Assembly: GCA_021798015.1 (NCBI GenBank)
Contig: JAJZYP010000010.1
Location: 1-34,421, forward strand
DNA length: 34,421 nt
Reading direction: 5' to 3'
DNA from: a bacterium
GTDB taxonomy: Bacteria > SZUA-79 > Acidulodesulfobacterales > Acidulodesulfobacteraceae
Numbering within the stretch: position 1 is the stretch's first letter; each line of letters starts with the position of its first letter. A program made the translations under genes and the position numbers. A model generated the notes under the pieces. That model did not search any database. It saw nothing but the letters and a program-made list of their open reading frames with translations, and was not told the DNA's origin. Of this stretch, positions 1 to 34,421 are shown piece after piece.

Positions 1-54
1 AGCATAAGGCAACAGATATAATACCAATTTTGATTTTTTGGTTATGTTTTGCAT
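1..54 (-). CDS. possible 5' end of a gene running off the left edge
   Basis: An ATG at 54 opens a frame that stays open to the window edge and gives about 18 residues: a lysine-bearing start followed by a hydrophobic run (LVLYLLPYA). A G-rich stretch (GGGGGA) lies about 8 nt upstream as a weak ribosome binding site. A second ATG at 70 in another frame is also open to the edge. It would be the next gene after the lipoprotein on the same strand. Nothing can be said of its function, and it may not be real. Confidence 0.25.
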   Translation of the reverse strand, partial: MQNITKKSKLVLYLLPYA

Positions 55-162
55 AGGACAAATCCCCCATCCTAAATAATAATAATAATAAAAAAAATAA
101 AATAATTCTAACTTTAAAGTAAAAAAACTTAACGGTATCGCAAGATTTAATAATAGTATAGG

Positions 163-762
163 TTAGTGTAACAAAGCCGCCATAAATTGACTATTACTAA
201 ATAACATATTAACTCCGTTTGTCAACGCCCTATCCAAAGCAACTCCCGCATTGCTTCCGGACGCAATTATAATACCGTTATTTTTGCCTTCTGCGGAAAT
301 CTTATGATAAAATAACTGCTTACCGTTCTTATTTTTGACGATAACCGTCATGTCTAGTTTAGCTACGGCGCTACCCGTTATTAATCCCATATTAAAAGTA
401 TTATAAAATTTTGCGATACCGACATTAACAAAAACAATAGCATTACGTCCAAGCCTAAAACCGCGCTCTTGCAATGCTTTTTCAATGGCGTTGCGCACAG
501 TACCGGCCACATTTTTCTTGGCATAAATTGCTGCCATCACCATACCGAACCCATTTTTCTTGTTGCCGACCTTTTTATGTTTGCGAAGATCTTGAACGTG
601 AACGTTAACGATTACATTTCTGGCTAAAGTTGATGGTGATACATTACTTTGCGGGTAGTAATGCAGAGGCACCCTCGAGGTAGTAAGCGCACATCCGCTA
701 AGCCCTATGCCGATAAATAATAATAAGAAAAAGAAAATGGCTAATTTTTTTGTTGTTTTCAT
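163..762 (-). CDS. YajG-like outer-membrane lipoprotein, hypothetical
   Basis: 199 residues. The N-terminus is a lipoprotein signal peptide: KTTKK, a hydrophobic core, then the lipobox LSGC with the acylated cysteine at residue 24. The mature part has alternating short strands and one alanine-rich helix (VRNAIEKALQERGF, about 90-103). It ends with a glycine/serine-rich stretch and a helix. This layout resembles YajG/LpoB-like small lipoproteins, whose helices follow 'VxNAIExALxxRGF'-type motifs. The start is an ATG with only a weak purine-rich site upstream (AGAGAAA). It probably sits in the outer membrane facing the periplasm. The family assignment is by appearance; the lipoprotein call is firmer than the family. 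Confidence 0.6.
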   Translation of the reverse strand: MKTTKKLAIFFFLLLFIGIGLSGCALTTSRVPLHYYPQSNVSPSTLARNVIVNVHVQDLRKHKKVGNKKNGFGMVMAAIYAKKNVAGTVRNAIEKALQERGFRLGRNAIVFVNVGIAKFYNTFNMGLITGSAVAKLDMTVIVKNKNGKQLFYHKISAEGKNNGIIIASGSNAGVALDRALTNGVNMLFSNSQFMAALLH

Positions 763-905
763 AGCTTTTTCTCTGTAAATTTTAAACTAAAATAAATTAA
801 ATAAAAAATAAACTAAAAAAACTAAAACTTTATAAATGCCAATAAAATTAAAAGTTATTTATCATACAATAAATTAATATACCTCCTTAAATCACCGTTA
901 GAAAC

Positions 906-935
906 TTGAAAACCACCCTCAAGTTATTGTATAAT
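906..935 (+). promoter_or_regulatory. sigma-70-like promoter with an internal inverted repeat
   Basis: TTGAAA (906-911) and TATAAT (930-935) are separated by 18 nt on the plus strand. The arms AACTTGA (904-910) and TCAAGTT (919-925) form a perfect 7-bp inverted repeat over the -35 box and spacer, as an operator would. No plus-strand gene follows before the minus-strand beta-barrel gene ends at 1151, so the product would be a short RNA. In AT-rich DNA a chance match is possible. Confidence 0.35.
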
Positions 936-1005
936 GTAGGTGTTAGACAAACATAAACAATAACCCAAAATTGCCGATAGAAACTGTTTTATAATTTCAA
1001 AGCAA

Positions 1006-1035
1006 GGAGGGGAGGGGGCTTCACTCCTCTCCCTC
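1006..1035 (-). terminator. imperfect GC-rich hairpin, possible terminator
   Basis: A G-rich arm (1006-1018) and a C/T-rich arm (1024-1035) can pair imperfectly around a short loop about 115 nt beyond the stop of the beta-barrel gene. It is a GC island in very AT-rich DNA. No clear run of T follows, so an intrinsic terminator is only one possibility. Confidence 0.25.
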
Positions 1036-1150
1036 TAACTAACCATCCGTACGACATTAAAAAAATGTATTAACAAGGGAACAGTTTAAATTTCGTTTAT
1101 TCATTCGCAAGCTTAATTTATTTATATTGAGACATGTTCTGCCTATTAAT

Positions 1151-2122
1151 TTAAAAACCAACTTTTACCCCAACGCCAATTAAAAATTCATTTGTTTGGG
1201 ACTTAGGTTCATGTGTCGCCAATTGAGCATAACCCACATAAGAACCACTTTGATATATAGAGACGTTGTTTATGATAGTATTTGATTTATTAACCTCTAA
1301 TTGTAAATAATTTAAACTAATGAATGGGCTAATACTAAAAGATTCAGACCTATATGCTTTGTAGCCCGCTTTTACGCCAAATAAGAAACCGCTCTTATTG
1401 CCAAGGCTAAAGCTTTGGCTTTGATATGCGCCGGCAATGCCAGTGAGATTTCCTGAACTGTTTAAATATAACGCTGAGGGGATATACTGATTTGTATCCA
1501 TTGAATTGTCCACTCCGTGAGTATAATAACCTTCACCTTCTAACCAGAATCTATTTGTAATCATGTAATAGGCTTTAATACCCACTAAATAACGATTGAA
1601 ATGGTAATGTTCAATGTCCTGCGTATTTCCGTTATACATAACATTTCTATTCCAATTCATCCATTCAAAGCCTGCGTTGGGTATTATAGCTAACTTATTA
1701 TTGTAAACCAAAAATGCATAACCGACTCTAAAACCATAATTTATATAACTTATATGGTCCGTAGATTCAACAGGAATATAGGTAAAATTTGTTTCTCCGG
1801 TGTATGTGAAATTCCCTGCATTATTGGAAAAATTAATTTCAAACCACGCAGGTATTGTCGGATTTGGAATATCTTCCAGCGACAGACTAACCCCGGGAAT
1901 ATTAGCGTCTTCATTGTCAAGGGTTGAACCGCTCGAAGAGTATTCCGCATAATGCGCATAATCTTTGTTAACCACGATATTAAAAGAATTTATAATGGAA
2001 TAGATTGCACTATTATGCCCATCTGATGGATAACCATAGTGTGACATTTGTTGTGCATAAGATGATTTACTAAAAAAAATTGTTAAAAATATGATTATTG
2101 CCAAGTAAATTGATTTTTTCAT
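1151..2122 (-). CDS. outer-membrane beta-barrel protein, hypothetical
   Basis: I chose the ATG at 2122 over the upstream ATG at 2137. The upstream codon lies inside the sequence ATGGAGG, whose GGAGG sits 8 nt before the 2122 ATG and is clearly its ribosome binding site. The 323-residue product starts MKKSIYLAIIIFLTIFF and has a signal peptide that probably ends near SSYA-QQ. The rest is rich in Tyr, Asn, Gly and Ser with alternating hydrophobic residues. Repeated strand-like segments (FRVGYAFLVY, FLFGVKAGYKAY, FLIGVGVKVGF) end in a terminal Phe, the usual signature of a BAM-assembled barrel. Its ligand or role cannot be told. It is a single gene with long AT-rich leaders on both sides. Confidence 0.65.
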   Translation of the reverse strand: MKKSIYLAIIIFLTIFFSKSSYAQQMSHYGYPSDGHNSAIYSIINSFNIVVNKDYAHYAEYSSSGSTLDNEDANIPGVSLSLEDIPNPTIPAWFEINFSNNAGNFTYTGETNFTYIPVESTDHISYINYGFRVGYAFLVYNNKLAIIPNAGFEWMNWNRNVMYNGNTQDIEHYHFNRYLVGIKAYYMITNRFWLEGEGYYTHGVDNSMDTNQYIPSALYLNSSGNLTGIAGAYQSQSFSLGNKSGFLFGVKAGYKAYRSESFSISPFISLNYLQLEVNKSNTIINNVSIYQSGSYVGYAQLATHEPKSQTNEFLIGVGVKVGF

Positions 2123-2457
2123 TTTTTTATCCTCCATAACTCAGCTTCATTATTAACCTCATATACTAATGATATACTAAAAGGTTAAGTTTTAATAAAT
2201 AACTATTAAAAGGTGTATGAAGTAAATGCCATAATTAATGTATATCACATTTTTTTAAAAAAGCAATAAAATTTTTACTGTTGTCAAAGCAAAATAAAAA
2301 TGTCACCTCCTTAGCAATTTAAAAATATACTTTAATGTGATATAAATCAATTTATTTATTTTAAGAAAAGCCTAAAATTAATATATAAAGATATAAAGCT
2401 AACTTGCGAATAATATAAAATAAATTATTAATATCAAATCAAATTGTGGAGGTATAA
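2123..2457. promoter_or_regulatory. divergent intergenic region upstream of the beta-barrel gene and the plus-strand ORF
   Basis: 335 nt of about 80% AT separate two divergent genes and should hold both promoters, but no strong pair of boxes stands out. On the minus strand there is a TTGACA (2287-2282) with a poor -10, and an extended -10-like TGATATACA. An orphan Shine-Dalgarno sequence AAGGAGGTGACA (2312-2301) is followed only by a tiny frame of about 23 codons. No hairpin that would act as a riboswitch was recognised. Confidence 0.35.
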
Positions 2458-3003
2458 ATGAAAACTATTAATGATATATTTTTACATTACTTATCTTCGT
2501 TTCACGATACCTTTAATAGTGACGGAGCGGCTAAATCTTTTTTGGAATCTTGGCTCTGCCTTAGTTTAGCCGCGCAGATAAATATTAATAAACATTCCTA
2601 CAAAAACAAAAATGATAAGGATAAATTTGAGTTTTTATTTAAAGATTATAAAAATAAGATTACAGGCATATTTAACGATAAACAAAATGTAGCTCTGCTT
2701 AAAAATATTCTTAATATTGTAGAATCGGGCTGTCCGATACTGATAACAAAGTTTGACGATATTAAGGAAACGATAAATAGAACCGAGGGCATAAGAGATT
2801 TAACAGATAAAGAACTGGATTACTTTATGGATTGCACCGTAAGCCTAATTCATCTGGGTAAAAATAAACTGTTTAAATCTTTTAATTTGGGTCTTTTGAC
2901 CGGGGATTACGACGATTACGATATTAGATTCTGTGAAAACGCATCTATATTAATATATCATATTATCGGCGCTGTTCTTGCGCCAGCCGTTCATGCGTCA
3001 TGA
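2458..3003 (+). CDS. unrecognised protein, 181 residues
   Basis: An ATG with a good ribosome binding site (GGAGG five nt before the start) opens the only convincing plus-strand gene in the window. The product appears soluble and helical, is rich in Lys, Asn and Asp, and has no signal peptide. It has Cys at about 33, 92, 125 and 159, and an acidic GDYDDYDIRF stretch near 149-158. The C-terminus is hydrophobic (ASILIYHIIGAVLAPAV). I do not recognise the family. It converges on polA with 210 nt between the two stops, and no hairpin terminator is seen there. Codon use is as AT-rich as in its neighbours, so there is no sign of recent transfer. Confidence 0.6.
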   Translation: MKTINDIFLHYLSSFHDTFNSDGAAKSFLESWLCLSLAAQININKHSYKNKNDKDKFEFLFKDYKNKITGIFNDKQNVALLKNILNIVESGCPILITKFDDIKETINRTEGIRDLTDKELDYFMDCTVSLIHLGKNKLFKSFNLGLLTGDYDDYDIRFCENASILIYHIIGAVLAPAVHAS

Positions 3004-3213
3004 ATATTCCAGTTTTATTTTGAACACGATATTTTTAGGACTATTAGGATTATATAATATGCAAATCGGCAAATTCAGCGCAAAAAGCCGGAAAACCATA
3101 AAGAGCGTAAACCATATTAGATTAAATATAAGAACGCGCCAACCCGCAAATGCAAACAAGAATGAGAGATAAAATAAGATAAAATAGATAGAATAATTTC
3201 TTAATGTTTTAAG

Positions 3214-6033
3214 TTAATGCGCCTGCGCCCAATTTGCGCCTACCCCTATATTGATAGCCAGCGGGACATTTGCTAAAAGATTTTTATCGGTCATTAAAAC
3301 GGTTACTATATCTTTGAGCTCGTTTACTAAAGATTCTTTTACTTCAAATATAAGTTCATCATGAACTTGCAGTATCATTTTTGCATCTTTTTTTAGTTCG
3401 GGGCTGCTTTGAAGTTTTTTATGTATATTAATCATTGCAATTTTAATTATATCGGCGGCTGTCCCCTGAATAGGCGCGTTTATTGCGGCTCTTTCGGGAA
3501 AAGAAGCTATATTTTTTATTTTGGAATTAATATTTTCCACATAGCATTTTCTCCCGAATGCCGTCCTGACAAACCCGGCAGGTTTAGCTTCTCTAACTGT
3601 TCGCTCCATATAATCTTTAATGGCGGGGTGATTTTGAAAATATAAATCTATGTAAAGCTTTGCCTCTTCGGTGGAAATACCGAGTTCTTTTGATAGCCCA
3701 TAAGGACTCATACCGTAAATTATTCCAAAATTAATTACCTTTGCTTTCCTTCTCATAGCAGGGTCAACATCTTCGGGATTAACCTTAAATATTTCAGACG
3801 CCGTTTTTGCGTGAATATCTTCGTTGTTTTGGAAGCTTTCAATCAACGCTTTATCTCCCGAAATAGACGCCATAACCCTTAAATCGATCTGGGAGTAATC
3901 CGCCGACAATAAAAAAAAGCCTTTTTTTGCAATAAAAGATTGTCTTATTTTACCCCCTTCATCGCCTGAAACAGGAATGTTTTGAAGGTTTGGACTTTGG
4001 CTCGCAAGCCTGCCGGTTGAAGTTGTAACCTGAGAAAAAGAGGTATGAACTCTGCTGTCTTTGTCAATTTCTTTTAAAAGAACATCGGTAAAAGATGTTT
4101 TGAGTTTAACCTTGTTTCTGTATGATATAAGGTCATCTATAAATCCTAAATATTGCCTTATTGCCTTATCTTCGCCCTGACGCAACAAAAATTCGAACTC
4201 AGACTTTAATGTTGAAAGAACCTCTATATCGGTGCTGTTTTTCTTTACTCTGTTAAATTTCATTTCATTGAACATAATTTCGCTAAGCTGTTTGGGCGAA
4301 TTGACATTGAATTCTTTCCCCGCAATTTGATGCAGGATATTTGCAAGCCTTTTTGATTCCACCTCTAATCCTGCCGACAAAGACATAAGTTTATCTTTGT
4401 CAACCATAAACCCGACCTCTTCCATATCGCTTAAAACTATCGAAAGCGGCATATCGACATTATAAAATAGGTATTTCAAACTTTCATCTTTTTCTATTTC
4501 GGCTTCAAAAATTTTATACAGAATATAAACCGAAAAGGCTTCGTTGCCTGTATCAATTTGAACATCCGATGCCTTTAATAATCCTAAATCTATATTGCTT
4601 AAATCCTTTAGCTCTTTTTCAAACTCATTTTCTATATTCGCAAAACTATGGGAATGTCTTATGGGATTTATAAGGTAGGATGCAATTTTTATATCGAAAA
4701 ACAGATTATTTAATTCAATACCGCTTTTATTAAGAAAACTTTTTATAAAGCTTATATCATAACCTATTTTATAAACAGAATCGTCCTTTAACAAACTTAA
4801 TATTTGCGAATTATTGGCAAGGTCTTTTAGGTTTATGATCCTGGTTCCTGTTTCTTTTGAAAATAAATATATTAAATCCCGGTCGTTATCACCTTCAAAA
4901 TTAAAATTTAACAAATCTTTATTTTTATCATTAAAATCGATATAAACCGAAAGAATGTTTATATTATTAATTATGTCATTAATACGGTTACTATAATTAC
5001 TATAATCATCATTGGAAGGTTTGTCGTTTAACCCTATTTCCAGTTCCTTTAATAGAGAGTTAAATTCCAATTTTTTAAAAATATTATAAAGCCCATTGTT
5101 ATCTTTTTGCCTCATTGCAAAATCGTCTAATATATGAAAACTCTTGCCGTTTTCGCCCGCAAATTCTTTTAGTTCAGGCGTAAAACATGCCCCGTTAATA
5201 TCAATATCTTTGTAAAATGAGGCAAGTTCCAAACTCTTATATGCGTCTTCTTTATGATTTATAAGCAAATCCTTAAGTTTTTGCTGTTTAATGCCGTTTA
5301 TATGTTCGTAAATGCCATCCAAGTTCTTATAGGTTTTTATTAAACTAAACGCTGTCTTTTCACCAATACCTTTAATCCCCGGAATATTATCGGAAGCATC
5401 ACCCATTAATGCAAGAACATAAAGGTATTCGTTCGGCTGTATTCCATATTCTTCCTCAAAATCCCGGGCTGTAATAATTTTATTTTTAAGGGCGTCGTAT
5501 ATAAAAACCTGATCAGATAATAGCTGCTTCAAATCTTTATCGCTGCTTACAATACAGGTAGGTATAGATAATTTTTTTGAAAAATTATTCACGATGTAAG
5601 CAATTAAATCATCCGCTTCGTATCCTTTAAGTCTGAATGTATTAAACCCTAATAGATAAGAAATATCCGTTAAAGAATCAACCTGAGACAATAAATCTTC
5701 GGGCATCCCCTTTCTATTGGCTTTATATTCCTCATAAGACTGTTTTCTCAAGCTTTCGTGGGAATCAAAAAGGCATGCCCCATATCTTATATTTGCCTCT
5801 TTAATTAACTTCATAAGCATCCTTGCATATCCTAACGTAGCGCCGGTTGGAACACCTTTGGAATTCGTAAGAGGGGGAAGGGCATAATAAGCCCTGTAAA
5901 AATAAGAGCTGGAATCTATTAAAAAAAGGGTTGCTTTAATATTAAGAATCTCTTTGGCTTTAGGGCGGCTTTTCTTTTCCGTTTTTTTTTGAGGCAGGCT
6001 ATTTTCCATTATTTGTTCAAAATTTCTTAACAT
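3214..6033 (-). CDS. polA: DNA polymerase I
   Basis: 939 residues, a usual length for full Pol I. It fills gaps and removes RNA primers in replication and repair. The N-terminal 5' nuclease (about 35-290) shows LFLIDSSSYFYRAYYA, YKANRKGMPE, GYEADDLIA and LMGDASDNIPGIKGIGEKTA. The polymerase has SPNLQNIPV, motif A LLSADYSQIDLRVMASISGD (near 710), motif B RRKAKVINFGIIYG (near 765) and motif C LQVHDELIFEV (near 890). The middle 3'-5' exonuclease domain looks dead: the Asp-x-Glu of the first exo motif reads YIDFND, and the last motif has SVYILYK with no catalytic Asp, while GYD remains. The first ATG (6033) overlaps the RDD gene by 17 nt; an ATG at 6009 (MENSLPQ) would avoid this. Neither has a clear ribosome binding site. 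Confidence 0.96.
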   Translation of the reverse strand: MLRNFEQIMENSLPQKKTEKKSRPKAKEILNIKATLFLIDSSSYFYRAYYALPPLTNSKGVPTGATLGYARMLMKLIKEANIRYGACLFDSHESLRKQSYEEYKANRKGMPEDLLSQVDSLTDISYLLGFNTFRLKGYEADDLIAYIVNNFSKKLSIPTCIVSSDKDLKQLLSDQVFIYDALKNKIITARDFEEEYGIQPNEYLYVLALMGDASDNIPGIKGIGEKTAFSLIKTYKNLDGIYEHINGIKQQKLKDLLINHKEDAYKSLELASFYKDIDINGACFTPELKEFAGENGKSFHILDDFAMRQKDNNGLYNIFKKLEFNSLLKELEIGLNDKPSNDDYSNYSNRINDIINNINILSVYIDFNDKNKDLLNFNFEGDNDRDLIYLFSKETGTRIINLKDLANNSQILSLLKDDSVYKIGYDISFIKSFLNKSGIELNNLFFDIKIASYLINPIRHSHSFANIENEFEKELKDLSNIDLGLLKASDVQIDTGNEAFSVYILYKIFEAEIEKDESLKYLFYNVDMPLSIVLSDMEEVGFMVDKDKLMSLSAGLEVESKRLANILHQIAGKEFNVNSPKQLSEIMFNEMKFNRVKKNSTDIEVLSTLKSEFEFLLRQGEDKAIRQYLGFIDDLISYRNKVKLKTSFTDVLLKEIDKDSRVHTSFSQVTTSTGRLASQSPNLQNIPVSGDEGGKIRQSFIAKKGFFLLSADYSQIDLRVMASISGDKALIESFQNNEDIHAKTASEIFKVNPEDVDPAMRRKAKVINFGIIYGMSPYGLSKELGISTEEAKLYIDLYFQNHPAIKDYMERTVREAKPAGFVRTAFGRKCYVENINSKIKNIASFPERAAINAPIQGTAADIIKIAMINIHKKLQSSPELKKDAKMILQVHDELIFEVKESLVNELKDIVTVLMTDKNLLANVPLAINIGVGANWAQAH

Positions 6034-6433
6034 CTATAACACGGGTAAAGGCAAATCTATCTCCCAGCCTTTCACCTTCGGGGCTTTTTATAATAAAATA
6101 GATTTCGACAGCAAATATGAAAAGACCCGCCGTGAAAAGCAAAAAATATCCGACAAACGGTATGAGGGAAAATAAAAGGGCTAAAGCAAGGAAGGAATTC
6201 CTTATAATGGATTCCTTAAATTCGATTCGTTTTTCATTAGAAATCGTTATAACCTTTAAACCTATAATCTTTTTCCCAAGGCTTTGTCCGTCAAAAAACC
6301 CATCGGCGATTAAAATATATAAGATGCCAGCTAAAAAGCCGAAAGGATAAAACACCTCGCTTAAAAAGCCAAAGATCAGTAAATCGATAGCCTTAGCTAT
6401 AAACCTGTGAAGGATATTTGCTTTCTTATCCAT
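6017..6433 (-). CDS. RDD family membrane protein
   Basis: 138 residues with about three hydrophobic segments. The family signature is present: an early Arg and Asp (HRFIAKAIDLLIFG), the loop DGQSLGKKIIGLKVI, and a late Asp-Arg pair (ERLGDRFAFTRVI). RDD proteins are small inner-membrane proteins, some linked to ion exchange, but the function of this one is unknown. It lies 50 nt after ahbD and overlaps or abuts polA, so it is probably co-transcribed with polA. Confidence 0.85.
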   Translation of the reverse strand: MDKKANILHRFIAKAIDLLIFGFLSEVFYPFGFLAGILYILIADGFFDGQSLGKKIIGLKVITISNEKRIEFKESIIRNSFLALALLFSLIPFVGYFLLFTAGLFIFAVEIYFIIKSPEGERLGDRFAFTRVIDVKKF

Positions 6434-6483
6434 AAATTAATTAAATTATATGGTTTATTTTATATGTATAAATAAATTTATCG

Positions 6484-7635
6484 TTATTTATTAACAAGCC
6501 TTCCTTTTATCGGCTCATAAATACAATAGGGCTCTTCTTCCATGTAGTCCCCTTTTTCATAATAAGCCCTTGCCCTGCATCCTTCACATACCTTTTTGTA
6601 TTCGCAAATACCGCATTTACCCTTTAATAGACCTGTATCCCTTAAATTTAAAAATACTTCGGAACTATTCCAGATTTCGCTAACGGATTCTTTTGTAACA
6701 TCTCCCGCTTGAACGGGTAAATAGCCGCAAGGTTGAACGACCCCTTTTCTAGATATAAACATAACGCCGCTTCCGGCTAAACAGCCTCTGGTAACGGCGG
6801 CCATACCATGTGTTTGAGGAGTAATGGTTATACCCTCGTCTTTTGCTCTTTTATGCATAATTCTAAAAAAATGCGGGGCACATGTGGCTTTAAGCTCGAT
6901 TCTGCCCCTTAACTCCATAGTCTTATCGTAAAACCATGAAAGTATGTCTTCGTATTTTTGTTTATCGAGCATTTGGGAATCCGCAATCTGAACGCCGCAG
7001 CCAACAGGCACAAGCATAAATATGTGAAGCGCCTTTATGTTGTTGTTTAAAGCTAAATTTAATATGTCTTTAACCTCGTCCTCATTGTGCCTTGCAATAG
7101 TGGTGTTTATCTGCACCTCGATGCCTTCTTTTTGTAAACTTTTAATGCCGTTAAAAGCGCCTTCAAAAGAACCCGGTATCATTCTGAATGTATCGTGGGT
7201 TTTGGAATTAGTCCCATCAAGGCTTATAGAAACCCTTTTAATTCCGCTTTCCCTAATCTGTTTTGCAACCCTTTCATCCACTAATGTTCCGTTAGTAGCA
7301 AGGGCGACACGAAGACCTTTGCCGGTAGCATAACGGGCAATATCAAAAATATCATCCCTATATAACGGCTCTCCTCCGGTTAAAATAAGGATAGGACTGC
7401 TAAACTTGCACAACTCGTCTATGACATTAAAACATTTTTCCGTTCCGAGCTCGTCCTCCTGCCGTTCCAACTGGGCCTCGGCACGGCAATGAATACATTT
7501 TAAATTGCACCTTGCGGTAAGCTCCCAAAAAACTAATCTTAAGTCGTTTTTTTGCGGCATTTGCATATTACCGCCGTGCATTTCGTGCATTTGGCCATGA
7601 TGACTGGCGGGCATTGAAATATTATTATTCTCCAT
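6484..7635 (-). CDS. ahbD: haem b synthase, radical SAM (Fe-coproporphyrin III decarboxylase)
   Basis: Last step of the sirohaem-dependent haem pathway: it converts two propionates of Fe-coproporphyrin III to vinyls. The 383-residue frame has the radical SAM cluster motif CNLKCIHC (C43, C47, C50) preceded by VFWELTAR, the GGEP motif, and a C-terminal SPASM-type region (GCLAGSG, QPCGYLPV, KCGICEYKKVCEGCRARAYY) that should bind auxiliary Fe-S clusters. The ending with EEEPYCIYEP is typical of AhbD. The ATG at 7635 is preferred over 7650 because GAGGAG lies 7 nt before it; it overlaps the end of ahbC by 11 nt, so the two are translationally coupled. The first 28 residues are oddly rich in His and Met (SHHGQMHEMHGGNMQM). 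Confidence 0.9.
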   Translation of the reverse strand: MENNNISMPASHHGQMHEMHGGNMQMPQKNDLRLVFWELTARCNLKCIHCRAEAQLERQEDELGTEKCFNVIDELCKFSSPILILTGGEPLYRDDIFDIARYATGKGLRVALATNGTLVDERVAKQIRESGIKRVSISLDGTNSKTHDTFRMIPGSFEGAFNGIKSLQKEGIEVQINTTIARHNEDEVKDILNLALNNNIKALHIFMLVPVGCGVQIADSQMLDKQKYEDILSWFYDKTMELRGRIELKATCAPHFFRIMHKRAKDEGITITPQTHGMAAVTRGCLAGSGVMFISRKGVVQPCGYLPVQAGDVTKESVSEIWNSSEVFLNLRDTGLLKGKCGICEYKKVCEGCRARAYYEKGDYMEEEPYCIYEPIKGRLVNK

Positions 7636-8815
7636 TATATATCTCCTCATCCGTTAAATAACAAGCCGGATCCGGCGCCCAGAGGTCTCCCTCTTTGGCC
7701 TCAGACCTGACTCTGAAGTTACCGTTGCAAATGTCAAGCCATTTACAACTTTCGCACCTACCTTTTACATAAGCCTTTTTATTTTTAAGCTGTTTCATAA
7801 GCGGATTTGACATATCCGTCCATATCTCGCTAAACTTTCTTTCTTTAATATTGCCAAATGAATAGTGCCTCCAGAACTGGTCGGCATAAACCTCGCCGTC
7901 CCAGCTAACACAGCCTATCCCAACCCCGGAGCTGTTACCCCCGTTCATTTTGAGGAGGCTCATAACATTTTCGGCTTCTTCCCGTTTCCCTTCTTTTAAA
8001 AGCTTTAAATAAATATATGGACCGTCGGCGTGATTATCCACAGTAAGAACCTCTTTTGAATTATCCCTTGAATATATTTCTTTTGTAAGTTCTAATATTG
8101 TATCAACTGTTTGTCTTGTCTCTCCTAACGATAAATCTTCATTGATGAGCTTTGTTCCTCTACCCGCATAAACAAGGTGATAAAAGCAAACTCTCGGTAT
8201 ATTTTCTTCCTCTAAAAGTTTGAAAATACCAGGAATTTCCTGAGCGTTTCTTTTATTTATGGTAAACCTTAATCCCACCTTAATTCCTGCCTCTTTGGCA
8301 TAATTAATACCTCCTATGGCTTCCCTAAAAGCACCCTTTTTGCCCCTGAATTTGTCATGAACGGCCTCAAGCCCGTCTAAGCTAATACCCACATAAGATA
8401 ATCCAACTTTTTTTAATTCGGAGGCTAATTCCTTAGTAATAAGAGTCCCGTTAGTAGAAATAACCGCCCTCATCCCCTTTGATTTTGCATAAAAACACAA
8501 ATCGAGAAAATAGGGATGCATTAACGGCTCACCCCCTGAAAAAAGCATAACCGGAGAACCGAACGCCGCGGCATCATCTATAAAGGCTTCCCCTTCTTTA
8601 AGTGTCAGTTCGTTGTTATATTGAACATTTTTTGATTGGGAATAACAGTGAATGCAATTTAAATTGCAAGTCCTTGTCATATTCCAAACTATTACAGGCT
8701 TTTTATCCTCTGAAAATTGTAAAAGATGCGAGGGGAGTTTGCTTGATATACGCCCATACCTCAAGGCATCGGAAGCGTGAACCCCGCCGCAATAAAGTTT
8801 AGATATTCCTATCAT
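7625..8815 (-). CDS. ahbC: 12,18-didecarboxysirohaem deacetylase, radical SAM
   Basis: 396 residues. AhbC removes acetate side chains from 12,18-didecarboxysirohaem to give Fe-coproporphyrin III, the substrate of the next gene's product. The N-terminus MIGISKLYCGG followed by DALRYGR and KLPSHLLQFS is characteristic of AhbC and its relative NirJ. The radical SAM motif is CNLNCIHC (C50, C54, C57), followed by SGGEP, and a SPASM-like end GRCESCKWLDICNGNFRVR. NirJ of haem d1 synthesis is the main alternative, but no other nir gene is present and ahbD follows directly. Start: ATG with AAGGAG about 10 nt upstream. It lies 66 nt after the cobA-hemD stop. Confidence 0.9.
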   Translation of the reverse strand: MIGISKLYCGGVHASDALRYGRISSKLPSHLLQFSEDKKPVIVWNMTRTCNLNCIHCYSQSKNVQYNNELTLKEGEAFIDDAAAFGSPVMLFSGGEPLMHPYFLDLCFYAKSKGMRAVISTNGTLITKELASELKKVGLSYVGISLDGLEAVHDKFRGKKGAFREAIGGINYAKEAGIKVGLRFTINKRNAQEIPGIFKLLEEENIPRVCFYHLVYAGRGTKLINEDLSLGETRQTVDTILELTKEIYSRDNSKEVLTVDNHADGPYIYLKLLKEGKREEAENVMSLLKMNGGNSSGVGIGCVSWDGEVYADQFWRHYSFGNIKERKFSEIWTDMSNPLMKQLKNKKAYVKGRCESCKWLDICNGNFRVRSEAKEGDLWAPDPACYLTDEEIYNGE

Positions 8816-8881
8816 TATATAATAACTCCTTTTTAATTTTTTAATTTTAATTTAATTTTAAATTTAGCCAAAATCCCAATT

Positions 8882-10537
8882 TTAAATTTTAACCTTATTT
8901 TTTTGATAAAATTCAACAATTCCATCAACTAATGAATCTATATTAACATCTTTAGGTATTATATCAGATTTAATGCCAAATCCCAATGCATATTTAGCCG
9001 TCTTTTCACCAATGCTCGCAAATTTGACCCCTGAACCTATAACTGCCTTTAAAAGTCCTTTTTGAATACCTTCAACTAAATTGACAAAATTTTCAACCGT
9101 TGAATAGCTTGTAAAGCTTAAAACAAAAGAACTTAAGTCTAAATTTTCGGGAAGTCCTATATTTTTGTAAATCCTTTCTTTGCCATTATTCTTTGTTGTT
9201 ATAAGAGAGCTAAAAATTTCATATATTTCTTCATTAGATTTTGCAGGCACAACGGTTTCATAGACAGGTAAATTTTCTAAAATCGCCCCCTTCGATATAA
9301 GAAATTCCGGAAGTTCGTTATTTATTTTCAAAGCCTGTGGAAAAAGAATTTTTTTCCCTTTAAGAGGAGCATCTTTAATGGTATTTATTATACCTGTTTG
9401 GGAAAATTCGTCGGGAATAATGTCGGGAGCTATGCCGTATTTTTTTAACTCCGATAATGTGATTTTGCCTACGGAAATTATTTTTTTTCCAAAAAGCGAC
9501 CTTGCATCTAACCCCTTTGAAAAAAACTCGTCAAAAAACCCCGAAACGCCATTTACGCTTGTAAAAATAATATAATTGTAATTTTTGATATTTTTTATTG
9601 CATTATGAATCTCTGTTTTATTAATATTACTTCCATCTTTAACCACCTTTATAAGCGGCAGGCTTATTACAAAAGCCCCCAGCCTTTTAAGCTTATAAGA
9701 AAGCGTTCCCGCCTGACCTTCTGCTCTTGTAACTATTACTTTTAAACCGCTTAAAGGTCTGCTTTCAAACCAATTTAGGATGCCCCTAAGTTTAACGACA
9801 TTTCCAACAATAAGTATAAGCGGGCTTTTTAAACCCTGTTTCTCCGCTTCGTCTTTAATTGTGCCTAAGGTTCCTATTGCCACCTTTTGATTTAATGTGG
9901 TCCCTTCTTGAATCACGGCGCATGGAGTATCCTTATCTCTTCCTGAAGAGATAATATTTTCGGCAATAGAATGCAGATTTTTATACCCCATTAAAATTAC
10001 TATCGTGTCTGCGCCGACTAACTTATCCCAATTTATTGTACTTTTTTCCTTATGTTTCCCCTCGTGTCCTGTTACAATTGCAACCGTAGAGGCATAATCC
10101 CTGTGAGTCAAAGGAATACCTGCGTAAGCCGGAACGGCAAAAGACGAAGAAATACCGGGTATTATTTCAAACGGAATCCCTTCTTGAAAAAGTCTTTCGG
10201 CCTCTTCCCCGCCCCTTCCGAATAAATAAGGATCTCCCCCTTTAAGCCTGACAACAACCTTATTTTCCTTGGCTTTTTTTGCTAAAAGCTCATTAATCGA
10301 ATATTGCGGAAGACTGTGATTTGACGACCTTTTGCCCGCATAGATTATCTCGCACCCGGTTTTTGCGTAGGATAAAATCTCTTCAGAAATTAAACTATCA
10401 TACACGATAACATCCGCCTCTTGCAAAACTATTTTGGCTTTAAGGGTTAAAAGCTCTGGGTCTCCGGGTCCCGCGCCTGTAAGGTAAACCATTCCCGTTT
10501 TTGAATTGCTATCACTTTTCTTACTGTTTTTACCCAT
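8882..10537 (-). CDS. cobA-hemD: uroporphyrinogen-III C-methyltransferase / uroporphyrinogen-III synthase fusion
   Basis: 551 residues with two enzymes in one chain. Residues about 15-260 are the SAM-dependent methyltransferase that makes precorrin-2: VYLTGAGPGDPELLTLKA, YDSLIS, VVRLKGGDPYLFGRGGEE, IPGISSSFAVPAYAGIPLTHR and GTLGTI are diagnostic. Residues about 265-551 are uroporphyrinogen-III synthase (PLSGLKVIVTRAEGQAG, YIIFTSVNGVSGFF, FTSYSTVENF), which closes and flips ring D. The fusion makes the ring and methylates it in sequence, so flow is directed to sirohaem. Such fusions are common in anaerobes using the Ahb route. It sits between hemC (26 nt upstream) and ahbC. Confidence 0.94.
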   Translation of the reverse strand: MGKNSKKSDSNSKTGMVYLTGAGPGDPELLTLKAKIVLQEADVIVYDSLISEEILSYAKTGCEIIYAGKRSSNHSLPQYSINELLAKKAKENKVVVRLKGGDPYLFGRGGEEAERLFQEGIPFEIIPGISSSFAVPAYAGIPLTHRDYASTVAIVTGHEGKHKEKSTINWDKLVGADTIVILMGYKNLHSIAENIISSGRDKDTPCAVIQEGTTLNQKVAIGTLGTIKDEAEKQGLKSPLILIVGNVVKLRGILNWFESRPLSGLKVIVTRAEGQAGTLSYKLKRLGAFVISLPLIKVVKDGSNINKTEIHNAIKNIKNYNYIIFTSVNGVSGFFDEFFSKGLDARSLFGKKIISVGKITLSELKKYGIAPDIIPDEFSQTGIINTIKDAPLKGKKILFPQALKINNELPEFLISKGAILENLPVYETVVPAKSNEEIYEIFSSLITTKNNGKERIYKNIGLPENLDLSSFVLSFTSYSTVENFVNLVEGIQKGLLKAVIGSGVKFASIGEKTAKYALGFGIKSDIIPKDVNIDSLVDGIVEFYQKNKVKI

Positions 10538-10563
10538 TTACTTTTAAATCCTCTTTTTGCTAT

Positions 10564-11526
10564 TCATGAAATTATGTTTTTATTCAGTATCTCAATGCCA
10601 CCCTTGTTTATTAAATGTAAAGCCAAACTTTTACCGATATTTTCATAATCCGTTTTTTTACCCGCAATCTCATCTTCTAAATATTCCCCGTAAATATTAG
10701 AAACAAAGCCTTTAATATGTAGATTATCGCCCTCTATATATGAATACGCCCCGACCGGAGATGCACATCCGCAATTTAACCCCTTAATGCACGCCCGTTC
10801 GGCAAAAACCGAAAACTTTGTATCTTCATCGTTTAATGGTTTAATCAGTTTGCTTATATCCGCTCTGGAGTCTTTATGTTCTAAAGCTATTGCTCCCTGA
10901 CCACACTGAGGAATAAATTTAAGAGGGTCTAAATAAATATCTATATAAGAAGAAAGTCCAAGCCTTATGAGTCCGCTTGATGATAATATAACGGCATCGA
11001 AAAACCCGTCTTTTAATTTTTTAAGTCTTGTATCTATATTACCCCTTAAGGGTTCAAATATTATGTCATTCCTTAAACGAGCAAGCAAAGATCTTCTTCT
11101 AAGGCTTGAGGTTCCGACTACTGCACAATTTTTTAATAAAGAAGTAAAATTTGCCGAATCCAATCCCTTGTGAGATTTAGGTTTATCCTTGAAAATAATG
11201 CAATCTCTCGGGTCGTCCCTTTTTAATACCACATCTAACGTCAACCCTTCTGGTATCACCTGCGGAACATCCTTTAAGCTATGCACGGCAATGTCGATAT
11301 CTTCGTTAAAAAGAGCCTCTTCTATTTCTTTTACAAATAGTCCTTTGCCGCCAAAACTGCTAAGCGATGCGCTTAAAATCTTATCCCCTGATGTTTTAAT
11401 AGTTTTTATCTCGATATCTATTTTTTTATCTTTATTATTATTGTAAAGGCGGTCTATTTTATCTTTAACAAGATTAGCCTGATATAATGCAAGTTTGCTT
11501 CCACGCGTTCCTATTGTTAGTTTCAA
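10564..11526 (-). CDS. hemC: porphobilinogen deaminase (hydroxymethylbilane synthase)
   Basis: 320 residues. It joins four porphobilinogens into hydroxymethylbilane in the cytoplasm. Motifs: IGTRGSKLALYQA, HSLKDVP (catalytic Asp86), GTSSLRRRSLL, PLRGNIDTRL, CGQGAIALE. The cysteine that carries the dipyrromethane cofactor is C254, in NCGCASPVG, where most family members have GGC; the extra C252 is unusual. The start codon is TTG, with AAAGGT 6 nt upstream; the protein begins exactly at the conserved MKLTIGTRGS, so no other start is likely. It follows hemA by 71 nt. Confidence 0.96.
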   Translation of the reverse strand: MKLTIGTRGSKLALYQANLVKDKIDRLYNNNKDKKIDIEIKTIKTSGDKILSASLSSFGGKGLFVKEIEEALFNEDIDIAVHSLKDVPQVIPEGLTLDVVLKRDDPRDCIIFKDKPKSHKGLDSANFTSLLKNCAVVGTSSLRRRSLLARLRNDIIFEPLRGNIDTRLKKLKDGFFDAVILSSSGLIRLGLSSYIDIYLDPLKFIPQCGQGAIALEHKDSRADISKLIKPLNDEDTKFSVFAERACIKGLNCGCASPVGAYSYIEGDNLHIKGFVSNIYGEYLEDEIAGKKTDYENIGKSLALHLINKGGIEILNKNIIS

Positions 11527-11597
11527 AACTTACCTTTATTTGTATATTTTTATTTATTTTTATTATTTATTATATTGATATTAAGTTATTTAACCGG

Positions 11598-12983
11598 TTA
11601 TTTTATTAACTTTATCCTTGACGAATTATTTTTATTATCAAACCCTTTTTCTAATTCCTTATTTATCGTATTATCATTCTTAATTTCTTTGCCTAAATCA
11701 AGATTAAAAAGGGTTTTTAATGTCTCTAACATATTTGTCTCGTTTGAATCTACAGCAGCTTTTTTAATAAGAGTTATCGGTTCATGAAGGATTTTATTCG
11801 TGAGTGAATTTATAATTAAGTCCTTTTCTTTTTTTTCACTGATATATTTCGATAATTCGATTTCTAATATATCTTTTACCTTATTTCTAAGTGAAACTAT
11901 GACCGGCACAACATTTAAAGAATTCCTCCACTCCATAAACTCCTTTACATTTATTTCTACCAGTTCGCTAGCGGTCTCAGCCTCTTTTTTTCTTATGTCT
12001 AAGTTATCTTCAATCATTTTTCCGATATCGTCGATATCATACAGATATACATTAGAAATCTTGTTAATTTCAGGATCTATATTCCTTGGAACGGAAACAT
12101 CGATTAAAAATAACGGCCTTTGTTTGCGAAGTTTTATAACGGACACAATATCATCGTATCTTAATACGTAGTCTTGCGAACCTGTCGAGCATAAAACAAT
12201 ATCGGTGTGAGGCAGTAATTTATAATACTCCGAAAAATCAATCACATCTACATAATTTTTTTCATTTGCGCCAAATGACTCTTCCACAAAATGGTGAGCC
12301 TTTTCTTTTGTCCTGTTTGCGATATAAATATTATGAACACCACATTTTATAAAGTGTTTAGCGGTAAGTTTGCCCATTTCTCCCGTTCCTAAAAGCAATA
12401 TCGTCTTCTCACTCAGGCTGTTAAAAATCTTTTTTGAAAGCTCTACCGCCGCATAACTTATCGATACGGGAGAGGATGCTATCTTTGTCTCGGTTCTTAC
12501 TCTTTTTGCGCAATAAAAAGCCTTATGGAATAGCTTATTTAAAACTTGACCGTTCATTTTAAATTCACATGCTTCATTATACGCATCTTTAATCTGTCCC
12601 AGTATTTGCGGTTCCCCTATTACCATAGAATCTAAACTTGAGGCTACGCTAAAAAGATGTTTAATTGCTTCAAAGTTAAGGTGCATATAAAAAAGATTAT
12701 CCGAACCTTTTTTGTCAAAAAAATACCCTGATATATAATCTTTTATAAAATGGGCATTCCCCCCAACCGCCCATTGGGGTAAATCCATTATAAATTCAGA
12801 CCTGTTACATGTGGTAAGTATTACTAGCTCGTTAATTAACGGTCTATTACCTTCATCTTTTAAATTAAGCAGTTTTTTTGCAAACACTTGCCTTAATTCA
12901 GGTGTCAGAAGTTTCTTGGAAACTATCTCTCTATCGCCGATATCTGCCGATTTATGACTTAAGCCTATAATCAAAATATCCAT
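11598..12983 (-). CDS. hemA: glutamyl-tRNA reductase
   Basis: 461 residues. It reduces glutamyl-tRNA to glutamate-1-semialdehyde, the first committed step of the C5 tetrapyrrole pathway. The N-terminal catalytic domain shows IGLSHKSADI and ILTTCNRSEF with the nucleophile Cys59. The substrate-binding part has SSLDSMVIGEPQILGQIKDAY, the NADPH-binding domain ILLLGTGEMGKLTAKHF and ANRTKEKA, then LFLIDVSVPRNIDP. The C-terminal dimerisation helices end in a Lys/Asn-rich tail. It lies 11 nt after the hemX-like gene. hemL, expected to act next, is not in the window. Confidence 0.97.
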   Translation of the reverse strand: MDILIIGLSHKSADIGDREIVSKKLLTPELRQVFAKKLLNLKDEGNRPLINELVILTTCNRSEFIMDLPQWAVGGNAHFIKDYISGYFFDKKGSDNLFYMHLNFEAIKHLFSVASSLDSMVIGEPQILGQIKDAYNEACEFKMNGQVLNKLFHKAFYCAKRVRTETKIASSPVSISYAAVELSKKIFNSLSEKTILLLGTGEMGKLTAKHFIKCGVHNIYIANRTKEKAHHFVEESFGANEKNYVDVIDFSEYYKLLPHTDIVLCSTGSQDYVLRYDDIVSVIKLRKQRPLFLIDVSVPRNIDPEINKISNVYLYDIDDIGKMIEDNLDIRKKEAETASELVEINVKEFMEWRNSLNVVPVIVSLRNKVKDILEIELSKYISEKKEKDLIINSLTNKILHEPITLIKKAAVDSNETNMLETLKTLFNLDLGKEIKNDNTINKELEKGFDNKNNSSRIKLIK

Positions 12984-12994
12984 AAATATAAATC

Positions 12995-13849
12995 CTATTT
13001 AAAGCCATGAAATTCAGGGAATAAATAAAAGGAAAAGGTTAAACTCGAAAGAATCAGTAAAAATCCGGCTATACTAAAAACCGCCGCCTTTTTCCCTCTT
13101 AGCCCTTTTGCCACTCTTTCGTGCAGCAGCACTGCATAAATAAGCCATGTTATTAAAGACATAATTTCGATGGGTTTTATAATCATAAAAGATTTAAATA
13201 AAGAACTCGATAAATATATTCCCATGGCAATACCTACAGTAATTAAGGGAAAACCTATTTTTAAACAGAAATAATTCATACTATCCAATAACTCCAAATT
13301 ATAACCCTTGCCCCGGTAAAAAACTTCATCGAATGGATGATTCTTTTTATCAAATAGTTTTAAGTTCTTCTTAAGCTTAATCCTTCTTTCTTGAAAAATA
13401 TATATTAAAGAGATTATAAAAGCAAGAGCAAATAGTGAGTCCCCGATTAATATAAGAATTATATGAGTTATAAGGGTAGCTTGATCTAAACTTGAAAAAA
13501 AGGGTTTCATTGTAAGGTAATTATGCGGGGCAAAAAAACCGATCAATAAATTTATAAGGGCAAGAGGAGTTACGTATATCAGGATATATTTTGCTTTATA
13601 AAAAAGATTAAATAAAATAACCACCATCATGGTAAGCCATGCATTAAAAAAAACAATCCAATCTACCGAGATTAAGTCTTTAAAACCGTGAAGGTTAAAC
13701 CATATAACAAGAATTAAGCTCTGTATTATAAATCCTGCATAAATTAAAAATATAAAAGCCTGATAAAACTTTTTCTCTTTTGATAAAAGAAATAAATAAG
13801 AAAAAATATAAATAAAAAACGGGATTAAGTATAATTCTCCAAGGGTCAT
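12995..13849 (-). CDS. HemX-like cytochrome c assembly family membrane protein
   Basis: 284 residues with about eight hydrophobic segments. The last part, MSLITWLIYAVLLHERVAKGLRGKKAA, is the HemX/CcsA family signature. The tryptophan-rich haem-handling motif of true CcsA (WDPKE type) is absent, so a HemX-like role near glutamyl-tRNA reductase fits better than cytochrome c maturation. HemX is known to lower HemA levels in Bacillus, and here the gene lies just before hemA. Its ATG overlaps the stop of the upstream dehydrogenase gene (ATGA), so the genes are coupled. It acts in the inner membrane. Confidence 0.8.
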   Translation of the reverse strand: MTLGELYLIPFFIYIFSYLFLLSKEKKFYQAFIFLIYAGFIIQSLILVIWFNLHGFKDLISVDWIVFFNAWLTMMVVILFNLFYKAKYILIYVTPLALINLLIGFFAPHNYLTMKPFFSSLDQATLITHIILILIGDSLFALAFIISLIYIFQERRIKLKKNLKLFDKKNHPFDEVFYRGKGYNLELLDSMNYFCLKIGFPLITVGIAMGIYLSSSLFKSFMIIKPIEIMSLITWLIYAVLLHERVAKGLRGKKAAVFSIAGFLLILSSLTFSFYLFPEFHGFK

Positions 13850-14496
13850 ATGCGTGCCTTCCGCATAAAATTACTTATAAAAAGACTTATTTCGGAATAT
13901 TTTTTATCTTTAACAAGTTCAAAGAGGTCAGAATCGACTAATTCTTCAAAAAGTTTTTGGTTTTTACTCTGAGGCCATTTTTTCATCTTTACTTCATGTC
14001 TTATTAAACCAAGAATTTTAACATAAGTATTATATTCTTTACCGTAAACCTTTTCCAGGTCTTCTTTTATTTTTTTAGCAAGCCTTGGACTTAATCCACC
14101 AGTAAAAATAGCGATATCGAATTCCCCTCTTGAAACAAGAGCTGGGAGAGTAAATGTGCAAAATTCAGGCTTATCGGCAATATTTATCAAAATATTTTTT
14201 TTTACACATCTTTTGAATAGTCCTTCTTCTATTTTTATGCTTTTTTTGCCGGGAGAAATTGCGCAAAATACGGCAAACGCACCTTTTTCATCCCCTGTTT
14301 TGTAAGTTCTATTAATCCATCTAACCTTAGACTTTTTAACAAATTCGGTTATTTCACGTGAGATTTCAGGAGAAACTACGGTTACATCGGCGCCTCTTTC
14401 CGCAAGCCTCTCCGCCTTTCTTGTCGCAACTGTACCACCGCCGACAACAAGCACCTTTTTATTATAAATATTAAGATTAACAGGATAATATTTCAT
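13846..14496 (-). CDS. precorrin-2 dehydrogenase / sirohydrochlorin ferrochelatase (SirC/Met8/CysG N-terminal type)
   Basis: 216 residues. It oxidises precorrin-2 to sirohydrochlorin with NAD and may also insert iron to give sirohaem, as CysG and Met8 do; SirC types only do the first step. Visible motifs: PVNLNIYNKKVLVVGGGTVA (Rossmann glycine run at 19-21), RKAERLAERGADVTVVSPE, FCTFTLPALVSRGEFDIAI, TGGLSPRLAKKI. The C-terminal methyltransferase of full CysG is absent, matching its presence in the CobA-HemD protein. Its product feeds the Ahb steps. It starts with ATG 18 nt after the AMMECR1 gene stop. Confidence 0.92.
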   Translation of the reverse strand: MKYYPVNLNIYNKKVLVVGGGTVATRKAERLAERGADVTVVSPEISREITEFVKKSKVRWINRTYKTGDEKGAFAVFCAISPGKKSIKIEEGLFKRCVKKNILINIADKPEFCTFTLPALVSRGEFDIAIFTGGLSPRLAKKIKEDLEKVYGKEYNTYVKILGLIRHEVKMKKWPQSKNQKLFEELVDSDLFELVKDKKYSEISLFISNFMRKARI

Positions 14497-14514
14497 AAAT
14501 TATTCAAATTATTC

Positions 14515-15084
14515 TTATTCTCCAAAAACAAGAGCCGAAAATGTGCAGATATCAGCGCCGTTTTTATAAGCATCGGGCGAAAGCCCCGCTTTCATCGAAA
14601 CAGCTTCTAAAAAACCCTCTTTATCCATATTGCATTCGGTAGCAACCTGCGGAAGCAAAACCCCGTGGCACGGTCCCTTTATAAGATATAAACCATGCTT
14701 GCCTATTTCTATATTATCAAGGTTGTCTATCTGTTCAAGCGGAGATAAAACCGATATTTCTGTCTTTATTTTTTGAAGTTCCGCACTGTTTAGAGGTATA
14801 AATCTCGGGTCGCCAAAAGCCGCCTCTTTTGCCATTTTATAAACATTTTGATAAATCGGAATATCTGAAATAAAATTGCCGATACAACCCCTTAACTGTT
14901 TCCCTCCAGTCTTTAGCGTAACAAAAACACCGGCATTTATTTTAAGGTTATCCGTAAGTTCGGATAATAACTCACGGGAATTAATAAATATATCTTTATT
15001 TTTATTGAGGATATCTTCGATGGATTTTCTGGCTATTTTTATTAAAAGGGATTTTTCCTTTTCTGTTAAATCAAAATTTTTCAT
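14515..15084 (-). CDS. AMMECR1 domain protein
   Basis: 189 residues, the usual length for a one-domain AMMECR1 protein. The signature GGKQLRGCIG (about 61-70) is followed by AKEAAFGDPRF, KTEISVLSPLE and the late GVLLPQVATE. The family is conserved from archaea to man. In prokaryotes it often occurs with MEMO and radical SAM proteins, but neither partner lies next to it here. Molecular function is unknown. ATG start with AGGTG about 9 nt upstream. It sits 26 nt after the OsmC-like gene and 18 nt before the precorrin-2 dehydrogenase gene, so it appears to be part of the same run. Confidence 0.9.
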   Translation of the reverse strand: MKNFDLTEKEKSLLIKIARKSIEDILNKNKDIFINSRELLSELTDNLKINAGVFVTLKTGGKQLRGCIGNFISDIPIYQNVYKMAKEAAFGDPRFIPLNSAELQKIKTEISVLSPLEQIDNLDNIEIGKHGLYLIKGPCHGVLLPQVATECNMDKEGFLEAVSMKAGLSPDAYKNGADICTFSALVFGE

Positions 15085-15110
15085 ATTATATACACCTGCT
15101 CTGCTTATTT

Positions 15111-15533
15111 TTAAATATTTTCAATTTTATACGACCACTCGATATCGACAGCATTTTTTAACATAGCCCAAACACTGCAATATCTGTCTTTTGATAATTC
15201 TATTGCTCTTTTTACCGCCTGCTCGTCAATATTTTCGCCCTTAATTTCGTAAGTTATAACGATTTTCGTAAATACTCTTGGGTGCGTTTTTGCCCTTTCG
15301 CCGCTAACATTAGCGCTATAAGAAGTTATATTCTGCCTTTTTTTCTTTAATATAGAAACTATATCCATAGAACTGCATCCAGCAAGTCCAACGAGAATTA
15401 ATTCGGTAGGTTTTATGCCCTCGTCATTTCCTCCTGCCTCTTTTGAAGTATCTAGTAAAACAGAGTAACCGTTGCCGTTATCCGAATATGCTTTAAACTG
15501 TAGATCTTTAAGGTATTCTAATTTGATCCCCAT
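15111..15533 (-). CDS. OsmC family protein
   Basis: 140 residues. OsmC/Ohr proteins reduce organic hydroperoxides with two conserved cysteines. Here they are C53 in LVGLAGCSSMDIVS and C119 in KDRYCSVWAML, with the conserved Glu44 in PTELIL. The sequence resembles the YhfA-like branch more than Ohr, whose substrates are less clear. ATG start with GGAG upstream. It lies 32 nt after gpsA on the same strand. A cytoplasmic peroxide-protection role would suit an anaerobe with oxygen-sensitive radical SAM enzymes, but this is inference. Confidence 0.88.
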   Translation of the reverse strand: MGIKLEYLKDLQFKAYSDNGNGYSVLLDTSKEAGGNDEGIKPTELILVGLAGCSSMDIVSILKKKRQNITSYSANVSGERAKTHPRVFTKIVITYEIKGENIDEQAVKRAIELSKDRYCSVWAMLKNAVDIEWSYKIENI

Positions 15534-15565
15534 AATCAGGCTCCATTTATTATTTATTTTAAAAT

Positions 15566-16597
15566 TTAAATAAACTCGTTTTTTATATCTCTTTCCAAAA
15601 GCTTAATTATTGCATCTTTTGGTTTAAGCCCCTCGTAAAGTACAGAATAAACAACCTCCGTTATCGGCATATATATATTTTTTTCCTTAGCTATTGTGTG
15701 AACGGATTTTGTTGTGGCAACACCCTCTGCAACCATTTTCATACCCTTTAAAATAGATTCTAAACTTTCACCTCTTCCTATTCTTAAGCCGACAGACCTG
15801 TTTCTGCTTAAATCCGACGCTGATGTGAGCATTAAATCACCTAAGCCGGACAAACCCGTAAAGGTAAGCCTGTCTGCGCCCAAAGCCTCGCCAAATCTTG
15901 TCATTTCAACAATTCCTCTTGTTAAAAGCGCCGCTCTGGCGTTATTACCCAATTCAAGCCCATCGGAAATACCCGATGCCAGTGCAATAATATTTTTAAG
16001 GCTGCCTCCAAGCTCAACCCCTATAATATCGTCTAAGGTATATATTCTAAAGTTTACTATATTTCTAAAGAAATTTTTTAGTTCGTCTAAAATTTTTTTA
16101 TTAAAAGACGCAACGCATACAGCCGTGGGAAGATGTTTTGATACTTCGACAGCAAAACTTGGACCGCTTAAAACCGCATACCTTTCAAGCATCAAATTTC
16201 CAAGCGCTTTAGAGAACACTTTGTGCGGCAAATCCATAGACTTATCTCCCAACCCTTTTGCCGTATTTATAAAAATATAATCGTAAAGGTTAAATTTGTC
16301 CTCGTAGGTTTTTATATCCAATAAAGTCTCTTGTAAGACATTTGAAGGCACCACAAGAAAGATTATATGGCAGTTCTCAAAAATAGTTTCATAATCATCT
16401 GTTACTATTATATTTTCGCTGAGCGGCACACCTTTTAGATAATATTCATTTTGTTTTTCCCTTTTGAGTTTTTCGGCAAATTCCGCGCTCCTACATTTTA
16501 AATAAATATAAGGGGCAAATTTTGAAAAATTAACTGCAAGCGCTGTTCCAAAACTCCCTGCGCCTATTATGCCGATGGGTCTTTGCATATTTAACAT
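15566..16597 (-). CDS. gpsA: glycerol-3-phosphate dehydrogenase [NAD(P)+]
   Basis: 343 residues. It reduces dihydroxyacetone phosphate to sn-glycerol-3-phosphate for phospholipid synthesis. Motifs: GIIGAGSFGTALAVNF (NAD-binding, about 9-24), FLVVPSNVLQE, KGLGDKS, YAVLSGPSFAVEV, the catalytic-lysine segment ELGGSLKNIIALASGISDG, LTFTGLSGLGDLMLT and SRNRSVG. The ATG at 16597 and another at 16588 are both possible; neither has a recognisable ribosome binding site. The leader contains six tandem 9-nt repeats that begin only 16 nt upstream. Confidence 0.96.
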   Translation of the reverse strand: MLNMQRPIGIIGAGSFGTALAVNFSKFAPYIYLKCRSAEFAEKLKREKQNEYYLKGVPLSENIIVTDDYETIFENCHIIFLVVPSNVLQETLLDIKTYEDKFNLYDYIFINTAKGLGDKSMDLPHKVFSKALGNLMLERYAVLSGPSFAVEVSKHLPTAVCVASFNKKILDELKNFFRNIVNFRIYTLDDIIGVELGGSLKNIIALASGISDGLELGNNARAALLTRGIVEMTRFGEALGADRLTFTGLSGLGDLMLTSASDLSRNRSVGLRIGRGESLESILKGMKMVAEGVATTKSVHTIAKEKNIYMPITEVVYSVLYEGLKPKDAIIKLLERDIKNEFI

Positions 16598-16612
16598 ATT
16601 TAATTTATAATT

Positions 16613-16666
16613 ACATCAATTACATCAATTACATCAATTACATCAATTACATCAATTACATCAATT
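16613..16666. repeat. six tandem copies of the 9-nt unit ACATCAATT
   Basis: Six perfect copies of ACATCAATT run head to tail and a partial seventh follows. They fill most of the 79-nt gap between the gyrA stop and the gpsA start. On the transcribed strand the unit reads AATTGATGT. Perfect copies suggest recent slippage and a copy number likely to vary between strains. The array lies where a gpsA promoter or leader would be. Confidence 0.95.
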
Positions 16667-16676
16667 ACATCTACAT

Positions 16677-19121
16677 CTAATTATTTTTTATGTCTTTTTC
16701 TTCTTTTAACTCGCCTGAAGCAATTATGGCACTGACAACCCTTTCACTTTCATCGAGATTGATTAACTTCACACCCATGGTATTTCTTCCGATGCTTCTT
16801 AAATCAGAAGCATTTATTCTTATAATCTTGCCATTGGAGGTTATTATTATTATATCATTATCTCCTGATGCTTTCAGAACAGAGACGACAAAGCCGTTTC
16901 TTCGTCCCGTCTTTATAGCAATTATTCCCTTTCCGCCCTTATGTTGTTTTCTAAACTCCGTCATCTTTGTCTTTTTCCCATAACCTTTTTCCGTAAAGGC
17001 TACAAGGTAATCCTCCTCCGAAGAAAGCAAATCCATCGAAACAACATAATCATTTTTAGAAAGCCTGATCCCCCTGACACCCATAGCCCCCCTGCCCAGT
17101 ATTCTAAAACCCTCTATATCCACGCAAATGGATTTGCCCATTTTTGTGGCTATCACTATAAGCTGATTTTTTATGGTGTTGTTAGCAATTTGAGTATTTA
17201 TAACCTCGTCACCTTCTTTAAGCTTTATTGCTATAAGACCGCTTTTCCTGATACTTGCAAATTTATCGAGGGAGGTTTTGATAATCTGACCATTCTTTGT
17301 TGCGATAAAAATAGAATAATCCTTATCAAAACTTACGATAGGAAGAACGGATGTAACCAATTCCTTTTCCCTTAAATTAAGAAGGTTTACAATAGGTTTG
17401 CCCTTTGATGACTTTAGCGTTTCAGGAATATCATAAACATTTAATTTAAAAGCGTTCCCCATATTCGTAATAAACAGGATAGATTCGAGGGCATTTGCGC
17501 AAAATGAGTTTGCGACAAAATCCTCTTCTTTAGATTTTATGCCTGTTTGCCCCTTTCCGCCCCTATGTTGAGCCTTAAAAGTCGATAATTTTGTCCTTTT
17601 TATATAACCGTTCTCGGTCATCATAACTATCATAGCCTCGTTAGGGATAAGATCCGTAATAGTAACCTCGCTTTCTTCCTTGACTATCTCCGTCTTTCTT
17701 TTGTCGCCAAATTTATCCTTTATAAGTTTAAGCTCTTCCTTAATGACATTATTTATAAGTTTTTCGCTTCCTAAAAGGTCTCTTAACTTTTTGACTCTGT
17801 CAAGTATTTCTTCGTATTCTTTAATAATGTGTTCCCGTTCTAAATTGGTAATCTTTTCTAATTTTAAATCAAGAACGGCACGAGCCTGAATATCCGTAAA
17901 TTTATATTTACCTTCAAGCCGCTCTCGCGCCTCCGCCGGGGACTGTGAATTTTTTATAAGTTCTATAACCTCGTCAATATTTTGAGCTACAATTTTAAAT
18001 GCTTCTAATATGTGAAGACGGGCTTCCGCTTTTTTTAATTCGAATAATGTCCTTTTTATAACTACCTCTTTCCTAAAATTCACAAAAAGGGAGAGCATAT
18101 CCTTTATGTTTAATATTTTTGGCTGATTATTTACTATCGCAAGAAAAATAACCCCGAATGTCTCCTCAAGCTGTGTGTGTTTAAAGAGATTGTTAATTAA
18201 AACAATCTCATTGGCATCCCTTTTTAGTTCAATAACTACCCTCAGTCCTTCCCTATCGGATTCATCCCTCAGGTCAGATATGCCTTCTATCTTTTTTTCC
18301 TTAACAAGTTCGGCTATTCTTTCGAGTATTTTTGATTTGTTTACCTGATATGGTATTTCGGTTATGATTATTTTTGATTTCTCGAAATGATATTTAGCTC
18401 TTACCTTTACAAGTCCCCTTCCTGTTTTAAAATAGTTATTTATTCCGGAATCACCGTAAATTATGCCCCCTGTCGGAAAGTCTGGGCCTTTGATCAGGGT
18501 TTTTAATTCATCTATACTTACGTCCGCATTATCCATAAAATAGAGTATTGCGTCTATGGTTTCGGTAAGATTATGCGGGGGGATATTTGACGACATTCCT
18601 ACGGCAATACCTGATGAACCGTTAATAAGCAGGTTTGGAAACTTCGCGGGTAAAACAGCTGGCTCTTTTAGCGAACCATCGTAGTTGGGAACAAAGTCAA
18701 CCGTTTCAAAATCTATATCGTCCAATAAAAACGATGAAAGTTTGGTCATTCTAATTTCGGTGTATCTCATAGCTGCCGGGGGGTCTCCGTCGATAGAACC
18801 AAAATTCCCCTGACCGTCGACAAGCGGATACCTTAAGGAAAAATCCTGCGCCATTCTGACAGTCGCATCATAAACCGCCGCATCTCCATGCGGGTGATAT
18901 TTACCTATGACATCACCGACAATTCTTGCAGATTTTTTATAAGGCTTGTTAAAATCGTTACCTATATCGTTCATAGCAAAAAGGATTCTTCTATGAACGG
19001 GTTTTAATCCATCTTTAACCTCCGGAAGAGCCCTTCCTATAATTACGCTCATGGCGTAATCAAGATATGACTGCCTCATCTCGTCTTCTATGTTAATATT
19101 GATAATACTCTTTTGATCCAA
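16677..19121 (-). CDS. gyrA: DNA gyrase subunit A
   Basis: 814 residues. With GyrB it introduces negative supercoils. The breakage-reunion domain has [42 protein letters not shown] and the catalytic Tyr120 in [10 protein letters not shown]. The C-terminal beta-pinwheel repeats carry the GyrA-box-like [10 protein letters not shown] near 540, which separates it from ParC. The position equal to E. coli Ser83 is Ala81; the position of Asp87 is kept (Asp85). The start is TTG (19121) with GAGGAGG 5 nt before it; the sequence begins [15 protein letters not shown] as is usual for GyrA. gyrB is not in the window. A perfect 11-bp hairpin lies 30-54 nt upstream. Confidence 0.97.
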
Positions 19122-19150
19122 AATTCCTCCTCTATTGTTGTATTGTTTTA

Positions 19151-19175
19151 TATTGCAATGTTTTACATTGCAATA
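19151..19175. promoter_or_regulatory. perfect 11-bp inverted repeat upstream of gyrA
   Basis: Arms TATTGCAATGT (19151-19161) and ACATTGCAATA (19165-19175) flank a 3-nt loop in the 78-nt gap between moaA and gyrA. No T-run follows on the transcribed strand. It could be an operator for gyrA or a weak terminator after moaA. A 3-nt loop suits a folded RNA or DNA hairpin as well as a dimeric protein site. Confidence 0.5.
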
Positions 19176-19199
19176 TTGTTGAAATAATAATTACCGTCA

Positions 19200-20201
19200 T
19201 TACCCGCCGATTCCATTCATGAAATCATTAGCCCATAATAAAGAACCTGATTTTTTAACCTTTTCGCTAAAATTGTGCTTATCTTTTTTTAATTGAATTA
19301 GATTGGAAACCCAATTAAACACAGCCTCATCATCTTTTTGTTTTAAAATTTGCTTTATATCATATTCATTGTCATAAAAAAGGCATAGTCTTAGCCTACC
19401 GGAAGCTGTTAGCCTTAGCCTGTTGCAGCTGCCGCAAAAATGCTCGGATAAAGGGCTTATAAACCCGATAGCCGCTTTACCGTCCTTAAAACCATATTCT
19501 TTACTAACCGCTTGATACCCGTTCCCTGAAATCAGCTCAAAGCCGTCAAACGCGCTTCTTATTTTTTCCTCAATCTCTTTTGATGTTATAGTTTCGCTAA
19601 TATTACCGCCAATCGGCATATATTCGATAAATCTTAAGTTAATTTCAAACTCTCTTGCAAAATTTACAAAATCTATTATCTCGTCTTCATTTATCCCTTT
19701 TATTAAAACCGTGTTAATTTTTATGGGGTCATAACCTATTTTTTTTGCAAGTTTTATACCGTTAAAAACAGACTGCAAACCGCCAAATCTTGTTATTTGT
19801 TGGAATCTATCTTCTCTTAAAGAATCAAGACTTATATTAATCCGTTTAAGTCCGGCATCATAAAGCTCTAACGCAAACTTATCAAGAAGTATGCCGTTTG
19901 TGGTCATAGAAATATCACTTATACCTGCTATTTTGCTTAAACTTTCTACGAAACCCGCCACGCCTTTCCTCACTAACGGCTCCCCGCCTGTAATTCTTAC
20001 CTTGTTAACTCCATGATTTGCCAGAATATTAACAAATCTCAAGATATCCTCATAAGATATTATTTCGTTGTGGCTTAAAGGCTTAACCCCCTTTTCAGGC
20101 ATACAGTAAACACATCTTAAGTTGCACCTGTCCGTTATGCTCACCCTCAAGTAAGTTATATTTCTGCCCTGACTGTCTATTAAAGGTTTTAGCTTATCCA
20201 A
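19200..20201 (-). CDS. moaA: GTP 3',8-cyclase (molybdenum cofactor synthesis)
   Basis: MoaA is a radical SAM enzyme that starts molybdopterin synthesis from GTP. The SAM cluster motif is CNLRCVYC (C26, C30, C33 from the TTG start), with TGGEPLVRKG and FIEYMPIGG. The second cluster lies in FCGSCNRLRLTASGRLRLC. The protein ends in Gly-Gly, as needed for activity. I prefer the TTG at 20201, which has GAGAGG 9 nt upstream. The in-frame ATG at 20225 lies inside a dispersed-type palindrome and has only AGGA touching it. With the ATG the protein would be 341 rather than 333 residues. A user of its product may be the molybdopterin oxidoreductase encoded at 22.9 kb. Confidence 0.95.
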   Translation of the reverse strand: MDKLKPLIDSQGRNITYLRVSITDRCNLRCVYCMPEKGVKPLSHNEIISYEDILRFVNILANHGVNKVRITGGEPLVRKGVAGFVESLSKIAGISDISMTTNGILLDKFALELYDAGLKRINISLDSLREDRFQQITRFGGLQSVFNGIKLAKKIGYDPIKINTVLIKGINEDEIIDFVNFAREFEINLRFIEYMPIGGNISETITSKEIEEKIRSAFDGFELISGNGYQAVSKEYGFKDGKAAIGFISPLSEHFCGSCNRLRLTASGRLRLCLFYDNEYDIKQILKQKDDEAVFNWVSNLIQLKKDKHNFSEKVKKSGSLLWANDFMNGIGG

Positions 20202-20223
20202 AATACTTATCCTCTCGTTTGTC

Positions 20224-20243
20224 ATTCCTGCGGAAGCAGGAAT
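20224..20243. repeat. dRS3-like palindrome (ATTCCTGC-GGAA-GCAGGAAT)
   Basis: Two perfect 8-nt arms flank a 4-nt loop, with GTC before and CTA after. The pattern ATTCC...GGAAT flanked by GTC resembles the dispersed 20-nt repeats known as dRS3 in Neisseria and similar small palindromes in other proteobacteria. It lies between the PBP1A gene and moaA and overlaps the first possible ATG of moaA. Only one copy is in this window, so dispersion is inferred. Confidence 0.55.
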
Positions 20244-20260
20244 CTATATAAGTGAAATTA

Positions 20261-22633
20261 TTAAAACAATCCAAAAAAAGACTGCGGGTTTTTGATCTTT
20301 CTTTGTTTTTTACTTAAAGTCGGTTCCGTCCCCGCAACATACGGCATCAAAACAGGATCCTTATAGCTTGAATTTGCAATTAAACCGGTGTGAGGGTTAA
20401 TTTCAGCAAACACTACCCTTTTTGGAATTTTAAACGCCTTTGGTGGATAGATATTTAGCGCCTTTGACATATAAGAATCCCATATCGGCGCAGCAGTGAT
20501 AGCCCCAACCATAAACCTTCCCATCGAATGAAAATCGTCCAGACCTGTCCACACCCCCGTTACCAAAGACGATGTATATCCCATGAACACGCCGTCTCTG
20601 TATTGGCTCGATGAACCTGTCTTACCGGCAACATAAGGGGTAATTTTTCTTATTTTCGAAACGGTAACACCGGTTCCGTTTGTAATGACCCGTTCAAGCA
20701 TGTTCGTTAGAACATACGCAACCTGAGGGGTTAAGACCTGTTTGCATTCCTGTTTATTTTGATAAAGAATTTTGCCTGAAGGCGTTAATATTTTAACGAT
20801 AAAAACAGGCTTACACTCCTTCCCGCCGTCAGAAAATGCGGTATAAGCAGCCGTTAAATCGATAAGTCTCACACTCGATGAACCCAAAGCCATGGTCAGG
20901 TTTCTTACAACATGGTGAATACCCATCTCATTAGCCAAATGTGCCACTTTATTTATCCCAACCTTTTTCAAAAGTTTTACGGCAATAACATCGATGGAAT
21001 GTGCAAGCCCTATCAAAAGCGGCGTAGGGCCGGTAAACCTGCGGGAAAAATTGTGAGGCTTATAATATTTTCCGGGAACCCCCGTCGGGTAAATTACAGG
21101 AGTATTATTTATTAAAGAAGAGGGGGTATATCCAAGCGTTAAAGCCTCGGCATAAACAATAGGCTTAAATGCAGAGCCTGTTTGCCTTTTGGCATAAAGC
21201 GCCCTGTCAAACTGCGTATCTTTAAAGCTATAACCACCAACCATAGCTCTTACATATCCGTTTTTGGGATCAATCGAAACCAGTGCCCCTTCGATAACAT
21301 CTTTTTCTTCTAAAGAGAAAATGGGTATGCGGTTTTTACCATAACCGTCAAATTTAACTAAGATTTCATATCCAGGCTTTAGAGCCTGATTCACATTATT
21401 AATAGTTCTATAAGCAAAATAAACATAACGCTCGAACCGGGATGCCCACCTCATATTATTAATCGGAAGAATCCCTTTGAATTTCCCGATGGCAACATTC
21501 GCATACAGGCCATTCGGAGAAATTCTTGTAACAAAACCCTTATAAATACCACCGATATGTAGAGAATCTATGAGGCCTTTTTCTTTATTAATTTTTTTCA
21601 GCATTTCATTATAACTTAACTTTTTAAGAGGACCTGTATAACCGTATTCGTGAGAAAGTTTAGTGAGTCCGGGTTTAACGGCATTATCGGCATATTTTTG
21701 AGCCCTTGCGCTTAAGGCGGCATAAACCTTAAGCCCGCCCTCTCTATAAATAGTTTTACCATACTTACTTATAATTCTCTGCTTGAGAAAGGAAAGGTAG
21801 TAAGGGGCAATGCCGTAATACTTAAAATAGTTGTGAAGCTTAAGTTTTGTATTATAAGCGGATACAGCCTGAGCCTTGGAAATAAATCCGTCATTCACCA
21901 TTTGATTCAGAACATATTTTTGCCTTCTTTTGGCATACTTAAAGTGGACATAGGGATCCAAAAAAGATGGGGCCTGCGGTAACCCTCCAAGCATGGATGC
22001 CTGCGCAAGATTAAGCTTCAACACCGGAACTCCAAAATAGGTAAGGGAAGCCGCCTCTATGCCATATGCATTGTTGCCCAAATATATTTGATTAAGATAT
22101 ATATCTAAAATATCGTTTTTCGATAAATGATCTGCTATACGGTAAGCTAAAATAGCTTCCCTTAGCTTCCAAATATATGTCCTTTCATACGGAACAAGAA
22201 GGGTTTTTGCCACCTGTTGGGTTATTGTCGAACCGCCCTCGACAATGTGTCCCGCCATAAGATTAACTACAAAAGCCCTCGCAATTGCCTTATAATCGAG
22301 CGGACCTTGATTATAAAAATTTTTATCTTCAGCCGCTAAAAAAGCCTCTCTAACCTGCAATGGTATGTTTGAAAAAGGAACAACCTCCCTGTTTACCGAA
22401 CCTAAGTAGCCTACAAGTTTTCCGCTGGATGAATATACATAATTCACCTGCTGCGGATGATAACTCTTAAGAGAGATAATATTCGGAACGGTAGAAGAAA
22501 GCAAAAAATAAAGAATAGCTAAAATAATGATAGGAACAAATATTAAGACAAAAACGGTCGTAACTATTATCTTTAGCAAATTTTTTTTTGTCCTTTTAGA
22601 TTTATTTTTATTTACAGGTTTATTCACTGACAT
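20261..22633 (-). CDS. mrcA: penicillin-binding protein 1A (bifunctional transglycosylase/transpeptidase)
   Basis: 790 residues. It polymerises and cross-links peptidoglycan at the outer face of the inner membrane. A basic cytoplasmic tail (about 1-20) leads into one membrane helix (ILKIIVTTVFVLIFVPIIIL). The GT51 domain has REAFLAAEDKNFYNQGPLDY, GGSTITQQVAKTL and LDIYLNQIYLGNNAYGIEAA. An OB-like insert follows (about 350-450). The transpeptidase has GSAFKP with the acylated Ser near 485, and KTGSS near 671. This order with the OB insert is typical of PBP1A rather than PBP1B or PBP1C. ATG start; stop 59 nt before the moaA TTG. Confidence 0.95.
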   Translation of the reverse strand: MSVNKPVNKNKSKRTKKNLLKIIVTTVFVLIFVPIIILAILYFLLSSTVPNIISLKSYHPQQVNYVYSSSGKLVGYLGSVNREVVPFSNIPLQVREAFLAAEDKNFYNQGPLDYKAIARAFVVNLMAGHIVEGGSTITQQVAKTLLVPYERTYIWKLREAILAYRIADHLSKNDILDIYLNQIYLGNNAYGIEAASLTYFGVPVLKLNLAQASMLGGLPQAPSFLDPYVHFKYAKRRQKYVLNQMVNDGFISKAQAVSAYNTKLKLHNYFKYYGIAPYYLSFLKQRIISKYGKTIYREGGLKVYAALSARAQKYADNAVKPGLTKLSHEYGYTGPLKKLSYNEMLKKINKEKGLIDSLHIGGIYKGFVTRISPNGLYANVAIGKFKGILPINNMRWASRFERYVYFAYRTINNVNQALKPGYEILVKFDGYGKNRIPIFSLEEKDVIEGALVSIDPKNGYVRAMVGGYSFKDTQFDRALYAKRQTGSAFKPIVYAEALTLGYTPSSLINNTPVIYPTGVPGKYYKPHNFSRRFTGPTPLLIGLAHSIDVIAVKLLKKVGINKVAHLANEMGIHHVVRNLTMALGSSSVRLIDLTAAYTAFSDGGKECKPVFIVKILTPSGKILYQNKQECKQVLTPQVAYVLTNMLERVITNGTGVTVSKIRKITPYVAGKTGSSSQYRDGVFMGYTSSLVTGVWTGLDDFHSMGRFMVGAITAAPIWDSYMSKALNIYPPKAFKIPKRVVFAEINPHTGLIANSSYKDPVLMPYVAGTEPTLSKKQRKIKNPQSFFGLF

Positions 22634-22756
22634 AAATTCACAATTAAATTAAAATTAATAGACATTTTTATATTATACAATATAAATTTTAAGTTTAAAA
22701 GTTTAAGACACCGGGGCAATGATTTAACAGGTTTTTAAGGATATATTTTTATAGAA

Positions 22757-22782
22757 TGGGGACGGACTTAAGTCTGTCCCCA
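22757..22782. repeat. 26-nt palindrome in the gap before the PBP1A gene
   Basis: TGGGGACGGACTT and AAGTCTGTCCCCA are complementary apart from one G:T pair. The form resembles the dispersed GGGGAC...GTCCCC palindromes found in many genomes, sometimes next to REP-associated tyrosine transposases. No such transposase is intact here. It stands out as GC-rich in an AT-rich 283-nt gap (22634-22916). Confidence 0.6.
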
Positions 22783-22787
22783 TAAAA

Positions 22788-22892
22788 ATGGAGAAAAAGA
22801 TGCCTTACAAAGTGGATACCGTAGCTTTTCCCGGCCTCTTGAAAATGGGAAGATGTCGAAAAGCTAATCGGCGGAGTCATATAAAGCTGTAA
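22788..22892 (+). pseudogene. short ORF or gene remnant next to the palindrome
   Basis: A 34-codon frame starts with ATG 6 nt after the palindrome (MEKKMPYKVDTVAFPGLLK...). Shifting frame near 22850 gives a protein-like continuation (WEDVEKLIGGVI), which suggests a decayed coding piece rather than a real small gene. There is no clear ribosome binding site. I cannot name the family; a remnant of a mobile-repeat transposase is one guess, made only because of the palindrome beside it. Confidence 0.25.
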
Positions 22893-22916
22893 TAAAGCCT
22901 GCAAAGAAAGGGCTGT

Positions 22917-23465
22917 TTAAGCGTATCTTTCTTCTTTAAAAGGGTCTGCGCTATTGGAATAGCCTCTCTGCTCCCAGTATCCAAGCTCTTCTTTATCTAA
23001 AAAGGTAATCGTCTTTACCCATTTTGCGCTTTTATATGCGTATTTATCGGGAATAATGAGGCGCGCCGGAAAACCATGTTCCGGCGTTAAAACTTTCCCG
23101 CCGTATTTAATCGCAAGAATCGAATTGTCTTTAAGCAAAAAGTCGATATCTATGTTTGTCGTATAGCCGTCGTAGGAACTTATCAGGACATACTTTGCAT
23201 TTTTATAGGGTTTAACGATAGCGGCAAGCTTTTTTGACAAAACGCCCTCCCATTCGACGGATTCTTTCGTCCATCCGGTAACGCAGTGAAAGTCGCCTAT
23301 TACTTTATCGTTTCCGATTTTTACGATATCTTCGTAAGTTAAAACGGCTGGATTATCGACTAAGCCTTTTATAGTAAGCCTGTAATCCTCGACGTCAACA
23401 TCCGGAACATATCCTAAGTCCAGTTGAATTAAATCGTCTGATTTTTTTTGGTTTGGCGGAATCAT
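22917..23465 (-). CDS. small sulfite-oxidase-family molybdopterin oxidoreductase
   Basis: 182 residues. The molybdenum-binding cysteine is C61 in FHCVTGWT. Other family marks are DYRLTIKGLVDNP, YVLISSYDGYTTNI, the cofactor-contacting HGFPARLIIPDKYAYKSAKWVKTI, and GYWEQRGYSN at the end. It lacks the Tat signal of MsrP/YedY and lacks a haem domain, so it appears cytoplasmic; its substrate is unknown. ATG start with GGAGG a rather long 14 nt upstream. It lies 27 nt after the type ISP gene stop on the same strand, but functionally it fits moaA better than the restriction genes. Confidence 0.88.
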   Translation of the reverse strand: MIPPNQKKSDDLIQLDLGYVPDVDVEDYRLTIKGLVDNPAVLTYEDIVKIGNDKVIGDFHCVTGWTKESVEWEGVLSKKLAAIVKPYKNAKYVLISSYDGYTTNIDIDFLLKDNSILAIKYGGKVLTPEHGFPARLIIPDKYAYKSAKWVKTITFLDKEELGYWEQRGYSNSADPFKEERYA

Positions 23466-23492
23466 ATAATTTTACTCACCCTCCTAAAAAAA

Positions 23493-26400
23493 TTAATTTA
23501 TAACGGAAACAAACTCCGCGACTACTTTAAAGTCGGTTTCCGAAGCATTTTCTATTACAATGTCGTCAAAATCTTTATTATCCGGCGAAAGGATTATTTT
23601 TTTATGAAGCCAGCGGCCATCTTCTTCTAAATATTCCTTTTCGCTTTTATATCTTTTTACGGTAAATTTTTGGTTCGTTTCGGGGTCGGCAACGAATTTC
23701 GATGATTCCACAAGTACTACTTTGCCGTTACGAGAGCCGCCGCGCTCGAAACGGAATATACAGTAACTGCCGTCCGGTATGGTAGGTTCCATTGATTTGC
23801 CGGCTACTTTTGCTATAAACATATCTCTACTAAGTTTTAAGGGGGCGTTAATGGTTTTACCTGCGGAATCGCTGACGCCGGTATCGGACTTTCCGGTTTC
23901 GACTCTTTTCCAGCCAAGCTGTTCGACATATTCTTCGCCGCTAAACTTGGAGGCGGCGGCTTCTAAAGAATAGACAGGCAGGTATTCCACAAATTTTTCG
24001 GCTTCGGCGATATCGTCGCTTGAAACAAGTTGAAGATGCACCGGTTTTACACCTTGATATTTGTCCTCGAATATTTGAGGTAAATTTTTAACAATCCGCA
24101 TTGTCTTTATGCTGACATTAATTATCTTTTTCAATAAGTCTAAGATATATCTGGGATTATCCGACCATTCGTTTGGGTCATTAAGAATATCGCTATCTTT
24201 ATCAATTTTTATTTGGTATCTTTCCATAATCCACTCTATTGCAGGTTTGCCGTTTACGATATAATCGTAAGCCTCAAGCGGTATGTCTTTAAGCGTTATG
24301 TAAGAATTATAATCTATTATGCTCTTATCCACTGCTCCGTCTTTTTTGCCGAATTTCATTTTATTAACCTTATAATCAGGATCTCTCTTTTCGCTTATGT
24401 CTTCTATCGCTGGATACGGCTCAATGTCCTCGTAATTTATATGTAAATTTATAAGTTTTTCACCGGCTTTGCCGAAAGCCCAAAAATCGGGCGCAAAAGG
24501 CATACGGGGCAACATTCTTTTTAATGTGGCGCTAAAGCGCTCTTTGTATTCAGGGGAATGCAATATCCCGTAAATATAATGAAATATATCGTCCTTTTTT
24601 ATTGCTTCATCGCTATAACGTTTTTTAAATAAATATAATGTTTCGTCGGTAATAGCATCACGACGCATATATGATTCAGCAGTTGTTTCTTTTATTGCAT
24701 TATTGTTTTCAAACAAGCCGTTTTCTTCATGTCGTTCGACTTTTTCATAGTAATAGCGGGGAAAGCACTGACCTGGAGACAATGCGCTTAAATCAGGCAA
24801 TGTTTTAGACGCCAAGGTTGAAAATGCTTTGGAAGCCCCAATACCGGTAACAGTTATAACGATATTCTCATGTTCAGACGTCGGAAAAATTGATGGCATT
24901 AAATAGACCATACTATTGAACATTCGGTCGAAATATAAAAACTCTTTTACAAATGGGCGATACAATGATTCGATAATATTATCCTGTTTAAAAAGTCCAA
25001 TTTTCCCATGCTTTGCATAATTCTGTAACTCTCTATCCCAACTTATAAATTTTTTATCGTTATTAAAAGGAAGACCGGTCTTAATATTATTAATTTCTTG
25101 ATTATAATTGCCAATCATACGCTTCATATTTTCAGATAATTCTTTTTTGGAAAAATTGTAAGCCCATGCGTCCCTGCCCGTAACAGCACCTCTTGAATAA
25201 ATACTAAAAATAACTTTATGGTTTTTATCCTTTTTATCTCCCAAAGACATAAAATCCTCAAAAGCTTCATCCCTTTGGTTAATCCAATCCCCCGCAATAT
25301 TTGGTTCTATTTTTTGGCATGACAGTTTCTCAATGCTCCCAAACTCAGCAATAATATTAAGTTTTTCTTCCCTATCCAAGTAGTCGCCTATATCGTGGTA
25401 ACACAACTCGCACTCGCCTTTATGTAAGCCGTCTTTAATAAATATCGTAATTGCCACAGGGGTGCGGGAACCTGAGCCAAATATCTTGCCACCTTCCTTA
25501 TGAGATAATTCCCCAGAAGTTCTCTGGTTTCCTCGTAAATTAAAAATGTATATATGACTGAAATCCTTTACAATGGTTTTCCTTATACCGTCCGCAGCAT
25601 TTCCGTCTATAAAAGAACCGTTAGTAACAAATCCTATGACGCCTTTGTCTTTAATTCGGTCGGACGCCCAGCGGATAGCCCTTATATAAGAATCGTAAAG
25701 GCTGTTTTTGTTGGTTGCACTTGATTCTTCGGCATATGTTTCTTTTATTCGCTCGTCAAGTTTGGGATATTTTAAATTCTGATTGTTGTCGTTTCCGCTG
25801 GTCTGTCCCGCGGAATAGGGCGGGTTACCAAATATTACCCTTATGTCCTGTTCTTTTTGCCTTTTTGCCCGTTCGCTGTTTGCCTCGGAAAACGCGTCAA
25901 ATTTATTATTATCTTCGAACATCTGGAACGTATCGGCAAGAACTATACCTTCGAAAGGTTTATACTCCCCTGTCAAGGAGTGATAGATATTTTCAATATT
26001 TACTGTCGCAACATAATAAGCTAAAAGAACTATTTCGTTAGCATGTATTTCGTTTCTGTATTTATAAGGCAGGTCTTCAGGTTTGATTAATCCCGATTGA
26101 AGCAACCTTGTGATGAATGTTCCCGTACCGGTAAAGGGGTCAAGAATCTGAACATTTCTATCCGTTAATCCGGTATCAAAATGACTTCTTAAAGCATGTT
26201 CGACCGAGTGTATTATAAAATCTACCACTTCGACCGGCGTATAGACTATTCCCAGCCTTTCGGACATCTTGGGAAATGCTGTTTTAAAAAACGTGTCGTA
26301 GAGATTTTTTATAACATCCTGCCTCGATTTATCGCTTTTAACATAATCGATACTGTTTTTTCTCACATTCTCGTAAAACCTTTCAAGCCCTTCTGTTTCC

Positions 26401-28772
26401 TTAGACACCGAATATTTTTCGATAATATCGGCAATTTCCTGCATAGCCTTTTGGACCGGATTATTACCCGAAAATAAATAGCCCTCAAATAACGCGTCAA
26501 AAACTGGACGGGTGATTATATGCTGAGAAAGCATCTCGATAGCATCTTCTTCGCTAATAGAAGGATTTATGTCTCTTTGTAAACCATGCACAAATTTATC
26601 GAAAGCCTCTTTAGCTTTATCGTTGTTTTTTATAATACCGTTTATCCTAATTATTAATTTTGCCGATATAGCGGCAGTGTCTTTTGCCCACTCCGCCCAG
26701 TATTCCCTATCTCCAAGTTTTTTAGGCACTATTGCATAAATTGCTTTTTCAATATTTTCAAAAGGTAAGAGCGGCAATGCAAATCCAGGATTCATATCTG
26801 GACGCAGTGTTCTGCTACTATCTCCCCCGTCGAAAACAATCCTAATTTTTCTTCTGAATTCAGCCTCGTCCACTAAACTTTCATCGTGAGAGCGCAGGGC
26901 TTTTAATACCTTCCATATTTCTTTAAATCTTTGGTTTGTGTCAACATAATCGTTATAATTATTTACATCCTGGTTAGGAATAGAAACTGGCAGTATAATA
27001 TATCCGTAATTCTTTCCTTCCGCCTTACGCATAACCCTGCCTACGGATTGGACTATATCCATTATGGATTCTTTTTTATCATAAAATATTACGGCATCTA
27101 AAGCGGGAACATCCACGCCTTCCGAAAGACATTTCGCATTTGAAAGGATGCGGCATTCGCTTGTATCTGCGCTTCCTTTGAGCCAGTTTAATTTTTTTTG
27201 TCTCACCATAATGTTCATGGTGCCGTCAACATGGTCCATATCAAAACCGGATTCAGACAATGAGCCTTCATGCAAACTTACCATTTTTTTAAACACGTAA
27301 GACATTTCCTTTGATGCTTTAATCGATTTAGAAAACGCGACTGCCATACACATACGCTTATTATCAATACTTTCCATTCCATTATCGTCTATAGAAAACA
27401 ATTCCCGCCCCATTAAAGCCTTCCAGCTGCCTATTATTTTCGTTGCAAGTTCTGTGGTAACGGCTTCATTTTCGTTAATATTATATTGATTAACTAAATC
27501 CGCCATTTCATTTTCGTTCACAACTGTAATCATAACTTTATAATCGGACAACAGGTTCATTCCAACAGCCTTTCCGAAGCTCAACTCATATAACTGTTTT
27601 CCGTAAATTGCTTCGTCGTCCATAGAAAACAAAGAGGCGCTGGCTTCATCGGCTTTCTTCTTTACCGTTTCGTTATAAATGCGAGGGATAGCCGTCATAT
27701 ACAATCTTTTGTTTCCACTGATAACGGAATTATCATGTACCTTGACGAATTCGGAATCTTCCTCGTTTAGCGTTGTTGCGCCTGTCGTGCGGTGGGCTTC
27801 GTCGCATATAATAATATCGAAAGAGCCGATACCTTGTTTTTGCGCATCCGATATAACCTGAATGGATTGATATGTAGAGAATATAACCGTCATTCTGCCG
27901 TTATTACTGCTATTAACGGCTTGAACGAGTTTTTGGGCATCCGTTGTGGCAGGATATGCCAGCTCATGAACTCTTATATCTTCATCCTCTTTACCGACCT
28001 TTGTATCGGAACAAACCGCAAAGGCGTTAAACGGTTCGTATGCATCCGCAGTCCAGTCCCTCAAACTCTGAGAGACAAGGGCTATAGACGGGGCTAAAAA
28101 CAGAATCCGTCCTTTCGGCGCATATTTCTCGCAGAGACGCAATGCCGTGAGCGTCTTACCTGTTCCGCAAGCCATAATAAGCTTCCCGCGGTCGTTATCC
28201 TGAAAACCATTTATAACAGCATTAACCGCTTCTTCCTGATGAACCCTAATAAGTCTTTTAGGTTTAAGTTTTATATCTTCAGGATTGTCTATATCAAACA
28301 GTCCCCAGTCAACAGGACTTTCCTCAAGGTTTTCAAGTGTTATCCTATGTGTTGATATGGTTTGATTTTGAAGAGCTTTTTCGGCTTCACTGCTCCAGTT
28401 ATTGGTGGTAGATACTATCAAACGGTAATCAAAAGCTTTGTATTCTCCGTTTATATTATATCTCTTGCCGGAAGCCGTAAAAAATGAATCTATATCGGAT
28501 TTTTGTAAATTATATTCTTGGTCATAGAATTTGCACTGCACAGCCCAATAATTTCCTGTATCTATCTCGCGGGCAACCAAATCTATGCCGCTATCCATTC
28601 CCCTGTCGGGACATTCATCCCACTCGCTCCAAGTCCATACTTTATCAATTTTATTGGCATATTCAGGGTCGGTTAATAAATATTTAGCGATTAATTTTTC
28701 AAAAAAAGAACCTTTATCCCTTGAACTTAAAGGCAGCTTGTTTACTTTTTGAATAATATCGATAATTTTCAT
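23493..28772 (-). CDS. type ISP restriction-modification enzyme with C-terminal S24 (LexA-like) peptidase domain
   Basis: 1759 residues carrying all activities of a type ISP system like LlaGI. Nuclease: GIDLVA (D64) and WAVQCKFY (K81), a PD-(D/E)xK core. SF2 helicase: ACGTGKT (201-207), CDEAHR (323-328), YMTAIPR, and SVGRVMRKAEG. Adenine methyltransferase: YTPVEVVDFII, ILDPFTGTGTF near 880 and FGNPPYS near 984. Target-recognition region: about 1130-1590. Residues about 1598-1759 are extra: LPVYSLEAAASKF, then VAGKSMEPTIPDGSYC (Ser1660), KFTVKRY (Lys1706) and LSPDNKDF, the Ser-Lys dyad fold of LexA/UmuD. Family members with this fold cleave at Ala-Gly or Cys-Gly; here the matching place reads Ala1607-Ser1608. 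ATG with AAGGAAG upstream. All motifs are intact, so the enzyme is probably active. Confidence 0.93.
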   Translation of the reverse strand: MKIIDIIQKVNKLPLSSRDKGSFFEKLIAKYLLTDPEYANKIDKVWTWSEWDECPDRGMDSGIDLVAREIDTGNYWAVQCKFYDQEYNLQKSDIDSFFTASGKRYNINGEYKAFDYRLIVSTTNNWSSEAEKALQNQTISTHRITLENLEESPVDWGLFDIDNPEDIKLKPKRLIRVHQEEAVNAVINGFQDNDRGKLIMACGTGKTLTALRLCEKYAPKGRILFLAPSIALVSQSLRDWTADAYEPFNAFAVCSDTKVGKEDEDIRVHELAYPATTDAQKLVQAVNSSNNGRMTVIFSTYQSIQVISDAQKQGIGSFDIIICDEAHRTTGATTLNEEDSEFVKVHDNSVISGNKRLYMTAIPRIYNETVKKKADEASASLFSMDDEAIYGKQLYELSFGKAVGMNLLSDYKVMITVVNENEMADLVNQYNINENEAVTTELATKIIGSWKALMGRELFSIDDNGMESIDNKRMCMAVAFSKSIKASKEMSYVFKKMVSLHEGSLSESGFDMDHVDGTMNIMVRQKKLNWLKGSADTSECRILSNAKCLSEGVDVPALDAVIFYDKKESIMDIVQSVGRVMRKAEGKNYGYIILPVSIPNQDVNNYNDYVDTNQRFKEIWKVLKALRSHDESLVDEAEFRRKIRIVFDGGDSSRTLRPDMNPGFALPLLPFENIEKAIYAIVPKKLGDREYWAEWAKDTAAISAKLIIRINGIIKNNDKAKEAFDKFVHGLQRDINPSISEEDAIEMLSQHIITRPVFDALFEGYLFSGNNPVQKAMQEIADIIEKYSVSKETEGLERFYENVRKNSIDYVKSDKSRQDVIKNLYDTFFKTAFPKMSERLGIVYTPVEVVDFIIHSVEHALRSHFDTGLTDRNVQILDPFTGTGTFITRLLQSGLIKPEDLPYKYRNEIHANEIVLLAYYVATVNIENIYHSLTGEYKPFEGIVLADTFQMFEDNNKFDAFSEANSERAKRQKEQDIRVIFGNPPYSAGQTSGNDNNQNLKYPKLDERIKETYAEESSATNKNSLYDSYIRAIRWASDRIKDKGVIGFVTNGSFIDGNAADGIRKTIVKDFSHIYIFNLRGNQRTSGELSHKEGGKIFGSGSRTPVAITIFIKDGLHKGECELCYHDIGDYLDREEKLNIIAEFGSIEKLSCQKIEPNIAGDWINQRDEAFEDFMSLGDKKDKNHKVIFSIYSRGAVTGRDAWAYNFSKKELSENMKRMIGNYNQEINNIKTGLPFNNDKKFISWDRELQNYAKHGKIGLFKQDNIIESLYRPFVKEFLYFDRMFNSMVYLMPSIFPTSEHENIVITVTGIGASKAFSTLASKTLPDLSALSPGQCFPRYYYEKVERHEENGLFENNNAIKETTAESYMRRDAITDETLYLFKKRYSDEAIKKDDIFHYIYGILHSPEYKERFSATLKRMLPRMPFAPDFWAFGKAGEKLINLHINYEDIEPYPAIEDISEKRDPDYKVNKMKFGKKDGAVDKSIIDYNSYITLKDIPLEAYDYIVNGKPAIEWIMERYQIKIDKDSDILNDPNEWSDNPRYILDLLKKIINVSIKTMRIVKNLPQIFEDKYQGVKPVHLQLVSSDDIAEAEKFVEYLPVYSLEAAASKFSGEEYVEQLGWKRVETGKSDTGVSDSAGKTINAPLKLSRDMFIAKVAGKSMEPTIPDGSYCIFRFERGGSRNGKVVLVESSKFVADPETNQKFTVKRYKSEKEYLEEDGRWLHKKIILSPDNKDFDDIVIENASETDFKVVAEFVSVIN

Positions 28773-28837
28773 ATTATCTTCCTTTATTTAACAATTTTTA
28801 CATTTTGAATATTAACTATAAACAAACATAGGTATCT

Positions 28838-28877
28838 TTAATATATTTGTGCCACCAATGGTGCACAAATATATTAA
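28838..28877. promoter_or_regulatory. long AT-rich palindrome between rhuM and the type ISP gene
   Basis: Perfect 15-nt arms TTAATATATTTGTGC (28838-28852) and GCACAAATATATTAA (28863-28877) flank a 10-nt loop that itself holds CACC/GGT. It fills much of the 119-nt gap, 66-105 nt upstream of the type ISP start. A T-run follows only on the plus strand. It could be an operator or leader hairpin controlling the type ISP gene, or a terminator after rhuM. Confidence 0.6.
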
Positions 28878-28891
28878 CTTTTTCGATGGTT

Positions 28892-29917
28892 TTATTCGCC
28901 TTTTTTAGATTTTTTTAATAATTTCTTTACTTCACGGTCAAAATCAGACTCAATCGGCTGAATTTTATTATATTTTTGATATTCTCCTATGGCTTTTTTA
29001 TCGGCCTTTTCTTTTGAAATTTGTCCTTTGCCGTCAAGTATCCTGAATTCATTGAAATCTAAAAATTTATTAACGCTCCCCGCAAACTCCGACATAGTAA
29101 AAGTTTTACGGTTTTCTATAATGTTTTCTATATAATCAAAGAAGCCTGAAACGGTCCTTTCAAGTTTCTTAATCTCTGCTTCTTGCAAATAATTTTTAGC
29201 GATAGTTACATCGGAGGGAAGAATCCTGCCCTTTGGCGCATTCTTCCATGTCGCAAGCCCCATATAAGGCTTGTTTTTATCGGCTTTTAAGTGGATAATT
29301 TCTGCGGCTGTCAGACCTGTAATAGCAAAATGAAACTTATTTTGAATCGTCGCAAAAAACTCTTTCGTTGTATCCGAATGAGGATCGTAATCGGTACTGC
29401 ACTCTGCAAAGATATCTGTAATCTGCTGATATATACGCCTTTCGCTTGCCCGTATAGAGCGGACTCTTTCCAGTAACTCTTTAAAATAATCCCTGCCAAA
29501 AAACCGTTCGCCTTGTTTGAGCCGTTCATCGTCAATGGCAAAGCCTTTTACGATATATTCTTTTAAAACTTTAGTAGCCCATATTCTAAACTGCGTGGCT
29601 CTTATAGAATTGACTCGATAACCGACGGCTATAATGGCATCAAGGTTGTAAAAAGCAACTTCACGTTCAATTCCCCTTTCTCCTTCTCTTTGAACTATCC
29701 GGATTTTCCGGATAGTTGATATCTCATCCAATTCTCCGCTTTTAAAGATATTCTTAATATGCTCATTAATAGTCCTTACATCTACCCCGAACAATTCCGC
29801 CATCATTTTTTGCGTAAGCCATAAGGTTTCATCCAGTAAAAAAACATCTAATTTTACATCGCCGGACGGCGTGGTATAAAGGACAAAATTTCCTGATTTT
29901 TGTAATTTATTATCCAT
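28892..29917 (-). CDS. rhuM: RhuM family protein
   Basis: 341 residues. RhuM proteins were named from Salmonella pathogenicity island 3 and are common inside restriction-modification loci; their function is unknown. Signatures: FLLDETLWLTQKMMAELFGVDVRTINEHIKNI (helix-turn-helix-like, about 26-57), ELDEISTIRK, REVAFYNLDAIIAVGYRVNS, RATQFRIWATKVLKEYIVKGFA. The C-terminal part (about 185-330) is the usual RhuM tail. It is plausibly a DNA-binding regulator for the neighbouring type ISP gene 119 nt downstream. No ribosome binding site is evident before the ATG. The second RhuM-type protein at 33-34 kb shares the N-terminal motifs only. Confidence 0.88.
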   Translation of the reverse strand: MDNKLQKSGNFVLYTTPSGDVKLDVFLLDETLWLTQKMMAELFGVDVRTINEHIKNIFKSGELDEISTIRKIRIVQREGERGIEREVAFYNLDAIIAVGYRVNSIRATQFRIWATKVLKEYIVKGFAIDDERLKQGERFFGRDYFKELLERVRSIRASERRIYQQITDIFAECSTDYDPHSDTTKEFFATIQNKFHFAITGLTAAEIIHLKADKNKPYMGLATWKNAPKGRILPSDVTIAKNYLQEAEIKKLERTVSGFFDYIENIIENRKTFTMSEFAGSVNKFLDFNEFRILDGKGQISKEKADKKAIGEYQKYNKIQPIESDFDREVKKLLKKSKKGE

Positions 29918-30221
29918 AAATATTTTTAATTTAACAGACTTATTAATCCGCCGGTCTATCGGTAATTATATGCAATAATCGTCTTTTTATCAACAAGCAT
30001 TATTCTTCCAAATCCCGATTTAGGATTTTAATATTCCTATAACTTAACCGATTTTTTTATTTTTTTAAAAAAATCGGTTATTATTATATACGGTATTATA
30101 AAAAATACATTTATTTTAACTTTAAAAAAATAATATCTGCAGAAATATTGGAAAATTAGATTTTAAGGCTGTTTTCAAACAAAATTCTCCCATAGTTGTT
30201 AAATTTTTCAGAATAGGTTTT
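29918..30221. other. intergenic region between transposase remnant and rhuM
   Basis: 304 nt of very AT-rich DNA with no gene. It should hold the rhuM promoter, the outer end of the IS1380-like remnant and a perfect long hairpin at 30046-30079. No terminal inverted repeat of the insertion sequence could be recognised by eye. Confidence 0.5.
30046..30079. terminator. perfect 14-bp hairpin, possible bidirectional terminator
   Basis: Arms AACCGATTTTTTTA (30046-30059) and TAAAAAAATCGGTT (30066-30079) flank a loop of six T. The A/T tracts flank a CCGAT core on both strands. It lies between the transposase remnant and rhuM, where it could stop transcription entering from the decayed type I locus. 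It could also be a structural end of a mobile element. Confidence 0.45.
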
Positions 30222-30540
30222 TTAATTGTATAATATTTTCTGCCTCAATCGCAAAAGAGTATTAAACCTATCCATATCCGTTTTTATTTTTAAAATAATC
30301 TTGCCGGAATGCTTTATTATTTTTCCGGCTATATTAAAGAAAGACCATCTGAAAGTCTTTATGGTGTTATTTGAAAAAAGCGGATTTAAAGATTTAAATC
30401 CTATAAAGAGATTATAAGATAGAATGCCTATGCCGAAATATACTTCATTTGCGTCAAATGTCCCGCATGGCATCTTCTCCATGGAAAAACCGCATTTAAT
30501 CTCTTTATTGAAGCTCTCCGCCTGTCCTCTTTTAATATAT
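30222..30540 (-). pseudogene. 3' fragment of an IS1380-like (IS4-type) transposase gene
   Basis: The open frame from about 30540 gives RYIKRGQAESFNKEIKCGFS, then MEKMPCGTFDANEVYFGIGI, LSYNLFIGFKSL, TIKTFRWSFFNIAGKIIKHSG and KIILKI. This matches the C-terminal end of DDE transposases of the IS1380 group (RGxAEN...KE, MPCGxFxAN, AYNL, R..AGKI). About 100 residues remain, and the catalytic N-terminal and middle parts are gone. The 5' end joins the mnmE fragment in another frame at a shared stretch AAAAGAGGAC. Naming the exact IS family is less certain than the transposase call. Confidence 0.75.
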
Positions 30541-30757
30541 CTCTCAAAATTTCATTTTCCGCTAAATCTTTAATGTCAAAAACGTATAAAACGGCATCCG
30601 CACTTTCAATCTGATTGTAGCTCCCTTTTATACCCTCATATTCTATCGTATTCTCCGTTTCTCTCAAGCCTGCGGTATCTATAATTTTAACGGGCTTATT
30701 GGATAAAAACAGGTTTTCTTCTATATAATCCCTTGTAGTGCCGGGCGTATTCGACAA
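30528..30757 (-). pseudogene. mnmE: internal fragment of mnmE (tRNA modification GTPase)
   Basis: About 76 codons encode SNTPGTTRDYIEENLF, VKIIDTAGLRETENTIEYEG, IKGSYNQIESADAVLYVFDI: the G2 (TTRD) and G3 (DTAGLRE) region of the MnmE GTPase domain. The MnmE N-terminal domain, the P-loop, the NKxD motif and the C-terminal CxGK end are all absent. Upstream it overlaps the end of the hsdR fragment in another frame; removing one base near 30755 would read DIVSNTPGTTRD, close to the family consensus. Downstream it runs into the transposase remnant. It has no start signals and cannot make a working protein. An intact mnmE is expected elsewhere in the genome. Confidence 0.8.
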
Positions 30758-31211
30758 CTATATCCGGCGAGTTTTTCAAACTGTTTTCGCCGGTTCTTTT
30801 CCAAGGGCTGAATCTATTTTGAGGAGACGTCAAAGTTCCGGCTCTTGCTTCCAATCCGTCCGATATTATCAATATTTCGTTAAAGCGGAAAATGGAAGGT
30901 ACAAGGTCTATATATGTTTGAAGCTGGGTATAGGCGCTCCATATCGATGCGTTCTCGTCAACAGGATTTTTAAGCTCAATTAAAACTAAAGGAAGTCCGT
31001 TAATAAATAAAATTACATCGGGTCTTCTGTTTTCTCTGCCTTCTTTTATAGTAAGCTGGTTTACCGCTAAAAATTCATTATTATCTATATCGTTAAAATC
31101 AAACAGCCAGACTATATCGTTTTTTATGCCGTTTTTGGTATTGTATTCGACTGGAACGCCGTCGGTCAGAAAACGGTGGAATGTTTTATTGTTTGTAATT
31201 AAATCCTGAGC
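30758..31211 (-). pseudogene. hsdR: N-terminal nuclease-domain fragment of type I restriction subunit HsdR
   Basis: About 150 codons: LITNNKTFHRFLTDGVPVEY, DIVWLFDFNDIDNNEFLAVN, RRPDVILFINGLPLVLIELK, AYTQLQTYIDLVPSIFRFNE, LIISDGLEARAGTLTSPQNR. This is the PD-(D/E)xK domain of HsdR, with the Asp of RPDV and the Glu/Lys of IELK present. The first 100 or so residues and the whole helicase are missing. Clear similarity ends at FSPWK (about 30800). The frame continues in phase from hsdS with no stop or spacer, so a deletion removed the end of hsdS and the start of hsdR. The end runs into mnmE DNA. Confidence 0.85.
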
Positions 31212-31813
31212 TTCGAGGGTTTGGATTTGTGAAATATTGTAAGAAATTTTTTCATAAAGTGAATTCGCAAACATTGCATATGCTTTTAATAACTTTTCGT
31301 CAGGAATAATCATTTCTATTTGTTTTAAATGAACAGGACCAAAATTTGACTGAACACTACCGGTTGCCATGCTTTTCATATTATCTTGGAAAAATTGCGA
31401 GTTTAAAAATTGATACATAAAACTGTAACTCAATTTATCAATTGGTCTAAATCTTATAATAGAAGTATTTAGCATTAACGGTAGGTGTTCCTTTCTAACA
31501 ATTGCCGATTTACCCAATGTCCCTGAAGTAGAAACAACCATATCTTTTTCTTGTAGATGAAAATGCTTGTATCGTTCTTCCGCTTCTTCAACAGAAATAA
31601 AATTAGAATTTTTTATCTTTATGTCGCTGTTTTGAATTAATCGAATATTTATAAATCTTCTTCCAAATTCTGTATATTGCCAATTTCTTATACCTGGTCA
31701 TTCAATAAAATCAAAAAGTTCCGTCAATCTTCCTATTTCCCACCCCTCTGGAATCTCGCCAAGCTCGCTTTCGACCATTGTTCCGCCGCTTGATTTATAG
31801 CCTTTTAACTCCC

Positions 31814-31857
31814 AACTCCCCTCCTTAAAAGGAGGGGTGCCCGAAGGGCGGGGTGGT
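31814..31857 (+). repeat. left end repeat of the DUF559 cassette
   Basis: It holds AACTCCCCTCCTT, the hairpin CCCCTCCTT-AA-AAGGAGGGG (31818-31837) and a second small hairpin GCCC-GAA-GGGC (31839-31849) ending in GGGGTGGT. The 24 nt at 31832-31855 recur in inverted orientation at 32244-32267. It is strongly GC-rich against an AT-rich surround. A further GCTGACGGGGTGGT module follows at about 31864-31877. Confidence 0.85.
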
Positions 31858-32243
31858 AACAAGGCTGACGGGGTGGTATCCTTTCCAAATTCTTTTTTTA
31901 TGCAATCAAGTATATAATCCGGGTTTTCAAACACTAATTTATTTTCAAACCGCAAAACTTTTATTCCATAATAAGATAAAAACAATTCGCGCTCAATATC
32001 ATATTCAGCTTGAGTTTCAATATTATGAACTTCACCATCAAGTTCAATTCCTAATTTCTCCGAAGGACAATAAAAATCCAAGATATAATTGTCAACGCTA
32101 AACTGCCTGCGAAATTTCCTGCCGTCTAATTGTTTATTTTTTAAATAAGTCCATAATTTTGCTTCGGCAGGAGTAAGATTATTTCGTAACTGTTTACGGA
32201 ATGTTTTTAAAATGCTTTTATTATTTACTATCCTATCAGGTAT

Positions 32244-32324
32244 CACCCCGCCCTTCGGGCACCCCTCTTGATAAACCACCCCGTCAGCCTTCGGCTGCCA
32301 CCCCTCCTTAAAAGGAGGGGAGTT
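32244..32324 (-). repeat. right end repeat of the DUF559 cassette (inverted)
   Basis: Read on the minus strand it has AACTCCCCTCC with the CCCCTCCTT/AAGGAGGGG hairpin (32301-32320), then a GGCAGCCGAAGGCTGACGGG module, GGTGG, and then the 24-nt copy (32267-32244) of the left repeat. The two ends share the modules but not their full order, as if built by repeated small duplications. Confidence 0.85.
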
Positions 32325-33050
32325 TAGGGCATTTTCTTGCTCTACCGGAAACTCGAAATCCACGAACCACCGCTTATAGATAGCCTGCGCTACCCCTTCC
32401 AGCGTCTTGTTCTGCTCCCGCAGAAGTTCTATTTTGTCGTCAAGCGAGGAAAAGATGGCGGCAATGGCTCGCTGCTCGGTTAGCGAGGGAAGTAAAAATT
32501 TAGAATTTAAGATTACCTCTGGATTAAATGCAGGATAAGTAGAAGTGTGAGTATCCGCTATCTGCGTCAAATATTCAGTATATTTTTCGGTCGTTAGTAA
32601 ATTATATAAAAAATAGGGATAGGCTCTTTTTGCGCTAACAACAGCAAAGCCAGTTGAAGCAACAAGATTTGGTTTAGATGTTTTTATAAAGCAGAAATGT
32701 TTTAAATTAGGCCTAACTGTAGAAATTAAAATATCATCATTTCGAACAATTCGCTTTGCTCTACTTGGGGCACTTTCTAATATTAATTTTTGTGTTTGTA
32801 AAAGTTTCCTTTCTTCAACTGAAGCTACATCAATATATTCAATTTCATAAAAATGATAATCTTTGTTTATGGTCAAAGCATTAATTTCCGCCACTTCCCC
32901 AAGCCTCGTCATCTTCCAACCTTCCGGTATAGGTTTATTAGTTTTTTTATTTTCTGTTTTCATTACGCTTTTCCCTTTATGTTTCCTTTTTGGGTGCAGT
33001 ATAGTTAACGGGTCTTTGGGTCGTTATAGAATATTATTTTTACTTGTTTT

Positions 33051-34070
33051 TTATTCTTTTTCACTGCCGCCCCTTAAAATCAGCAGAATAATGCCTATCA
33101 TTCTGTCCTTATCTTTTGAATTGCTTTCGGCAATAAGCAATGTAAGTGCCGTTAGCACATTAGGACTTAAGCGTTGCATATTCAACAAGCCTGCTTTTTG
33201 CAAAAACCATATAAATGCAAACGCGGCGCTTCGCTTGTTGCCGTCGATAAAAGGATGATTTTTTATAAAAAAATATAATAAATTTGCGGCCTTTTCTTCA
33301 ACGGTCGGATAGACATATTCTTCACCGAAAGATTGAAAGACGTTTCCGACAATATTTTCTATATTCTTTTCCTTTCTTTCGATGCCGAATAAATCGGCGG
33401 CTTCGCTTTTGGCAATAAGTTCTTTTTTTAGTTCTTGCAAGGCATTTCTCAATTCGTTTGCCGTAATTTCTATCTGATTTTTTGTAATCCCCGATTTTGG
33501 CAGCTCTTCGGCATCATATGCATTTAAAGAAAACCACGTATCTGCAAAAATAGATACGAGTTCTAAGATATTTACCGTATCTGTCTTACTGCTTTCCGGT
33601 AAAAGAGCCTTTACATCGTCTAACGCTTTTAAAAACAGTTTATAATTTGACGCAATGCGTTCTTTATTAATAGAATAACCTTTTATAATATGCTCTTTTA
33701 ATGTTGTAGTCGCCCATCGGCGAAATTTAGTAGCTTTTTTTGAATTTACTTTGTAACCGACTGATAAAATAACATCTAAATTATAAGATTCTATTTCTCG
33801 TTTTACTATTCGATTACCTTCATTTTGAACTGTTGCAATTTTTGCAACAGTTGATTTTTCATCTAATTCACCGTCTTTATAAATGTTTTTTATGTGGCGT
33901 GAAATGCCGGATTTATCAATACCAAAAAGATCTGCAATCTGTTGCAAACTCGCCCATAAAGTTTCTTTCTTGATATCGGCTTTAAATTCAATTGCCCCGC
34001 TTTCCGACTGATATATAGCTATTTCATTTTTAATTTCGTTTTGTCGTGATTTATTTTTAATATTTTTCAT
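33051..34070 (-). CDS. RhuM-Fic/DOC fusion protein
   Basis: 339 residues. The N-terminal RhuM part (about 15-135) shows TLWASLQQIADLFGIDKSGI, SRHIKNIYKDGELDEKS, REIESYNLDVILSVGYKVNS and FRRWATTTLKEHIIKGYSI. The C-terminal part (about 195-335) is a Fic/DOC domain with HPFIDGNKRSAAF, catalytic His272 and Arg280. Fic domains transfer AMP or phosphate to proteins, and the HxFxxGNKR form is of the DOC type. Fusions of this kind are common between hsdM and hsdS in type I loci. It begins 6 nt after the hsdM stop, so it is in the same operon, and ends 87 nt before hsdS. The target is unknown; a toxin or regulator of the system is possible. It appears intact. Confidence 0.9.
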   Translation of the reverse strand: MKNIKNKSRQNEIKNEIAIYQSESGAIEFKADIKKETLWASLQQIADLFGIDKSGISRHIKNIYKDGELDEKSTVAKIATVQNEGNRIVKREIESYNLDVILSVGYKVNSKKATKFRRWATTTLKEHIIKGYSINKERIASNYKLFLKALDDVKALLPESSKTDTVNILELVSIFADTWFSLNAYDAEELPKSGITKNQIEITANELRNALQELKKELIAKSEAADLFGIERKEKNIENIVGNVFQSFGEEYVYPTVEEKAANLLYFFIKNHPFIDGNKRSAAFAFIWFLQKAGLLNMQRLSPNVLTALTLLIAESNSKDKDRMIGIILLILRGGSEKE

Positions 34071-34076
34071 AAGTTC

Positions 34077-34421
34077 TTATTCTGAATTAAACCCTATTTT
34101 AGAAAGCTGTTTTCTAATTTCTTCATCCAGTCTTTTTTCTTCTTCCATTTGCTTCGAAAGCTCAGCCGTCAGCCGTTTCATCTTTTCTTCGAATAATTCG
34201 TCGTCTTCTTCTGTTTCTTTAGTGCCGACATATCTGCCGGGCGTTAAAATATAACCCTGCTTTTTTATTTCTTCGAGAGTCGCAACTTTGCAAAAACCGG
34301 CGGTATCTTCATATTTTCCGCCTTCGCCCCTGAAAGCATGGTAAGTATCGGAGATTTTATTTATATCTTCTTCGGTAAGCTCCCTGTGCCTTCTGTCTAT
34401 CATAGCACCCATATTGCGCGC
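34077..34421 (-). CDS. hsdM: type I restriction methyltransferase subunit HsdM, C-terminal part, cut by the window edge
   Basis: 114 residues are in the window and the frame is open at the right edge (ARNMGAMIDRRHRELTEEDI). The rest, ISDTYHAFRGEGGKYEDTAG, FCKVATLEEIKKQGYILTPG, RYVGTKETEEDDELFEEKM and a coiled-coil tail, is the standard C-terminus of HsdM. The catalytic NPPF motif would lie to the right of the window. In type I loci HsdM methylates adenines as part of M2S1. The downstream hsdS is broken, so this subunit probably lacks its partner from this locus. Confidence 0.9.
   Translation of the reverse strand, partial: ARNMGAMIDRRHRELTEEDINKISDTYHAFRGEGGKYEDTAGFCKVATLEEIKKQGYILTPGRYVGTKETEEDDELFEEKMKRLTAELSKQMEEEKRLDEEIRKQLSKIGFNSE

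Follow-up and report, generated by a model that had tools for sequence, protein, structure and literature searches.

The hsdS gene of a type I RM locus, in the 34,421-nucleotide stretch of DNA analysed here (the window), holds a 511-bp cassette that encodes a DUF559 nuclease domain in frame with the host protein. This cassette is probably a small selfish, homing-like nuclease unit, bounded by inverted triplex-type palindromes and inserted in frame in tolerant linkers, above all those of RM genes. Its mobility is well supported by sequence comparison, and homing is inferred, without biochemistry. The comparisons lend support through the boundaries of the unit, its presence at unrelated sites, empty sites, end elements shared across phyla, apparent purifying selection, loss of a private start codon and the RM bias of its hosts. 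It is inference only that DUF559 causes the movement and recognises the palindromes, and that a homing step (cleavage of an empty allele and gene conversion) takes place. In the mechanism that we propose, a cut made by the DUF559 nuclease in or close to a palindrome or the cognate empty allele would be repaired by copying in the cassette, the end palindromes providing the homology. Reversal would leave a lone palindrome, and an inserted cassette would persist, without splicing, as a domain of the host protein.

The cassette in hsdS and its nuclease domain

The cassette (AACTCCCC...GGGGAGTT) spans 31814..32324 on the minus strand, and these ends mark the limits of its homology to the standalone cassettes found in relatives. 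It lies within a 421-aa hsdS open reading frame (31698..32963, minus strand), and the sole domain between its ends is DUF559 (PF04480; 31890..32207, minus strand), an EDxHD/Vsr-like nuclease domain recognised from profile, fold and dN/dS that occupies aa 253-358 (Pfam, E 4e-30). A reading made from the sequence alone (the sequence-only reading) had placed a Vsr-like DUF559 between the conserved helix and the second recognition domain of HsdS, and this is where the profile finds it, after the first target recognition domain (Methylase_S, aa 13-189; 32397..32927, minus strand) and the conserved helix. On the 5′ side in gene sense, the end element (32274..32324, minus strand) is built as AACT-CCCCTCC-loop-GGAGGGG, followed by a spacer hairpin and a third arm, GGGGTGG, toward the nuclease; the 3′ end element (31814..31858, plus strand) is its inverted copy, with the third arm GGGGTGG again toward the nuclease. 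A second, partial inner copy is present on the 5′ side (32241..32270, minus strand; GAGGGGTGCCCGAAGGGCGGGGTG) and a partial inner copy on the 3′ side (31861..31877, plus strand; AAGGCTGACGGGGTGGT). The GC-rich inverted ends described earlier were recovered as repeats of 26 nt at 92% (31814-31839 / 32299-32324), 34 nt at 88% (31825-31858 / 32241-32274) and 17 nt at 100% (31861-31877 / 32275-32291), together with an exact 20-nt palindrome, CCCCTCCTTAAAAGGAGGGG, in two copies, one at either cassette end. Folded as single-stranded DNA, the 5′ and 3′ end elements gave z-scores of -4.06 and -2.48, respectively.

The hsdS reading frame is open across both end repeats and is not broken by the cassette itself, as the sequence-only reading had stated. 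Its further statement, that the host gene is extended, holds only in part: a TGA stop (31698..31700, minus strand) falls 114 nt past the cassette, where the second recognition domain begins, and the reading frame of the rest of that domain leads into the N-terminal domain of a truncated HsdR (30696..31697, minus strand). Because of this stop and the downstream hsdR fusion, the type I RM locus of the window is decaying. The window also contains a type ISP restriction enzyme (23493-28772) that is unusually fused at its C-terminus to an S24-peptidase-like domain (PF00717), and two RhuM genes (28892-29917 and 33051-34070), the second of which also has a Fic domain and is located between hsdM and hsdS.

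The family invariants of DUF559 (R10, E17, D46, E57, D59 and H63) are all present in the window copy. The predicted structure (pLDDT 88.6) gave NGO0050 (3hrl) as its best Foldseek match (E 3e-8), along with the catalytic domain of I-Bth0305I (3r3p; E 2.7e-4, TM-score 0.73 by target) and weaker matches to AbaSI, PvuRts1I and Vsr. On the predicted model, and without residue-by-residue superposition, the criterion of an EDxHD/Vsr-like catalytic fold and residues is met.

Standalone relatives, lone palindromes and empty sites

The idea of a small mobile nuclease unit would have failed if the ends had no second copy in the genome, if no HsdS without the insert could be found, or if DUF559 were a normal part of the HsdS linker. 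Each of these was tested and the idea survived all three, although movement itself is not shown. Beyond the cassette, the genome has an exact copy of the 20-nt palindrome at C50 and copies with a single mismatch at C22 and C41, and the reversed control gave 0 matches, meeting the REP/RAYT criterion of dispersed palindromes that match the ends. The C41 copy is in frame in a second hsdM, where PPRPSGSQLPSFQGGVGVVQE lies between HAFRGE and GKYED; the window hsdM has HAFRGEGGKYED at this position, the empty counterpart being GGCGGA (34317..34322, minus strand). The same hsdM site is occupied by a full DUF559 cassette in Cyclobacterium (L060, L063) and Fulvivirga (L065).

Standalone relatives of the cassette, with 79-83% protein identity, were found in three genomes of the same family (G016, G025 and G027), in each case upstream of a conserved segment that resembles a tRNA. 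Alignment of the window cassette with that of G016 runs from palindrome to palindrome (31816-32322, 75% at the nucleotide level), and the similarity of the window cassette to the other standalone copies ends at these palindromes on one side or on both. The tRNA-upstream site is empty in G010, G014, G028 and G029, where the flanks are roughly 45-80 bp apart (judged from the best-matching pieces). These flank alignments and empty alleles indicate that one unit is present at two unrelated sites, one of which has empty alleles. Tandem arrays of 66-67 bp, consisting of the palindrome plus unique sequence, were also observed beside the standalone cassettes of G016 (L019/L056) and G025 (L021/L057).

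HsdS linkers without the cassette were likewise found. In the same family, the linker carries a lone hairpin in G023 (L142; AACTCCCCTCCTTTCAAGGAGGGGAGTT), a full lone element in G018 (L143) and a remnant in G026 (L141; CAGCCGAAGGCTGACGGGGTGGTT), and in G008 it is followed directly by the HsdS C-terminus. In the G023 hairpin, the outer halves of the left and right ends are joined to each other, as would be expected either of a target palindrome or of loss through recombination between the ends. At the junction, plasmid-borne HsdS homologues have ..FEFPNADGKPYKSSGG.. or ..FDFPNENGEPYRSSGG..; the hsdS linker query matches 97 plasmid records, in one place each, and DUF559 is absent there given that the matches listed are 195-225 nt long. 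Most HsdS proteins lack the cassette, so DUF559 is no normal part of this linker. Occupied and empty alleles of one site are known for the hsdS linker, the hsdM site and the tRNA-upstream site, which meets the homing-endonuclease criterion. No target-site duplication was evident outside the palindromes at hsdS or hsdM, a lack that speaks against our preferred reading but rests on homologues too divergent to make it certain. A different short insertion, FDFAQGKPNED, is present in the same HsdS linker on a plasmid of Picosynechococcus PCC 7117 (L327), and for this reason the linker may be a general insertion hot spot.

End elements across bacteria and the link to triplex repeats

A profile scan of genome contigs yielded 419 DUF559 relatives, and the closest 80 loci were analysed. 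This set is biased toward the clade of the window, the narrow alignment A3 having been the query, and 386 genomes picked regardless of palindromes (the unselected set) were added to correct the bias. DUF559 was detected at E<=1e-20 in 69 of the 386. Like ends were indeed found at DUF559 genes elsewhere, with flank inverted-repeat scores above the 99th percentile of local controls (n=2914) in 50/78 close loci and, in the unselected set, above the 99th control percentile in 51/86 distinct loci having enough flank. Because the palindrome recurs in the genome of the window while its reversed control does not, and because the flanks of homologues outscore local controls, the end repeats are beyond chance. 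The consensus end element across phyla, about cTCCCCTCCTTnnnAAGGAGGGGTGtCCGnAGGaCGGGGTGG, faces inward on the 5′ side of 50/81 loci and on the 3′ side of 57/81, compared to 22 matches in 471 kb of background. A generic triplex motif (a hairpin with a mirror third arm) was found on both sides of 52/84 unselected loci, and its density near DUF559 was 15 times that of the background. Around DUF559 in Pontibacter (L113, L117, L120, L122, L124, L128, L131 and L134) the palindromes are reversed, with the third arm outward; this opposite orientation speaks against our preferred reading.

The fragmented nature of the metagenome assembly, in 184 contigs, leaves room for the view that the repeats arose by chance or were joined through misassembly, which we regard as scarcely credible. 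Independent assemblies from different phyla, Cyclobacterium isolates among them, show the same structure, and an assembly artefact is ruled out on this basis.

The architecture of the ends, CCCCTCC..GGAGGGG..GGGGTGG, meets the criterion for PIT/TM repeats, with triplex formation in solution only a potential read from sequence; in the window end elements, the spacer between arms 2 and 3 is itself a hairpin. Like those repeats, the ends have a hairpin and a mirror third arm, are GC-rich and are dispersed (Holder et al. 2015, PMC4666352); they differ in that the E. coli motifs are all intergenic (PMC4666352). That study reported no associated mobile element, mobilising enzyme or link to DUF559 (PMC4666352). 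In E. coli K-12 MG1655, TM no. 9 is located 168 bp from the DUF559 gene ycjD, the 3′ end of which is overlapped by a palindrome, and no palindrome of the end-element type was found on the 5′ side of ycjD in E. coli K-12. The exact TM motif was found in 52/386 genomes (reversed control, 0), and DUF559 was present in 27/52 of these vs 42/334 of the others (odds ratio 7.5, p=1e-9), a p-value that is indicative only since the genomes are phylogenetically non-independent. We advance, as a tentative proposal that falls somewhat short of probable, that DUF559 proteins, including E. coli YcjD, are the mobilising enzymes of PIT/TM repeats, and that one branch of these proteins is now a non-splicing, in-frame homing element of RM genes. 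As a separate observation, the DUF559 gene on Picosynechococcus pAQ6 (L326) adjoins a DUF1156 gene and is accompanied by several CCCCC..GGGGG triplex-like palindromes.

The palindromes could also belong to an independent REP/MITE-like family that is moved by another enzyme, with DUF559 as a passenger between two copies, which we consider unlikely. Many lone copies exist, and palindromes without detected DUF559 occur in several same-family genomes, as in G023 with 26 copies, a finding that also counts against our preferred reading and is limited by the incompleteness of the assemblies. Against this, DUF559 lies repeatedly between palindromes across phyla (pairs enclosing other genes were outside the survey), end sequences are conserved along a DUF559 clade, and the TM motif and DUF559 co-occur. 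Within the family, the four genomes with DUF559 had more palindromes than the others (p=0.006), which is partly accounted for by the cassettes' own ends.

A nuclease gene between inverted palindromes, with lone palindromes dispersed in the genome, is an arrangement shared with REP/RAYT systems (REPINs/BIMEs). This parallel, together with ends that fold into stable single-stranded hairpins, would fit a RAYT-like transposition in which the folded single-stranded palindrome is the substrate of DUF559 and the unit is excised and inserted as a single strand instead of by break-repair homing, a minor possibility that we do not dismiss. The HUH/Y1 domain is absent, and the fold is PD-(D/E)xK-like, with NGO0050 and the homing nuclease I-Bth0305I as its nearest matches. 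RAYT identity of the cassette is ruled out by this domain content and fold: it has DUF559, not an HUH tyrosine transposase, and unlike REP/RAYT systems its ends have a mirror-symmetric third arm and cassettes often lie within coding frames. Rickettsia palindromic elements and intragenic REPs likewise place palindromes within protein genes, but nuclease cargo and RM bias are not described there (PMC3733652). With EDxHD homing endonucleases such as I-Bth0305I, the cassette shares the fold of the catalytic domain and a selfish-gene logic, and DUF559 itself has been placed in this family in an intein context (PMC9403480) and occurs in inteins here; the cassette differs in having no surrounding intron or intein, in being bounded by inverted triplex palindromes and in persisting as a domain of the host protein.

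EDxHD nucleases, PIT/TM repeats and in-frame palindromes are each already known separately. Literature searches on DUF559, on palindromes with Vsr-like nucleases and on the palindrome sequence, which did not cover subscription journals or preprints, found no description of the association, and the RM bias and non-splicing in-frame lifestyle were likewise not found described in the searchable literature. If true, our reading would assign a role to a 'domain of unknown function' that is widespread, identify a likely agent behind the so far unexplained spread of repeats known from >260 genomes, and add a selfish element that can do without splicing because it tolerates existence as a host domain. 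It would also account for the unusual nuclease insertions that annotated restriction enzymes show (type I S, M and R; type IIG/IIL; ISP; N6/N4 methylases), and the presence of such cassettes across many phyla suggests that a class of selfish genetic element has been overlooked.

Hosts of the in-frame copies

In-frame copies, defined by a long open reading frame with host sequence on either side, made up 26/80 of the closest DUF559 loci, and 24 of these 26 hosts are RM genes by Pfam. The hosts comprise Eco57I/type IIG (13), type ISP (5), HsdM (3), HsdS (3), a ketoacyl synthase (1) and a methylmalonyl-CoA mutase (1). Insertion sites recur across phyla, for example after HYMCQESLIHYLDN, before FAPIDILDYIYAVLHSP, or between LLKNAYY and LETLPNIDINIKCGNS. 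Among 12 long in-frame ORFs of the unselected set, 9 are of RM or anti-phage methylase type, namely HsdR (1), MmeI-type (2), Eco57I-type (2), N6/N4 methylases (2) and DUF1156 anti-phage proteins (2); the remainder are a PurL-type amidotransferase (1) and two that are unidentified. One unselected Eco57I-type locus (L242) shares domain coordinates and scores with L064 and is evidently the same gene. Type ISP matches in the same genomes number 86, and nearly all cover the domain with no gap of cassette size; host homologues are continuous across the insertion site, indicating that insertion is occasional and that the cassette is no standard part of these enzymes. A DUF559 tree (109 columns, weakly resolved) requires at least 7 changes between in-frame and standalone states and at least 16 changes of host class. 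Cassette similarity fails to separate shared host from shared phylum, and since this test is uninformative, independent insertion cannot be told case by case from transfer of an already occupied RM gene.

The dN/dS of DUF559 was 0.05-0.12 across standalone and in-frame pairs, and 0.07-0.08 for the window copy vs its nearest relatives. An ATG within 20 codons upstream was present in 42/54 standalone vs 5/27 in-frame copies (p=6e-7). The low dN/dS and the mostly lost private ATG indicate that the nuclease is conserved while being made within the host protein, in agreement with the sequence-only reading, which had it made only as part of that protein.

The strong RM bias, the purifying selection and the loss of a private start could be produced by an adaptive domain fusion, in which RM enzymes took up DUF559 as an additional nuclease or repair module and the palindromes are merely incidental repeats, and the DUF559 protein VsrA of Caulobacter does interact functionally with a solitary methyltransferase (PMC12907096). 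We nevertheless find this quite unlikely: the same-ended unit stands alone in many genomes; a fused methylmalonyl-CoA mutase, a ketoacyl synthase and a PurL-type amidotransferase are among the hosts; the insertions make no distinction between S, M and R subunits or between type II, ISP and N6/N4 enzymes; and the window host is a decayed locus. Under the preferred reading of a selfish, homing-like unit, the RM preference may reflect either good vehicles (frequent transfer, long tolerant linkers and costly loss) or carriers of the target palindrome, and the data do not decide between these.

DUF559 has already been assigned to the EDxHD family, in an intein context (PMC9403480). The hsdS protein of the window contains no intein domain, leaving the splicing-block criterion for an intein unmet, and intein identity of its cassette is ruled out. 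Elsewhere in the unselected set, DUF559 lies between intein-like splicing blocks ending in HN/C at L237, L244 and L245, two of which are in DNA methylases at DPT/CGSGTT or similar; L244 and L245 were recognised by eye and L237 also by TIGR01443. In-frame DUF559 cassettes in housekeeping-type enzymes were observed at L083 (the fused methylmalonyl-CoA mutase) and L233 (the PurL-type amidotransferase). The L237 protein (G126, ORF 2883-7337), a DNA methylase with a DUF559 intein at DPT/CGSGTT, carries in addition a second, non-intein DUF559 cassette with palindrome-coded flanks.
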